Positions 1 through 64,000 of a stretch of 64,000 nucleotides of DNA are shown piece after piece. Under the pieces are notes generated by a model. It saw only the letters and a list, made by a program, of their open reading frames with translations, searched no databases and was not told the DNA's origin. The stretch spans positions 124,001-188,000 of the forward strand of contig JAOASS010000004.1 in the NCBI GenBank assembly GCA_030158485.1. Direction: 5' to 3'. This DNA comes from Pseudobdellovibrionaceae bacterium. GTDB taxonomy: Bacteria > Bdellovibrionota > Bdellovibrionia > Bdellovibrionales > Bdellovibrionaceae. A program made the translations under genes and the position numbers. Position 1 is the stretch's first letter, and each line of letters starts with the position of its first letter.

Positions 1-101
1 CGACCATGCTCAACAAGTGAAGTCATAAGACCGCGCATAAGAGCAAGTCTTGATTTTGTATCACGATTAAATTTTTTAACTCTTCTTCTATGGGACGACA
101 T
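1..101 (-). CDS. rplQ: 50S ribosomal protein L17, N-terminal part
   Basis: Only the first 33 codons are in the window; the gene runs off the left edge. The visible start reads MSSHRRRVKKFNRDTKSRL, which fits the basic N-terminus of L17 (usually MRHRK...LNR). Its position directly after rpoA is the universal end of the alpha operon, and that context makes the call secure despite the short stretch. L17 is a late-assembling protein at the exit side of the large subunit. Confidence 0.88.
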   Translation of the reverse strand, partial: MSSHRRRVKKFNRDTKSRLALMRGLMTSLVEHG

Positions 102-110
102 ATTTTACCC

Positions 111-1148
111 CTAAACCTGCTCACGCTTTGTAGTTATTTGCGGAGCTGTGTTTGGATCCCAACCTGGAGGAGGCCAACCATCGATCTTCATACCAAGACC
201 AAGCCCCATTTCAGTTAGAATCTCTTTGATTTCGTTCAATGATTTACGACCAAAGTTCTTCGTCTTAAGCATTTCAGCCTCAGAACGAACAACTAATTCG
301 CCTATGAAGCGAATATTGGCATTCTTCAAGCAATTTGCTGAACGAACAGAAAGTTCAAGGTCATCAACTGAACGAAACAAATTTTCATTAAGTTGCGGAG
401 AAGAAGGATCTCTTTTTTCTTCTTGAGGCTCCATCGCCTCATCGAAAGTAAGAAAAATTTGAAGCTGCTCTTTCATAATTTTAGAAGCTAGGGAGATAGT
501 CTCTTCTGGCTTGAGAGATCCATCAGTCCATACTTCCAAAGTCAATGCATCATAATCAGTTCTTTGGCCAACACGAGCATTTGAAACCGCGTAATTCACT
601 TTGCGAATCGGGCTGAATAAAGCATCAACACCAATGAATCCAACGGGTAAATCACTTTCACGGTTTTCAACTGGAACGTAACCGCGGCCAAAAGCTACGA
701 TTATTTCTGCGTTGAAATTCGCACTTGCACCCAAAGTTGCAATATGTTGGTCCTTATTTAAAATTTCGATTTTATCAGTGACTTGAATGTCCGCAGCCGT
801 CACCTTTCCAGGTCCCTTTTTAGAGATCTTTAAAGTCACAGGCTCAGATGTGTACTGCTTAAAGCGAACTTCTTTTAAGTTCAAAATGATATCAGTTACA
901 TCCTCCAGAACATCTGGAATTGTTGTGAACTCGTGTAGAACGCCATCGAAGCGAACTGCCGAAACAGCAGACCCCATCATGGAACTCAACAGAATTCGAC
1001 GAAGAGAATTGCCAAGTGTCACACCGAAACCGCGCTCAAGTGGACGAATGACAAACTTTCCGTACTCATCACGGAGAGATTCTTTATCAACCTCAAAACC
1101 TTTAGGCTTAATAAGATCTCTCCAGAATTTATAATAGTGCTCTTGCAT
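111..1148 (-). CDS. rpoA: RNA polymerase subunit alpha
   Basis: Assembly platform of RNA polymerase. The N-terminal domain (about residues 1-235) carries the dimerisation signature [18 protein letters not shown] flexible acidic/proline linker follows, then the C-terminal domain (about 265-330) that binds UP elements and activators, recognisable from [16 protein letters not shown] and the [13 protein letters not shown] helix. Length 345 is slightly above the usual 330 because of a short C-terminal tail. An AGGGG Shine-Dalgarno lies 7 bases before the ATG. It lies between rpsD and rplQ in the alpha operon. Confidence 0.98.
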
Positions 1149-1172
1149 AGGTTAACCCCTGACTTGTAAATC

Positions 1173-1799
1173 TTAACGAGAATAGTATTCTACAACCATG
1201 TTTTCTTCTACCGGAGCTGTGACTTCATCCCGAGTTGGAACATCTTTCACTAGCCCTGAGAATTGACCATGATTTGCTTCTAACCACGATGGAATTGTAC
1301 GACGACTCACTGCTTGAATAGCAGCCAAAACCCGCGTGTGCCCCATAGCTTGACCCGTCAACTGTATGGCATCACCTTTTTCGACCAGTAAGCTGGGAAT
1401 GTTAGCGCGCTTGCCATTAAGTAGTACGTGATTGTGCTTAACAAGTTGTCGAGCTTCGCGACGAGAATTTGCGTAGCCTAATGTGTAAAGTACGTTATCG
1501 AGTCTCATTTCAAGAGACTTGAGTAGCGCTAATCCAGTCAAATCTTTTGATTTAGAAGCATTATCAAAATAACGGCTAAATTGCTTTTCAGAAAGTCCAT
1601 ACCATCTTTTTGTTTTTTGCTTTTCACGAAGCTGAAGAGCAAAATCAGAAAATTTAATTCTCTGTTGGCCATGCTGGCCTGGTGGATAGGGCCGGCGTTC
1701 AAAAGAACATTTGTCTGTGTAGCAACGGTCACCTTTTAAAAACAGCTTAGCGTTTTCACGGCGACATAGTTTACACACACTATCATTAATGCAGCTCAC
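1173..1799 (-). CDS. rpsD: 30S ribosomal protein S4
   Basis: Primary 16S rRNA binder of the 5' domain and, in many bacteria, repressor of the alpha operon. Starts with GTG behind an AGGAG six bases upstream. The N-terminus has four cysteines in a CxxC...C...C arrangement (residues about 9-31), the zinc-binding form of S4. The S4 RNA-binding domain (about 95-155) contains MRLDNVLYTLGYANSRREAR. Length 208 is typical. Confidence 0.98.
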   Translation of the reverse strand: MSCINDSVCKLCRRENAKLFLKGDRCYTDKCSFERRPYPPGQHGQQRIKFSDFALQLREKQKTKRWYGLSEKQFSRYFDNASKSKDLTGLALLKSLEMRLDNVLYTLGYANSRREARQLVKHNHVLLNGKRANIPSLLVEKGDAIQLTGQAMGHTRVLAAIQAVSRRTIPSWLEANHGQFSGLVKDVPTRDEVTAPVEENMVVEYYSR

Positions 1800-1818
1800 T
1801 GATTACTCCTGTTAATTA

Positions 1819-2214
1819 TTAAATTCTACGACGCTTAGGTGGGCGACATCCGTTGTGAGGAATTGGAGTTGTATCTTTCATAGAAAGTACTTTCATTCCA
1901 ATTGCAGCAATCGCTCGGATTGCGGGCTCACGACCAGCTCCTGGGCCAGTCAAAAAGACATCACACGATTTCATACCAGCATCCATAGCTTTCTTTGCGG
2001 CGTCTTCAGCAGCCATTTGCGCGGCAAAAGGTGTACCTTTACGGCTTCCTTTGAAGCCCAAGTGTCCTGCAGAGGACCAAGACACAGTATCACCCTTCGG
2101 ATCTGTCATTGTAACAATGACATTACCAAAACCAGCCTGGATGTAGCAATTTCCTTGCGGTACGTTTTTCTTAACTTTTTTCTTAGTAGTTTGTTTTTTT
2201 TCTACAGTGTTCAT
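1819..2214 (-). CDS. rpsK: 30S ribosomal protein S11
   Basis: Platform protein of the small subunit near the mRNA exit site. The central signature [16 protein letters not shown] and the universal C-terminal end [15 protein letters not shown] are intact. The N-terminus has a lysine-rich extension. Length 131 is normal. It follows rpsM in the alpha operon with a 36-base spacer and has AGGAG about 10 bases before the ATG. Confidence 0.98.
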
Positions 2215-2250
2215 TTCGTAAGGCTCCTCATGTTGCCTGCTATAGCCGCT

Positions 2251-2625
2251 TTATACTGCTTTTTTCTTATTCGCTACTGTCTTCTTTGGACCTTTACGAG
2301 TACGCGCGTTAGAGCGCGTATTCTGGCCACGAACTGGAAGACCTTTGCGATGTCGTATTCCACGAAAGCAATTAAGATCCATAAGACGTTTAATAGACAT
2401 ACCAATATCGCGTCTGAGATCACCTTCAATTTTAAAACTTTGCTCAACGTAAGCGCGAATTTTTGCGATATGATCATCTGTTAAATTATCTGTGCGTAAA
2501 GTTTCTGGAATATTTGCTACTTTGCAGATATCACGAGCGCGCTTGCGCCCAATTCCAAAAATATACGTGAGAGCAATTTCAATGCGCTTGTTTCTAGGAA
2601 GATCAACGCCAGCTATACGAGCCAT
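2251..2625 (-). CDS. rpsM: 30S ribosomal protein S13
   Basis: Head protein of the small subunit that contacts the P-site tRNA and 50S bridges. The start [20 protein letters not shown], the helix-two-turn-helix region, and the basic tail ([18 protein letters not shown]) are all present. Length 124 is slightly over the usual 118. First large gene of the alpha operon, three bases after the rpmJ stop; its ribosome site AGGCAGGG lies inside the end of rpmJ, suggesting coupled translation. Confidence 0.98.
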
Positions 2626-2628
2626 TTT

Positions 2629-2742
2629 TTAGCCCTGCCTTTGCTTGTGTTTAGAGTTTTCGCAAATAACGCGGATAACGCCTTTGCGCTTAATAACTTT
2701 GCACTTGTTGCAAATTTTCTTTACCGATGGTCGGACTTTCAT
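2629..2742 (-). CDS. rpmJ: 50S ribosomal protein L36
   Basis: A 37-codon gene reading [20 protein letters not shown] and ending in KHKQRQG. The CxxC pair, a third Cys and a His form the zinc-binding type of L36. It sits between adk and rpsM, the usual place. infA, which in many bacteria precedes rpmJ, is absent here: the 59 bases between the adk stop and this start hold no gene. Confidence 0.95.
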
Positions 2743-2801
2743 TTATTTACCCTCATTCGAGAATCAAGGGACGAAATCTAGCACCAAAAACGAAACAATG
2801 T

Positions 2802-3437
2802 CTAGCTGATTAAAGCACTAATTGACATATAAACATTTTCAGTATCTCGATTGCCATCCACTTCTACGTATAATCCCGTTTTTTTGTAATAATTTTTAAG
2901 TGGCATCGTAAATTCCTCATATGTTTTGAGGCGATTTGCGATAACATCTTCTTTGTCATCATTTCTTTGGACAACATCTCCACCACAAGAGTCACATATA
3001 TCTGCCTTAGCAGAAGGCTTTGACTCAATATGATAGACCGTCCCGCAACTCTTGCAAACTCTACGTCCTGTAAGTCGTGACAAGAGAGCTTGGTAAGGTA
3101 CCTCTAAAAAGATGGCCTTGCCGATTTTCACTTGCAATTTTTTCAAGAGGCCATCCAAAGCCTCTGCTTGATTAACAGTTCTAGGAAATCCGTCTAAAAT
3201 TATAGAACCTGTATTCTTTTTTAAAACTTCTTCTACCATTCCAATTACTATCGAATCTGGTACAAGTTCGCCTTTATCCATATAGGATTGAGCTTGCAGC
3301 CCTAATTCAGTTTTATTCTTGATGGCTGCTCGAAACAAATCTCCTGTACTAATCTGCGACATTTTCTTTCGCTCTATTAATATTGAGGACTGAGTTCCTT
3401 TGCCCGCACCAGGAGCACCAAAAAGGATAATGTTCAA
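2802..3437 (-). CDS. adk: Adenylate kinase
   Basis: Interconverts ATP + AMP and 2 ADP in the cytoplasm. The P-loop GAPGAGKGT lies at residues 8-16, the AMP-binding motif LDGFPRT at 81-87, and the LID domain carries four cysteines (128, 131, 148, 151) in two CxxC pairs, the zinc-stabilised long form. Length 211 is typical. The start overlaps the secY stop by four bases (ATGA), so the two are probably translationally coupled, as in many spc operons. Confidence 0.98.
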
Positions 3438-4759
3438 AACTGAACCCTCCTGCTGCGAATTTTAGCGCCTTTCATAAAGCCTTCATATTTTGTTGTAAGC
3501 AAATGAGATTGAATCTGCTGAGCAGTATCCAAAGCAACACCCACAAGAATAAGCAAACTTGTCCCACCGAAGTAAAATGGAAGTTGAAAATAACTAGAAA
3601 GAACCACTGGAAGCACACAAACTGTACTTAAGTATACACAACCAGCTACATTTACACGCTCTAGAACACGCTCAATATACTCGGAAGTGCTTGAGCCTGC
3701 ACGAACGCCAGGAATAAAACCACCATACTTTTTTAAATTCTCAGCGACTTCTTTAGAGTTGAAAACAATTTCTGTGTAAAAAAAGCTAAAGAAAACAATA
3801 AGAGCCACAAATAGAATATTAAAGATTACCCCACTAGGATTTAAAGAATCTTGCAAAGCTTTGAGCCATGGCGTGCTAGTGAAGTTTGCCATTGTTGCTG
3901 GAAACATAAGTAACGAGCTTGCGAAAATAGGTGGAATGACTCCTGAAAAATTAATTTTGATTGGTAAGTGGCTAGTCGGTGCAGCCATAGACTGCGGTCC
4001 CATTTGCCCACGTTGAGAATACTGAATTGTGATACGCCTTTGCGCAACTTCCATGTAAATCACCGCCGCAATAGTGGCGATCATAAAAATAAGAATTAAT
4101 AAAGCTACGATAGCCTTGAGCTCTCCAGTGGAAATAAGCTCGTACATTCTCATCGCACTTGTTGGAATTGACGCGGCGATGCCGGTAAAAATAATCAAAG
4201 ACGTTCCGTTGCCAATTCCACGATCTGTAATTTGCTCGCCTAACCACATCACAAAACATGTTCCTGCAGTGAGCGTTAAAATTGTCATAAGCTTGAAGGG
4301 AAGTAAGCCTACAACAGGAGAGAGCACTAATTTTTCACCTGCTGGTCCTGCCGAATTCATGAGCCAAGTGCTCATTCCGTAGCCCTGAACAATAGCTAGC
4401 AATATGGTTGCGTAGCGCGTGTACTGCTGGATTTTTTTTTGTCCAGATGCACCCTCTTTTTTCAGTGATTCTAAAGCGGGAACAGCAGAAGTTAAAAGTT
4501 GAAAAATAATTGAGGCTGAAATATACGGCATTATTCCCAAAGCAAAAACACTAAATTGCTCAAGAGCTCCGCCTGTAAAAGTATTGAACAAACCAAAGAT
4601 ACCTGCGTTTTGAGCTTTAAAAAACGCCATAACAGCATTTGCATCCACACCTGGAGTTGGAACGTGTACACCAAGTCTGTATACCGCTAACATTCCAAGC
4701 GTAAACAAAATCCGTTTTGTTAATTCTGAATTCTTGTTGCCATTCTCGTTGAGAGCCAT
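3434..4759 (-). CDS. secY: Protein translocase subunit SecY
   Basis: Central channel of the Sec translocon in the inner membrane. The 441-residue protein shows about ten hydrophobic segments, the plug-region text [20 protein letters not shown], and the cytoplasmic loop [20 protein letters not shown] that contacts SecA and ribosomes. AAGGA lies 8 bases before the ATG. Penultimate spc-operon gene here, between rplO and adk. Confidence 0.98.
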
Positions 4760-4797
4760 CCAATGATTCCTTCGAATAGAAAGTTATTCTACTAAAA

Positions 4798-5241
4798 TTA
4801 AAGACCTAAAACTTCTACTTTGCCGCCAGCTTTTTCAATTGCATCTTTTGCTTTAGCACTAAACTTGTGAGCTTTTACTGTCACTGCAGATTTAACTTCA
4901 CCGTTTGCTAGAATTTTAACTAAAGCTGTTTTTTTAACTAAACCTGCTTTTGCAAGAGTTTCAGGATTGATTTCACCCTTAACTTTTAAAAAGTCAGCCA
5001 AGTTAACAATTTCATACTTAGTTTCGAACGCAACGTTACTGAAACCAAACTTAGGTAAACGACGATGCAAAGGAGTCTGACCACCTTCAAAACCACGGCG
5101 AATACTTCCGCCTGAACGCTGTGTCTGACCCTTGCCACCCTTACCAGAGTAGCCACCTAAGCCTGAACCTATTCCACGACCTACTCTTTTTCGGTAGTGA
5201 GTCGATCCATCTGCAGGAGATAATTTGCTTAATAAACTCAT
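4798..5241 (-). CDS. rplO: 50S ribosomal protein L15
   Basis: Late-assembly protein of the large subunit. The glycine/arginine-rich N-terminal half (KRVGRGIGSGLGGYSGKGGK) threads into 23S rRNA; the globular C-terminal half ends IEKAGGKVEVLGL. Length 147 is typical. It lies between rpmD (9-base gap) and secY in the spc operon. Confidence 0.98.
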   Translation of the reverse strand: MSLLSKLSPADGSTHYRKRVGRGIGSGLGGYSGKGGKGQTQRSGGSIRRGFEGGQTPLHRRLPKFGFSNVAFETKYEIVNLADFLKVKGEINPETLAKAGLVKKTALVKILANGEVKSAVTVKAHKFSAKAKDAIEKAGGKVEVLGL

Positions 5242-5249
5242 AAAACTTC

Positions 5250-5438
5250 CTACTTCTTAATCACTTCAACATCAATTAAATGCTGAACTTTTAATATTTG
5301 ACCACGGTTTGCAGGGTTATCTAAAACTTCTGCAGAATGATGTCTTTTTTTAAGACCTAAACATCGAATAGTTTCACGCTGAGTTTGCGAACAAGCGATC
5401 ATAGATCTTTTTAATGTGACCTTAAATATTTTTGCCAT
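5250..5438 (-). CDS. rpmD: 50S ribosomal protein L30
   Basis: Small 62-residue large-subunit protein with the family pattern of a basic strand (KVTLKRSMIACSQTQRETIR), LGLKKRHHSAEV, and a C-terminal strand. Position between rpsE and rplO is canonical. L30 is missing in some lineages, so its presence is worth recording. Confidence 0.95.
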   Translation of the reverse strand: MAKIFKVTLKRSMIACSQTQRETIRCLGLKKRHHSAEVLDNPANRGQILKVQHLIDVEVIKK

Positions 5439-5447
5439 GAGTATTCC

Positions 5448-5900
5448 CTACTTCTGATTTCTAAGCTGTCTTAAGCCATCAAGAGTGGCACGTACAGCAT
5501 TGTGTGGATTCCGAGTTCCTACGCACTTAGTAAGAATGTCGCGAACTCCAACGGATTCTAAAATAGCTCGAACCGCTCCGCCCGCTATAACTCCAGTGCC
5601 CGCAGCCGCTGGTTTCATAACCACTTTTGCGGCTCCGAATTTTCCGATGACTTCGTGAGGAATCGTGCGGCCTTCTTTAAGTTCGACAACTTGAGAGGCT
5701 TTTTTGGCAGATCGAGAAGCTTTTCCAATTGCCTCAGGAACTTCGCCAGCTTTGCCTGTGCCAAAACCAACTTGCCCATTTTTATCACCGATAACAACAA
5801 GAGCTGCAAAAGAAAAGCGTCGGCCACCTTTCACAACTTTAGTTACACGATTGATCGCAACTACGCGTTCTTCAAATTCAGATACCACTTTATTTTCCAC
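5448..5900 (-). CDS. rpsE: 30S ribosomal protein S5
   Basis: Lines the mRNA entry tunnel and affects decoding fidelity. The double-stranded RNA-binding-like N-terminal domain contains [20 protein letters not shown], where spectinomycin-resistance changes fall in other species; the sequence there looks wild type. The C-terminal domain has the [19 protein letters not shown] motif. Length 150 is slightly short of the E. coli protein but complete. Confidence 0.98.
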
Positions 5901-5909
5901 AAGTTCTCC

Positions 5910-6278
5910 TTAGAAGTTCAATCCACCTTCACGAGCAGCATCAGCCAAAGCTTTTACACGTCCATGATAGATAAATCCGTTGCGATCAAAAACAACGTTC
6001 TTAATGTTTTTTGATAAAGCTGCTTTCGCAACTTCGAGTCCCACTTTTTTAGCTTGATCTACGCCTTTAGCTGCTTCTTTAACTTTAAGAGAAGAGGCCG
6101 CAGCCAAAGTAGTCCCAGTTACATCGTTTACAACTTGTGCATACATGTGACCTGAGCTGCGAAACACAACTAGTCGTGGACGCTCTTCAGTTCCCATCAC
6201 AGTTTTACGAATACGAATTTTCTTTTTAAGACGATTCGCTTTTCTTTCAGCCGTGTGCTTACGAACTTTAATTTTCAT
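5910..6278 (-). CDS. rplR: 50S ribosomal protein L18
   Basis: 5S rRNA-binding protein of the central protuberance. The basic N-terminal tail is followed by [20 protein letters not shown] and the C-terminal [20 protein letters not shown] signature. Length 122 is normal. It sits between rplF and rpsE. Confidence 0.98.
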
Positions 6279-6287
6279 AATAAACTC

Positions 6288-6830
6288 CTACTTACCTGCC
6301 GACTTACCGGCTTTGCGACGGATGTTTTCACCTTGGTATCTAACGCCTTTACCAAGATAAGGCTCTGGAGGCCTGAAGGAGCGCACTTTTGCCGCAACTT
6401 GGCCAACTAAATCACGACTCGGGCCCGTAATTGAAATACTTGTCTGCTTATCGACTTTAACCTCAATGCCATCAGGGATATCAAAAATAATTTGATGACT
6501 GAAGCCCAGTGAAAGTTCTAATTTTTTACCAGCAACACTGGCCCTATAACCAACACCGTGAAGTTCTAGGACTTTTGTGAATCCTTTAGAAACACCAGTT
6601 ACAGCGTTTTGTAGCAAAGCACGGTAGAGTCCGTGAAGCGAACGGGCTTCTTTGGTTTCTTTGTTTCTAACAAGAACAATTTTCTTGCCGTCAACTTTCG
6701 CACTGACTTCAGGCTTCAACTGAATATTTAAACTGTGCTTTGCCCCTTTAACGACAACTGCGTTTCCAGGAGTTACTGTTACTTGTACTTTATCGTCAAA
6801 ATTGACGGGTGCTTTACCAACTCGTGACAT
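6288..6830 (-). CDS. rplF: 50S ribosomal protein L6
   Basis: Two-domain protein near the sarcin-ricin loop. The start SRVGKAPV, the second-domain SITGPSRDLVGQVAAKVRSF and the C-terminal PEPYLGKGVRYQGENIRRKA signature are all conserved. Length 180 is typical. Between rpsH and rplR in the spc operon. Confidence 0.98.
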   Translation of the reverse strand: MSRVGKAPVNFDDKVQVTVTPGNAVVVKGAKHSLNIQLKPEVSAKVDGKKIVLVRNKETKEARSLHGLYRALLQNAVTGVSKGFTKVLELHGVGYRASVAGKKLELSLGFSHQIIFDIPDGIEVKVDKQTSISITGPSRDLVGQVAAKVRSFRPPEPYLGKGVRYQGENIRRKAGKSAGK

Positions 6831-6837
6831 ATTTCAC

Positions 6838-7227
6838 CTACCAAATTTCACACAAAATTTCGCCACCAACATTCTTCTTAGTTGCTTCAGCACCACTCAT
6901 GATGCCTTGGCTTGTACTTAAGATAGTCATTCCAGTACCGGAACGAACATTAGGAATCTTAGTTGCGTGTACATAAACTCGACGACCTGGAGTACTTACG
7001 CTATTAATAGCAGTAATCGCAGAGCGTCCGCTTTCGTCATATTTTAAATAAACTCGCATGATTCCTTGCTTGGAATCCTTAGCTACCTTAAAAGAACGAA
7101 TAAAGCCAATATCCTGAAGGATTTGCGCAATACCAGCTCTGATTCGAGAGGCGGGAATATCTACTTTCTCATGCTTTGCCATAGAGGCATTTCGCACTTG
7201 AGTTAAAAATTGTCCGACTTTATCCAT
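6838..7227 (-). CDS. rpsH: 30S ribosomal protein S8
   Basis: Central-domain 16S rRNA binder and classical translational repressor of the spc operon in enterics. The C-terminal signature STSQGIMSGAEATKKNVGGE and IPASRIRAGIAQILQDIGFI near the N-terminus identify it. Length 129 is standard. Between rpsN and rplF with short spacers. Confidence 0.98.
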   Translation of the reverse strand: MDKVGQFLTQVRNASMAKHEKVDIPASRIRAGIAQILQDIGFIRSFKVAKDSKQGIMRVYLKYDESGRSAITAINSVSTPGRRVYVHATKIPNVRSGTGMTILSTSQGIMSGAEATKKNVGGEILCEIW

Positions 7228-7236
7228 ATTGTCCCC

Positions 7237-7542
7237 TTACCAGCTGGCCTTAGTAACTCCAGGCAATTTACCAATCAAGGCTAATTGTCTGAAAGCGATT
7301 CGAGAAAGACCAAACTTTTTATAGTTTCCACGAGGACGGCCTGATAACACGCAGCGAGTGATCACGCGGTTAGGATTAGTGTCCTTAGGAAGCTTTTGTA
7401 GCTTAACAAAAGCAGCCTGTTTTTCTTCATCACTTAGTTTCTCGTTCAAAGATTTTGCACGAAGTTCTTTTCTATATTTATAATAACGAGAAGATTTTTC
7501 TTTACGTTTATTATTTTTTTGAATTGCAGCAAGTCTAGCCAA
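7237..7542 (-). CDS. rpsN: 30S ribosomal protein S14 (long, zinc-independent form)
   Basis: Head protein of the small subunit. At 101 residues this is the long form. It has no CxxC pairs, so it is the zinc-free version. The C-terminal half [20 protein letters not shown] is highly conserved. Usual position between rplE and rpsH. Confidence 0.97.
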
Positions 7543-7553
7543 AATTCACCTCA

Positions 7554-8093
7554 TTACTTTCTGAAAGGCATACCGAGTGCTTCTAACAAAGCTCTGCCTT
7601 CTGCGTCCGTTGGAGCCGAAGTACAGATCGTGATATTCATACCACGTACTTTGTCGACTTTGTCATAGTTAATTTCTGGAAATACAATTTGTTCTTTAAG
7701 ACCCATGTTGTAATTACCGCGGCCATCAAACCCTTTTGATGGAAGACCACGGAAGTCACGAACGCGAGGTAAGGCTAAGTTGTTCAACTTATCTAAGAAG
7801 AACCACATCTTATCACGGCGTAAAGTTACACGAACTCCAATCGCCAAGCCTTTTCTCAACTTGAAGTTTGAAATCGCTTTCTTAGATTTAGTGATAACTG
7901 CTTTTTGACCTGCAATGGTCGAAATCTCGTCCGCAACGTTATTCAAAACTTTTGGATTCTGAACAGCTTCGCCAGTACAAACGCTAATGATGATTTTCTC
8001 TAGGCGAGGAACCTGCATTGAGCTTGTGTATCCCTGTTTTTTCATCAAATCAGGTACGATTTCTTTTGTATATTTATCTTGTAACCGATTCAC
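7554..8093 (-). CDS. rplE: 50S ribosomal protein L5
   Basis: 5S rRNA-binding protein of the central protuberance that touches the P-site tRNA. Conserved segments include [14 protein letters not shown], the [11 protein letters not shown] loop, and the C-terminal [19 protein letters not shown]. Length 179 is normal. Immediately upstream is rplN rather than rplX, so the canonical L14-L24-L5 order is broken by absence of L24. Confidence 0.98.
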
Positions 8094-8127
8094 ATTTTAC
8101 CTCTAATTCCGACGGAATTTGCACATT

Positions 8128-8496
8128 CTAAAGTACTTCAGGAGCCAAAGACACGATCTTCACGAATTGCTTCGCACGAAGTTCACGCGCCACTGGTCCA
8201 AAAATACGAGTTCCAATAGGCTCTTTAGCTGCGTTAATTAACACGGCCGAATTGTCATCAAACCGGATATAAGATCCGTCTGCTCGTCTCAGCTTGTGAA
8301 TTGTTCTAACAACAACCGCTTTTGCCACATCGCCCTTCTTAACTTTTGAGTTAGGAAGAGCTTCTTTAATAGATACAACAATAATATCGCCAATCGAAGC
8401 GACTCTTTTATGAGAGCCACCTAAAACTTTGATACACTGAACTTCTTTAGCTCCAGAGTTATCAGCAACATTTAATCGAGTTTGCATTTGAATCAT
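8128..8496 (-). CDS. rplN: 50S ribosomal protein L14
   Basis: Large-subunit protein at the inter-subunit face near the GTPase centre. The sequence begins [20 protein letters not shown] and carries the signature [20 protein letters not shown]. Length 122 is standard. The 34 bases after its stop lead straight to rplE with no room for rplX. Confidence 0.98.
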
Positions 8497-8510
8497 ATTA
8501 GCCTCGACCC

Positions 8511-8801
8511 TTATTTCGCTTGTTCCACAACTTCAGACAAAGCCCAACGCTTAGTCTTACTGAGTGGACGTGTTTCATGAATACGCACTATATCACCAAT
8601 TTTAGCCTGACTATTTTCGTCATGCGCCTTGAACACAGAAGTTTTTTTCAAAAACTTTCCGTACTTTTTGTGACGAACCATTCTGTACACCAGAACTGAA
8701 ATCGTTTTTTGCATCTTATTGCTGACAACTTCACCAACAACTTCGATCTTACGACCGCGGGGAGCTAGTTCTTTTTGTTCAGCAGCTTGCTTTTTTGCCA
8801 T
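8511..8801 (-). CDS. rpsQ: 30S ribosomal protein S17
   Basis: Early 16S rRNA 5'-domain binder with an OB fold. Recognised from [20 protein letters not shown] and the C-terminal [18 protein letters not shown]. Length 96 includes a short charged N-terminal extension. Between rpmC and rplN. Confidence 0.97.
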
Positions 8802-8812
8802 AAAATCCTACC

Positions 8813-9016
8813 TTAAGAAGACTTCTTTGAAGTTGCTTTGCCCACAATCGCCGTATTAATTCGAGCGATATCTCGACGCAATTGACGAATCTGAAGAGGA
8901 CTCGACATCTGGCCAATGGAGTTTTTCATACGAGCTTCGAAAAGTTGTTCACTTAAAACTGAACGTTTCTTCATAAGCTCTGTTACTGACATATCTTTAA
9001 TTTCTGTAAATTTCAT
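8813..9016 (-). CDS. rpmC: 50S ribosomal protein L29
   Basis: Small helical protein at the peptide exit tunnel rim that helps dock trigger factor and SRP. 67 residues; the helix-pair signature QIRQLRRDIARINTAI is clear. It begins two bases after rplP ends and precedes rpsQ. Confidence 0.96.
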   Translation of the reverse strand: MKFTEIKDMSVTELMKKRSVLSEQLFEARMKNSIGQMSSPLQIRQLRRDIARINTAIVGKATSKKSS

Positions 9017-9018
9017 AA

Positions 9019-9426
9019 TTACTCCCGCACCAGGAAACGAGTTTTGAAAGGAAGCTTGTGCATTGCTCTTTCAAAAGCCTCTTTTGCTTGTTCACGAGTT
9101 ACACCATTCATTTCAAATAAAACTTTACCAGGTAAGCAACGCGCAACCCAAAACTCTGGGTTGCCTTTACCGCTACCCATTCGAGTTTCAGCAGGCTTTT
9201 TAGTAACTGGTAAATTAGGAAACACTCGAACCCAAACTTTTCCACCACGCTTAACAGATCGGGAAATTGCAATACGAGCAGCTTCTAGCTGGCGAGCTGT
9301 TAAGCGACCCTCTTCGATTGCTTGTAGACCGTAGTCTCCAAAATCCAAATTTGCTCCGCGAACTGCGAAACCACGAGCTCGACCAATAAACTGCTTACGC
9401 CATTTAACTCTCTTAGGACTTAACAC
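9019..9426 (-). CDS. rplP: 50S ribosomal protein L16
   Basis: Large-subunit protein that positions the A-site tRNA elbow. I place the start at a GTG (position 9426) giving [12 protein letters not shown], which matches the family N-terminus; an AGGAGG lies about 7 bases upstream inside the end of rpsC. This gives 135 residues and a 14-base overlap with rpsC. A longer reading with seven extra residues from 9447 exists but lacks the family start. The C-terminal [19 protein letters not shown] motif is intact. Confidence 0.97.
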
Positions 9427-10078
9427 GGCCAGCCTCCTCAACCTCACGGGCAGACATAATGTCTCCCTTGTAGATCCAAACTTTCATTCCAATAATTCCA
9501 TAAGCCGTTAATGCTTCTGCTGTGCCGTAATCAATATCAGCACGGAGAGTATGCAACGGAACACTTTTTTCATTATACCACTCTGAACGAGCAATCTCTG
9601 CCCCATCCAAACGACCTGATACACGAACTTTAATACCACGGACTCCGCCCTTAATTGCAGCCGCTATCGCTTTTTTCAAAGCGCGTCTCCATGAAATGCG
9701 CTTCTCTAATTGAAGAGCTATGTTTTCAGCAACTAATTGAGCATCAACGTCTGGCTTACGGATTTCTTGAATACTCAAGAATACTTCGTTTGGAGTTAAT
9801 TTTTGAACTTCAGCCTTTAAAGCATCGATTCCAGTTCCTTTTTTACCGATAACAACACCCGGACGAGCAGTTGAAATAATGAGCTTTACTTTTTTAGCAG
9901 CTCTTTCAACCTCTATTTTAGCAACACCTGCGTGCTTCAATTTTGCTTTTAAATAACTACGCAATCTTAAGTCTTCGTGCAAATTATCGTAATATGTTTG
10001 ACCTTTTGCATACCAACGTGAGTCCCAAGTTCGAATTACGCCAAGTCTTAAGCCTATCGGATTAACTTTTTGTCCCAC
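9413..10078 (-). CDS. rpsC: 30S ribosomal protein S3
   Basis: Head protein at the mRNA entry with a KH domain. Starts [20 protein letters not shown]. The KH-loop [20 protein letters not shown] and C-terminal RAIKKGGVRG-type segment (here [20 protein letters not shown]) are present. Length 221. Its last codons contain the ribosome-binding site and start of rplP. Confidence 0.98.
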
Positions 10079-10080
10079 GC

Positions 10081-10413
10081 TTATTTCTCCTCAAGTACTA
10101 CGTTGATGTGACTTGTTTGTTTACGAACTCCGTATGCACGCCCCTGAGCGCGCGGACGGAATCTTTTTAGAACAGGCCCTTTATCAACGTAAATAGTTTT
10201 TACGAAGAGCTTGTCTAGATCCATTGTCTTTTTGTAGTCAGCATTTGCCACAGCTGACTCGATTAATTTTTTTATCATAACCGCAGACTTTTTATTTAAA
10301 AAAGTCAAAGTCTTGAGAGCTTGTCCAACTTCTTTACCGCGAACTAAGTCAGCGACTAGACGAGCTTTTTGTGCTCCGACTCTTGCGTATTTTAATGTTG
10401 CTACTGCTTCCAT
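10081..10413 (-). CDS. rplV: 50S ribosomal protein L22
   Basis: Exit-tunnel protein. Conserved [20 protein letters not shown] at the start and the beta-hairpin region with the C-terminal [20 protein letters not shown] that reaches into the tunnel, where macrolide-resistance changes occur in other species; nothing unusual is seen. Length 110 is standard. Confidence 0.98.
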
Positions 10414-10429
10414 CTCTTGTTACCTCAAC

Positions 10430-10726
10430 TTATTTCTTTGCCGCTGGAGCTGCTGCCGGAGCAGCTTTTTTCTCCGCGTGACCATGGAAAGTTCGAGTGG
10501 GCGCAAATTCACCAAGCTTATGACCGATCATATTTTCAGTCACATAAACTGGAACAAACTTTCGACCATTGTGAACCGCTAACGTTAGCCCAATATAGTC
10601 AGGCAATATAGTTGAACGACGAGACCAAGTTTTGATCACTTTCTTGTCGCTTTTTTCTATTGCCACTTCGATTTTTTTTGCTAAGTGGTGGTCTACAAAT
10701 GCACCTTTTTTAACTGAACGAGCCAT
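10430..10726 (-). CDS. rpsS: 30S ribosomal protein S19
   Basis: Head protein that pairs with S13. Conserved [19 protein letters not shown] at the start, [19 protein letters not shown] in the middle, and the C-terminal [20 protein letters not shown]. It ends in a short Ala/Pro/Lys tail. Length 98 is slightly above the usual 92 because of that tail. Confidence 0.98.
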
Positions 10727-10735
10727 AGTTCACCC

Positions 10736-11554
10736 TTACTTTCTTCTCTTCACGATGCTTGAATCAGTACGTTTATTGTGGCGAGTCTTGTAACCCTTGC
10801 TAGGTTGACCCCAAGGAGTAACAGGGTGATGCCCCTTACCCACTCCTTCACCACCTCCCAATGGGTGATCGACTGGATTCATCGCCATACCACGGACAGA
10901 AGGTCTAACCCCCAACCAACGAGACTTACCAGCTTTACCGTAAGCAATATTTTCGTTATCCGTGTTACCAACTTGTCCAATAGAAGCTTTGCACACAGAC
11001 AAAACTTTTTTAATTTCACCAGAAGGCAATCGAACCAAACAATACTGTTCTTCTTTTCCAAGAAGAACAGCACTTGATCCTGCTCCACGACAAACTTGCG
11101 CGCCTTTTCCAGGACGAAGTTCTACATTATGAATTGTTGTTCCAACTGGAATTGCATTTAAAGATAAAGTATTCCCAGGCTTGATATCAGCTTTATCAGA
11201 AGACATCACGATGTCTCCCACGTTCAAACCAACTGGGGCGATGATATAAGCCTTTTCACCGTCGTTATAAGAAATTAATGCAATACGACTAGTTCTATTT
11301 GGATCATATTCAATCGCTATAACTTTTGCCGGAACTTCCATTTTTACACGTTTGAAATCAATCATACGGTAGCGCCGCTTGTGACCACCACCAACATGGC
11401 GCATTGTGATCTGGCCGGTGTTATTACGAGCAGCCGTCCGTCGCAAAGGTTGTGTTAACGATTTTTCAGGAGTCGATTTCGTAATTTCTGCGAAATCAAA
11501 TCCCGTCTTTCCACGAAGTCCAGCCGAACGAGGGCTAAATGTTTTAATTCCCAT
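10736..11554 (-). CDS. rplB: 50S ribosomal protein L2
   Basis: Primary 23S rRNA binder needed for subunit association and peptidyl transferase structure. The C-terminal signature [20 protein letters not shown], with the functionally important His, is intact. Length 272 is standard. Lies between rplW and rpsS with spacings under 10 bases. Confidence 0.99.
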
Positions 11555-11556
11555 TA

Positions 11557-11835
11557 TTATGCTCCCTCAAACACAGCGATTTTCTCTCCGGCAGCAAGCT
11601 TAACGAAAGCTTTTTTCCAGTGAGGCGCATTAGTAAGACCCATTTTTGTAACTTTAGAACGACCGCGAGCGTTTGCAGTCCGAACTCCAGCCACTTTTAC
11701 TTTAAACCCAACTTCAACTGCTTTTTTAATTTCAGTTTTAGATGCTGATTTATCAACTTCGAATACATAAACACCAGCGGCCTGATGTAGAGTATTTTTT
11801 TCAGTTATAATTGGAGATTTGATGATAGTTTTCAT
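11557..11835 (-). CDS. rplW: 50S ribosomal protein L23
   Basis: Exit-tunnel rim protein, docking site for trigger factor and SRP. Starts [19 protein letters not shown] with the typical PIITEK motif; the loop [10 protein letters not shown] reaches the tunnel. Length 92. Its ATG overlaps the rplD stop by four bases. Confidence 0.97.
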
Positions 11836-12464
11836 CGTTTTACCTCAGCTGAGCATCTGTCCGCAATATTTGCGACAGAGTCTTTTGTAATCACAACAGT
11901 GTCGTACTTCAAAAGATCAAATACATTCAAACCTTCGACACCGTAGTATCTATAAGTCTGAAGATTGCGAGATGCTCTTTTCATTTTATCTTCAGTTTTT
12001 ACATCGATCAAAACAGCTTTATTAATTCCAAAATCTTTTAATTGCTTTGAAAGATTTTTAGTTTTGCTTTCAGCACCCATACTGTCGATTACAAAAAGCT
12101 TTCCTTCTTTAAGCAAATAAGAAAGCGCCATTTTTAAACCTAAACGACGTACTTTTTTTGGCATAACAAAAGAATAATCACGTGGTTCAGGCCCAAAAGT
12201 CGTACCGCCACCAGGCATCAAGGGAGAACGAGTGGAACCCTGACGAGCGTTACCAGTTCCTTTTTGCTTAAATGGCTTCTTACCACCACCACTAACAAGA
12301 CCTTTAGTTTTTGTAGCAGCCGTACCTTGGCGACGTGAATCTAATTGCCACTTAACAACAGAGTGAAGAACGGCAGGCTTAACTTCCACTTCGAAAGTGT
12401 TTGCAGGAAGTTCTACAGTTCCAACTTTAGCTTTTTTCCAGTTTAATACTTCGACTGTAGCCAT
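11832..12464 (-). CDS. rplD: 50S ribosomal protein L4
   Basis: Exit-tunnel protein; in enterics it also represses the S10 operon. The tunnel loop region (KPFKQKGTGNARQGSTRSP, then GGGTTFGPEPRDYSF) is well conserved, with no macrolide-resistance-type gaps visible. Length 210. AAGGAG lies 5 bases before the ATG. Whether it regulates the structured leader before rpsJ is an inference only. Confidence 0.98.
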   Translation of the reverse strand: MATVEVLNWKKAKVGTVELPANTFEVEVKPAVLHSVVKWQLDSRRQGTAATKTKGLVSGGGKKPFKQKGTGNARQGSTRSPLMPGGGTTFGPEPRDYSFVMPKKVRRLGLKMALSYLLKEGKLFVIDSMGAESKTKNLSKQLKDFGINKAVLIDVKTEDKMKRASRNLQTYRYYGVEGLNVFDLLKYDTVVITKDSVANIADRCSAEVKR

Positions 12465-12466
12465 GA

Positions 12467-13117
12467 TTACTCCTTCACCAATTTAACAAGAGTGTGACGA
12501 GCGCCAGGCACAGGCCCTTTTACCAACAGAACTTTTTCTGCAGGATTAACTTCGAAGACGACAACGTTACGAACCGTAACGACTTCGTCACCTAAGTGAC
12601 CAGGGAATTTCTTACCAGGCATAACTCGACCGGGCCAAGTTCTGTTTCCGCTTGATCCAGGTTGACGATGGAAGTGAGAACCGTGAGTTGCAGGTCCTCC
12701 GGCGAAATTCCACCTTTTTAAAACTCCAGCGAAACCCTTACCTTTAGACTTCGATGTCATTTTCACAACGTCGCCTTTAGCAAGACTTTCGATAGAGACT
12801 GCTGAACCGATAGCTGCACCATCGGGTAAAGCTTGACGCATTTCTTTTACAAAACGAGCCCCATTTTCCATTCCACTTTTTGCGAAATGACCTTTTTCAG
12901 CCTTATTGCTGTTTTTTGCTTTTTTAGAGCTACAAGCCAATTGAATGGCTTCATAACCATCAGTCGCTTTAGTCTTTACTTGGGCTACAACCCAAGGTTC
13001 GTATCTTAAGACTGTAACGGGAACAGCTTCACCTTGTTCATTGAATACTGTTGCCATACCCTCTTTGAATAAAAAGAGTCCGTTCAGCTTGATTTCTTGA
13101 GTGTTTGTATCGCTCAC
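12467..13117 (-). CDS. rplC: 50S ribosomal protein L3
   Basis: Early assembly protein reaching towards the peptidyl transferase centre. The signature GGPATHGSHFHRQPGSSGNR contains the glutamine that PrmB methylates in other species. The central extension (SSKKAKNSNKAEKGHFAKSG) is in the usual place. Length 216. Second gene of the S10 operon. Confidence 0.98.
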   Translation of the reverse strand: MSDTNTQEIKLNGLFLFKEGMATVFNEQGEAVPVTVLRYEPWVVAQVKTKATDGYEAIQLACSSKKAKNSNKAEKGHFAKSGMENGARFVKEMRQALPDGAAIGSAVSIESLAKGDVVKMTSKSKGKGFAGVLKRWNFAGGPATHGSHFHRQPGSSGNRTWPGRVMPGKKFPGHLGDEVVTVRNVVVFEVNPAEKVLLVKGPVPGARHTLVKLVKE

Positions 13118-13131
13118 GGGTTACTCCTTGT

Positions 13132-13449
13132 TCACACTGCTGAAAGTTTAATTTCAACATCCACACCAGCTGAAAGGTCTAATTTCATAAGCTGATCAAT
13201 TGTCTGTTGTGTGGGTTCTAAAATGTCGAGCATTCGCTTGTGAGTTCTAATTTCAAATTGCTCACGAGATTTTTTATCAACGTGAGGAGAACGTAAAACT
13301 GTAAATCGGTTGATGCGCGTTGGAAGTGGGATTGGCCCAGCTACACGAGCACCCGTACGTCGTGCTGTTTCCACGATTTCTTTGGTCGATTGATCGAGAA
13401 GCTTGTGATCAAACGCCTTTAAGCGGATTCTGATCTTCTGACTTTGCAT
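13132..13449 (-). CDS. rpsJ: 30S ribosomal protein S10 (NusE)
   Basis: Head protein of the small subunit and, as NusE, partner of NusG/NusB in antitermination. I choose the ATG at 13449 ([19 protein letters not shown]), the family start; a GTG three codons upstream would add MST. The conserved [20 protein letters not shown] segment is intact. Length 105 is normal. It opens the S10 operon, behind a promoter and structured leader. Confidence 0.97.
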
Positions 13450-13514
13450 AGTACTCACTCTTTTGTTTTAAGTGTGCGTTTTTGTTAACCGGTTCTTTAA
13501 ATCCCCATCGAAAA

Positions 13515-13560
13515 CTTGTCCCCTGTGGCCTGGCGGCCGGATAAACCGGGGAGGTTTTTT
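13515..13560 (-). promoter_or_regulatory. Structured leader of the S10 operon
   Basis: In the predicted leader RNA, CCUCCCC is followed by CCGG-UUUAU-CCGG and GGCC-GCCA-GGCC stem-loops and then CAGGGG. A second GGGG about 15 bases further on could compete for the CCCC, allowing two alternative folds. E. coli controls this operon through an L4-bound leader; that the same happens here is an inference. Confidence 0.45.
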
Positions 13561-13586
13561 GTAAGAAAAAAAGTCACGAGTGCCGA

Positions 13587-13615
13587 AATATGCCCAAACA
13601 CACGATCTGTGTCAA
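13587..13615 (-). promoter_or_regulatory. Probable sigma-70 promoter of the S10 operon
   Basis: On the minus strand a perfect -35 TTGACA (13615-13610) is followed by a 17-base spacer and CATATT (13592-13587; four of six matches to TATAAT). Predicted transcription start is about 13580, giving a 130-base leader before rpsJ. Confidence 0.6.
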
Positions 13616-13853
13616 AAAGAATTTCAAGAATATATTCGTAGGGCGGACTTACGATGAAAATGTTTCGCTCAGTTGTCCAAGTGATGCTTATTTTAGAAGC
13701 TCATTCGCAGCTGAAAGCGAGGAGAGCCGTATTTGAAGATTTTGCAGACTCCTAGTTTGCATAAAAGCACTTAATTGGAGACGTGCGTTATTTAGCTAAA
13801 CTGTCAGTTTAGATTCTGAGGCTATTTCTTCAAGCTATGTAAGGCTTATGAAA

Positions 13854-15959
13854 TCATCTTCCAAGTTTTTGTAAAATTTCAGCCCGTACCTTGAGCGGAA
13901 TAGGAGCGTACTCTAAAAACTCCATGCTAAAAGAAGCCCGACCTTGGCTTAAGCTCCGAATATCAGTGGCGTAGCCAAAAAGTGGGGCAAGTGGCGCTTC
14001 TGAGGATATCACCTGACCTCCACCACCCTGCTTCACATTCATAGAGTGAATTTTACCACGGCGAGAATTCAGGTCTCCGACAATGTTTCCAACGAATTCA
14101 TCCGGGCAAGTCACTTCAAGCTTCATGATGGGCTCGAGTAGTTCAGATTTGACTTCCCTTAAGTGCTGCCTAAATCCTAAAGAAGTCGCTGCTTTAAAGG
14201 CCATTTCATTGGACTCTTGAGGGCGAGTTCCTACTTGAAGAAGCGTTCCTCTGAGTCCGATCATTGAATAGCTAGCAAGAGGCCCTACTTCCGCAGCCTC
14301 CCTGAAGCCCTGCTCAATCGCTTTTAAAAATGAAAGGTTAAACTGCTGAGTTGGCAAAACGTTCGAAACGAATTGAACACCTTCTTTTACAGATACAGGT
14401 TCAATTTTCATTCTCACGCGAGCAAAGTTTTTTTCTCCGCCAAGTTCTCTCTCGTAAGTGTAATCAAACTCAAAACCTTGAGATAAAGTTTCACGGTAGC
14501 TTACTTGGGGCTTGCCGACATTTGCATGAACTTTATGTTCACGAAATAATCTGTCTACCAGAATATCTAAATGTAATTCACCCATGCCTGACAATAATGT
14601 CTGACCCGTTTCAGGATCCGTTCTGAGGCGACAAGATGGGTCTTCTTTTTGTAGCTTTTCAAGACCAATAAGCATTTTTTCTTGATCTGCAGATGACTTA
14701 GCTTCAACCGCCACCGCAATCACGGGCTCTGGAAACTTAATCGCTTCCAAAACAATTGGATGAGAAGCAGTACAAAGCGTATCTCCAGTTCCCGTAAACT
14801 TAAGACCCACAACTGCTCCGATATCAGCAGCTTTCAAATAGGGTATTTCTTCTCGAGAGTTTGCATGCATTTTAACGAGCTTTTGAATGCGCTCTTTTTT
14901 TTCTGTTCGAGGATTGTAAAGCTGATCACCCACTTTAACTGTACCGGAATAAACTCGAATATATGTAAGAGTTCCAGCAAATGGATCATTTGCAATTTTA
15001 AACGCAAGCGCAGCCACTGGCGCCTCAAAATCAAGAGGACATTCGATTTGTTTGTCTTCATTTTCAGGATGAAAACCTTTGATCGGCGGAACATCCAAAG
15101 GTGAGGGTAAGTAATCAATCACAGCGTCCATCAGGGGCTGAACACCTTTATTTTTAAAAGCAGCACCGCAAAGAACTGGAAATACTTTGAGAGCTAAAGT
15201 TCCCTTACGAAGCGCCGCTTTTAATTCAGAAACAGGTATGGTTTCACCATTTAAATATCTTTCAAAAAGTCCATCATCGAATTCAACAATTCGTTCAATA
15301 ATTTGAGTTCGATATTTTTCAACTTCACTTTTTATATCGTCCGGAACTTCGGTAATTTTGAAATTTTCACCTTTAGCTGAGCTGTCCCATACATAGGCCT
15401 TATTTTCTAATAAATCCACGCAACCTTGGAACTGATCTTCAGCCCCAATTGGAAGCTGAATTGGAATAGGCTCTGCGTGCAATCTTTCCTTTATTGTATT
15501 AACCGACATCACAAAATCTGCGCCAACCCGGTCCATTTTGTTAATAAAACAAATTCTTGGAACTTTATATTTATCCGCTTGGCGCCACACAGTTTCGGTC
15601 TGAGGCTCGACACCATTCACAGCATCGAAAACTGTGATTGCCCCATCGAGCACGCGTAAAGATCTTTCTACTTCGATTGTGAAATCAACGTGCCCCGGAG
15701 TATCAATAAGGTTCAAACGATGATCTTTCCAAAAAATCATTGTCGCAGCCGAAGTGATGGTAATTCCACGCTCTTGCTCTTGAACCATCCAATCCATGGT
15801 CGCTGCACCATCATGGACTTCTCCCATTTTATGACTTTTACCTGTGTAATAGAGAATGCGTTCAGATGTTGTCGTCTTGCCTGCATCGATATGAGCCATC
15901 ACGCCGATATTACGAGTAGTTTTTAAATCTGAAATATTCTTTGGATCAAGTAACGACAT
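13854..15959 (-). CDS. fusA: Elongation factor G
   Basis: Ribosomal translocase GTPase. The P-loop [20 protein letters not shown], switch [10 protein letters not shown] and NKMD motifs lie in the G domain (about residues 1-290), followed by domains II-V. The domain IV text [16 protein letters not shown] and the domain [10 protein letters not shown] region are present. Length 701 is typical. It follows rpsG in the str operon; an attenuator-like hairpin precedes it. Confidence 0.99.
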
Positions 15960-15970
15960 AAAGTGAGACC

Positions 15971-16015
15971 TCTTAAAAACAAAATTCCCCTGATCTTACA
16001 AAAAAACCAGGGGAA
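15971..16015 (-). terminator. Attenuator-like hairpin between rpsG and fusA
   Basis: On the minus strand TTCCCCTG and CAGGGGAA (16015-16008 and 15992-15985) form a perfect 8-bp stem, followed directly by TTTTGTTTTT. This has the form of an intrinsic terminator inside the str operon. It probably gives partial termination, lowering fusA and downstream output, but this is untested. Confidence 0.65.
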
Positions 16016-16042
16016 CTTAAAGTAAATCTATTAAAATTTAAA

Positions 16043-16516
16043 CTACCAGTTGTAGTGTGAGAATGCCTTATTCGCATCAGCCATTTTATGCACGTCTTCT
16101 TTTTTCTTGATGGCGTTCCCGCGATTGTTAAAAGCATCCAAAAGTTCCGCAGCTAAGCGCTTTGAATAGTCTTTCTCGCCACGTTTACGAGAAAATTCTA
16201 CCAGCCATCTCATCGCTAATGAAAGACGACGTGAAGGCCGAACGTCAGTTGGGACCTGGTAAGTGGCTCCACCTACTCGGCGCGATCGAACTTCAATAGA
16301 AGGCTTTGTATTTTCAATCGCTTTTTTTACGATATTAATAGGCTCTTCATTTGGAACTTTGCCCGTGAGCTCTTCGAGGGCTCCGTAGAAAAGTTTTTGC
16401 GCAGTCGCTTTTTGCCCACGCTCCATGATTTTGTTAATTAATTTAGCGATTACGAGATCCTTGAAAACTGGATCTGGAATTACTTCTCTTTTGTATGTAC
16501 GTTTACGACGAGACAT
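16043..16516 (-). CDS. rpsG: 30S ribosomal protein S7
   Basis: Organiser of the 16S rRNA 3' domain near the E site; translational repressor of the str operon in E. coli. The N-terminal KLINKIMERGQKATAQKLFY and the central VEVRSRRVGGATYQVPTDVR-like segment (here IEVRSRRVGGATYQVPTDVR) are typical. Length 157 is normal. 26 bases after rpsL. Confidence 0.98.
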   Translation of the reverse strand: MSRRKRTYKREVIPDPVFKDLVIAKLINKIMERGQKATAQKLFYGALEELTGKVPNEEPINIVKKAIENTKPSIEVRSRRVGGATYQVPTDVRPSRRLSLAMRWLVEFSRKRGEKDYSKRLAAELLDAFNNRGNAIKKKEDVHKMADANKAFSHYNW

Positions 16517-16542
16517 TTTCTATTCCTTTGCGTTAGGCAAAA

Positions 16543-16917
16543 TTATTTTTTAGGTCTTTTCGCACCGTATTTAGAACGGCTACGAAGACGTCCGTTGACA
16601 CCCTGTAAGTCCAATACACCACGAACGATATGATAACGAACACCCGGCAGATCTTTAACACGACCACCACGTATAAGAACAACTGAGTGTTCTTGAAGGT
16701 TGTGTCCAATGCCAGGAATGTAAGAAATAACTTCGAAACCGTTAGACAGACGGACTTTTGCTACCTTACGGAGAGCAGAGTTCGGCTTCTTAGGCGTTGT
16801 TGTGTAAACGCGAGTACAAACGCCACGACGTTGTGGACAGCTTGCAAGAGCTGGAGACTTGGTTGCGTTTTTTTGAACTTCACGCCCTTTTTTAATGAGC
16901 TGATTAATTGTTGGCAC
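16543..16917 (-). CDS. rpsL: 30S ribosomal protein S12
   Basis: Decoding-centre protein. I place the start at a GTG (16917), giving [13 protein letters not shown], with AAGGAG 7 bases upstream; a longer frame to 16995 lacks family support. Length becomes 124, as expected. The streptomycin-sensitive lysines in [13 protein letters not shown] and [12 protein letters not shown] are present, so no classical resistance allele is seen. First gene of the str operon, downstream of rpoC. Confidence 0.97.
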
Positions 16918-17000
16918 TGTTAAACTCCTTACAGAATACCATTCGTTTGCTAGCTGCACGTAACATATTGTTCGCAAAGCTATGTTGAGGCTCAAGGTCT

Positions 17001-17044
17001 TTGACCAGACGCAGGAATCTATACTTCTGCCCGCATCTGGTCAA
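17001..17044 (-). promoter_or_regulatory. Putative rpsL promoter inside an inverted repeat
   Basis: On the minus strand TTGACC (17044-17039), a 17-base spacer and TAGATT (17021-17016) form a candidate promoter. The -35 lies in one arm of a perfect 9-bp inverted repeat, TTGACCAGA...TCTGGTCAA (17044-17036 and 17009-17001). The repeat may be a DNA-binding site or, as RNA, a weak terminator after rpoC. Confidence 0.45.
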
Positions 17045-17057
17045 GCCCAATTCATTT

Positions 17058-20000
17058 CTACCCTTGTGGTTGTGCTGTTATTCCAGGAAGACTCATTTCG
17101 ATGTCCTCATCGTCTTCCTTCACAATAACTTTCCAACGCTTATAAGACGTTAAACCTGTTCCAGCAGGAATTAATCGTCCCATAATAATATTTTCTTTAA
17201 GACCACGCAGGTTGTCAGTACGACTGTTGATAGCCGCTTCTGTCAATACTTTCGTAGTTTCTTGGAAAGACGCCGCTGAAATCCAACTATCAGTACTTAA
17301 GCTCACTTTTGTGATACCAAGCAATAATGGCTTAGAAACTGCAATCTGTCCGCCCTCTTTGGTAACTTTTTCATTTTCTTCGGCAAAAGCATATTTTTCA
17401 ACTTGTTCACCGGAGAGGAAACGAGTGTCACCTGGATCTGCAATTTCAACCTTACGAAGCATCTGACGTACGATTACTTCAATGTGCTTGTCATTGATCG
17501 CAACACCTTGAAGTCGATAAACTTCTTGGATTTCGTTTGCTAAGTAAGCTGCCAGTGGTTTTTCACCTAAAACAGCCAAAATATCGTGAGGATTTGTTGG
17601 TCCGTCCATGAGAGGGTCTCCTGAACGTACATATTCACCTTCACGAACGGTAACTGCTTTTCCTTTTGGAATTAGGTATTCACGCTGTTCGCCCACTTCT
17701 GGAGTTACGATCACGCGCTGCTTACCTTTTACGTCTTTACCAAATGTGACATAGCCATCAATTTCAGAAATAATTGCAGCTTCTTTTGGTTTACGAGCTT
17801 CAAACAATTCTGCTACGCGAGGAAGACCTCCCGTAATATCTTTTGTTTTAGAAGCCTCTCGAGACATTTTCGCGATGATATCACCAGCGTGAACTTCTTG
17901 TGATTCTTGCACAAGTAACTGAGCCCCTACTGGTAATAAATAACGAGCTGGAAGTTCACGGCCTGGCAAGTTCAAAGGCTTACCCGATCCATCTACTAGG
18001 TAAATAGTCGGCTTCACATCTGTTGATTTTGTTTCCGTGATAACTTTTGTAGCGAATCCTGTAACAGAATCCACTTGCTCCTGCATCGTCACGCCTTCTT
18101 CGATATCTTGGTATTGAATGCTACCTGTAACTTCAGCGATGATCGGATTTGAATAAGGATCCCATTCCGCAACGTTCTGAGCTTTAGTGACTCTGTCACC
18201 TTCTTTGAAGTTCAAAATAGTGCCGTACACAAGCTTGAAGCGTTCACGTTCACGCCCAGAATCATCGATTATAGTTGCTTCAGAGTTTCGATTCATGACA
18301 GTCAACTTACCTTGGCGGTTCACAACATGCTGAACACCATGAAGTTTAAGAACACCATCATGACGAGTTGTATGAACTGATTGTTCAACTGATTTAGAAG
18401 CCGCACCACCTAAGTGGAATGTTCGCATTGTCAGCTGTGTACCAGGCTCACCAATTGATTGAGCCGCAATAATTCCAACCGTTTCACCTAAATTGACTGT
18501 ATGACCACGAGCGAGATCACGTCCGTAACATTTAACGCATACTCCGCGAGTAGATTCACAAGTAAGACCCGAGCGAATTTGGATTTTATCAACACCTAAA
18601 CTGTCGATAATTTTGCAATCTGTTTCAGTGATTTCATCACCAGCCTTGACTAGAACTTTACCACTCGTTGGATCAACAACATCTTTCAATACTGTACGAC
18701 CCAAGACTCGCTCACCGATAGCTTGAATGATGTCTCCGCCTTCATAAAGTGGAGTTACTTCTAAACCATTTTCAGTATGGCAATCATGCTGAGTTACAAC
18801 TACGTCTTGAGCCACGTCAACTAAGCGACGAGTTAAATAACCAGAGTTAGCAGTTTTAAGAGCCGTATCGGCAAGACCCTTACGAGCACCGTGAGTTGAA
18901 ATGAAGTATTGAAGTACTGTCAAACCTTCACGGAAATTAGCCGTAATCGGAGTTTCGATAATTTCGCCTGATGGCTTAGCCATCAAACCACGCATACCAC
19001 CCAACTGACGAATTTGATTCGCAGATCCCCGCGCTCCAGAGTCAGCCATAATAAAGATTGGGTTGAATGATGGGCCGACGACTTCTTTGCCATCAATAAT
19101 AAATTTTGATTTTTCAATCTGGTTCATCATTTCTTTAGCTACTTTGTCCGCAGTTTGTGCCCAGATGTCGACTACTTTATTGTAGCGCTCACCATCTGTG
19201 ATCAAACCCTCATCGTATTGTGTTTGAATTTCCTGAACTTGCTTTTCAGCATCACCAATCATTTTGACTTTATTTTCAGGAATGATCATGTCGTCTACAC
19301 AAATCGACATCCCCGCATAAGTCGAGTACTTGAAACCCAACTGCATAATCTGGTCGGCCAAAATACAAGTGGCTTTTGCACCCGCTAAACGGAAGGTTTT
19401 ATCGATCAAGCCTGCGATGGATTTTTTATTCATCACAGTATTAACTTCATTAAATGGAACTTCTTGAGGAACGACATCCGCTAAGATAGCACGCCCCACA
19501 GATGTATCTTGAAGCTTTCCATTGATACGAACTTTACATGCAGCTTGTAGGTCGACAAGACCAGTCTCAAAAGCATAAAGAGCTTCTTGTACGCTTGTGA
19601 AAATCTTGCCAGTTCCTTTTGCTGCTGGACGAACGCGAGTCAGCCAGTAAAGACCTAACACCACGTCCTGAGAAGGATTAATAATCGGCTTACCGTTCGC
19701 AGGAGAAAGGATATTATTTGTCGACATCATCAACACGCGAGCTTCAACTTGAGCTTCGATTGATAACGGCACATGAACAGCCATTTGGTCACCGTCGAAG
19801 TCAGCATTAAAAGCTGTACAAACGAGCGGATGCAACTGGATCGCTTTTCCTTCGTGAAGAACCGGTTCGAAAGCTTGAATACCAAGCCTGTGTAATGTTG
19901 GAGCACGATTTAATAAAACAGGGTGCTCTTTTACAACTTCAGCCAATATATCCCAAACTTCGGTTACTTCTTGGTCAACCAAACGCTTAGCTTGCTTGAT

Positions 20001-21179
20001 TGTCGTTGCAAGTCCACGCTCTTCTAATTTGTTGTAAACGAAAGGCTTAAAAAGTTCCAAAGCCATTTTTTTAGGAAGACCACACTGGTGAAGTTTTAAA
20101 TTAGGGCCTACTACGATAACAGAACGACCCGAGTAATCCACACGCTTACCGAGTAGATTTTGTCTAAAACGACCCTGCTTACCTTTCAGCATATCGCTTA
20201 GAGAGCGAAGTGGACGCTTATTGGGTCCAGTGAAAGTCTTGCCGCGACGACCATTGTCCAAGAGTGCATCTACTGCTTCTTGTAACATTCGCTTTTCATT
20301 TCGAATGATAATATCAGGAGCATTCAATTCCTGCAGACGCTTAAGACGGTTGTTTCTATTAATGACGCGTCTGTAAAGATCATTCAAATCAGAAGTTGCG
20401 AATCTTCCACCATCTAATGGAACTAAAGGACGAAGATCAGGAGGAAGAACAGGAAGTGCTTCTAGCATCATCCATTCTGGCTTATTTGTTGAACCTTTGA
20501 AAGCTTCAACAACTTTTAAACGCTTAGATAATTTTTTAATCTGAGCTTCAGATTTAGTTTCTTTAATTTCCATGCGAAGTTTTTTAGAAAGATACTCAAC
20601 ATCGATTTTTCTTAATAAGTCCCGAACAGATTCACCACCCATGCCAGCGCGGAAAGTCGGACCGTATTCATTGAGTGCAGCTTGATAGGCTTCTTCAGAA
20701 AGAACTTGTCCTTCTAGCAGAGCGGTCTCCATAGCATCAATAACGACATAAGCTTCACAGTAAAGAACCTTTTCAACATCCTTCAAAGAAAGATTCAAAA
20801 GATTACCAATACGTGATGGCAACGAACGCAAGAACCAGATATGAGCAACTGGAGTTGCGAGTTCTATGTGGCCAAGTCTTTCACGGCGGACTTTGGATTG
20901 TGTGACTTCAACGCCGCACTTTTCACAAATGACACCACGATATTTCATACGTTTGTACTTGCCGCATAAACATTCGTAATCCTTGATCGGACCAAAAATC
21001 TTTGCGCAGAACAAACCATCTCGTTCAGGTTTAAAAGTTCTATAGTTGATGGTTTCTGGTTTTTTCACTTCACCGAATGACCAGTCACGAATCATCTCTG
21101 GGCTAGCCAAAGAAATACGAACGGCATCGAATGAAAGTGGATCTTTTGGTTTATCGAAAAAATTTAATAAATCTCTCAA
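17058..21179 (-). CDS. rpoC: RNA polymerase subunit beta'
   Basis: Catalytic subunit of RNA polymerase. The N-terminal zinc ribbon ([20 protein letters not shown]), the magnesium-binding active-site motif [12 protein letters not shown], the bridge-helix/trigger-loop region with [19 protein letters not shown], and the second zinc site ([15 protein letters not shown]) are all present in order. Length 1373 is close to the proteobacterial size. Follows rpoB by 26 bases, normal for the operon. Confidence 0.99.
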
Positions 21180-21205
21180 GTGTTACCTCTAAACTTTCTT
21201 AAAAC

Positions 21206-24200
21206 CTAGTGTGTTGCTTGTGGTGTGGGTTGATTTTCAGAAGCGGGTGCTTCTTCCAAGTTGTCGTCTGTCAAAATGTCAGACTCCATCAACTCAACAT
21301 TCAGACTTAGCGACTGCAATTCTTTCACGAGTACATTGAAAGATTCTGGTAGCCCTGGCTCTAGAACGTTTTCACCCTTCACGATACTTTCATACATTCG
21401 CGTTCTTCCTGCAACGTCGTCTGACTTCACAGTTAAAAACTCTTGTAGTGAATATGCAGCACCGTAAGCTTCGATTGCCCAAACTTCCATTTCCCCAAGA
21501 CGCTGACCACCGAACTGTGCTTTACCGCCCAGAGGCTGCTGAGAAACAAGTGAATAAGGTCCAATTGAACGAGCATGAATTTTTTCTTCCACCAAGTGAT
21601 GTAACTTCAGCATATACATGATTCCAACAGTCACAGGATTTGTGAAAGGCTCACCGGAACGACCGTCAAACAAGATAGTCTGACCAGTCGAAGGCAAGTT
21701 GGCTTTCGCAAGAAGATCCTTAACGTCTTTTTCCCTTGCTCCTTCGAACACTGGGGTTCCAACGTGAACTCCGTCTTTCATTGTCACAATGATTTTTTTA
21801 ATTGATTCATCATCTGCTTGTTCAACTTTTTGAGAAATTTCAGAGTCGCCAAAAATGTGCTTCAAATCTTTGCGAGCTGAGCTTGAATCCCAATTTTGAA
21901 TGTAAGCAGACAATTGCTTACCTAAATTGTGAGCAGCCCAACCTAAGTGAACTTCTAAGATCTGACCAATATTCATACGAGAAGGAACGCCCAATGGATT
22001 TAAAACCATGTCAACGGGAGTTCCGTCTGCAAGGTAAGGCATATCTTCAACAGGCAATACTTTTGAAACAACACCCTTATTTCCGTGACGTCCGGCGAAC
22101 TTATCACCCACTTGAAGCTTACGCTTAATCGCAACGTAAACTTTAACCATCTTAATAACACCAGGAGGAAGTTCGTCACCTTTTTTGAGGCGCTCAATCT
22201 TTTCTTGGAAAACCATTTTAACAGCATCCAACTGATTTCGTGCTCCATCGATGATTTTATTCACTTGAAATTCAAGATCTTGCTCTAGAGGGATATAAGA
22301 AAGAAGTTCGAAAGGAATTGTTTCAAGATCTGCTATTGTGATGTCTTGACCTTTATTTAATAACTTCTGAGATCCATCTTCATTTAAAAGAACACCTGTT
22401 GTTTTTTTACCAACAACAATGTCCCGAAGCTTAGAAATAGCATTATTGCGAATAACGTTCTGTTCAACACCGAAGTCTTTTTCAAGTTTACGCTTTTTTT
22501 CTTCGATAATGATAGAAAGACGTTCATCTCGCTCAGAACCTTCTCGGCTGTATACTTGAGCATCAATAACAGTTCCGTAAACACCAGAAGGCGCACGAAG
22601 AGAAGTATCCCGAACGTCTCCAGCTTTTTCGCCGAAAATCGCGCGCAATAGTTTTTCTTCTGGAGAAAGTTGAGTTTCACCTTTTGGAGTGACTTTACCC
22701 ACCAAGATTGTTCCAGGTCGAACATCCGCACCAATTCGAACGATACCTGAGTTATCGAGATCTTTGAGAGCTTCTTCACCAACATTTGCGATATCACGCG
22801 TGATTTCTTCTTTTCCAAGCTTTGTATCACGTGCAACGCATTCGAATTCTTCGATATGCACAGAAGTGTAAGTATCTTCTTTTAAGAGTCTTTCAGAAAC
22901 GAGAATGGAATCTTCGAAGTTGTACCCCATCCAAGGAGTGAAGGCGACAACGATATTTTGACCGAGAGCCAGTTCTCCTAATTCAGTAGAGGGACCATCC
23001 GCAATAATATCAGTTTTAGAAACTTTATCACCAACTTTTACAATCGGCTTTTGATTGAAGCATGTGTTTTGATTTGTGCGCTGGTATTTTGTCAGATTGT
23101 AAATATCAACATTTGCGCCGAGTTCTCCACCTTTAGCAAAGCGTCGAACAACTACACGAGAAGCATCCACTTCTTCCACTATACCGTCATTTTGTGCGAC
23201 AACGGAAGTTCCAGAGTCACGAGCTACAAGTCTTTCAACACCCGTTCCAACAAGCGGAGCACGAGATCTTAAAAGAGGAACAGCTTGACGTTGCATGTTT
23301 GAACCCATCAAAGCGCGGTTCGCATCGTCATGCTCTAAGAATGGAATGAGCGACGCCGCAATCGAAACAAGCTGTGAAGGAGATACGTCCATCAAAGAAA
23401 CTTTATCTTTGTCGACAAGTTCATATTCACCATCACGACGAATCGTAACGTTTGCTTGGTTAATCGTGCCAGTTGCCTGTTCACGGTCAGCTTGAGCAAT
23501 AAAATGACCTTGTTCTTCAAGTGCCGACATATAAGTGATGGCTTGAGAAACATTGCCTTCATCAACTTTACGATAAGGAGTTTCAATAAAGCCGTAATGA
23601 TTGATTCGAGCATAAGTAGCAAGAGATGCGATCAAACCAATATTGGGTCCTTCCGGAGTTTCAATTGGACAAATACGGCCATAGTGAGTTGGATGCACGT
23701 CACGAACTTCAAAACCTGCACGATCACGAGTCAAACCGCCGGGGCCGAGAGCCGATAAACGACGTTTATGAGTGATTTCAGAAAGTGGATTTGTTTGATC
23801 CATAAATTGAGAAAGCTGAGAAGAACCGAAAAATTCTTTCACAACAGCGTTAACAGGTTTAGCATTAACAAGATCATGAGGCATCATTGTTTCAACATCC
23901 TGCAAGCTCATACGTTCACGAATTGCGCGCTCCATACGAACGAGACCAATACGATATTGATTTTCTAGCAATTCACCAACTGAACGAACACGTCGATTAC
24001 CTAAATGGTCGATATCATCAACTATTCCTTTGCCATTTCTTAAATCAACAAGAGTTCTAACAGTAGAAAGAATATCTTTTGTTGTGAGCGTTCTAAATGT
24101 TGGAGGGCACTCTTCCATTGAGGTTCCGAATTTATGATTAATCTTAATACGACCCACTTCGGAAAGATCATATGTTTCTGGATCAAAAAAGAGTCTTGTA

Positions 24201-25384
24201 AAAAAGGCAGTTGCAGCTTCCAAAGTTGGAGGCTCACCAGGACGAAGACGCTTATAAATTTCAATTAAAGCTTCGTCTTTATTATTAATTTTATCAACTA
24301 ACAAAGTGTTGCGAAGAAAAGGACCCACTGTCAAACCATCAAAGAAAATGAGTTTGAATTCAGTGATTCCAGCCGCAATTGCTTTTTTAATAAGAGTCGA
24401 AGAAAGTTCAGCATTTGCATCAGCAATAATTTCACCTGTTGATTCATCAATCAACGGACGCGCTAAAACTTTTCCGTCTAAATCTTCAGGCTGAACTTCA
24501 ATTTCTGATAGATTGATGTCCTTCATTTTTTTAACAATAGCACGAGTGACACGACGACCCGCCTTAACTAGAACTTCTCCTGATTTAGGATCTATCAAGT
24601 CAGATGCAGCACGCTGCCCAGCCATTCTTTCAATGTCTAGTTTTCTAAAAAGTTGCTTACCCTTTAGGTAAACTTCGTCCTGATCATAAAAATGTTCCAG
24701 CAATTGCTCGGTGTTATAACCAAGAGCTTTTAAGATAATTGTAGCCGGAAATTTTCGACGACGATCAATACGCGCATGAATTAAATCTTTTTGATCAAAT
24801 TCAAAATCTAACCAAGAGCCACGATAAGGAATCACGCGTGCAGAGTAAATTAATTTACCAGAAGCGTTGTTTTTACCACCATCATCATCAAAGAAAACAC
24901 CAGGGGATCGGTGAAGCTGGGAGACAACAACACGTTCCGTTCCATTGATGATAAAAGAACCATTCGCCGTCATTAAAGGAATTTCACCCATGTAAACTTC
25001 TTGTTCTTTTACATCACGAATGCTTCGAGCTTCAGTTTCTTCATCAACATCAAATACGATCAAACGCATTGTGACTTTAATGGGAGAAGCGAAAGTCATT
25101 CCCCGCTGACGACATTCTTCAACATCATACTTAGGCGTTTCAAGTGTATAACTGACGTATTCAAGGCTTGAAGTATTATTGAAATCCGAGATTGGAAAAA
25201 CAGATTTAAAAACACCGTTCAGACCTGTGTCTGGACGACGATCCGGATCCAAATCTTTTTGCAAAAAAGCTTCGTAAGAACGCTTCTGCAATTCAATCAA
25301 ATTTGGGATATCAATAACTTGTTTATTTTTAGCGAAAGATTTTCGAACACGAAGATTGGATGCCGTTACCGGTGTCAATTCCAT
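21206..25384 (-). CDS. rpoB: RNA polymerase subunit beta
   Basis: Second catalytic subunit. The rifampicin-binding cluster reads [20 protein letters not shown], without the common resistance changes. The C-terminal lobe has [20 protein letters not shown] and the terminal [20 protein letters not shown] region. Length 1392 is slightly above the E. coli 1342, with an acidic, proline-rich tail. The ribosome site GAGGAG lies about 5 bases before the ATG. Confidence 0.99.
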
Positions 25385-25626
25385 TCTTTCTCCTCTGAGT
25401 GAACTACCACAGAAAGATTAGCCTTCTGTGATATTTCGTAGATCTACATATCGCCGAGAGCTAGCGGTGTTTCCAGTTCGGGGAGGAGACACAGACCCAC
25501 ATTTTAAAAAACTTAAACTTACTTTTTTAATTTAATCAAAGTTCGGCAAGCGCCGAGCATACCGACAAAATACAAAAAGGGAAAGGATTTTTGACACCCC
25601 TCCCCTTTTCAATTAGTGACAATTTA
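25385..25626 (-). promoter_or_regulatory. rplL-rpoB intergenic leader with attenuator-like hairpin
   Basis: On the minus strand, just after rplL, AAAAGGGGAGG and CCTTTCCCTTTT (about 25610-25574) can form a strong stem followed by TTTTTGTATTTTG, resembling an intrinsic terminator. Nearer rpoB are CGGC-GCTT-GCCG, the palindrome GTAGATCTAC (25438-25447) and CACAGAA...TTCTGTG (25408-25430). E. coli has an attenuator at this junction, so partial termination here is plausible. Confidence 0.55.
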
Positions 25627-25998
25627 TTACTTAACAGTCACTTTTGCGCCAGCTGCTTCAAGCTGCTTTTTGAATTTTTCAGCGTCTTCTTTAGAAGCGC
25701 CTTCTTTAACTGCTTTTCCACCAGCTTCAACTAAGCCCTTTGCTTCAGCAAGACCAAGTCCTGTGATCGCTCGAACTTCTTTGATGACGTTAATCTTATT
25801 GGGACCAGCCTCAACAAGGATTACATCAAAAGCTGTTTTTTCTTCGACAGCAGGTCCCGCAGCGGCACCGCCACCAACCATAACTGCAGCGGCAGCAGAA
25901 ACGCCCCACTTTTCTTCTAATAATTTTACAAGTTCAGCAATTTCTAAAACTGTTTTTTTAGAAAGCTCTTCTACTAATTGGTCATTTGTTAAAGACAT
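25627..25998 (-). CDS. rplL: 50S ribosomal protein L7/L12
   Basis: Stalk protein that recruits elongation-factor GTPases. The N-terminal dimerisation helix is followed by an Ala/Gly hinge ([20 protein letters not shown]) and the C-terminal domain with [20 protein letters not shown]. Length 123 is typical. Fourth gene of rplKAJL. Confidence 0.98.
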
Positions 25999-26049
25999 AA
26001 TATCTCCTAATTAAATAAATTTTTGATATAGCAAAAACTACATCATTTT

Positions 26050-26568
26050 TTAAGCTTGAGGTGCGGCTTCCGCTCCACCTTGCTGTTTTTTAACATACTC
26101 GTTTAAGCAACGAGCGAGCTTGCTTCCAGTGGCATTGAGAACACTCAAGAATTGAGCGCGTAACTGGTCTTTGCCAGGTAGTGACGCCAGAAACTTGATT
26201 TTGTTTTCGTCCAAAGCGTTACCATCCATCATGCCTGATTTAATCTGAAGAACTTCTACATCCTTTGCAGTATCGGCAAGAGCCTTAGCTGTTGCATTTA
26301 CTTCACCATAAGAAAATACGATTGCGTTCGTACCTTTCATGCTAGTGGAGAAAGCTTTTTCAGCAGATGGGTGATCTTTGAAAGCGAGCTTAGCAAGAGT
26401 GTTACGAACGACTTTCATCTCGGAATCAGTTTGAATCAGTTTTTTGCGAAGTGATGTCACTTGCTCAACTTTCATCCCTTTGAAATCGATGATGAAAGCC
26501 CCCTTCGCTTTAGAAAATTTATCTTTAAGCGATTGTACATCTTGCTCTTTTTTAGCACGTGTAATCAT
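26050..26568 (-). CDS. rplJ: 50S ribosomal protein L10
   Basis: Stalk base that carries the L7/L12 dimers and, in many bacteria, represses its own operon through the leader RNA. The N-terminal rRNA-binding domain includes [20 protein letters not shown] and [11 protein letters not shown]; the C-terminal helix binds L12. Length 172 is normal. The preceding intergenic region carries the expected leader. Confidence 0.97.
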
Positions 26569-26689
26569 AAGAGGACCTCCTTTCGTTAGATTTTGGAGCC
26601 CGCAGTTTCAAGACTTCCTTAGAAGAAATCTTTTAACGTTGAAACCCTGAATTTCATCGACTGAGTTTTCGGAGGTAAATCCTCGTCTT

Positions 26690-26810
26690 ATCTCGGTAGG
26701 CCCTGACGACTTAAGAAGTCTACGCTTTTTAAAATGCTAACTGTTTAATAATTATTAAATTACGCAGTCTTTATTTTTAAGCTTTGACCTCACCTACTGT
26801 CTTTGATCGA
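26690..26810 (-). ncRNA. L10 leader (rplJL autoregulatory RNA)
   Basis: In the 296-base gap between rplA and rplJ, the minus strand contains AAAGACAGTAGGTGAGG (about 26788-26806) and downstream GGGCCTACCGAGAT (about 26704-26690). GUAGG pairs with CCUAC, closing an AU-rich domain that includes the hairpin TTTAATAATTATTAAA. AGACAGUAGGUG plus CCUACCGAG is the arrangement I know from the L10 leader family, which binds the L10-L12 complex. Exact ends are uncertain. Confidence 0.75.
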
Positions 26811-26864
26811 TGAGTTGTCTTTTTTACCTACACCCATTGCTGAGCGTAGGATAATAAAATTATA

Positions 26865-27566
26865 TTATGCTTCTTCAGCTCCACTTGCCGCAAATGTGTC
26901 TACTTTTACGCCAGGCCCCATTGTCGCAGACAATGTTACTGAGCGAAGGTAGATCCCTTTTGAGGTCTGAGGCTTTGCTTTCATGATAGCAGCCATGAGA
27001 ACATTGAAGTTTTCATGCAACTTCTTGTCGCCCATCGACTTCTTACCAATCCCAGCATGCACGATTCCAGCTTTATCAACACGGAAATCGAGCTTACCTT
27101 TTTTTTCGGCTTCAACTGCGGCACCAACATTCATTGTAACAGTTCCAACCTTAGGATTCGGCATAAGACCACGAGGCCCAAGGACCTTTGCAACCTTAGA
27201 AACTGTTGCCATCATATCAGGAGTCGCGATTGCTTTATCGAAATCGAGCCAGCCATCTTGAATTTTCTGAACGAGGTCATCAGCACCAACATAGTCAGCA
27301 CCTGCATTTTTTGCTTCAAGTTCTTTAGGACCTTTTGCAAAAACAACAACACGAACTACTTTTCCAAGACCATGAGGCAGAGCAACTGCTCCACGCACTT
27401 GTTGGTCAGATTGCTTTGGATCAACACCTAAACGAAAAGCCGCTTCAACAGTTTCATCAAATTTAGCAGTTGCAGTCTTTACAACAAGAGAGAAAGCTTC
27501 TTCTACTTTATATTTCTTAGAGGGCTCAACGAGCTTGCTTGCATTTACAAATTTTTTGCCAGACAT
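26865..27566 (-). CDS. rplA: 50S ribosomal protein L1
   Basis: Stalk protein that moves with E-site tRNA; also a repressor of rplK-rplA mRNA in other species. The signature [20 protein letters not shown] is perfect, and the two-domain length of 233 is standard. It follows rplK by 9 bases. Confidence 0.98.
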
Positions 27567-27575
27567 CGTTCACTC

Positions 27576-28001
27576 CTATTCAATCACTTCAAGTCCCATG
27601 CTCTTCGCAGTACCTGCGACTTGAGACATAGCGGACTCGACTTTTAAGCAGTTCAAATCAGGCAACTTTAATTGTGCAATTGCTTTGATTTGATCTGGTT
27701 TAATTTTTCCAACCTTATCCTTCTGAGGCATCTTTGAACCCGATTCGAGTTTTAAAGATTTTTTGATAAGATTAGATACTGGCGGCGTCTTCGTGATGAA
27801 AGTGAATGAACGGTCCTGATAAACAGTGATGATCACAGGGATCACATTATCGCCGTCTTTTTGAGTACGAGCGTTAAACTGTTTACAGAATTCCATAATA
27901 TTCACCCCATGCTGGCCGAGTGCCGGTCCAACGGGAGGCGCTGGATTAGCCTTCCCTGCCGGGATCTGGAGTTTAATCATTCCAGTGACTTTTTTAGCCA
28001 T
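27576..28001 (-). CDS. rplK: 50S ribosomal protein L11
   Basis: GTPase-centre protein. The N-terminal proline-rich [20 protein letters not shown] (thiostrepton/micrococcin-contact region) and the C-terminal rRNA-binding [20 protein letters not shown] are conserved. Length 141 is typical. A hairpin-rich leader separates it from nusG. Confidence 0.98.
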
Positions 28002-28030
28002 TTTCCCACTCCTTTTGAGCTGAGGGTTTA

Positions 28031-28091
28031 TGAATTCGATAAATTCGAATTTTTTTATAACTCAATTCGAACCATTCGAATTGAGTTTTTT
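28031..28091 (-). promoter_or_regulatory. Perfect 13-bp hairpin in the nusG-rplK spacer
   Basis: AACTCAATTCGAA-CCA-TTCGAATTGAGTT (28059-28087) is a perfect 13-bp inverted repeat with a 3-base loop; a second repeat GAATTCGATAAATTCGAAT (28032-28050) lies next to it towards rplK. On the minus strand it lies in the rplK leader with A-rich, not T-rich, sequence right after; the T6 run is on the plus side. It may be an L1 control site or mRNA stabiliser rather than a terminator. Confidence 0.5.
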
Positions 28092-28155
28092 AATTAAATT
28101 ATAAAAGCCCAATTTCTTGAGCTTTTTAGAATTCAGCTAGTCTTTAACTGAATAA

Positions 28156-28704
28156 TTATGTTTTTTCAACCTGAACAAAATCTAATTCAACAGGAGTTGG
28201 CCGACCAAAAATGCTTACAAGCACTTTAACTTTGCCTTTATCTTCATTGATGTCTTCTACTGTTCCGTTAAAATTACTAAAAGGGCCATCAACAACCATA
28301 ACGCTTTCGCCCACGATAAATTTGACCTTTGAGCGAGGCTTTTCACCCATGCCCGCCATAGCTTGAGTCACACGCAGAACTTCAGCCTCAGGAACTTCTG
28401 GAGGCCTTGTTTTACCACCGCCAACAAAGCCCGTTACTTTAGAGGAATTTTTTACTAAATGCCAAGATTGTTCCGTTAACACCATCTGGATGAACATATA
28501 ACCAGGGAAAAATTTACGTGATTTCTCTTTTTTTTGACCTTTTACAAGCTCAACAACGCTTTCTGCAGGAATTAAAATATCTCCGAAGTATTTTTCCATT
28601 TTGTGAGAACGGATTCTTTCTTCGATTGCAGATTTAGCAGTTTGCTCAGAACCCGTTGCCGTGTGGATGATATACCACTTTTTATCCATTGATCCATTTT
28701 CCAT
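28156..28704 (-). CDS. nusG: Transcription termination/antitermination factor NusG
   Basis: Universal elongation factor binding RNA polymerase through its NGN domain ([31 protein letters not shown]) and Rho or S10 through the KOW domain ([20 protein letters not shown]). Length 182. AGAGG is positioned for the ATG at 28704, so the MENGS start is kept. Follows secE by 12 bases. Confidence 0.98.
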
Positions 28705-28716
28705 TCGTAACCTCTA

Positions 28717-29103
28717 TTACTTTGCCATGTTGATCAAAGAGTTAAGACCTACGCCAGAAGCCCAGTCCATAACGGTGATGATCACTGAAGAAATAAGAAC
28801 CATAACGACAACTGAGATTGTCATCGCAACAGTGTCTTTACGTGAAGGAAAAACAACTTTGCGAACTTCCGCTACGACTTCTTCAGCCCATGAGCGAATT
28901 TTAGGACTGAATTGACAAACACCAAATAAGATAAGACCAGCAGCTATTGGAAGTCCGTGTCGGACAAGGTCGTGATCCACGAGCCGAGCCACAACCCCAA
29001 AAGCACCAGCAAATGCTTTAAGAAGTAAGTGAATAGTAACACCCAATAGAAGTCCGGCCGCAGCCAAGCTTGCTGTGATGATTTTTGAGTTTGTATTTTC
29101 CAT
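28717..29103 (-). CDS. secE: Protein translocase subunit SecE
   Basis: Small inner-membrane partner of SecY. The 128-residue protein has three hydrophobic segments (about 8-28, 51-66, 91-112), like the enteric form. Before the last segment is the conserved amphipathic stretch WAEEVVAEVRKVVFPSRKDT. The secE-nusG-rplK order confirms the call. Confidence 0.95.
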   Translation of the reverse strand: MENTNSKIITASLAAAGLLLGVTIHLLLKAFAGAFGVVARLVDHDLVRHGLPIAAGLILFGVCQFSPKIRSWAEEVVAEVRKVVFPSRKDTVAMTISVVVMVLISSVIITVMDWASGVGLNSLINMAK

Positions 29104-29145
29104 AACGCTTTCCTTTCAGTTCATGACCCTAATCCGAAGAGTAAG

Positions 29146-29221
29146 TGGCAGGGGCGGAGGGATTCGAACCCACGACCTAACGATTTGGAGTCGTTCGCTC
29201 TACCGCTGGAGCTACACCCCT
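29146..29221 (-). tRNA. tRNA-Trp (CCA anticodon)
   Basis: Cloverleaf on the minus strand: acceptor AGGGGTG/CGCCCCT (one T-G pair), anticodon loop CTCCAAA with anticodon CCA, T-loop TTCGAAT, discriminator G and encoded CCA. Lies between tuf and secE, a common arrangement. Confidence 0.97.
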
Positions 29222-29255
29222 GTTAGCAAAAACCATTTTCATAGTTTTTTAAAGA

Positions 29256-29290
29256 GTTAAGGGGACACCTTACTACGATGTCCCCTTTTA
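29256..29290 (-). terminator. Hairpin after tuf
   Basis: AAGGGGACA...TGTCCCCTT forms a 9-bp stem (29259-29267 with 29279-29287), extendable by GAG/CTC. It lies just after the tuf stop. No clean T-run follows on the minus strand (AACTCTTTAAAAAAC), so it may act as a partial terminator or as a 3'-end stabiliser before tRNA-Trp processing. Confidence 0.5.
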
Positions 29291-29315
29291 GCTCTTAAGC
29301 AGTCAAGAACCTTGA

Positions 29316-30509
29316 TTATTCAACGACTTCAGTTACAACTCCGGCGCCAACAGTACGGCCGCCTTCACGAATCGCGAAACGTAATTCTTTTTCCATAGCG
29401 ATTGGCGCAATAAGTTCCACAATCATTTCTTCAACGCGATCGCCAGGCATGATCATTTCAGTTCCAGCTTTCAAAGTTACAACACCCGTTACATCAGTTG
29501 TTCTGAAGTAAAACTGAGGACGGTAACCGTTGAAGAATGGAGTGTGACGTCCGCCCTCTTCTTTTGTCAGGATATAAGCAGAAGCTTTAAATTTCTTATG
29601 TGGCTTTACAGTTCCAGCTTTTGCCAAAACTTGTCCGCGCTCAACATCTTCTTTTTTAGTACCACGCAGTAAACAACCGCAGTTGTCGCCAGCACGGCCT
29701 TCATCAAGAAGCTTACGGAACATTTCAATACCCGTTACTGTTGTTTTAACAGTTGGACGAATACCAACGATTTCAATTTCATCATTTACTTTCACGATTC
29801 CACGTTCAATACGGCCAGTTACGACAGTACCACGACCAGAGATCGAGAAAACGTCTTCCACTGGCATCAAGAAAGGCTTATCAGTCGCACGAACTGGTTC
29901 TGGAATGTAAGCATCACATGCTTCCATCAATTTCATGATCGCTGGACGACCTAATTCAGAAGTATCACCTTCCAAACCAAGCTTTGCGGAACCTTTTACT
30001 ATCGGGATAACGTCACCAGGAAATTCATATTTAGAAAGAAGTTCACGAACTTCCATTTCAACTAGTTCCAACAAATCTTTATCGTCAACCATGTCACATT
30101 TGTTCATGAAAACAACAAGCGCGGGAACACCTACTTGGCGAGCCAAAAGGATGTGTTCACGAGTTTGTGGCATCGGACCGTCAGCGGCAGAAACCACGAG
30201 AATCGCGCCGTCCATTTGTGCAGCACCCGTGATCATGTTTTTCACGTAATCGGCGTGTCCCGGACAGTCAACGTGTGCGTAGTGACGCTTATCAGTTTCA
30301 TACTCAACGTGAGTTGTAGAAATCGTAATACCACGCTCTTTTTCTTCAGGAGACTTGTCGATTTGATCGTAAGACATGGCTTGGGCTTTACCAAGAGTCG
30401 CAAGTGTTGTTGTGATCGCAGCAGTTAAAGTTGTTTTGCCGTGATCGACGTGACCAATTGTTCCAATGTTCACGTGAGGTTTGGTACGGTTAAATTTCTC
30501 TTTTGACAT
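29316..30509 (-). CDS. tuf: Elongation factor Tu
   Basis: Delivers aminoacyl-tRNA to the ribosome as a GTPase. P-loop GHVDHGKT, switch [18 protein letters not shown] and the domain II/III motifs ([28 protein letters not shown]) are intact. Length 397. AGGAGG precedes the start. This is the only tuf copy in the window and lies downstream of four tRNAs, the tufB arrangement of E. coli; the tufA site after fusA is empty. Confidence 0.99.
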
Positions 30510-30666
30510 TTTTCCTCCTGAGAGTGTTGTTTCTTATTTTCTATAACTTTTCTTAAAAGTTGTTTTTAATTTTTAATTCCACTTAAAATTCGTTTTCAAT
30601 CAATCTACAATCCTTCAAAAAACTAAATCCCACATCTACATACTTTAAGTTTTTCAACTTAGTATA

Positions 30667-30741
30667 TGGAGCCCGTGATCGGAGCCGAACCGACGACCTC
30701 ACCCTTACCAAGGGTGCGCTCTACCACTGAGCTACACGGGC
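30667..30741 (-). tRNA. tRNA-Thr (GGT anticodon)
   Basis: Minus-strand cloverleaf: acceptor GCCCGTG/CACGGGC, anticodon stem CACCC/GGGTG, loop TTGGTAA with anticodon GGT, T-arm with loop TTCGGCT, discriminator T, encoded CCA. Equivalent of thrT next to tufB. Confidence 0.97.
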
Positions 30742-30829
30742 ACGTAGCCCAAATGTTTCCGGTTATGCGACCCAAGCTAACTCAGGTCCTAGCCGAAGCT
30801 CAGACGGGCTCAAAAGCCCTGGCAAAACT

Positions 30830-30906
30830 TGGAGCGGGAGACGGGTCTCGAACCCGCAACCCTCTGCTTGGAAGGCAGATACTCTAGCCAATTGAGCTAC
30901 TCCCGC
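30830..30906 (-). tRNA. tRNA-Gly (TCC anticodon)
   Basis: Minus-strand cloverleaf: acceptor GCGGGAG/CTCCCGC, anticodon stem TCTGC/GCAGA, loop CTTCCAA with anticodon TCC, T-loop TTCGAGA, discriminator T, encoded CCA. Equivalent of glyT. Confidence 0.97.
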
Positions 30907-30983
30907 TCGATTAATACTAAACTTGTTTCCATTTTTATTTTTTGCGGCGAAGGAGGCCAAAAATTCTTCTCATGCGAAGAAAA

Positions 30984-31069
30984 TGGTGGGCAGAGAAGGA
31001 TTCGAACCTTCGTAGACCGAAGCCAGCAGATTTACAGTCTGCCCCCTTTAGCCACTCGGGCATCTGCCC
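30984..31069 (-). tRNA. tRNA-Tyr (GTA anticodon)
   Basis: Class II tRNA on the minus strand with long variable arm: acceptor GGGCAGA/TCTGCCC, anticodon loop CTGTAAA with anticodon GTA, T-loop TTCGAAT, discriminator A, encoded CCA. Equivalent of tyrU. Confidence 0.97.
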
Positions 31070-31095
31070 CCGACGAACACGCGCAAAAAACAAAA

Positions 31096-31171
31096 TGGAG
31101 CTGGTTATGGGACTCGAACCCGCAACCTGCTGATTACAAATCAGCTGCTCTACCAATTGAGCTAAACCAGC
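31096..31171 (-). tRNA. tRNA-Thr (TGT anticodon)
   Basis: Minus-strand cloverleaf: acceptor GCTGGTT/AACCAGC, anticodon stem GCTGA/TCAGC, loop TTTGTAA with anticodon TGT, discriminator T, encoded CCA. First of the four-tRNA cluster (thrU equivalent). The T stem GCGGG/CCCAT contains a C-A mismatch and a G-T pair, slightly weaker than usual. Confidence 0.95.
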
Positions 31172-31185
31172 CCGACAAACACTCA

Positions 31186-31213
31186 AGTGTAATCTTTAAC
31201 ATGAATCTGTCTA
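31186..31213 (-). promoter_or_regulatory. Candidate promoter of the tRNA-tuf operon
   Basis: Minus strand TAGACA (31213-31208), 16-base spacer, TACACT (31191-31186), placed about 15 bases before the mature 5' end of tRNA-Thr(TGT). Both hexamers are imperfect, so confidence is moderate. Confidence 0.4.
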
Positions 31214-31378
31214 CAAATTTTAAACGCTGATCGCATTTAGTGTTTTGAAAACAAGACTTGTTAAAAACAACAGTTGTGCTTTTGTAACCGGATTTTTTTA
31301 CGGAAAAAGCCTTCATGAGTCAAAAGGTATTTCACAAGTAAATCAAGGAGCTCAATAATTTAAAGACTTTTCGGCTCA

Positions 31379-32191
31379 TTAAGTACGCTGACCCCAAAGC
31401 TGGCGACCAGTTTCTCCTAGTGCCAATGCAGTTGCAACAGAAGCGTTATAACTCGCTTCTGCTGAAACTTGTGGCAGCTTGGCCATCTCATCGCATAGCT
31501 TTTCGGAGGTCGATCGAAGACCTTTATCTTCTGCTCCGATCATCCAAATTATTTTCTCTGGAAGTTTAAAATTATACAGAACTTTCGAGGCCTTATGAGA
31601 TAATCCAAAGACCCAATAACCCTGCTCTTTTAATTTCTCAACTGCCGACTGAAAGTTGGGAACAATTTCGACGGGAACATGCTCAACCCCTCCGCAAGCT
31701 ACTTTATGAACCGTAGCCGTCAAATGAACTGAACGATCTTGTGGAATAAACAGAGCGTCAACTCCCATCAACCAAGCTGTTCGAAGAATAGCCCCCAAAT
31801 TGTGAGGATCCTCAATTCCATCTAAAAATAGAATTATGCTTTCTTTTTTTTGATTGAGTGCTTCCCATTTAAGTCGCGGCCGGCCATCAATCACAACTAC
31901 GGCCCCCTGATGAGCTGGAAATTCTTTTGTGAGTTGTTCTTTAGAGCGAATTTCTGTCAGAATTTTAGATTTCCGACATTGCAATTCCAATTCGCGCAAA
32001 TCTTCAGAAGATTCAAAACCTTTTTGCAACCAGACACTGCGTACTTGCAAAGCATTCGTTTTTAGAGCTTCCGAAACAGCGTGAGTTCCAACGGCGACCC
32101 TGGTGTTTTTAAAATCGATTTTCCGGCCCTCATTTTCAGATGAACTTTGGTTTCGACTTGTTGATTTTGAAAAATGCGGTTTTTTTGACAT
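31379..32191 (-). CDS. rlmB: TrmH/SpoU-family rRNA 2'-O-ribose methyltransferase (RlmB-like)
   Basis: Predicted SAM-dependent methyltransferase with the SPOUT trefoil-knot fold. An N-terminal L30e-like substrate-binding domain (about residues 30-110) starts VAVGTHAVSEALK. The three family motifs follow: DGIEDPHNLGAILRTA, WMIGAEDKGLR, and ASYNASVATALALGE. The third has A-S-Y-N where S-L-N is more common. Length 270 with a Ser-rich N-terminal extension. In E. coli RlmB modifies G2251 of 23S rRNA; other TrmH-family targets cannot be excluded. Confidence 0.85.
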   Translation of the reverse strand: MSKKPHFSKSTSRNQSSSENEGRKIDFKNTRVAVGTHAVSEALKTNALQVRSVWLQKGFESSEDLRELELQCRKSKILTEIRSKEQLTKEFPAHQGAVVVIDGRPRLKWEALNQKKESIILFLDGIEDPHNLGAILRTAWLMGVDALFIPQDRSVHLTATVHKVACGGVEHVPVEIVPNFQSAVEKLKEQGYWVFGLSHKASKVLYNFKLPEKIIWMIGAEDKGLRSTSEKLCDEMAKLPQVSAEASYNASVATALALGETGRQLWGQRT

Positions 32192-32300
32192 TGATCCGTT
32201 ATGAAAGAATCAATTGAAAAGGGCAAGTTTTGAGTCAACATCTCTATTCGGGTTAAAAATAAGATGTAGTTTTAACAATTCATAAGCTTCGTGAGCAAAA

Positions 32301-32774
32301 CTAATTTCTTGCAAATTGCTCGTTCACTTCGTTCTGCCCAGACGACTCTGGGGCGCCGTTTGAAATCCATGAACGAATAACTTGAAGACGAACTTCATCA
32401 ACCGGCGACAAACCACTTTTCTTAGGTGGCATTAACTTTCTTCCCGCTGATGGCAGCATAACTTGATAAAAAATACTTTCTTCTAAATTGCCCGGAACTA
32501 CTAATGCAGGCCCCAATTCCGTTGACACTAAATCAGCATAAGTATCAATCAGAACAGCAGACGCAACACCTTCTGGGTTGTGACAAGTTAAACACTTGGC
32601 TTTGATAACAGTTTCATAAATCGATAAAAAGTTTTCTTCCGTTACTTTATTGCCAATATTAGGATTATCTATGACCCCTTGAAGCTCCGGGAATTCAATT
32701 AAATCGAAAACACGGTAGTCACACGAAATTGAAAAAAGCGATAAAACGACGACTAAAATAATTTTCTTGATCAT
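32301..32774 (-). CDS. Lipoprotein with single c-type haem site
   Basis: Signal peptide ends in the lipobox SISC, with lipidation at Cys18. A haem-attachment motif CLTCH lies at residues 61-65, and a candidate distal ligand is in the RKLMPPKKSGLS segment. The C-terminal pattern (MPP...LSPVDEVRLQVIRSWISNGA) resembles the haem-binding domains of planctomycete-type cytochromes. No oxidase or dehydrogenase gene adjoins it, so the electron partner is unknown. It is divergent from the LysR gene. Confidence 0.7.
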   Translation of the reverse strand: MIKKIILVVVLSLFSISCDYRVFDLIEFPELQGVIDNPNIGNKVTEENFLSIYETVIKAKCLTCHNPEGVASAVLIDTYADLVSTELGPALVVPGNLEESIFYQVMLPSAGRKLMPPKKSGLSPVDEVRLQVIRSWISNGAPESSGQNEVNEQFARN

Positions 32775-32911
32775 AATGGCTTCCTTTCACTTCACTCAGT
32801 TCAACCCTAAATTTCTAATTTGTAAACAAATCTTGAAATCTTCAGGACTGCTCAAGAACGATCCTGACTTCTCTTATAAAGCTAACATATTTTGTTGCCT
32901 ATAACATAAAT

Positions 32912-32928
32912 GGAATACAAGATATTCC
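32912..32928. promoter_or_regulatory. Palindrome before the LysR-type gene
   Basis: GGAATA-CAAGA-TATTCC is a perfect 6-5-6 inverted repeat that ends one base before the upstream ATG of the regulator. A TATAAC -10-like hexamer lies just upstream (32900-32905). It could be an autoregulatory operator; it does not fit the LysR T-N11-A pattern. Confidence 0.3.
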
Positions 32929-32929
32929 C

Positions 32930-33772
32930 ATGAAGAATATTAGAAGCCCTCACCCTCTGCTGAACTCAATTGAAATGAGTCCCTTTACTAAAGATCTTGA
33001 ATACTTTATGGCCTGTGCAGACGAGAAAAATATTCTTAAAGCTTCACACAAACTCGATATTCAGCAATCGGGGCTATCAAAAGTTATTCTACAACTCGAA
33101 TCCAAATTGGGCCAAAAGCTTTTTTCAAGAAGTTCTCAAGGTGTTCAATTGACAAGTTTTGGACAAAATCTTTATCAATTGTTAAAGCAAACTAAAGCTT
33201 TTTGGAGTCATCTTTCATCGCAAAAGATGACTCAAAAGCTCGCGATAGGCGCTCACACTTCTATTGCAAGTAGTTACTTTCCAAAACTTTTACCTGCACT
33301 TTTAAAAAAGTATCCAGAATTGATAGTTCAAACTGATTTTGCTTCTTCGCTTGAAATAACAAGAAAAGTGGCTGAACTCAAAATTGATTTAGGATTGGTT
33401 ATTAATCCCGTTAAAAACGCAGATCTGATTGTCCAAAATCTTTCAACTTCTTGGATTGGACTTTGGAGTCAATCCGAAAAAACAAATTCGAAGACCCTTT
33501 ATTTTAATCCTGAAATGTTTATGAACCAACGCATGATCAAAAAATTTTCGAACTACAAAAAAATCCCGATTCAGGATTACGAAGTTATTGCTCACATTTT
33601 AAAAGAAAGTGATTCTGTTGGACTGCTACCAGACACTGTTGCAGATCGACATCAATTAAATTTAATTGATGAATCTCTTTTAACGGTGAATCTTTGCTTA
33701 GTTTGGCATCGTGACCAAACTAAGCTTGAATCAATTCGATTTATTCATAACTTACTTAAAAATTTAAAATAA
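32930..33772 (+). CDS. LysR-type transcriptional regulator
   Basis: The N-terminal winged helix-turn-helix (LEYFMACADEKNILKASHKL, SGLSKVILQLESKLGQKLFS) is typical; a substrate-binding-like effector domain follows (from about residue 100). Total 280 residues, slightly short. The family alignment would start at the second Met (position 32975, MSPFTKDLEYF), but neither start has a clear ribosome site. The effector and targets are unknown. Neighbours are the haem lipoprotein (divergent) and pyrF (convergent). Confidence 0.85.
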   Translation: MKNIRSPHPLLNSIEMSPFTKDLEYFMACADEKNILKASHKLDIQQSGLSKVILQLESKLGQKLFSRSSQGVQLTSFGQNLYQLLKQTKAFWSHLSSQKMTQKLAIGAHTSIASSYFPKLLPALLKKYPELIVQTDFASSLEITRKVAELKIDLGLVINPVKNADLIVQNLSTSWIGLWSQSEKTNSKTLYFNPEMFMNQRMIKKFSNYKKIPIQDYEVIAHILKESDSVGLLPDTVADRHQLNLIDESLLTVNLCLVWHRDQTKLESIRFIHNLLKNLK

Positions 33773-33805
33773 CAAATAAATTCAGAAATTAAAATATCTG
33801 CGCTT

Positions 33806-34507
33806 CTACTTTCCCATTGAAGCCATCACGTAATCGAGAGCCGCTTCTCTGGGACTATTTGCATGAAGAATAGGGCGACCCACAACCAATGCGCTTGCGC
33901 CTTTTGATAAAGCTTCTTTGGGATTCATGACTCGCTTTTGATCTTGGTGCTCTTCCAAATCCATTCGTATTCCGGGCACCACTTTGTAAGACTTTTTATA
34001 GGCCAACAGATCGAGCTCGTGACCAGAGCAAACAAGACCCGTTAATCCAGCTTCCTCTGCTGCTCCAGCCAATTCAAGAACATGTTCGCTCACTGTTTTT
34101 TGCTGAAAATTGAGTGGCAAAGTCTGATCAGACCAACTTGTAAGAATAGTCACAGCTAAAATTTTAAAAGGTCTTTGTTGGTTCAGTTTAGATTCCAAAG
34201 AAGCACATTCTTCCAGTGCTTCTTTGCCAGCAAGAGCATGAACCGTTACCAGAGTGGCTCCGGCATCGAAACTCGCTTGAACTGCGGAAAGCATGGTGCT
34301 TGGAATATCGAAATGTTTCATATCGACAAACACCGGAGCCAAACGTGCAAGCTTCGTGATCAGCGACTGGCCTTCGCGCATAACAAGTCTTGGCCCCACT
34401 TTGATTCCGCCTACAATTTCACCGACTTCTTGTGCCAATTTGAATGCTGCATCTGCATTATTCATATCAAGCGCCAGAATAATGGGGTTCTTAAGGAGTG
34501 GGCTCAT
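33806..34507 (-). CDS. pyrF: Orotidine 5'-phosphate decarboxylase
   Basis: Last step of UMP synthesis. The catalytic signature DMKHFDIPST (Asp-x-Lys-x-x-Asp) and the LALDMNNADAA start strand are present, as are the phosphate-binding GASALVVGRPIL motif and the VVPGIR strand. Length 233 is typical of the bacterial class. Its ATG overlaps the proS stop by four bases, so it is probably the last gene of the rib-ntr-proS-pyrF operon. Confidence 0.95.
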   Translation of the reverse strand: MSPLLKNPIILALDMNNADAAFKLAQEVGEIVGGIKVGPRLVMREGQSLITKLARLAPVFVDMKHFDIPSTMLSAVQASFDAGATLVTVHALAGKEALEECASLESKLNQQRPFKILAVTILTSWSDQTLPLNFQQKTVSEHVLELAGAAEEAGLTGLVCSGHELDLLAYKKSYKVVPGIRMDLEEHQDQKRVMNPKEALSKGASALVVGRPILHANSPREAALDYVMASMGK

Positions 34508-36234
34508 ATTAAAAGTTTTTTGACCACTGCTGAAGCCGAATCAGGCGAAACCTTATGAACGGTTTTTGTTCGACGCTCAACAACTTCGATTTCATTTTGA
34601 TCTAAGCCTTTTTTCCCAACTACTATTCGCACAGGCATACCCAACAAATCAGCATCTTTAAATTTGACGCCAGGTCTTTCATTTCGGTCATCAATAAAAA
34701 CATCATAACCACTTGCTTCTAGCTGAGTTTCTATTTCATGAACAATATTTTGAGCTTTTTCGTCTTGAGGGTCTAAAAGACAAATGTGCACTTGAAACGG
34801 AGCAATTGCTTTTGGCCAAATAATTCCATCTTGATCGTGATTTTGCTCAATACAAGCCTGCACCGTTCGAGTCACACCAATTCCGTAACAACCCATTTCA
34901 AAGTTTTGAGCTTTGCCTTGATGATCCAAAAATGTTGCTTTCATTTTTTCAGAATATTTTTTACCCAAGTAAAAAACGTGTCCCACTTCAATTCCACGAT
35001 AAGCTTTCAGCTTTCCGCTCGATAACGGATCTTTATCCCCAGCTTTTGCCATTCGCAAATCAGCGACTTTTGTAATTTTATAATCACGCTCATGATTTAC
35101 GTTTTTGATATGACAATCATCTTCGTTGGCGCCGACAATATAATTTTTCAGACCTTCAACGCCTGTATCCATATAAATTGGAATTTGAAGACCTAAAGGC
35201 CCACAGGATCCAGGAGACGCACTTGTGACTTGCTTGATTTCTTCATCACTCAACATCTGCGGCGCGTTTACGAGTCCCAAAATATTTTTAAGCTTCACAG
35301 GATTTAATTCATCTGAGCCACGCAATAAAATGGCCACAGGCTTTAACCCTTTGTCTTTTGAATTCGTTTGATCGTTGCTGCTAAAAAAGAGAGTCTTTAC
35401 TAATTGATTTTCTGGCACACCCGTTGCTTTCGATAAGTCTGAAATTGTTTTAAGACCTGGAGTTGCAAATTTTTCGATCGGCTTCAATGCCTCATTGGAA
35501 TTATCAGTCTGCAAATCAATCGCAGGACAAACTTCAATATTTGCCGCAAAGTCAGTTGTATCACTAACAAGAAGTGAGTCTTCACCAGCATCTGCTAACA
35601 ACTGAAACTCATGAGTCTGACTTCCACCTATGTTACCTGCGTCTGCTTGAACAATTCGATACTCAACACCCAGTCGATTAAAAATAGCTTGATAAGCTTC
35701 ATACATCTGCTGGTAAGTTTTGAGCGCACCAGCTTGGTCTACATCAAAACTATACGCATCTTTCATGCTGAATTCTCGGCCACGCATCAAACCAAATCTT
35801 GGACGAATTTCGTCTCTGTACTTGGTCTGAATCTGATAAAGATTTCGCGGCAGATCTTTATAAGATTTAACGTCATTTCTGATATAATCAACAATCGCTT
35901 CTTCGTGAGTCGCGCCTAAACAAAACCAATGATTATTCCTATTTTGAAACTTTAAAAGGCCTGCACCCATTTCTTCCCAACGATTTGTTTCTTCCCATAA
36001 TTCTCGCGGATGAACCATTGGCATTAAAATTTCAACGCCGCCGCGCTTGTTGAGTTCGTCTCTGATGATATTTTCAAATTTACGAATCGACCTTAAGGCG
36101 AGTGAACCATAAGTATACATTCCTGGCGCTAGTTTTTTTACAAGGCCTGCACGAATTAAAAGTTTATGGCTTGGAATTTCTGCATCACTTGGAGCTTCTT
36201 TTAATGTGTAGATATGCGTTTGAGACCATTTCAT
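34504..36234 (-). CDS. proS: Prolyl-tRNA synthetase (bacterial type with editing domain)
   Basis: Class II synthetase. Motif 2 region (YRDEIRPRFGLMRGREFSMK) and motif 3 (CYGIGVTRTVQACIEQNHD) flank an inserted editing domain of about 180 residues (about 225-405), which removes mischarged Ala-tRNA. The anticodon-binding domain is C-terminal (FDDRNERPGVKFKDADLLG-like text). Length 576 is standard. Four-base overlaps with ntrX upstream and pyrF downstream. Confidence 0.97.
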   Translation of the reverse strand: MKWSQTHIYTLKEAPSDAEIPSHKLLIRAGLVKKLAPGMYTYGSLALRSIRKFENIIRDELNKRGGVEILMPMVHPRELWEETNRWEEMGAGLLKFQNRNNHWFCLGATHEEAIVDYIRNDVKSYKDLPRNLYQIQTKYRDEIRPRFGLMRGREFSMKDAYSFDVDQAGALKTYQQMYEAYQAIFNRLGVEYRIVQADAGNIGGSQTHEFQLLADAGEDSLLVSDTTDFAANIEVCPAIDLQTDNSNEALKPIEKFATPGLKTISDLSKATGVPENQLVKTLFFSSNDQTNSKDKGLKPVAILLRGSDELNPVKLKNILGLVNAPQMLSDEEIKQVTSASPGSCGPLGLQIPIYMDTGVEGLKNYIVGANEDDCHIKNVNHERDYKITKVADLRMAKAGDKDPLSSGKLKAYRGIEVGHVFYLGKKYSEKMKATFLDHQGKAQNFEMGCYGIGVTRTVQACIEQNHDQDGIIWPKAIAPFQVHICLLDPQDEKAQNIVHEIETQLEASGYDVFIDDRNERPGVKFKDADLLGMPVRIVVGKKGLDQNEIEVVERRTKTVHKVSPDSASAVVKKLLI

Positions 36235-37595
36235 CCATTCACCTCAATACCGTAAGCTTTAATTTTACGATGTAAATAACTTCGTTCAAGCCCTATCACT
36301 TCAGCCGTGCGTGAAATATTACCACCGTTTTCTTGAATTTTTTTAACCAAGTATTCTCTTTCAAATTCAGCACGAGCTTCGCGGAATGTTTTCATTTCGG
36401 CAAATGCCGCCGAACTTCCGTCCAATTGCTGTTGAATAAGACCCGCAAAACGAAGATCATGAACATCTACAAAGTCTCCTGGGGTTAAAATATAAACTCG
36501 TTCGATAAAGTTTCTGAGTTCTCTGATATTACCTGGCCAATTATAACTTTTCATAAGAGCAACAGCACCATCAGAAAAAGTTTTGCTGGGCTCACCGGTA
36601 TCGCGAGATACCATATCCGTGAAATGAGTAATCAGACTAATTAAGTCTTCTATTCGGTCCCGCAGGGGATCTAAATGAAGACAAAAAGTATTTAGTCTTT
36701 CGTATAAGTCTTGGCGAAGCTTTCCGTTCTGCAGGAAAACCTCTAAATTTGCAGTAGATGAAACGAGGACTCGCACATCCGACTTAACAACCTCATGTCC
36801 ACCATACCGATTAAAAGTTCTTTCTTGAAGATAACGAAGTAGCTTAGCTTGCAAGTGAGACGGTAAAGAAGTGAATTCTTTTAAATAAAGAGTCCCACTT
36901 TCAACAAGTTCTAATTTTCCTTTGCGATTTTTTTCAACTCCGGGCATAGCCCCTTTTTCGATTCCAAAAATTTCCGCTTCCATCAAGTCTTCAGGAATTG
37001 ATTCGCAATTAATTTCGGCAAATGTCCGACTTGCACGAGGACTCATATAATGAATATTTTGAGCTGCCAAAGCTTTTCCAGTTCCATCTTCGCCCGTTAG
37101 CAGAACCCAACTTTGAGTGGGCGCAAGCTTCGCTATGAGTTGCTTCGTTTGCACAATTTTCTGAGATTCCCCACGAATGGCAATGTTGCTACGAAGCTTG
37201 CTCAGTAAAGCAGCTTTTTCTGTTTGAGACTGCCTGTAATTCATCGCATTTTGAATCGTGATAATAATTTTATCAATTGAAAGTGGTTTTTCGATAAAAT
37301 CATAGGCACCCAGTTTGGTCGCTTTAACAGCTGTTTCGATTGTTCCATGGCCTGAAATCATAACGAATTCGGTTTGTGGAAATTGGTTCCGAACTTCTTT
37401 TAAAATTTCAATGCCGTCCCGGTGGCCAGGCATCCAAATATCAAGAAAAACCAGATCTGGCTGAAAGGACTTAATCAAACTTATTCCCTCTTCACCATTC
37501 TGAGCCGTTTTCACTTCATGACCTTCATCTTCAAGACTTGCAGAAAGAATGTCTCGAATAGCGGACTCATCATCCACGATTAGTATTTTGTTCAT
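36231..37595 (-). CDS. ntrX: NtrX-like response regulator with degenerate AAA+ domain
   Basis: I start at the ATG at 37595 (MNKILIVDDES), with GGAGG 8 bases upstream. A receiver domain (phospho-acceptor Asp52 in LVFLDIWMPG) is followed by an NtrC-type AAA+ domain and a Fis-type helix-turn-helix (NISRTAEVIGLERSYLHRKI). Walker A (GEDGTGK, 168-174) is kept, but the sigma-54 contact loop GAFTGA reads GAMPGV (215-220) and Walker B LFLDE reads LYLKE (Lys239). It probably cannot drive sigma-54 open-complex formation and may work as a DNA-binding regulator. It overlaps ntrY by 26 bases. Confidence 0.85.
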   Translation of the reverse strand: MNKILIVDDESAIRDILSASLEDEGHEVKTAQNGEEGISLIKSFQPDLVFLDIWMPGHRDGIEILKEVRNQFPQTEFVMISGHGTIETAVKATKLGAYDFIEKPLSIDKIIITIQNAMNYRQSQTEKAALLSKLRSNIAIRGESQKIVQTKQLIAKLAPTQSWVLLTGEDGTGKALAAQNIHYMSPRASRTFAEINCESIPEDLMEAEIFGIEKGAMPGVEKNRKGKLELVESGTLYLKEFTSLPSHLQAKLLRYLQERTFNRYGGHEVVKSDVRVLVSSTANLEVFLQNGKLRQDLYERLNTFCLHLDPLRDRIEDLISLITHFTDMVSRDTGEPSKTFSDGAVALMKSYNWPGNIRELRNFIERVYILTPGDFVDVHDLRFAGLIQQQLDGSSAAFAEMKTFREARAEFEREYLVKKIQENGGNISRTAEVIGLERSYLHRKIKAYGIEVNG

Positions 37596-39852
37596 TTTTA
37601 GGCCTCCATCCTTCAACAGGTAAAACAGGTAGCTCAATCACCATACGAGTGCCCTGAGGCTCATGGGATAAAGCACGAATATATCCATTGTGATCTTCAA
37701 TTACTCGTCTGACGATTGAAAGTCCCAAACCTGTTCCACCATCTTTTGTACTGTAGTAAGGTTCAAAAATTCTTTGTCTATCCTGAGATGGAATTCCTAT
37801 TCCATTATCAGCTACAGTGAGTCGCAAAGTTTTAAGTTGTGTATCATATTCAGTTGTCACATTTATTTTTGGCTCGAGAACTTTAGAACAAGCTGCTACC
37901 GCATTATCAACAAGGTTTGTCAAAACTCGTTTAATTTGATCGGGATCAAACTTAAAAACAGGAGTTTCTGCATCGAAATGGGTACTAAAATGAATATGAC
38001 CGTGAGCATTTGAAAAAAGACTGACGATTTCAACTACGACTTCATTGATATAACCAGGTCCCATTTTAGCTTGAGGCAATCTTGCGAACTGACTAAATTC
38101 ATTTACAAGATTCTTCATATCATCCACTTGTTTGACAATAATTTGGATACTGTCTTTAAAAGCAGGATCTGTAATTTGACTAGAGAATTTACGGTGTAGC
38201 CTTTCCGCGGCCAATTTGATAGGAGTCAGTGGATTTTTTATTTCATGGGCAATACGACGAGCCACTTCGGTCCAGGCAGCCGACCTTTGCGCTGATACAA
38301 TCGGCGATAAATCATCAAAGACTAAAACTTTTCCAATTTCTTCGCCTTCTTCATCTTTCAGAATAGAAAGGTTCAAAGAAAGAGGAAGAGATTCTCCGTT
38401 AATGTTAACAGTCAATTCTTTACGAATAAATTCAAGTTTATATTCTTGCATGTTTTTTAAGAGCTCAGCAAAAAGTCGAAAGTATTCTGAAGTCAAAAGG
38501 CCCCGGACAGGACGACCAATATAAGTTTCGGCTTTGATTTGAAGTAGATCTGCAGCATGCTGGTTAACTGTCGTAATGATTCCAGACTTATCAACTGAAA
38601 TCACTCCGGTTGAAATATGCCCTAATACAACTTCTATATATTTCGAATTTTCTTGCAACTGAGCTGTCGTTTTATCTAAATTTTGGGTCATTTGATTAAA
38701 GTTATCGACCAAGTAATTTACTTCCTCACTACCGCTCGTAACTTCAACAGCTGAATAGTCACCACTTGCGACTTTGCGAGTGGCACGGCCTAATTGCACA
38801 AGAGGTATGGAAATCTGCTTCGCCAAATAAAACCCAAACCAAACCGCAGCAAATAAAATAACAAGAGTCATCATGAACAAGACAATAATGTAGATTGACT
38901 TTAGTGGTGACTCAAGAGGGTTAACGTCCCGAAACTCTTCATAAGCTGCCGACACATCATTCATTCGAGATGTCAGTGACAAAGGAACAAAACTTGAAAT
39001 CACTGCTGCTGCTGCCGGTTGACTATTCTTAATGGGAACAATGACTCGAACTAAATTGCCATCACCAAACTGCTGAATGGTTGAAGATTCGACTCGATTC
39101 ACAAGACCTTTTCGAATAAAGTCGGCTTCAGCAATTGGCAAATGATACAAGCTTTCATCAGTTGTCATCGAATAAACACGTTCACCATCAACAGACTTAT
39201 AAATTTCAATCGCATCTAAAGCATACCGAGTTCTGAGCATTTCAAGAGTTGACGGAAGTGATTTCCAATTTCGAGATGATTGCAGTTGTTTTTCGATTTC
39301 ATGCGCGAAATGATAATTTTTTTTCTTTGTTGTAAAATAATAAGAGTTTTGAATTTCTAAAGAACTTTTTAAAACCCCTACCATTTTAAGACTAAACCAT
39401 TTTTCAAAACTGGCATTGATGTAGAAAACTGAAATAACAAACAATAGAATTGTCGGAATCGAACTAAATGCCACAAAAGCCGCAATCAATTTTGACTTGA
39501 GACTGCTGCCAAAAACTTTACTTTTTCTTTCCAAGAAAACTTTAACAACATTTCTAAAAATTAAAAAACAAAGTAAAATGAGCAGTATGATATTAACATT
39601 CACGAGACCAAAAAAGAAAATACTATGAACAAATGGTAACTGCTGAGAAATTGAAAAAAGACGAATTTCAAACCAAGTTAAAAAAACAACCAAAAAAGAA
39701 ATCAGAAATATGGCGACAATTTCTCTTTTTCTTTTTCGATGTTCTTGGGGGATATTAACTTCTTCTAGCGTTTCGAAAATATGTTCACTACGAGACTGAA
39801 GGGAGACTCGATTTTTGTTTTTAAATTTGCGATCAGCTTTGTTTTTTGGCAT
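37570..39852 (-). CDS. ntrY: NtrY-like membrane sensor histidine kinase
   Basis: 760 residues with transmembrane segments at about 45-62, 77-99 and 122-145, a periplasmic domain, and a fourth segment at about 325-345. HAMP, PAS (VDKSGIITTVNQHAADLL), HisKA (EVARRIAHEIKNPLTPIKLA; phosphorylated His) and HATPase (NLVDNAVAAC, DNGIGIP, DGGTGLGLSIV) follow. This layout is that of NtrY; its signal here is unknown. It is encoded just before and overlapping its likely partner NtrX. Confidence 0.92.
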   Translation of the reverse strand: MPKNKADRKFKNKNRVSLQSRSEHIFETLEEVNIPQEHRKRKREIVAIFLISFLVVFLTWFEIRLFSISQQLPFVHSIFFFGLVNVNIILLILLCFLIFRNVVKVFLERKSKVFGSSLKSKLIAAFVAFSSIPTILLFVISVFYINASFEKWFSLKMVGVLKSSLEIQNSYYFTTKKKNYHFAHEIEKQLQSSRNWKSLPSTLEMLRTRYALDAIEIYKSVDGERVYSMTTDESLYHLPIAEADFIRKGLVNRVESSTIQQFGDGNLVRVIVPIKNSQPAAAAVISSFVPLSLTSRMNDVSAAYEEFRDVNPLESPLKSIYIIVLFMMTLVILFAAVWFGFYLAKQISIPLVQLGRATRKVASGDYSAVEVTSGSEEVNYLVDNFNQMTQNLDKTTAQLQENSKYIEVVLGHISTGVISVDKSGIITTVNQHAADLLQIKAETYIGRPVRGLLTSEYFRLFAELLKNMQEYKLEFIRKELTVNINGESLPLSLNLSILKDEEGEEIGKVLVFDDLSPIVSAQRSAAWTEVARRIAHEIKNPLTPIKLAAERLHRKFSSQITDPAFKDSIQIIVKQVDDMKNLVNEFSQFARLPQAKMGPGYINEVVVEIVSLFSNAHGHIHFSTHFDAETPVFKFDPDQIKRVLTNLVDNAVAACSKVLEPKINVTTEYDTQLKTLRLTVADNGIGIPSQDRQRIFEPYYSTKDGGTGLGLSIVRRVIEDHNGYIRALSHEPQGTRMVIELPVLPVEGWRPKNEQNTNRG

Positions 39853-39867
39853 TTTTAAATTATCTGA

Positions 39868-40356
39868 TTACTTTCCAATTTTATTGAGATCACGCAGAAG
39901 GCCTACCATTTCAAGAGTCGTCAAAGCAGTTTCTTCACCTTTGTGCCCATGATTGCCACCGACTCTGTCAAATGCTTGTTCTTCATTTTCTGTTGTTAAA
40001 ACTCCAAAACCAATGGGCTTTCCGGTATCGAGCATTAATTGAGTCAGAGCTCTTTCAACACTCATACAAACAACATCGTAATGAGAAGTTTCACCACGAA
40101 TAATAGAACCTAAAGCGACAACCCCTTCACAGCCCGCATTTTTTATCAAAGCCTGGCAAGCCAATGGGATTTCGATGGCTCCAGGGACTTTCACAGAATA
40201 AATTTCTACTTGAGCTTCTTCCAGCATGCGAAGAGCTCCGTCGAGAAGCATTTCAGTCACTTCATGATTAAATCGACTGGTGACAACACCAATTTTAATT
40301 TTTTTGTCAGCTTTAGTTTTGAGCTTCTTTTTTGTTTTGATTGCTTTTTTTGCCAT
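39868..40356 (-). CDS. ribH: 6,7-dimethyl-8-ribityllumazine synthase
   Basis: Condenses the RibB product with the pyrimidine intermediate in riboflavin synthesis. Start placed at ATG 40356 ([10 protein letters not shown]) behind GAGGGG; a TTG eight codons upstream is less likely. A Lys-rich N-terminal extension precedes IGVVTSRFNHEVTEMLL. The active-site segments VPGAIEIPLACQAL, GSIIRGETSHYDVV, and FGVLTTENEEQAFDRVGGNH are complete. Length 162. The start overlaps the ribB end by 44 bases. Confidence 0.95.
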   Translation of the reverse strand: MAKKAIKTKKKLKTKADKKIKIGVVTSRFNHEVTEMLLDGALRMLEEAQVEIYSVKVPGAIEIPLACQALIKNAGCEGVVALGSIIRGETSHYDVVCMSVERALTQLMLDTGKPIGFGVLTTENEEQAFDRVGGNHGHKGEETALTTLEMVGLLRDLNKIGK

Positions 40357-40972
40357 TTTGCCCCTCGAGGAAGTTCTCAATCAGATCTTGAATTGTTCCA
40401 ATTTTCAACTGATGTTTATTTGCAAAACGCACTAAGTCCGGAAGCCGAGCCATGGTGCCATCTTCGTTCATTACTTCACAAATCACTGCGGCGGGATGAA
40501 GACCTGCCAATTTCATATAATCTACGCTTGCTTCTGTATGGCCTGGCCTTTCAAGCACTCCGCCAAGACGTGCCCTAAGAGGAAAAATATGCCCGGGACG
40601 ACTGATGTCAGATGGCCGAGCTTCAGGTTTTGATGCTACTCTAATCGTTAAAGCGCGATCTGCTGCCGATATCCCAGTGGAAATTCCTTTAGAGGCTTCG
40701 ATACTGACTGTAAAAGCCGTTTTATTGGGAGCTCCGTTTTCATCGAATGGAACCATTAACGGCAATTCAAGTTGGTCTACGATTTGGGGAGCTAGAGCCA
40801 AACAAACAAGACCACGCGCGTGAGTGATCATGAAATTTATTTTTTCTGGCGTGACAAGATCTGCCGCCATAATTAAGTCGCCTTCATTTTCACGATTTTC
40901 ATCATCAACAAGGAGTATCATTTTTCCAGCTTGTAATTCTGAAACCAAATTTTCAACTGTCTCAAAGCTCAT
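40313..40972 (-). CDS. ribB: 3,4-dihydroxy-2-butanone 4-phosphate synthase
   Basis: Makes the four-carbon riboflavin precursor from ribulose 5-phosphate. Start at ATG 40972 (MSFETVENL). The metal/substrate motif [20 protein letters not shown] and the C-terminal [20 protein letters not shown] with [14 protein letters not shown] are intact. It has no GTP cyclohydrolase II (RibA) domain and ends in a Lys/Gln-rich tail of about 20 residues. 219 residues. Overlaps ribE by 11 bases. Confidence 0.95.
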
Positions 40973-41558
40973 GATTTCGCCCTTGAAAATAAGCTTTAGC
41001 CATGTAATCAGTTTCCACATTAATCATTTCGCCTACTTTAAAATGACTTAAGTTTGTTCTTTTTATAGTTTCAGGAATTAAACAAACACTTAAAATATTC
41101 TGAGCGAATTCATTAACGGTCAAGCTGACCCCCTGCAACGCCACACTTCCCTTTTTCCAAATGTAAGATTTTAAACTCTGACAAACTTTAACATCCAGTA
41201 TCCACGATTCACCTAAAGCTTCACTTCGAGTGACTTCACCTAAAAATTCAACGTGTCCCGTAACCAGATGTCCATGAATCCGATCGCCAAACCGAAGAGA
41301 ACGTTCTAAATTCCAAAATTGGCCCAGAAGTTTTTGAGCTTCTGTATTAAGAATCTTAAGAGTTTCATTGGCTAGAGAGAACTGCATTGAAAAGTTGTCA
41401 AACTTCTCAATCGTCAAACAAACGCCGTTACAACAAATACTGTCACCCGTTTCAATATCATCAAAGATTGAAGGCCTGGATAAAATGACTTGAACAAGGT
41501 TTTCACGCTGTTCAACATTTTGGACTTGGGCTGTGGCTTCAATAATACCTGAAAACAT
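40962..41558 (-). CDS. ribE: Riboflavin synthase alpha subunit
   Basis: Dismutates two 6,7-dimethyl-8-ribityllumazine molecules to riboflavin. The N-terminal MFSGIIEATAQVQ and the duplicated beta-barrel halves (GDSICCNGVCLTIEKF in the first; GSVALQGVSLTVNEF in the second) mark it clearly. Length 198 is typical. First gene of ribE-ribB-ribH; ribD and ribA are not in the window. No FMN-riboswitch is visible upstream. Confidence 0.95.
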   Translation of the reverse strand: MFSGIIEATAQVQNVEQRENLVQVILSRPSIFDDIETGDSICCNGVCLTIEKFDNFSMQFSLANETLKILNTEAQKLLGQFWNLERSLRFGDRIHGHLVTGHVEFLGEVTRSEALGESWILDVKVCQSLKSYIWKKGSVALQGVSLTVNEFAQNILSVCLIPETIKRTNLSHFKVGEMINVETDYMAKAYFQGRNHEL

Positions 41559-41668
41559 CTCGCTGTGGTTCTATACGGTGCCCTTGTAAAAGGCAATCAA
41601 GCTCGATTTTTCCATGAGGAATTCACCACAGCAGAAACCAGACCTTGCGCGACGCGCTAATTCGGCAT

Positions 41669-41706
41669 AAAAAAAGCCCAAAGAAAATCATCCTTGGGCT
41701 TTTTTT
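41669..41706. terminator. Bidirectional intrinsic terminator
   Basis: AAAAAAAGCCCAA-AGAAAATCATCC-TTGGGCTTTTTTT is a strong stem with T-runs on both strands. It lies just after the lipoprotein gene and before the rib operon, both on the minus strand. Confidence 0.9.
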
Positions 41707-41728
41707 AGTTTTATTTTTTAACTGGAAA

Positions 41729-42889
41729 CTATTTTTTAGTTTTTGCTGAGACTTTTTTTTCTGCCTCTTTTTCGGCTTGGATTTCCTCGGCCCGCTTGAA
41801 CAGTTGAACTCTCCAGCCTGGCTTAATTTTTGTGTTATCAACACGCTTAATAATAGCCACTGTTGAAAAATAACGATCAACATGGATAACTTCACCGTAA
41901 GCAAACGGATCTTTTACAAAACGAGCAAAACCGTAGTAATCGGATTCGCAAGCCTTGTCTTTCCATAGAGTTTTTTCGTTATAAAAAGCCAACTCATCGC
42001 CAACTTTCAAATTGACGTCGGCTCCACCTTTGATCACAACGCCAACATCACCTAATGGATTTGATGAATCCTCTAGAGCTTGCACATCCAAAACTTTTGT
42101 TGTCCACGGAATTTTATTCATTTCATTTTTAATGCTATCAACACCTTTTTGAAGAGCACCTTGAGTTAAACCTGAGAGTGGAGAGTTTTTATACCAACTG
42201 TAGCCACCGCTAATTTGATTGTAATCAACAGTCACTTTCCCGTCCGAGTCTTTACCTTTTTGAGTGACAAGCGGACTTGCTATCAACCGAGGCTTTCCAT
42301 TGTATAAATCTTTTGCTGAATCAATTCCATACATCTGAATCATGAGCTGCTTCAGTCTGACACTGAATTGAGCTCCCAAACCAATTCCAGGACTAGTCCC
42401 ATTTTGATTAAAACCAATTGTATAGCTGTTACCTGAAGTTAATTCGTAAGCTAAAACCTTACCATTCACTTTGACATCAGGAAGATTGATTAAACAGCGA
42501 GCTTCATCCGAATAATACAGTTCGGACCCGACAGCTTTTGTACCAAACATTTTTTGATACATACTTTGAGCGCCGGCTAACTCAGGCCCAGTGGTTCCCA
42601 TCTGAATTCCAGGTCCCGTATAACTTGTCGTAAAACCTTTTGAGTTAAAAAGAACACCATTCAGTTGTTCGCTTGCAACATAACCAAAATCAAAATTTCC
42701 AGCTTCACCAAAGTTGATCGCAGGCGATTGAATCATTCCGGCGTCAGCGTACCACTTGAGCTGGCGTGGCCCTTCAGCACTTGCTTGTTTTTCACAACTT
42801 TGATTTCCCATAAGCCCTAGACCCAGTCCAATCAGCGTAACGACTTTGATCGAGCCTCTTATCCATTTAGTCTTTGTGGATCGTTTCAT
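41729..42889 (-). CDS. Putative lipoprotein of unknown function
   Basis: A hydrophobic leader ends in NQSC (Cys32), an atypical lipobox, so a membrane-anchored or lipoprotein fate is likely. The rest has no domain I recognise with certainty. The C-terminal third (VGDELAFYNEK... then YFSTVAIIKRVDNTKIKPGW) resembles the SH3-like C-terminal domain of proteins such as FlgT, but this is weak. The last 25 residues are a charged helix (EEIQAEKEAEKKVSAKTKK). A good GAGAGG precedes the start. Single gene ending in a strong terminator. Confidence 0.6.
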   Translation of the reverse strand: MKRSTKTKWIRGSIKVVTLIGLGLGLMGNQSCEKQASAEGPRQLKWYADAGMIQSPAINFGEAGNFDFGYVASEQLNGVLFNSKGFTTSYTGPGIQMGTTGPELAGAQSMYQKMFGTKAVGSELYYSDEARCLINLPDVKVNGKVLAYELTSGNSYTIGFNQNGTSPGIGLGAQFSVRLKQLMIQMYGIDSAKDLYNGKPRLIASPLVTQKGKDSDGKVTVDYNQISGGYSWYKNSPLSGLTQGALQKGVDSIKNEMNKIPWTTKVLDVQALEDSSNPLGDVGVVIKGGADVNLKVGDELAFYNEKTLWKDKACESDYYGFARFVKDPFAYGEVIHVDRYFSTVAIIKRVDNTKIKPGWRVQLFKRAEEIQAEKEAEKKVSAKTKK

Positions 42890-43188
42890 AGTTCACCTCT
42901 CGACCAGACTGATCGTCAGTCCAGTAAAGAAAGTGTACGGACATAGGTCTAGAATGTAAAAAATAGTGGCAACTGATTAAGACGACTGAAGAAGTTCAGA
43001 TCCTGTCCCGTATCGAGACAACTTAAGCCTATGAAACCATTCATTTCAGTCGAAATAAGTAGCTTCAAACAAAGTTTTGACTGAACAAAATATAGCCAAA
43101 GTCTGCCCGTTTAATCGACAGACTTTTCGCATTTAAGTCTCTTGTGATGAAAAGTCCGACAAAAAAACTAAACAACAAGGCTTACATA
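42890..43188. other. Intergenic region clpB-lipoprotein
   Basis: About 300 bases with no gene. The minus strand contains AAAGTCTG...CAGACTTT (43126-43119 and 43105-43098), a weak-terminator-like stem after clpB, and the inverted repeat GACTG-ACGAT-CAGTC (42907-42921) about 20 bases before the lipoprotein start. No convincing -35/-10 pair is seen. Confidence 0.5.
43098..43126 (-). terminator. Possible clpB terminator
   Basis: An 8-bp stem AAAGTCTG/CAGACTTT with a 13-base loop, about 60 bases beyond the clpB stop. It is followed by GGCTATATTTTGTT, a poor T-run, so termination efficiency is uncertain. Confidence 0.35.
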
Positions 43189-45744
43189 TTAAAGAGTGAT
43201 TTTATCACCAGGCTTTAATTCACCCGAAATTAACCTTTTGGAAAGAGGATTCAAAATATCTGTTTGAATGACTCGCTTCAAAGGCCTTGCCCCATAGACT
43301 GGATCAAAACCCTTATCCGCTAAACGGTCCAAAGTTTCGTCTTTGAATTCAACTGATACTTTTTTAGCTTTGAGCCTTTCAACAACTGCCGCTAATTGAA
43401 CTCTGACAATATTGCGAATTTGTTCTTTTCCTAAAGGCTTATACATAACGACTTCATCAATACGATTTAAAAATTCTGGGCGCAAAGTGGATCTGAGCAC
43501 ATCCATCACCGCTTTTTCTTTTTGAGTCTCATTTAAGTTTGAATCAATTAAGTAGTTGGAACCCATGTTTGAAGTCATGATAATGACCGAATTTTTGAAA
43601 TCAACAGTGCGACCTTGACTGTCTGTGAGTCGGCCTTCATCCAGAACCTGAAGTAAAATATTAAACACTTCTGGATGAGCTTTTTCAACTTCATCTAGTA
43701 GCACCACACTATAAGGTTTTCTTCTAACAGCTTCTGTCAGTTGACCACCTTCTTCATATCCCACATATCCCGGAGGCGCCCCCACAAGTCTAGAAACTGA
43801 ATGTTTTTCCATGTACTCGCTCATATCGATGCGAACAATGGATTGTTCATCGTCAAATAAAAATTCAGCCAAAGCTTTGACTGTTTCTGTTTTACCGACA
43901 CCCGTTGGTCCCAAAAATAAAAAACTGCCGATTGGTCTATGAGGATCAGAAATCTCGGCGCGAGATCTTCGAACGGCATCCGCAACTAAGGCCAAAGCAT
44001 GATTTTGACCTACGACTCTTTTTGACATTGTTTCTTCCATTTTGAGAAGCTTTTGCGTTTCGCTTTCAAGCATTTTATTGACAGGTATGCCCGTCCATTT
44101 ACCAACAACTTCTGCAATTTCTTCAGGACCGACTTCTTCTTTTAAAAGTTTTTTTTCACTTGGTGTCGCCGCGGCACTTCTGGCTTTTTCTTCGTAAGAA
44201 TAAATTTGTTTTTCAGTTTCGGGAATTGTTCCATATTTCAATTTAGCGGCTTGACCCAAATCACCTGTGCGTTCAGCTCGCTCCATTTCGATTCGAAATT
44301 GATCTAGCTGTATTTTCAAAGCTTTTACTTTTTCGAGTCCACCCCGTTCAAATTCCCACTGCTCGCGCAAAGTTTGCAGCTGAGAATTGAATGCTGTAAT
44401 TTCTTTGTCTACAATTTGAAAACGGTCTTTTGAATTTTCATCTTTTTCTTTTTTAAGAGCTTCTTTTTCAACCCGAAGTTGCATCAGTTTTCTTTCAATT
44501 TCATCAATTGCTTCAGGTCTTGATTTTGCTTCGATTGAAAGGCGTGCTGCCGCTTCATCGATTAAATCAATCGCTTTATCTGGTAAAAATCGAGATGTGA
44601 TATAACGATGAGATAATTTCACGGCAGCCACAAGAGCTGAATCTGTGATCCGAACACCATGATGGAGTTCGTACTTTTCTTTTAATCCACGCAGTATCGT
44701 TAACGTTTCATCCGTCGAGGGCTCATCAACAAGAACTGTTTGAAAGCGTCTTTCAAGGGCCGCATCTTTTTCAATGTACTTTCTATATTCATCTAAAGTT
44801 GTCGCTCCGATACAGCGCAATTCGCCACGAGCAAGTGCCGGCTTCAAAAGCTGTCCAGCATCCATGGCACCTTCTGCTTTACCCGCGCCGACCAGAGTGT
44901 GAATTTCATCAATAAATAAAATGATTTGCCCAGCAGCGGTCGTGACTTCTTTGATTACTGCTTTTAAGCGATCTTCGAATTCGCCGCGGTATTTTGCTCC
45001 AGCAATCAGAGCCCCAAGATCAAGGGCCATGAGTTTTTTATTTTGAAGGTTTTCAGGCACATCATTTCGAATAATTCGCAGAGCCAATCCTTCTGCTATA
45101 GCGGTTTTTCCAACCCCAGGCTCGCCAATTAAAACCGGATTATTTTTTGTTCTTCTAGACAGAACTTGCATCACTCGGCGGATTTCCTCGTCTCGTCCAA
45201 CAACAGGGTCTAACTTTCCATCTTGAGCAAGCTCTGTTAAATCGCGAGCATATTTCTTAAGAACTTCCATTTTATTTTCAGGATCATCATCACTGACTTT
45301 TTGAGAGCCTCTGATTTCTGATAAAGCTTTTTCAATTTGATCAAGTTTGATATTTGCTTTAACGAAAATTGACTTTAAATCACTGTCATCAATTTTAAGT
45401 GCCGACAGAAAAAAATGTTCGGTCGAAATAAAAGAATCCCCTTTCGCACGAGCTTCCTTTTCACTTGCTTTAAACAGCTTTTCTAACCTGGGACCCGCAA
45501 AAATTTTAGAGTCCCCAGTCACAGTTGGAAAATGAGAGATTTTTTGCGATAGCAAGTCTGACAGGACTTTGGGTACTAACCCCGACTTTTCAACAAGTCG
45601 GGGAACTATACCTTCTTCCTGTATAACTAATTGATAAAGAAGATGCTCGGGTTCGACTTGCGGATGTCGTTTGTCTTCCGCCAAAGCTGCGGCTTTTTGC
45701 ATGGCTTCTTGGGATTTCCTTGTCATTTTATCTTGATCACCCAT
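43189..45744 (-). CDS. clpB: ATP-dependent disaggregase ClpB
   Basis: Hsp100 chaperone that reactivates aggregates with DnaK. The N-terminal Clp domain (about 1-145), the first AAA+ ring with [15 protein letters not shown], the coiled-coil middle domain that separates it from ClpA/ClpC (about residues 400-520), and the second AAA+ with [20 protein letters not shown] are all present. Length 851 is normal. AGAGG precedes the ATG. No clear heat-shock promoter is visible in the 54 bases to the divergent gene. Confidence 0.97.
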
Positions 45745-45798
45745 ATAACAAACCTCTACTTTATAAATTTAAACTTGAGGCTAACGGTTGGATTGTCA

Positions 45799-46056
45799 AT
45801 GTCACTTGAAAAAATTAAAACCTCTCGCAAATCACCGAAAAGACTACGATCCTCCATCAAAAAGGACGCCATTCACCCTGCTTTGTATAATCGCCTGAAA
45901 CTACCTTGGTCTTGCGATGATTGTAGCCATTTTGACCACAAGAATGAAAGCTGCACGCTCGGTTACAACGCTGCTCACCACAGAAAATCTCAACAAAAAT
46001 TTGAGTACGAAATGAGTGGTCAATTTGCACTTTGTCGCTTTCAAGAAATTGATTAA
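45799..46056 (+). CDS. Small cysteine-containing conserved-type protein
   Basis: An 85-residue reading from ATG 45799. A Lys/Arg-rich N-terminus is followed by CDDCSHFDHKNESCTLGYNA and a last Cys (ALCRFQEID), a four-cysteine spacing that could bind zinc. The ribosome site is weak. It is divergent from clpB, and the ATG sits about 55 bases from the clpB start. The family is unrecognised; a longer frame upstream runs antisense into clpB and is not supported. Confidence 0.55.
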   Translation: MSLEKIKTSRKSPKRLRSSIKKDAIHPALYNRLKLPWSCDDCSHFDHKNESCTLGYNAAHHRKSQQKFEYEMSGQFALCRFQEID

Positions 46057-46500
46057 TCCTTTCTTAACCAAGCCTATTGCCCCGCCCAAGCTCATCTTGA
46101 TTGCTTTTAACTAGACAAAAATCACTGCGTCTAAAGTCAGAACGACATAAGTCCAATTGTGTATTTCCTCTCACAAAACTCGCCCAGCGTCCTGTCAAGA
46201 ATCCATCCTCAGAAGTCGAACAAGATCTTGTAAGCAAAGATGAAACTTTGAAACATTTATAGGGATCGAGGACGATCCAGAGAATCAAGGTCAGATTCTC
46301 TTAATGATAAGAAGGAGGGCTTTCAAGGATGAGATAAAAATTATGAAGCGGATTCGAACAAAGATAGTTCGAAATATAGTTTTAATAATAGGCCAAGAAT
46401 TTATATCGGCTCGGATGCCGCCCAAAAGTGGGAACTTAAACATGGAAGGATTTTTATATGAAGAAAACAAATTAGTTAATTTTTAACGGAGGATAGTTAA
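46057..46500 (+). promoter_or_regulatory. Long flagellin leader with clustered inverted repeats
   Basis: 440 bases without a convincing gene. It contains GGATCG-AGGA-CGATCC (46263-46278), GAGAATC...GATTCTC (46280-46300), TTCGAAC...GTTCGAA (46353-46373), CGGC-TCGGAT-GCCG (46407-46420) and CCCA-AAAG-TGGG (46421-46432). A GG-N10-GC spacing at 46408-46421 loosely recalls sigma-54, but the -12 is poor. No clear sigma-28 promoter is seen. Confidence 0.5.
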
Positions 46501-47334
46501 ATGGGAATGAGAGTATCAACAAACGTATCGGCACTGAATGCACAAAGAAATTTGATCGGTAGCCAACGTGTTATGAGTAAATCAATGGCGCAATTAGCAT
46601 CAGGCAGCAGAATCAATATTTCTGCAGATGACGCTGCGGGATTAGCGATCTCTGAGAATTTAAAGGCTCAGATTCGTTCTTCTGCTCAAGCTCAACGAAA
46701 TGCGAACGATGGTATTTCAATGGTTCAAACTGCTGAAGGTGGATTGAACGAAATTGGCAATATCGTAACTCGTCTTCGTGAATTGGGTATCCAAGCCGCT
46801 TCTGACACTGTCGGTGAAACAGAGCGCGGATTTCTGGATAAAGAAGTTCAGCAATTAAAGGAAGAGATTCAACGTATCGCTTCAGTTACTACTTGGGGAA
46901 CAACGAAATTATTAGATGGCACATCTCCTGATTTCGATTACCAAGTGGGTATTTTCAACAATGATTTTCAAGATCGAATTCAATTCAAGTCTTCCGAAAA
47001 CATAGCGACTTTGGATCATTTAGGTCTTGATAGTTTGGATTATACTTCTAAAGAAGGAGCTCAAACAGCTTTGGAAAGTTTAGATATGGCCCAAACTTCA
47101 ATCAATGGAACACGCTCTTCATTGGGTGCGCTTCAAAACCGATTGACTTCAACTGTTGATAACTTGGGTGTCGCTCAAGAGAACTTGTCAGCTGCTAATT
47201 CACGAATTCGTGATACAGATGTTGCGATGGCTTCTTCTGAAATGACTCGAAATAACATCCTTTTACAGGCTGGGACTTCGACTCTGGCTCAAGCAAATCA
47301 AGTAAATCAATTAGCTCTTAAGCTGATCGGTTAA
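46501..47334 (+). CDS. fliC: Flagellin
   Basis: Filament subunit, secreted through the flagellar export apparatus. The conserved N-terminal helix domain (MRVSTNVSALNAQRNL, ASGSRINISADDAAGLAISE) and C-terminal domain (ANSRIRDTDVAMASSEMTRN, ending NQVNQLALKLIG) are complete, with a short central region. The 277-residue length resembles the several short flagellins of Bdellovibrio. AACGGAGGATAG lies before the start. A strong terminator follows. Confidence 0.97.
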   Translation: MGMRVSTNVSALNAQRNLIGSQRVMSKSMAQLASGSRINISADDAAGLAISENLKAQIRSSAQAQRNANDGISMVQTAEGGLNEIGNIVTRLRELGIQAASDTVGETERGFLDKEVQQLKEEIQRIASVTTWGTTKLLDGTSPDFDYQVGIFNNDFQDRIQFKSSENIATLDHLGLDSLDYTSKEGAQTALESLDMAQTSINGTRSSLGALQNRLTSTVDNLGVAQENLSAANSRIRDTDVAMASSEMTRNNILLQAGTSTLAQANQVNQLALKLIG

Positions 47335-47352
47335 TTGTAATCTAACAAATTG

Positions 47353-47391
47353 AAAAGTCGAAAGGTGCAATGCCTTTCGACTTTTTTCTTT
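47353..47391 (+). terminator. Intrinsic terminator of fliC
   Basis: AAGTCGAAAGG-TGCAATG-CCTTTCGACTT, a perfect 11-bp stem, followed by TTTTTTCTTTT. It lies about 20 bases after the flagellin stop. Confidence 0.95.
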
Positions 47392-47402
47392 TAAAAAAAT
47401 TT

Positions 47403-48038
47403 ATGAAATATATTTTAGTTATTCTTTTTTTTATAAATGCAGGATGTGATGGATTCAACCAATCCAACCTTAATTCTTTTGATTCTGCACAAAATGGCTT
47501 ATCTTCAAATGTTAATTATCAGCTTTCCATTCAGTCAGGTCCTTATGAAGGCCGACTCGTTGTCGATCAAATTCGAAATTCTTCTATTAAAGTTTTAATT
47601 CCAGTGGGAATAAATAGTTTTGTACCCACTGGAGATTTTAGTTCTGCACAGTGGTCTCTTTATGGGAATACATCACAAGACGAAAATGGATTTAAAACAA
47701 TTGAAGTAAACGTTCCAACAAACCTTATTGCGCAAGGCGTTAGTACGCCGTCTTTAACCACTTTACCCAATGGTGATGCCCTCGACTTTTTACCTTCTGG
47801 CGAAGCTCAGCATATTGAGTTTCCTATGGGATCTTCCGGAAACGCTCGATTGCATCTTTATTTGAGTTCTCCTTATCTCTTAGGTGTGTTTATACAAACA
47901 TCTTTTGATCTAGCGACATCAAACAAATATCCAGTGATTCCTGTTAACGGATTAGTGCCTATGGGTTTTTTCTCGACTCACCCCCACAGACCCCCTCTCA
48001 ATGGCGGGTCTCTTGTTTTCATTTCCTTGCCTCGATAA
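47403..48038 (+). CDS. Small putative lipoprotein
   Basis: I take the ATG at 47403 (MKYILVILFFINAGC), which puts a clean signal peptide and lipobox INAGC (Cys15) at the start; a longer frame begins inside the fliC terminator. The mature part is 196 residues without recognised domain, and includes FPMGSSGNARLHLYLSSPYL. The ribosome site is poor. Function unknown. Confidence 0.65.
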   Translation: MKYILVILFFINAGCDGFNQSNLNSFDSAQNGLSSNVNYQLSIQSGPYEGRLVVDQIRNSSIKVLIPVGINSFVPTGDFSSAQWSLYGNTSQDENGFKTIEVNVPTNLIAQGVSTPSLTTLPNGDALDFLPSGEAQHIEFPMGSSGNARLHLYLSSPYLLGVFIQTSFDLATSNKYPVIPVNGLVPMGFFSTHPHRPPLNGGSLVFISLPR

Positions 48039-48091
48039 AGCTTTGTCGCTAGGCTCGACTATGAATTCAATAAAGGCTTAAGGAGAACACC

Positions 48092-48571
48092 ATGGCGAAA
48101 AAGAAAAAAGCACCTAAAAAAACCACAAAAAAGTTAGTTAAGAAAACCGTCAAGAAGGCAGTCAAAAAAGCCGCTCCTAAAAAAGCTGCAAAGAAAGCTG
48201 CATCGAAAAAGAAAGCGGCTCCTAAAAAAGTGACCGCAAAAAAAGCGGTGATAAAAAAAATAAAAAAAGCAGTGGCTCCTAAAAAAGCAAAAACTTCTGC
48301 TCAACCAAAAGAGAAAAAAGCAAAAGTGCCTGCTGCAATGCCTATTTTGGCTGAAATCGCGAACGAGTTCGATGATGAATCTGAAGTCGATTCTTTGACT
48401 GGATTAGACGACGAATTGACTCCAGAAGAAGATGAAGAATGGGGCGAGCCCGAAAATAGTGAAGAAGATAATTTTGAAGATCTTGAAGATGAAGACACTG
48501 TTGAAGCCGAAAAAGGCAAAGCAGAAACTTCGGACGACGAAGATGACGGCGAAGAAGAAGGCTACTTCTAA
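48092..48571 (+). CDS. Histone-H1-like protein with acidic C-terminus
   Basis: 159 residues. Residues 1-80 are almost all Lys, Ala and Pro in KKA/KKAA/APKK repeats, as in eukaryotic H1 tails and bacterial H1-like proteins (Hc1, AlgP, KfrA-type tails). From about 95 onwards the protein is strongly acidic (many Glu/Asp, ending DDGEEEGYF). AAGGAG lies 7 bases before ATG. Probably nucleic-acid binding, with a self-masking or partner-binding acidic part; the exact role is an inference. Confidence 0.75.
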   Translation: MAKKKKAPKKTTKKLVKKTVKKAVKKAAPKKAAKKAASKKKAAPKKVTAKKAVIKKIKKAVAPKKAKTSAQPKEKKAKVPAAMPILAEIANEFDDESEVDSLTGLDDELTPEEDEEWGEPENSEEDNFEDLEDEDTVEAEKGKAETSDDEDDGEEEGYF

Positions 48572-48598
48572 TTTTTTCTAAACTCATATTTGAGAATT

Positions 48599-48634
48599 AA
48601 AAAAAGAGCACTGTTAACAGTGCTCTTTTTTTTA
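48599..48634. terminator. Bidirectional terminator
   Basis: AAAAAGAGCACTGTTAACAGTGCTCTTTTT is a perfect inverted repeat between the convergent H1-like gene (+) and the Cys-repeat gene (-). Confidence 0.95.
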
Positions 48635-49474
48635 AAGTGGAAGTGATTCCGAATTTGATGTTGAACCTGTGTCAATCGGTTGATCTTTAATTTCGGGATT
48701 TGAACTACCCTCGATTTTAATTTCAACAGGAGTCGGAATTTTTCTTCCAGAAGCTGTTGAAGCAGGTTGCTCTTGAGGCGCCGTTTTTACTTCAGACTCT
48801 GCTGGAGCTTTAACTTCTGGTTGCCTAGTCGAAGGTATCTGATAATCGGGCTCATAACGGGGCTCTGGTTGTTCGTTGACCCGTGGCTGGGGCTTGGTGA
48901 CTCTACGGCCGCTTAAGTCCAAATCACAAGATACAACATTAGAGTAAACATCATAACCTTTTCGGCTATTATTAATTACACAAGATACGAATTGAGGAAT
49001 TTTATTTCGGTATTCTTTATTTGCAAATCCGCAGTACTGAATAGCGTGCTCACTGTGAAACTGAGCTCGCTCAACTAAGTCTATTAAGCAGTTTTGCATG
49101 ATAGCAGAAGAATCCCAATCACAAATTTGTCTAGCACGGTCATCGTTCATGCGCGCTCCCATCTGGAGCTTTGACGGACAAGATCTCAAATTGATGTAAC
49201 GAGAATCTTCTGCTTGAAGAGGAATTCGAACATTAACTTGAGAACACTTGATAGCTGCATCGAGCACGTGAATATTGGAGTTTTTCGCCCGGTGGGCCAT
49301 GCACTGTAAAAAATCAGGTCTGTCGTTTTGTCGACAAACTGTTGCGGCTTCAGGCTGACTTGCTAAAAAATGATACTTCAAAGAGTTCACACAAACGTTA
49401 TATTGAGAATTTTGAGCATGTGCAGAAGAAAATGTGACCCAAGTTAAGAAAACATAAACTAGATTTTTCAACAT
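48632..49474 (-). CDS. Exported Cys-repeat protein
   Basis: A signal peptide cleaves near SSAHA-Q (residue 20). The next 170 residues have an irregular repeat of about 35-40 residues with paired cysteines and patterns such as FLQCMAHRAKN, MQNCLIDLVERAQF and FVSCVINNSRKGYD, suggesting a disulphide-stabilised periplasmic or outer-surface protein. The C-terminal 80 residues are Pro/Glu/Ser-rich and low complexity. AGGAGG precedes the start. Family unrecognised. Confidence 0.6.
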   Translation of the reverse strand: MLKNLVYVFLTWVTFSSAHAQNSQYNVCVNSLKYHFLASQPEAATVCRQNDRPDFLQCMAHRAKNSNIHVLDAAIKCSQVNVRIPLQAEDSRYINLRSCPSKLQMGARMNDDRARQICDWDSSAIMQNCLIDLVERAQFHSEHAIQYCGFANKEYRNKIPQFVSCVINNSRKGYDVYSNVVSCDLDLSGRRVTKPQPRVNEQPEPRYEPDYQIPSTRQPEVKAPAESEVKTAPQEQPASTASGRKIPTPVEIKIEGSSNPEIKDQPIDTGSTSNSESLPL

Positions 49475-49516
49475 TTTAATATCCTCCTGCCATATACTTT
49501 TTTATCTTTATAGAAC

Positions 49517-49550
49517 AAAAGCAGGTGAATAAAAAGATTCGCCTGCTTTT
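49517..49550 (-). terminator. Intrinsic terminator of the sigma-54 activator gene
   Basis: On the minus strand AAAGCAGGCGAAT-CTTTTT-ATTCACCTGCTTT is a 13-bp stem with one mismatch, followed by TTGTTCTATAAAG. Just after the activator stop. Confidence 0.8.
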
Positions 49551-49557
49551 TAAAATT

Positions 49558-50625
49558 CTACTTCGTAGGACGAGTGTGTACCGCATACTTATCAAATTCA
49601 CCGTACTCATGTAATTTATTGTACAGAGTTTTAATCGTAATTCCCAAGTTCTGCGCAGCTTGAGTCTTGTTTCCACCAAAAAAATCCAGAGCTTTTAAAA
49701 TATATCTTTTTTCAAGTTCATAAAGAGGCAACTGTGGATCGTAATCGATAAATTTATCATTTTTTTCAGGACTTCGAATATGATCAGGTAGGTCACCCAC
49801 CATAATTTCATGACCTTCAGAAAGAATTTGTAAACGTTCACAAACATTCTGAAGCTCGCGAATGTTTCCAGGCCAGTCGTACTTAAGCATAGCTTGCATC
49901 GCTTCATCAGAAACATGACGCCCACGATTTAAATAAGCATGTTGTGACTGATTCAAGAAATGACTGATCAAGACAGCGATATCTTCTTTACGTCTTCTCA
50001 GCGGAGGAGTTGTCACAACAATCGTGTTAATGCGGTAATAAAGATCTTCACGGAATTGACCTTTCGTCACTTCTTGCTCGAGATCTCTATTCGTTGCCGA
50101 AATTAATCGAATATCCACTTGAATGGGTTCTTTTCCACCGACTCTATAAATTTCACCTTCTTGAATGAATCGTAAAATTTTAGCTTGAATACCAGGAGTC
50201 AGCTCGCCAATTTCATCTAAAAATAAAGTTCCACCATTAGCGACTTCAGCAAGTCCCATTTTTTTATTGTAAGCACCAGTGAAAGAACCTTTTTCGTGAC
50301 CAAATAGTTCGGACTCCAAGAGAGTTTCTCGGAGAGCGCCGCAATTGATCGCAACGAAAGGTTTGGACTTTCGGTTTGAACGATCATGCATAGCTCGAGC
50401 AATAAGTTCTTTACCCGTTCCTGATTCTCCCATCACCAAAACATTGGCCTGAGAAGGTGCCACTCGATCAATCATCTTCATCAATTGGTTCATAACGTCC
50501 GACTGATAAATAATGGATCGTACTTCTGGTTTCACAACAGGGGGGTTTTGAGTTCCCCATTGTAGTTGCTGCCCACTGTTTGAAGTGGGAAGAATAGTGG
50601 TCGAGGAATTAGAATTCTCGTTCAT
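49558..50625 (-). CDS. Sigma-54-dependent transcriptional activator, no receiver domain
   Basis: Start at ATG 50625 (MNENSNSS), with AAAGGCGG upstream. A 60-residue low-complexity N-terminus precedes an NtrC-type AAA+ domain. Walker A (GESGTGKE), the sigma-54 contact loop GSFTGA (a functional variant of GAFTGA), Walker B (GGTLFLDEIG) and arginine-finger text (REDLYYRINT) are intact. A Fis-type helix-turn-helix ends the protein (NKTQAAQNLGITIKTLYNKL). It has no receiver domain, so control must be through its N-terminus or a partner. 355 residues. Confidence 0.92.
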   Translation of the reverse strand: MNENSNSSTTILPTSNSGQQLQWGTQNPPVVKPEVRSIIYQSDVMNQLMKMIDRVAPSQANVLVMGESGTGKELIARAMHDRSNRKSKPFVAINCGALRETLLESELFGHEKGSFTGAYNKKMGLAEVANGGTLFLDEIGELTPGIQAKILRFIQEGEIYRVGGKEPIQVDIRLISATNRDLEQEVTKGQFREDLYYRINTIVVTTPPLRRRKEDIAVLISHFLNQSQHAYLNRGRHVSDEAMQAMLKYDWPGNIRELQNVCERLQILSEGHEIMVGDLPDHIRSPEKNDKFIDYDPQLPLYELEKRYILKALDFFGGNKTQAAQNLGITIKTLYNKLHEYGEFDKYAVHTRPTK

Positions 50626-50840
50626 ACGTGCCGCCTTTCGAATTAAGATCACAACATGAGGCAGTGTAGGGGCGATCCAATTAAGGCCTTTAAAGCCCCC
50701 GTTAGATCTCGGTGAGGTCTGATAACGTTCCGCATTCTCACTTTGATACACCGCGTTTACGCATTGCAATATAACTAAGGTCCTGAACTATTTGCAAGAC
50801 AAAAATTCAGGGACATGAAAATAAGTAAATGAGGTTAAAC

Positions 50841-51722
50841 TTGATTATATGGACCGATTGCATATCTAAGTATTTAAAATACATGGATAATATTAAATCT
50901 TCATCTCCCCATACATTACGCTCATATAAAAGTGATTTATTGTTCATATTGCAAATTTTTCCAAACAGTATGCCTGAAAATGATTTAATTTCGCATATCA
51001 GAAGCCTTCAAACTTCTTGGTCTCACTTATCTGCCGCTACGCGAAATAAAAAAGCTGCTACTCTTAAAAGCTTCTTTAATTGGCTCTATGAAACAGGAGA
51101 AATTACGAAAGAAATCTCGCCTCTCATAAACTGCCCCCATGTTCCACAAAAAATCCCCCATTTTATTTCCTCTGATGAAGCAATGAGTGTCTTGAAGTCC
51201 TACCCGACGGAAATGACATTGGGTGAGCTACAAGATAAAGCTCTTTTTTGCCTACTTTATGGCTCAGGCCTTCGAGTCAGCGAAGCTTGTGCTCTCAGTT
51301 GGAAAAATGTTGATATTAAAAGAAGACAACTTTTGGTCACGCGCAAAGGTCAGAAAGAACAATGGGTGCCCATGCCTCAACTAAGCGCCGAAGTGTTAGA
51401 AAAATTAAAAAATTTCGAGTCCGGTGAGTTTATATTTGGCAAAAAAAGCCTGAATAGTCGAACCGCCTATGAAATTATCAAAAAAAGAGGGCTTACAGCT
51501 AAGCTTTTAAAGCCACTTCACCCACATGCATTGAGACACAGCTTCGCCACACATCTCTTAACCAGCGGCGCTGACTTGAGATCTCTTCAAGAGCTTTTAG
51601 GTCACCACTCACTAGCTGCAACTCAAAAGTACACTCATATCACAACTCATGAATTAGCTAGAATGATTGAATCGCACCATCCTCTTGGTGAAATTAAGAA
51701 ACCTAAAGTTTCAAGATCTTAA
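50841..51722 (+). CDS. Tyrosine recombinase XerC/XerD-like
   Basis: Site-specific recombinase for chromosome dimer resolution. All catalytic residues are visible: Arg in GSGLRVSEACALSW, Lys in RKGQKEQWVP, His-x-x-Arg in HALRHSFATHL, His in LLGHHS and the nucleophile Tyr in ATQKYTHI. I prefer the TTG start at 50841 with GAGG seven bases upstream; an ATG at 50829 lacks a ribosome site. About 293 residues. XerC or XerD cannot be told apart here. It overlaps recO tail to tail by four bases. Confidence 0.9.
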   Translation: MIIWTDCISKYLKYMDNIKSSSPHTLRSYKSDLLFILQIFPNSMPENDLISHIRSLQTSWSHLSAATRNKKAATLKSFFNWLYETGEITKEISPLINCPHVPQKIPHFISSDEAMSVLKSYPTEMTLGELQDKALFCLLYGSGLRVSEACALSWKNVDIKRRQLLVTRKGQKEQWVPMPQLSAEVLEKLKNFESGEFIFGKKSLNSRTAYEIIKKRGLTAKLLKPLHPHALRHSFATHLLTSGADLRSLQELLGHHSLAATQKYTHITTHELARMIESHHPLGEIKKPKVSRS

Positions 51723-52336
51723 AATGAAGCATTTTTGATATAATGAAGAACAGATTTTTCTAAAGATAACAATTTCCCAGAACAATTTGGCTCAAGCGCG
51801 CTTAAAGCTGAAAATGAATCCGTATCTTGAAGATTCATTTTCAGAAAAGGCTTCATCCAATCTTCGATTTCAAGAACGCCTTGCTGAAGAAGAAATTTTA
51901 AATAAAATTGGATTTTAAGAAGACTCAAGCTAGCTGGGTTTGAAATAGGTTCTAATCTTTTTAAAAGATGCCCTAATAAATTATACATTGTAGATGAACC
52001 AGAATCTCCTTCCAATGAAACTTGAGAAACACAATTCAAAGCCGTTAATGCAAAATCTAATTTATCATAATCATTTCTAATTAAATCAAACCCTTGAAGG
52101 AGTTGAGCTTCTTTAATCGTATGCAGATCAGTCTTATTCGATAGCAAATAAGTTAATTTAACATGATGAGTGGGCTCAAGAACCCCCCCCCCGAACCGGC
52201 GCTTTGACCGCAAAGCTCCTCGTGCCATAAATGACATTTTTTCACCGCTTTGAGATAAAGCGTGAATAATGAGGTCAGCTTCACTGTATTTGATTTTTTT
52301 TAAAATTAAAAAATGACCTTCAGATTCTAGCCCCAT
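51719..52336 (-). CDS. recO: DNA repair protein RecO
   Basis: Loads RecA in RecF-pathway recombination. The N-terminal OB-fold text LILKKIKYSEADLIIHALSQ and ARGALRSKRRFGGGVLEP are typical; the helical C-terminus is divergent. Length 205 is short compared with about 240. No clear zinc-finger cysteines. A run of ten G (minus strand; 52183-52192) encodes Gly49-Gly51 in frame and could slip. The start lies inside the end of the upstream gene with GAGG before it. Confidence 0.8.
   Translation of the reverse strand: MGLESEGHFLILKKIKYSEADLIIHALSQSGEKMSFMARGALRSKRRFGGGVLEPTHHVKLTYLLSNKTDLHTIKEAQLLQGFDLIRNDYDKLDFALTALNCVSQVSLEGDSGSSTMYNLLGHLLKRLEPISNPASLSLLKIQFYLKFLLQQGVLEIEDWMKPFLKMNLQDTDSFSALSALEPNCSGKLLSLEKSVLHYIKNASF
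52183..52192 (-). repeat. G10 homopolymer inside recO
   Basis: Plus strand C10 (52183-52192), coding strand G10 reading Gly-Gly-Gly plus the first base of Val. A +1 or -1 slip would stop RecO early. Runs of this length are rare in such an AT-rich window. Confidence 0.9.
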
Positions 52337-53298
52337 TGGGATTCTGCCCTCAATTCGGAAAGAGTCTGCTTCAATTTTGAAACAAAATCATCCCGCTGGG
52401 CGATATGAATTGAAAAAACTAAAAGTCCCCTTAACTGCTCTGGACTTGGATTTGGAGTCCACCAGTTCTTAAATAACTTAATTGAATCCCAGCGGCACAA
52501 ATGGGTCGTCTGCGCCTGATCTTCAGTGAGTTTTCCTATTTTCATACCCAGTCGATTTAAAACTAAATCCCCTGCTAAATCTGGAAGACATAAAATAACA
52601 CGGTCATAGCGACGGGAATCAGCTTTTGAAAACCAACAAAATTCTTTGAATTCTTCTTCAATTTTATGAACTAAAATCTGATTTTCTTGAGCTACTTCGA
52701 AGTTTATAACCTCATCAGATTTCCATAAACCATAAGGCGCCACTTTTTCCGGGGCCCGAAATCGCGCACCGCAAACTGCCAAAGCTCGAGCATCAGAACC
52801 AGAATGAGCAGGCCCAATCCATATTGTAAATGGTGATATTTCGTCTTTAGAAGGCGGTAATGAGAAATGTGAAACTCTGATCAAATAGATTTTTTTTTCA
52901 GCTAAAGCGTTTTCAAATTGAGTCATGTTCGTTTTTTGAGCCGTCACAGCATGATCTTCGAAAAATAAAACAAAAAGCGTATTTGCAGGTAATGCTTGGA
53001 CCCATGCTGGAACATCAGATGCCATTTGCTCCAAAACTTTCCAATCAACACCTTGAGACTGAAAACCTTCGCGTAAAAAAAATGGCAATGAAGCATCAAA
53101 TAAAGGCGACATTCCTTTCATCCAAGTAAAAGCTTTTTTATGTGATAAAAAAGATGCGAGCTGAGTTGTTACTTCATCGACTGCTAAGTAAAGGTTCTGA
53201 TAACACTTTACTGGATTTTCAACTTTGTATCCCGCTTTTAATCGGTAAGCTTCATTTAATCGATCCCAATTTTCAGATGCTTGCAGAGGTATCAACAT
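52327..53298 (-). CDS. Hypothetical protein
   Basis: 323 residues with no recognised motif. Internal text includes LFVLFFEDHAVTAQKTNMTQ, IGPAHSGSDARALAVCGARF and YDRVILCLPDLAGDL, suggesting a soluble alpha/beta fold; no signal peptide. It overlaps recO by 10 bases (TAG/ATG interlocked), so the two are probably co-translated. The start has no good ribosome site. A -35 TTGACA lies about 60 bases upstream, but the -10 is poor. Confidence 0.6.
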   Translation of the reverse strand: MLIPLQASENWDRLNEAYRLKAGYKVENPVKCYQNLYLAVDEVTTQLASFLSHKKAFTWMKGMSPLFDASLPFFLREGFQSQGVDWKVLEQMASDVPAWVQALPANTLFVLFFEDHAVTAQKTNMTQFENALAEKKIYLIRVSHFSLPPSKDEISPFTIWIGPAHSGSDARALAVCGARFRAPEKVAPYGLWKSDEVINFEVAQENQILVHKIEEEFKEFCWFSKADSRRYDRVILCLPDLAGDLVLNRLGMKIGKLTEDQAQTTHLCRWDSIKLFKNWWTPNPSPEQLRGLLVFSIHIAQRDDFVSKLKQTLSELRAESQWG

Positions 53299-53494
53299 AA
53301 AAAAATGCTAGCATCCCCTTTTCTGTTAGGCCAGAACTAACAATTGATCTATTTTTCGTGTCAAACTTCTAAACTATTGTCTTGTGACTGGTACTTTAAA
53401 CGTCACTGAATCAATATTAACCAATCCTAAACATCTGAAATTCGTTAAATTTCTCAATTTGATACAGTCAAGAAGCTTGCAGCATTAATTCGTA

Positions 53495-54664
53495 ATGCTT
53501 CATGCTTTTTTGATTCTCGTTTTTTTCTGCTGCCCCGTTTGGTCACAAGACCAAGTCGTTAATCAATTTTCACGATCAAAAAACAAATCACGCACATCTT
53601 GCCCTGCTAGTAAAAACTATCTGCAAAATGATCTTAATTTCATGAGTTATCCTGATCTAACCCAACCCGATCCCTTTAACAAAAGCCGTACTTTAACCGC
53701 AACTTTGCTTCAAATTGGCCCACCTTCAAAACCATTGATTAATGCCAAATGCGTAGCAAACGCACTGGATCTTGTGACGGCGGGTTCTGCTAAAAAAAAT
53801 CAAGAAGCATTCAGAAGTAATCGTTTTTTTCGTTGCAACACTTTTAACGAACCACTCGATCATCAAGATGAACCCTGCAGAAGCGTCGAGTATAAATCTT
53901 TAATTCATACTTCATTTGAATTAACAACCCAATGCTTGAAAGAATTTGTTACGGGCAGCCGAGATGTTTCTTTGCAAAACACTTGGGTAGAAGGCTACTT
54001 TAAAATGCTCTCTAAAGAATCTGGATTACATGTTAATGTTGCTTCCCGAATTGGGGCTATAGGAGTTGGCCAATTAAGAGCTAAATACATCATTGATTTT
54101 GAGAATCGAACTTTACCCAGACTTAGAGCATTTCTGAACAGACCTGAGACTACTGAAGTCTGTAAACGAATTGGGAAAGAGCTTTTGACAAATGAAAAAA
54201 TCAGCAGACTTTATAAAATGACAACATCAACTTATTCAGAATCTAAAGACAATTCATCCACATCAGTTGTCAGAATTTGTGAAAATATCGACATTAATCA
54301 AGATCAGCCGCTACTGAATTTAATTATTAGTTTTTCAAATCTAAAGCTTTACAAAGAAAGCATACTAGATGGAATCTTTAATGACAGTCGATATAACAGT
54401 GCTTTCAAAGAACTTACACCGACTGAATTAATCGATTTGCAAATCAAAATGGTTTCATGGTCGTATAACTTAGGCCCGACGCGACTGAAAAATCATATTT
54501 TTAATATTCTTGATACAAAATACTCTGGCAAAACAATTACAAAAATCAGAGATTTTATTGTTGATGCCGAATTTGAAGGTAAAAAAAACTATCTGTTTGC
54601 AATAGAAGATCGATATAAACTTGTACTCTCTGGACAAAAAAGTTGCCGAACAGACCTTAAGTAA
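53495..54664 (+). CDS. Exported lytic-transglycosylase-like protein
   Basis: Signal peptide to about residue 18 (VWSQ). The core matches the SLT/goose-lysozyme lytic transglycosylase pattern: catalytic Glu in KESGLH (Glu175), then SRIGAIGVGQL, and further on WSYNLGPTRLKN, corresponding to the AYNAGPGNV motif. The N-terminal 150 residues are Cys-containing and unrecognised. It would cleave peptidoglycan glycan strands in the periplasm or prey wall. 389 residues. It heads the exported-protein group ending at 58.1 kb. No clear ribosome site. Confidence 0.65.
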   Translation: MLHAFLILVFFCCPVWSQDQVVNQFSRSKNKSRTSCPASKNYLQNDLNFMSYPDLTQPDPFNKSRTLTATLLQIGPPSKPLINAKCVANALDLVTAGSAKKNQEAFRSNRFFRCNTFNEPLDHQDEPCRSVEYKSLIHTSFELTTQCLKEFVTGSRDVSLQNTWVEGYFKMLSKESGLHVNVASRIGAIGVGQLRAKYIIDFENRTLPRLRAFLNRPETTEVCKRIGKELLTNEKISRLYKMTTSTYSESKDNSSTSVVRICENIDINQDQPLLNLIISFSNLKLYKESILDGIFNDSRYNSAFKELTPTELIDLQIKMVSWSYNLGPTRLKNHIFNILDTKYSGKTITKIRDFIVDAEFEGKKNYLFAIEDRYKLVLSGQKSCRTDLK

Positions 54665-54787
54665 AGGAATTAAAAATTTCCCGAATACAGCTTCTGTCAA
54701 AAGCTTAAGCAGTTGAAATCAATTCCCTTTCTTCTAAGGTCTTAATAACTAGGCATATTTTTTGTAAAGTCATATCCTGTGGAACGT

Positions 54788-55807
54788 ATGAATTTATTCT
54801 TTACCTTTATCATCTTAACGTTGAGTAACCTCAGCTTTGCTGGGAACTCGTGTTCATCACACTTCGATACGGTAAAGACAGATTTTTTAATTAGTGATGC
54901 AGTGAAATTAAAAGAACCCACTTTATTTTACAAAATTTATATCAAATCTGACAATCGATTTATTCAAAATAAAGTGTCAAAAGAAGACTTAGTCGATCTG
55001 TTTCAGATGTTCGGACAGACACAGTTTTTTAATGTCAGTGAAAAATTAACCCTTGAAAAAGGATCTCTTTTCTTAGGCAGAAAAATAGATGAATGGCTTA
55101 CAGCACAAGCCGAATATATTTATGACAAACCCAATCAAGCTTTACACTTATCGCGCATTACAATTGTAAATTCTAAAAATGGGCAAGAACAAATTTTAAC
55201 TAAAGAACCCCTCGATTACACAGGAACTCAACTTGTAAAAAACGAATTTAATGTTGTTTTTGAAAAAGGAAGTCCTACTGCAAAAATCGTTTCACCAAAT
55301 GATATAAAAGTCGATGACCCATCAAATGAATCTTCTCGAGTTGGCGCTCAGATTTTTTCGCTTAACAATGAAAATATAAGATCTACAGACGTCTTATTTC
55401 CGATAGCTGTTTCTGGTGAATCATTCAATAAAATAAAAAAATGGGCTTCTATTATTCCTTACTTAGATCATTCTGAAATTAGCATTGCTGGTTCTATCAA
55501 AAATCAAAATTGGGCCCTTATGAAAGGGCAGTATCGTCGATTTGCTGAATTCGCTAAAGACCGTTTTTTTAAGCAAGCTTTTGGATTAATCATTATTTAT
55601 GCGATTATTGATGGAATGAATAGTTTTAGCGGGGATGTCGCAAAATACATGGTCGATGTTGTACAGGAACAAAAAGCAACTTTATCGGTTAAAGTAAAAG
55701 AAACTCGAGTTGATGGGACTGTGACAAATTCTGAACAAAAATTTAAAATCATTTTTCCTGAAAAAGCTGAAACTTCAAATAAAGCTGCCTCTGGAGTTAT
55801 CAAATGA
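54788..55807 (+). CDS. Exported protein of unknown function
   Basis: I take ATG 54788 (MNLFFTFIILTLSNLSFAG), giving a clean signal peptide; a GTG three codons upstream is the alternative. About 339 residues. A hydrophobic stretch near residue 260 (FGLIIIYAIIDGM) may be a membrane or buried helix. No family recognised. Its stop overlaps the ATG of the kinase-like gene by four bases (ATGA), so the two are probably made together and may interact. Confidence 0.6.
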   Translation: MNLFFTFIILTLSNLSFAGNSCSSHFDTVKTDFLISDAVKLKEPTLFYKIYIKSDNRFIQNKVSKEDLVDLFQMFGQTQFFNVSEKLTLEKGSLFLGRKIDEWLTAQAEYIYDKPNQALHLSRITIVNSKNGQEQILTKEPLDYTGTQLVKNEFNVVFEKGSPTAKIVSPNDIKVDDPSNESSRVGAQIFSLNNENIRSTDVLFPIAVSGESFNKIKKWASIIPYLDHSEISIAGSIKNQNWALMKGQYRRFAEFAKDRFFKQAFGLIIIYAIIDGMNSFSGDVAKYMVDVVQEQKATLSVKVKETRVDGTVTNSEQKFKIIFPEKAETSNKAASGVIK

Positions 55808-57195
55808 AAATAATCTTATCTTTAGTCTTAAGTTTTGTTTCATTTTCTGCTTGGTCGCAATTTGATGCTTCAACTTCTCGCGGAACTGTTATGCGTCAAT
55901 TTAGTACCCCCAATAATAAACAAGAAATTTGCGTAATTCCCCAGCACTCGGCTCTTGGTCTCTATAGTAAAAAAGATTTCGATGATGAAAAAGAACTTTG
56001 CTCTTTTGATTTTCATGGTCTAACTGAAGACCGAGAAGTAAAACAAATGGCGTTGTGTCCAAAACTTAATAGTACAAATCCAGGTGTTTTGATAATGGAA
56101 ATACCCGAAAACTGGAGTAGAAATAAATTCGAAGCCGAAAAATGCTTGATTGATAATGAACTTCAAAAGACAGAAGCAAAATTCAAGCAAACTGTCACCT
56201 GTTCTTATACTCCTTCAATTCTCGCCTACTATCATTTTTCAAGATATTTAGGCGGCGCAGGAAGAGTTCCAGTATCTGTCTTAAGAACAATGTCTCGAGA
56301 TAGGCATTATAAAGTTACGCAACAAGGATTAATTGGTACTCGTAAAATTGGTGGAGCTATTCATAAAGGGTGGAATATTCTTAAAGAATCCCACGAGAAT
56401 TCTATACCTCAGGCTCTTTTGCATGACATCTCAGGCGATTTTCTTTTTGGCGCCCTTCAATCTAATATTAAAAATGAAGGAAAATATTACGAAATCATTG
56501 GCGGTGGTGAGTATGAGCAAAGATATAATAACTTTTTAAAAAAAGATTTCTACAAGCAACTTCAATCATCTCAAGATATTCTTGAAATTATCGGTTCAAA
56601 TCAGTTTGAAAAAGTCGCACAACCTATCTCCATGCTCAAAGATGCGACGGATATGATACTACTTGATACACTTTTGACTCAGCAAGATCGAATGTATAAT
56701 CAACATTTCAAATGGTCTTGGATTTGGCTTGAAAGTGGAAAAATTAAAACTAAACGTGTTGAAGCTAAAATGAATACGAAAGGAATTGTTACTTTTTCGA
56801 ATGAAAAAGAAAAAGCAGAACTAGCACAGTTTCAATCTAAAAATGCCGTTATGATCAAAGAATTAATTATGAAAGATAACGACTGCGGAGTTCGCGCTCG
56901 GTTTTACAGAAACAGAATGAAGGAAGTAAAAGCGCTTGATGGAATACGTCACATGAGTGGGAAGACTTATACAGCTTTTTTGAAGTTGGCTCAGAGCTTA
57001 AAAAATCCAGATATGATCGCTTATCTTAAAAATGAAACACTCATGTCTGATGCCGATTTAAAATTGATAATTCAAAATGTTTCTGAAGTTGAAACTACTT
57101 TGCGCTCAAAATGTCGCAGCGGAATCTTGAAACTAGACCTTGATCTAGAAACTTATTTTTCTTCAAGTCCTGAAATTTTTCAGTGTGATATCTAA
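55804..57195 (+). CDS. Exported protein with kinase-like motifs (Fam20/HipA type)
   Basis: 463 residues with a signal peptide to about residue 18 (SAWSQ). Residues 139-161 (ILAYYHFSRYLGG...RVPVSVLR) look like the helix and VP motif of the N-lobe in Fam20C-, HipA- and PI3K-like kinases. Residues 283-299 (DMILLDTLLTQQDRMYN) match the catalytic D-x3-D-x6-DR-x2-N pattern. DND at 358-360 could be the metal-binding DFG equivalent. The rest is divergent and the family is unproved. It is coupled to the upstream unknown gene and near a phosphatase-like lipoprotein. Confidence 0.5.
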   Translation: MKIILSLVLSFVSFSAWSQFDASTSRGTVMRQFSTPNNKQEICVIPQHSALGLYSKKDFDDEKELCSFDFHGLTEDREVKQMALCPKLNSTNPGVLIMEIPENWSRNKFEAEKCLIDNELQKTEAKFKQTVTCSYTPSILAYYHFSRYLGGAGRVPVSVLRTMSRDRHYKVTQQGLIGTRKIGGAIHKGWNILKESHENSIPQALLHDISGDFLFGALQSNIKNEGKYYEIIGGGEYEQRYNNFLKKDFYKQLQSSQDILEIIGSNQFEKVAQPISMLKDATDMILLDTLLTQQDRMYNQHFKWSWIWLESGKIKTKRVEAKMNTKGIVTFSNEKEKAELAQFQSKNAVMIKELIMKDNDCGVRARFYRNRMKEVKALDGIRHMSGKTYTAFLKLAQSLKNPDMIAYLKNETLMSDADLKLIIQNVSEVETTLRSKCRSGILKLDLDLETYFSSSPEIFQCDI

Positions 57196-57268
57196 CTTAA
57201 GTTTAGAATTTTCTACCAAACAAGATCTTAACTCGGGCTAAGCCACTTTCGACATCTAAAATAAAAGA

Positions 57269-58093
57269 ATGAGAAAATATATTCTTTTATTAAACTGTCT
57301 TATCTTCATTTCTTGCGCTGAAAAAAAACTGGCTGACTTGCCTTCATCTATTTCGGGTTCTGTTGATCAGCTTCCCCCGCCAACAGACATGCCTGACAGC
57401 GGATTAACTTCCGATGATAAAAACTTAGAAAAGCTATCCCGTGATGTTGCTTTCTATAAAAGTCGGTACCAGATGCCTGATGTTTACAAAAAAATAACAA
57501 ATGATCGTGGAAATGACTTTGAAGATCTTTACGGTACTCGAAATATGCGTGAAGTCTTAGCTGGTGTTTACTACCGAGGTGGTGGAAATAATAAGTATCA
57601 TAAAAAAAATCCCAGAAGTAATACGAATCCTTTACCCGCGGATGGCCTGATAAACTTATGTCAAGACGGATTTGTCACGAGCCTTTACTTTTACGAAACA
57701 AATTATAAGTCGGCAAAACCAGTCAATCCTTGCTTTCTACGGAATTCAGGTGACGCCAACACACTTAACTATCAACAACTAACAGCTTTCTCGATTCAAG
57801 ATTTTAGACCTTTTCTGCAATTGATTCACGACCGCATCAAAGGGAAATTAACAGGTCCTATCTATGGTCATTGTTGGAATGGATGGCATGCCTCGGGTCT
57901 GATGGCGTCTGTCGCTTTAAAACAGTTTTGTGACTTTACTGATGAAGAAGCAGATTTTTACTGGGTTAATAATACTGATGGGAATTCGAAGGGCTATGAA
58001 AGCGTTAGAAAAAAAGTACGAGCTTATAAAATGATCGCCGGTCTTGAAATCACAGAACAAGAAAAAGCTCTTATTTGTCCGCGTTCAAAATAA
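57269..58093 (+). CDS. Lipoprotein with dual-specificity-phosphatase-like loop
   Basis: Signal peptide with lipobox FISC (Cys16), so an anchored periplasmic or outer-membrane protein. Residues 98-131 (AGVYYRGGGNNK...GLINLCQDGF) resemble the N-terminal part of DSP folds. The loop HCWNGWHASG (201-210) matches the phosphatase HCx2G pattern, but the Arg six after the Cys is replaced by Ala. It may be an inactive phosphatase, a phosphate-binding protein, or an enzyme of altered mechanism. 274 residues. Poor ribosome site. Confidence 0.5.
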   Translation: MRKYILLLNCLIFISCAEKKLADLPSSISGSVDQLPPPTDMPDSGLTSDDKNLEKLSRDVAFYKSRYQMPDVYKKITNDRGNDFEDLYGTRNMREVLAGVYYRGGGNNKYHKKNPRSNTNPLPADGLINLCQDGFVTSLYFYETNYKSAKPVNPCFLRNSGDANTLNYQQLTAFSIQDFRPFLQLIHDRIKGKLTGPIYGHCWNGWHASGLMASVALKQFCDFTDEEADFYWVNNTDGNSKGYESVRKKVRAYKMIAGLEITEQEKALICPRSK

Positions 58094-58115
58094 AATTAAT
58101 CTTTCAATTTTTTTT

Positions 58116-58140
58116 CTGCTCAAGACTAAAGCTTGAGCAG
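58116..58140. terminator. Convergent terminator
   Basis: CTGCTCAAG-ACTAAAG-CTTGAGCAG is a perfect 9-bp stem between the phosphatase-like gene (+) and nuoI (-). On the plus side it is followed by CGAATATTTTTG. Confidence 0.6.
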
Positions 58141-58153
58141 CGAATATTTTTGT

Positions 58154-58678
58154 TTAAATTCCAGATTTATGACGTTCAGCTTCGTCAACAACAGACACAA
58201 CTCCGCCCTTAAGCTGAGGACGATAAGCTAAGTGATTAATGTCGTATATAAATTTGCTTCCATTTGCACCTGGAGTTTGCCATTCAGGTCCCATACGAAT
58301 GGCGTCGACCGGACAAGCTTCTTCACAAAAGCCACAAAAAACACATCTTAAAATATCAATCTCGTAAGCGATCGGATATTTTTCTACAGTTGGATCGTTA
58401 TGTTCAGCAGCTAAAATATTGATACATTCTGCCGGACAATTCGTAGCGCAAAGCATACAAGCTGTACAACGAATGCTGCCATCTTTTTTAACTGTTAAAA
58501 CGTGGTTCCCTTTGAATCGTGCAGAGTATTCATACTTTTCCTCTGGATAATTCAATGTGATCATTTTCTTCTGATTAAAAAGGTTTGTGATAAGGTGCTT
58601 AAACGTGATCCCAAGACCACCCAAAATACCAGTCAAATACCATTTTGATTTTTCAGGACTGTTTGAGACAACACTCAT
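58154..58678 (-). CDS. nuoI: NADH-quinone oxidoreductase subunit I
   Basis: Carries the two [4Fe-4S] clusters N6a and N6b in complex I's peripheral arm. The ferredoxin motifs are CTACMLCATNCP and CVFCGFCEEACPVDAI. Length 174 is typical. Its start overlaps the nuoG stop by four bases. It is the last gene of this operon; nuoH, which usually precedes nuoI, is absent. Confidence 0.96.
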   Translation of the reverse strand: MSVVSNSPEKSKWYLTGILGGLGITFKHLITNLFNQKKMITLNYPEEKYEYSARFKGNHVLTVKKDGSIRCTACMLCATNCPAECINILAAEHNDPTVEKYPIAYEIDILRCVFCGFCEEACPVDAIRMGPEWQTPGANGSKFIYDINHLAYRPQLKGGVVSVVDEAERHKSGI

Positions 58679-60252
58679 AAAGACCCTCGCTTGTAGACAA
58701 ATTCATTTTTTTTACGATGTTCCAATGTCACTTGATCTGGCCTGCGACTAGCATCGATAAAAGTATCGACAGCTTCCATTTTTATGATTGGAATATTTTG
58801 GCCTGACACAAGATAAGAAGCTTCCGCTAAGGTTAACGCCTCACTGACGATCGTTGTTGCTTTCTTAAATTTTTGCTCTAACCCTTGATTGTTAATGAAG
58901 CTTCCTTCTTTTTCTAAGTAAGACTTCATAGGAACTAACCAAACATTATTCGTTAGCTTTTCAAAATCTTCAGACTTACATGCTGTTGTCCAAATTATAT
59001 TTTGTACTGAACCTAGGCTTTGAATTTTTTCTTTCATGTCTTCGTATACAGCCATATTTTCTGGACCAGCTACAAATACAGTCTGAATTGCACCCGACTT
59101 AATTCCACTTATTAAATCATTCCAATCAGTTTTGATACCACTGGCATTCATTGCCAACTCGACACCTTTTGTATTTGGGTTGCGATCACCGCGAAGTAGA
59201 AGACCATCGAACTCATTCCACTTTTCAGCCTGATTCTGCCAATGAAATACATTTTTTGTTGGCAAGTTTTTAAGTAAAATTTGGTATTCGTGAGTTGAGT
59301 ACTGACCCGTCAAAATAATCGCCAACTTTTCACCAGCAGACTTAATAACTTGATAAGCTTCTTTCGCTAGTGCTCCAGCGTCCATGTCCGTCCATGTCGA
59401 CTGACCTTTTTGCTTCATGCGACCTTTTAAAAGTCTGTGCTCACGGTTAACAAATTTATAAATGCCACGACCTTCATCGCACATCCAATGACCATTTACT
59501 TTTTCATTGTAAACAGGCTTAACGCGAAAAGCGCCTTCTTTGTTGTAATAGACTTTAACATTACAACCCGTTGAACAGCCTGTACAAAGCGTTTCAGAAT
59601 CCTTCAGATACCAAACTCGTTGGCGAAATCTAAAATCTTTTGATGTCAAAGCACCTACTGGACAAATATCAACTGTGTTCAAAGAATAATTATTATCAAG
59701 GGGCTTGCCATCAAAAGTACCGACTTCGGTTCTATCACCACGATTAAAAAGTCCCAATTCGTTTGTTTTAGAAACTTCATCTGTAAATCGAACGCAACGA
59801 GAGCATAAAATACAACGTTCCGAATCCAGCACAACTGTTGGTCCTAAATCTACAACTTTATGTTTCTTAACTTTGGGCTCGGCCATTTCAGAACTGTATT
59901 TTCCGAATTGCATATACTGATCTTGAAGTCCACATTCTCCCGCTTGATCGCAAACAGGGCAATCTAGCGGATGATTAATCAAATGGAAATCTAATACCCA
60001 CTTGACTCCGTCTTTGATTTTTTCAGCCTGATTCGTGACTTTCATTCCTTCGGTCACAACAGTATTACAAGCGATCTGTGGTCGAGGATTACCTTCAATA
60101 TCAACGATACACAACCGACAAACTCCGGCAACGCTGAGTCCAGGATGATAACAATAATGAGCTATTCCCTCATTGAGCTTATAAAAAGCTTCCATGATGG
60201 TTGCGCCTTCTTTAACTTCAACCTCGTGTCCATTAATGGTGCATTTGGGCAT
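58675..60252 (-). CDS. nuoG: NADH-quinone oxidoreductase subunit G
   Basis: Complex I electron-transfer subunit. Start at ATG 60252 (MPKCTINGHEV) with AAGGA seven bases upstream. The [2Fe-2S] ferredoxin domain (CYHPGLSVAGVCRLC), the C/H [4Fe-4S] ligand region (CPVCDQAGECGLQDQY), the CILCSRC...CPVGAL cluster and CTGCSTGCNVKVY are present. At 525 residues the molybdopterin-type domain is cut short compared with the 900-residue enteric form. It overlaps nuoF by 20 bases. Confidence 0.95.
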   Translation of the reverse strand: MPKCTINGHEVEVKEGATIMEAFYKLNEGIAHYCYHPGLSVAGVCRLCIVDIEGNPRPQIACNTVVTEGMKVTNQAEKIKDGVKWVLDFHLINHPLDCPVCDQAGECGLQDQYMQFGKYSSEMAEPKVKKHKVVDLGPTVVLDSERCILCSRCVRFTDEVSKTNELGLFNRGDRTEVGTFDGKPLDNNYSLNTVDICPVGALTSKDFRFRQRVWYLKDSETLCTGCSTGCNVKVYYNKEGAFRVKPVYNEKVNGHWMCDEGRGIYKFVNREHRLLKGRMKQKGQSTWTDMDAGALAKEAYQVIKSAGEKLAIILTGQYSTHEYQILLKNLPTKNVFHWQNQAEKWNEFDGLLLRGDRNPNTKGVELAMNASGIKTDWNDLISGIKSGAIQTVFVAGPENMAVYEDMKEKIQSLGSVQNIIWTTACKSEDFEKLTNNVWLVPMKSYLEKEGSFINNQGLEQKFKKATTIVSEALTLAEASYLVSGQNIPIIKMEAVDTFIDASRRPDQVTLEHRKKNEFVYKRGSL

Positions 60253-61525
60253 AGTTTGTTCCTTTAACTTTAGAACGTCCTTCACGAACAAAGAACTCAA
60301 ATTCATCTCTAAATTTTGATACAAAACTTAATACAGGCAAAGCGGCTGCATCTGAAAGAGCACAAATTGTGCGGCCTTTCATATTGTCAGCTACTTTTAA
60401 TAAAAGATCGATATCTTGCAATCGCCCACGGCCTTCTAAGATTGAATGAACAATCTTATTCAACCAACCTGTTCCTTCACGACAAGGCGTGCACTGACCA
60501 CAAGATTCATGATGATAAAAGTGAGTTAAAACACCCAACATGTCCACCATACACTGAGAGTCATCGATCACAATAATAGCGCCAGAACCCAGCATGGTAC
60601 CCATGCTAGCTAAACATTCGTAATCAAGAGTCGCACGATCCACTTCTTCAGCATTCAATACGGGAGCCGATGATCCACCTGGAATAACAGCTTTTAATTT
60701 ACGGCCAGGCTTCATCCCGCCGCCCAAATTAAAAATCATGTCTTTTAAGCTATAACCAAGTGGAACTTCATAGTTTCCAGGCTTTACAATATTTCCACTC
60801 AAAGAAAAAAGTTTTGAACCTGCTGACTTTTCTGTTCCGTATTTTCTAAACCCTTGAGCGCCATCACGAATAATATATTTAACAGCGGCTAAAGTTTCGA
60901 CGTTATTCACAATTGTGGGTTTTTTTAAATATCCTTGAATTGCAGGAAATGGGGGTTTTAATTTGGGCTGACCTTTCAAACCCTCTAGAGAAGAAATCAT
61001 TCCGGTTTCTTCTCCACAGATATAAGCGCCAGCTCCGGCGTAAACATCCATTTCATGATCAAAACCAGATCCTAAAATATTTTTTCCCAGCAACCCGGCC
61101 GCATAAGCTTCTTTGATTGCTTTCACGACGCAAGCAATTGGGTAATCGTATTCACCACGAATATAAATATAAGATTTTTTAGCGCCTATTGCGTAGGCTG
61201 AAATAATCATTCCTTCAATCAACTGGTGAGGAGCTCTTTCCATCATCATGCGATCTTTAAAAGTTCCGGGTTCACCCTCGTCTGCATTACAAAGTAAGTA
61301 ACGAGGTTCCCCATTTTTAGGTAAAAAGCCCCACTTCACACCCGTCGCGAAACCAGCACCACCTCGGCCTCTGAGCCCTGACTTTTTAACTTCTTCCGTA
61401 ATTTCTTCAGGCTTCATTTTGAAAGCGCGTTCAAGTTGAACGTAACCGCCGTTCTTTTTATAGCCCTCAAGACCTTGGAATTCATTTAAATGATAAAATT
61501 CTGTTAAGTATTTTACTTCACTCAT
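60233..61525 (-). CDS. nuoF: NADH-quinone oxidoreductase subunit F
   Basis: NADH- and FMN-binding subunit. GLRGRGGAGFATGVKWGFLP (NADH/FMN site) and CNADEGEPGTFKDR are intact, as is the [4Fe-4S] N3 motif SCGQCTPCREG. Length 430 is typical. Its ATG overlaps the nuoE stop by four bases. Confidence 0.97.
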   Translation of the reverse strand: MSEVKYLTEFYHLNEFQGLEGYKKNGGYVQLERAFKMKPEEITEEVKKSGLRGRGGAGFATGVKWGFLPKNGEPRYLLCNADEGEPGTFKDRMMMERAPHQLIEGMIISAYAIGAKKSYIYIRGEYDYPIACVVKAIKEAYAAGLLGKNILGSGFDHEMDVYAGAGAYICGEETGMISSLEGLKGQPKLKPPFPAIQGYLKKPTIVNNVETLAAVKYIIRDGAQGFRKYGTEKSAGSKLFSLSGNIVKPGNYEVPLGYSLKDMIFNLGGGMKPGRKLKAVIPGGSSAPVLNAEEVDRATLDYECLASMGTMLGSGAIIVIDDSQCMVDMLGVLTHFYHHESCGQCTPCREGTGWLNKIVHSILEGRGRLQDIDLLLKVADNMKGRTICALSDAAALPVLSFVSKFRDEFEFFVREGRSKVKGTNYAQMHH

Positions 61526-61995
61526 TTCATGCCTCTTAAAATATTCATCGCAGATTCGTTTGTGAGGTTTTCGTAGTACTTGTCATTCACTTGCATCATT
61601 GGAGCTGTTCCACAAGAGCCTAAGCATTCAACACGACTAACCGTGAACCGTCCATCTTCCGTGAGGTCCCCTAATTTAACTTTTAATTCTTTACAAATAT
61701 GGTTTGCAAGTTCACGCCCACCTTCAAGAGCACACGAAATATTCGTACAAACTTGAACATGATATTGACCAACAGGCTGTTGATTAAACATCGTATAAAA
61801 TTGAAAAACTTCACTGATTTTACTTTCTGGGATCTCCATCACTCTTGAGAGATGGTGAATCACATCATTTGAAATCCAACCCTTATTTTCTTTTTGGGCT
61901 ATATAAAGACTGGGAATAATGGCGGAATCTTTAGCTTCATACCTTGCCAGTTCTTTTTTGACTGCGCTCAATCCTTCAGAAGACAACTGAAACAT
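61522..61995 (-). CDS. nuoE: NADH-quinone oxidoreductase subunit E
   Basis: [2Fe-2S] N1a-binding subunit with a thioredoxin-like fold. Cysteines lie in CTNISCALEGG and ECLGSCGTAPMM. Length 157. Between nuoCD and nuoF. Confidence 0.95.
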   Translation of the reverse strand: MFQLSSEGLSAVKKELARYEAKDSAIIPSLYIAQKENKGWISNDVIHHLSRVMEIPESKISEVFQFYTMFNQQPVGQYHVQVCTNISCALEGGRELANHICKELKVKLGDLTEDGRFTVSRVECLGSCGTAPMMQVNDKYYENLTNESAMNILRGMK

Positions 61996-62007
61996 CTTGT
62001 ATTTCCT

Positions 62008-63690
62008 TTACCGATCCAACTCGCCAGCAATAACATTCATGCTGGCTACTGTTGCAATTGCATCCGCGAGCATAGCACCGCGAACGACATGTGGATAAGA
62101 CTGATAGATAGCAAAACAAGGCGGTCTAACTTTCAAGCGGTAAGGGTTCGCTGAACCATCACTGATTAAATAGAATCCAAGTTCGCCGTTGGGAGCTTCA
62201 GTCGCATCATAAGTTTCTCCCATTTGGGGTCTAAGACCTTTAATCACAAGCATAAAATGGTTCATCAGACCTTCGATATTACCGTAAACATCTTTCTTTT
62301 CAGGCAGCGCAATGCCCCGATCACGTACAGAAAAATCACCGCCCGGAATTTTTTTACAAACTTGTTCGATAATTCGAATACTTTGTTTCATTTCTTCAAT
62401 GCGAACTAAATAACGATCGTAAACGTCACCGTTTGTTCCAACCGGTACGTCAAAATCCAAACCATCATAACCATAATAAGGAGCCGCTTTACGTAAATCA
62501 AGATTCACACCACTGGCCCGCAATAAAGGTCCCGTGTAACCCCAATCAATCGCTTCATTGGCCTTAACGGGGCAAACGCCTTGAGTTCGCTTAATAAAAA
62601 TTTTGTTATCTAGTAAAAGTTTGGTAATTTCATCGACACCTGCACGCATTTCCTTACAGAAACCTAGAACTTCATCAAACCAACCTTCAGGCGCATCTTG
62701 AGCCATTCCACCAATCCGAGTCATACTCACTGTCAAACGGGCGCCACAAAGTTTTTCAAATAAATTATAAACTTTTTCTCTGTAAGTGAAGAGATGGAAG
62801 AAACCTGTTAAAGCACCTAAGTCTAAACCACCTGTGCCAACAGAAATAATATGGTCAATGATTCGAGAAAGCTCCATCAAAACAACACGCATCGCTTGCG
62901 CGCGCGGTGGAATTTCAATATTCAAAAGTTTTTCAACAGTTTTGCAATAGCCCACATTATTTGAAGGCGCCGAACAATAATTCAAACGATCTGTGTAAGG
63001 AATGACTTGATTGTAAGGATGTGTTTCTGCCATTTTTTCAAAGCAACGATGCAAAAAACCAATTTCACAATTGGCCCGAACAATTGTTTCACCATCTAAT
63101 TCAACCATCACTCGAAGCGTGCCGTGCATAGCAGGATGGGACGGGCCAATGTTAAGTGGAATTAAATTTTCATTTAAAACATCACCACGCTGATTTTCTT
63201 CATGATCGAAATGAATCGGCAAAACATCGTTACAAGATTGTTGGCGGTCTGCTTCATAATCTTTTCTGAGGGGGTGGCCCACAAACTGATGATGAGTTAA
63301 AAGTTTGCGTAAATTCGGATGACCTTGAAAAGGAATCCCAAACATGTCGTAAGCTTCGCGCTCGAACCAATCGGCGCCACGCCAAATGCGGATCACAGAA
63401 TCAACAGGCTCACCTTCAGAAACTTGAACTTTAATTCGAAGCCTTGAAGAATCATGGCTTGAAAACAAATGATATACCACATCAAATCTTTTGGCTCTTT
63501 GTGGATAGTCGACTCCGCAGATATCCATGAGGAAATCAAACCGACCTGATTGGCGTAAAAAAGTAAGGACCGGAACTAAATCAGTTTTATTTATTTCCAT
63601 CACGTCATCACCAACAACGTGGGCCATCTTAAATTTTGAAATATCAAATTGAGTTGCTAAATGTTTTTTGAGATCTTCAAGCTTTGTCAT
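62008..63690 (-). CDS. nuoCD: NADH-quinone oxidoreductase fused subunits C and D
   Basis: Start at ATG 63690 ([12 protein letters not shown]). Residues 1-175 are the 30-kDa subunit ([30 protein letters not shown]). The rest is the 49-kDa subunit, which forms the quinone cavity with NuoB, with [20 protein letters not shown] and the C-terminal [15 protein letters not shown] segment. 560 residues. The start overlaps nuoB by 14 bases. The fusion is known in several proteobacterial groups. Confidence 0.97.
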
Positions 63691-64000
63691 AAGGATTTTT
63701 CCAGTTGTCTCTCCACGGGCGTGGTTGGTTAGTCGCAATCATTTTTTGTAAAAGCATAATGCCGTCTAAAACTGCTTCAGGAGTCGGAGGACAACCTGGA
63801 ACATAAACATCAACAGGAATCACTTTGTCACACCCTTGAAGCACGTGATAAGCGCGGTAAAAACCACCGCTTGAAGCACAGGCACCCATTGATAAAACAT
63901 ATTTTGGTTCCAACATTTGTTCATAAATACGAACTAGAATCGGAGCCATTTTTTCAGTAATCGTTCCAGCGACTAAAAGCAAATCCGCCTGTCGAGGGGA
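63677..64000 (-). CDS. nuoB: NADH-quinone oxidoreductase subunit B, C-terminal part
   Basis: The 5' end lies beyond the window; 107 residues are visible starting [13 protein letters not shown]. The N2 [4Fe-4S] ligands appear in [16 protein letters not shown] and [16 protein letters not shown]. Its end contains the nuoCD start. Confidence 0.96.

Follow-up and report, generated by a model that had tools for sequence, protein, structure and literature searches.

The window analysed here, a stretch of 64,000 nucleotides from a Pseudobdellovibrionaceae bacterium related to the predator Bdellovibrio, contains a gene (55804–57195, plus strand) for an exported protein of 463 amino acids with a Fam20-like kinase fold. 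Judging by its sequence, its predicted structure and its gene neighbourhoods, this protein is most likely an active exported kinase that would work in a phosphorylation module of the envelope or in one directed at prey. The points in favour of this reading are ten or more invariant residues, the match of the predicted fold, a profile alignment colinear with Fam20C, the exported N-termini of the homologues, the coupling to other genes and a fusion with a DUF2252 domain. The neighbouring genes tell more about the function than the motif does.

Export and Active-Site Motifs

The open reading frame starts with ATG, residue n beginning at position 55804+3(n−1); all features of the window described below lie on the plus strand. 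The N-terminus reads MKIILSLVLSFVSFSAWS-Q, and its residues 1–19 (MKIILSLVLSFVSFSAWSQ, 55804–55860) form a probable Sec signal peptide, the plausibility of which and the cleavage site were both judged by eye. An exported protein with a signal peptide had been proposed from the sequence alone, and the proposal is borne out by the hydrophobic N-terminus, without a strong internal hydrophobic stretch, that is present in 24 of 24 aligned homologues. The conserved cysteines at positions 43, 66, 85, 114, 437 and 461 do not map onto the pattern of four conserved disulfides characteristic of Fam20 kinases (PMC5865150). Among 49 distinct family members C43 and C66 never vary and C85 and C114 hardly do; the conservation of these four residues would suit an oxidising compartment.

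The motifs picked out in the sequence-only reading, namely a helix followed by RVPVSVLR up to residue 161, the D283-x4-D288-x6-D295-R296-x2-N299 pattern and D358-N359-D360, were all located correctly. The alphaC-like helix (136–148) and RVPVSVLR (154–161) occupy 56209–56286 and were aligned to a Fam20C segment. The catalytic loop D288-x6-D295-R296-x2-N299 is encoded at 56665–56700 and the metal-site motif D358-N359-D360-C-G362 at 56875–56889. The profile alignment sets D295 and D358 on D458 and D478 of Fam20C (the latter within LDNGRGFG); D458 is the catalytic and D478 a metal-binding residue of Fam20C, which also requires E306 and E311 (PMC4421793). Upstream of the helix, the beta strand 123–129 carries K126-F-K128 (56179–56187), whose invariant K128 is a candidate ATP-binding lysine; the Fam20 profile that we used does not cover the region of the ion-pair lysine K285. 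Fam20C E311 aligns to I139, and the stretch from K128 to the helix holds no conserved acid.

Eleven residues (K128, P156, D288, Q293, D295, R296, N299, D358, N359, D360 and H383) are conserved in all 49 distinct members, and the same eleven are kept in each of the 24 aligned homologues, down to 24% identity. The motif match, originally made by eye, is thus not a chance one, and the conservation of Asp295, Arg296 and Asn299, named at the outset as a check on the kinase assignment, is complete, as is that of Asp358 and Asp360. Residue 298 (56695–56697), beside the catalytic Asn299, is Tyr in the window copy versus Gly in 47 of the 49 members.

Predicted Fold and Relation to Known Kinases

The AlphaFold2 model of the protein, built from the 24-sequence alignment, has a pLDDT of 90.7 and a pTM of 0.90. 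In a Foldseek comparison with the PDB the first two ranks were taken by two chains of 5yh2 (Fam20A/DrFam20C1; E 3.1e-6 and 5.7e-6, probability 1.00), the only matches with E < 0.001. The next match was PI4KIIalpha (E 0.0029, probability 0.99), followed by weak matches to PI3K, CtkA and HipA. The full-length TM-scores are modest (0.40–0.43), as would be expected because the lobes are divergent and contain insertions. The suggestion of a kinase-type fold was therefore upheld by the model.

For the profile comparison the Fam20 sequences were taken from PDB entries. The first comparison aligned LAYYHFSRYLGGAGRVPVSVLR with a Fam20C segment of 21 residues at an hhalign probability of only 17%. Aligned globally by profile, the family and Fam20C are colinear, with DMILLDTLLTQQDR placed opposite DMTIFDFLMGNMDR and KDNDCG opposite LDNGRG; because D295-R is thereby paired with D458-R and D358-N with D478-N, we take D295 and D358 to correspond to D458 and D478. 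The local profile score was 32.4, whereas 60 shuffles of the Fam20C columns averaged 14.8 and peaked at 24.2, and reversing the profile gave 12.4.

Sequence searches of the PDB, with the single sequence as well as with the profile, yielded only chance matches (Apaf-1, HMGB3, IL-22), which were discarded, and the Pfam and NCBIfam searches fared likewise: no model of either collection matches the kinase domain. The protein has no match to PF06702 at E ≤ 10, nor to HipA_C (PF07804), PF00454 (PI3/PI4 kinases) or CotH (PF08757). A search of 97 genomes of the phylum with PF06702 was also without matches, and the control was equally empty, so this result is uninformative.

The class proposed from the motifs, that of Fam20C, HipA and PI3K-like kinases, stands in so far as the protein belongs to the same superfamily and is nearest to Fam20; the HipA and PI3K matches are weaker, and the Fam20C acids E306 and E311 are absent. 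Since these two acids have no counterpart, the family is, on its sequence features, better named Fam20-like than assigned to Fam20C or to Fam20 as a whole. The animal secretory pathway kinases Fam20A/B/C (PF06702) provide the best structural match and are exported like the window protein, and with Fam20C the colinearity begins at the alphaC helix and reaches the C-terminal helix, D-x6-DR and DN-x-x-G being aligned. In contrast to them, the window protein is bacterial, lacks a PF06702 match as well as E306 and E311, has another cysteine pattern and has about 40 more residues separating the catalytic loop from DN (63 residues from D295 to D358, compared with 20 from D458 to D478). HipA and CtkA are bacterial and belong by fold to the same superfamily (weak matches), whereas the window protein has a signal peptide and no Pfam match; no HipB-like partner gene was seen in the window, where the immediate neighbours encode exported proteins. 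With PI4KIIalpha and PI3K the protein shares the fold and a DR..N catalytic loop, but it is exported, lacks a Pfam match and resembles them less than it does Fam20.

Distribution of the Family

Of 60 related genomes, 16 contain homologues. A profile made from 24 of these homologues, applied to 291 genomes across Bdellovibrionota, gave 54 matches, which come from 44 genomes and include at least 49 distinct members. The source genome has a single copy of the gene. A contig search with peptides of one protein returned only two loci, both in metagenome-assembled Bdellovibrio or Bdellovibrionaceae records. As plasmids, phages and viral contigs contained no relatives of the kinase, there is no sign of mobile spread through these elements.

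Gene Neighbourhood and Partners

Four consecutive genes that read in the same direction encode exported proteins (53495–54664, 54779–55807, 55804–57195 and 57269–58093), the kinase gene being the third. The 389-residue product of 53495–54664 has a lytic-transglycosylase-like motif, ESGLHVNVASRIGAIGVGQL (ESG...SRIGAIGVGQL), recognised by eye, and no Pfam match; its gene is possibly the first of the kinase transcription unit. A terminator-like hairpin directly 3' of the fourth gene (58116–58140) is consistent with a transcription unit spanning 53495–58093; it was found by a consensus scan only, in which the total count of such hairpins was no higher than in shuffles. The second gene (54779–55807), the 3' end of which overlaps the start of the kinase gene by 4 bases, encodes an exported protein of 342 residues with one weak relative among 60 genomes and is nearly unique to the source genome. 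Being nearly absent from relatives, it was rejected as a fixed partner of the kinase. In another genome (G047, L070:7076-8263, plus strand) a DUF2252-like gene, a gene for an exported 396-residue protein and the kinase gene follow each other with overlapping ends; the middle gene is placed like the one at 54779 of the window and has no significant similarity to it.

The fourth gene (57269–58093) encodes a lipoprotein of 274 residues with a PTP/DSP fold and adjoins kinase genes in 16 genomes. In 11 of these the two genes are divergent, and in the other 5, as in the window, the partner follows the kinase directly; the gaps between the two genes measure 74–354 bases. This partner is present in 32 of the 291 genomes, 26 of which also have the kinase (4.8 expected), and at the genus level the kinase occurs in 12 of the 15 genera that have the partner (1.9 expected), counts which ignore shared ancestry. 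The model of the partner, based on five sequences only (pLDDT 70), matches PTP/DSP structures including PFA-DSP1 with a probability of 1.00. Its P-loop, HCWNGWHASG (residues 201–210, 57869–57898), retains the nucleophilic Cys and the Gly of PTP/DSP phosphatases such as the PFA-DSPs and Bd1204; unlike them, it has Ala in place of the CX5R Arg. Bd1204, an active phosphatase of B. bacteriovorus HD100, has the canonical P-loop HCRAGKGRT (PMC3981807). Since the Arg is replaced by Ala or Ser in every copy examined (HCWNGWH[A/S]SG or a close variant), the partner may not be a phosphatase. The Arg-less P-loop HCWNGWH[A/S]SG is almost invariant (57269–58093 of the window, L084-L092 and L110-L127), which is odd for a dead enzyme.

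Two further types of exported proteins recur next to the kinase. A metallophosphoesterase (PF00149) is encoded adjacent to it in 15 genomes from several families, and in one genome (G203) this gene and the PTP-like gene both flank the kinase. A DUF2252-type protein is adjacent in five sampled loci, among them G020, where the Fam20-like and DUF2252 domains are fused into one exported polypeptide of 823 residues (L006:430-2898, minus strand; the same gene is found in L065); a DUF2252-like gene also lies downstream of the kinase in L031 and L032. DUF2252 (PF10009) is a neighbour in the Pfam PKinase clan, with flipped lobes (PMC9758233); it is a separate domain with GDPHxxN and DxDD motifs and without sequence similarity to the window protein. 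What at one stage looked like a second kinase cluster in tandem consisted of DUF2252-like proteins linked in through a single fusion and was dismissed. Overall, one or more of the three partner types lie within 2.5 kb of 33 of the 54 kinase genes, and 21 loci have none of them within this distance.

Possible Function and Alternative Explanations

The recurrent adjacency to genes for exported phosphatase-like proteins suggests a phosphorylation system outside the cytoplasm. We consider it fairly probable that the protein is an exported, catalytically competent enzyme of the Fam20/HipA/PI-kinase-like kind within an envelope phosphorylation module. In such a module Lys128, Asp295, Asn299 and Asp358 would serve phosphate transfer from ATP to a target that may be a protein or a glycan of the periplasm, the cell surface or the prey. 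The kinase would be coupled to the PTP-fold lipoprotein, the metallophosphoesterase and/or the second, DUF2252-type kinase-fold protein, all of them exported, and these partners may read, remove or add the phosphate mark. The periplasm, to our knowledge, normally lacks ATP, which might, as a conjecture, be supplied by the lysed or invaded prey, a source that would leave the members from lineages without a known lifestyle unexplained. The fullest version of this scheme, in which a system of Fam20-like kinase, DUF2252 kinase, metallophosphoesterase and Arg-less PTP-fold lipoprotein (as a reader or an altered enzyme) is fed by prey ATP and marks proteins of the prey envelope or the bdelloplast, appears doubtful to us as a whole.

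Three other readings have to be weighed against that of an active kinase with a place in an envelope module. The exported kinase may have a lipid or sugar substrate (LPS core, peptidoglycan or polysaccharide) instead of a protein, like Fam20B or the PI4KII group. PI4KIIalpha is the second distinct fold match, the PTP-like partner resembles the PFA-DSPs, xylose is the substrate of Fam20B (PMC5865150), and the Legionella kinases that cluster with Fam20 and CotH have been suggested to act on lipids (PMC9758233). Nevertheless, we regard this possibility as unlikely: the nearest structure is that of the Fam20C group of protein kinases, and no glycan-synthesis gene is consistently linked at the examined loci, where most neighbours were compared without annotation.

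Kinase-fold proteins with changed active sites are capable of AMPylation, as in SelO, or glutamylation, as in SidJ. For such chemistry in our family speak the lack of the usual alphaC Glu and the unusual invariance of D360, the second Asp of DND; against it, the DR of the catalytic loop and the DN of the metal site are canonical and align with Fam20C, the Lys appears canonical too, and the metallophosphoesterase partners fit phosphate chemistry, though phosphodiesterases could reverse AMPylation too. It is accordingly ranked below the lipid or sugar kinase and held to be quite improbable. The least probable reading, to which we give very little weight, is that of a dead exported pseudokinase with a scaffolding or allosteric role like that of Fam20A towards Fam20C, perhaps activating the DUF2252 protein, a kinase-fold protein that is indeed adjacent or fused in some genomes. 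The alphaC acids, the loss of which renders Fam20A inactive (PMC4421793), are absent here; against this reading, no other catalytic residue varies anywhere in this deep family, and in most genomes no DUF2252 gene lies next to the kinase.

In a survey of the Legionella kinome the FAM20 cluster was described as eukaryote- or metazoan-specific (PMC9758233). In the searchable literature, which excludes most subscription papers and preprints, no kinase of this type is reported from Bdellovibrio. While the superfamily itself is well known, the literature searched appears to contain no description of the bacterial family, of its export or of its association with phosphatase-like and second-kinase partners. 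If the family is indeed a deep bacterial one with an intact catalytic site, exported and coupled to phosphatase-like genes, predatory bacteria and their relatives would routinely employ phosphorylation outside the cytoplasm.
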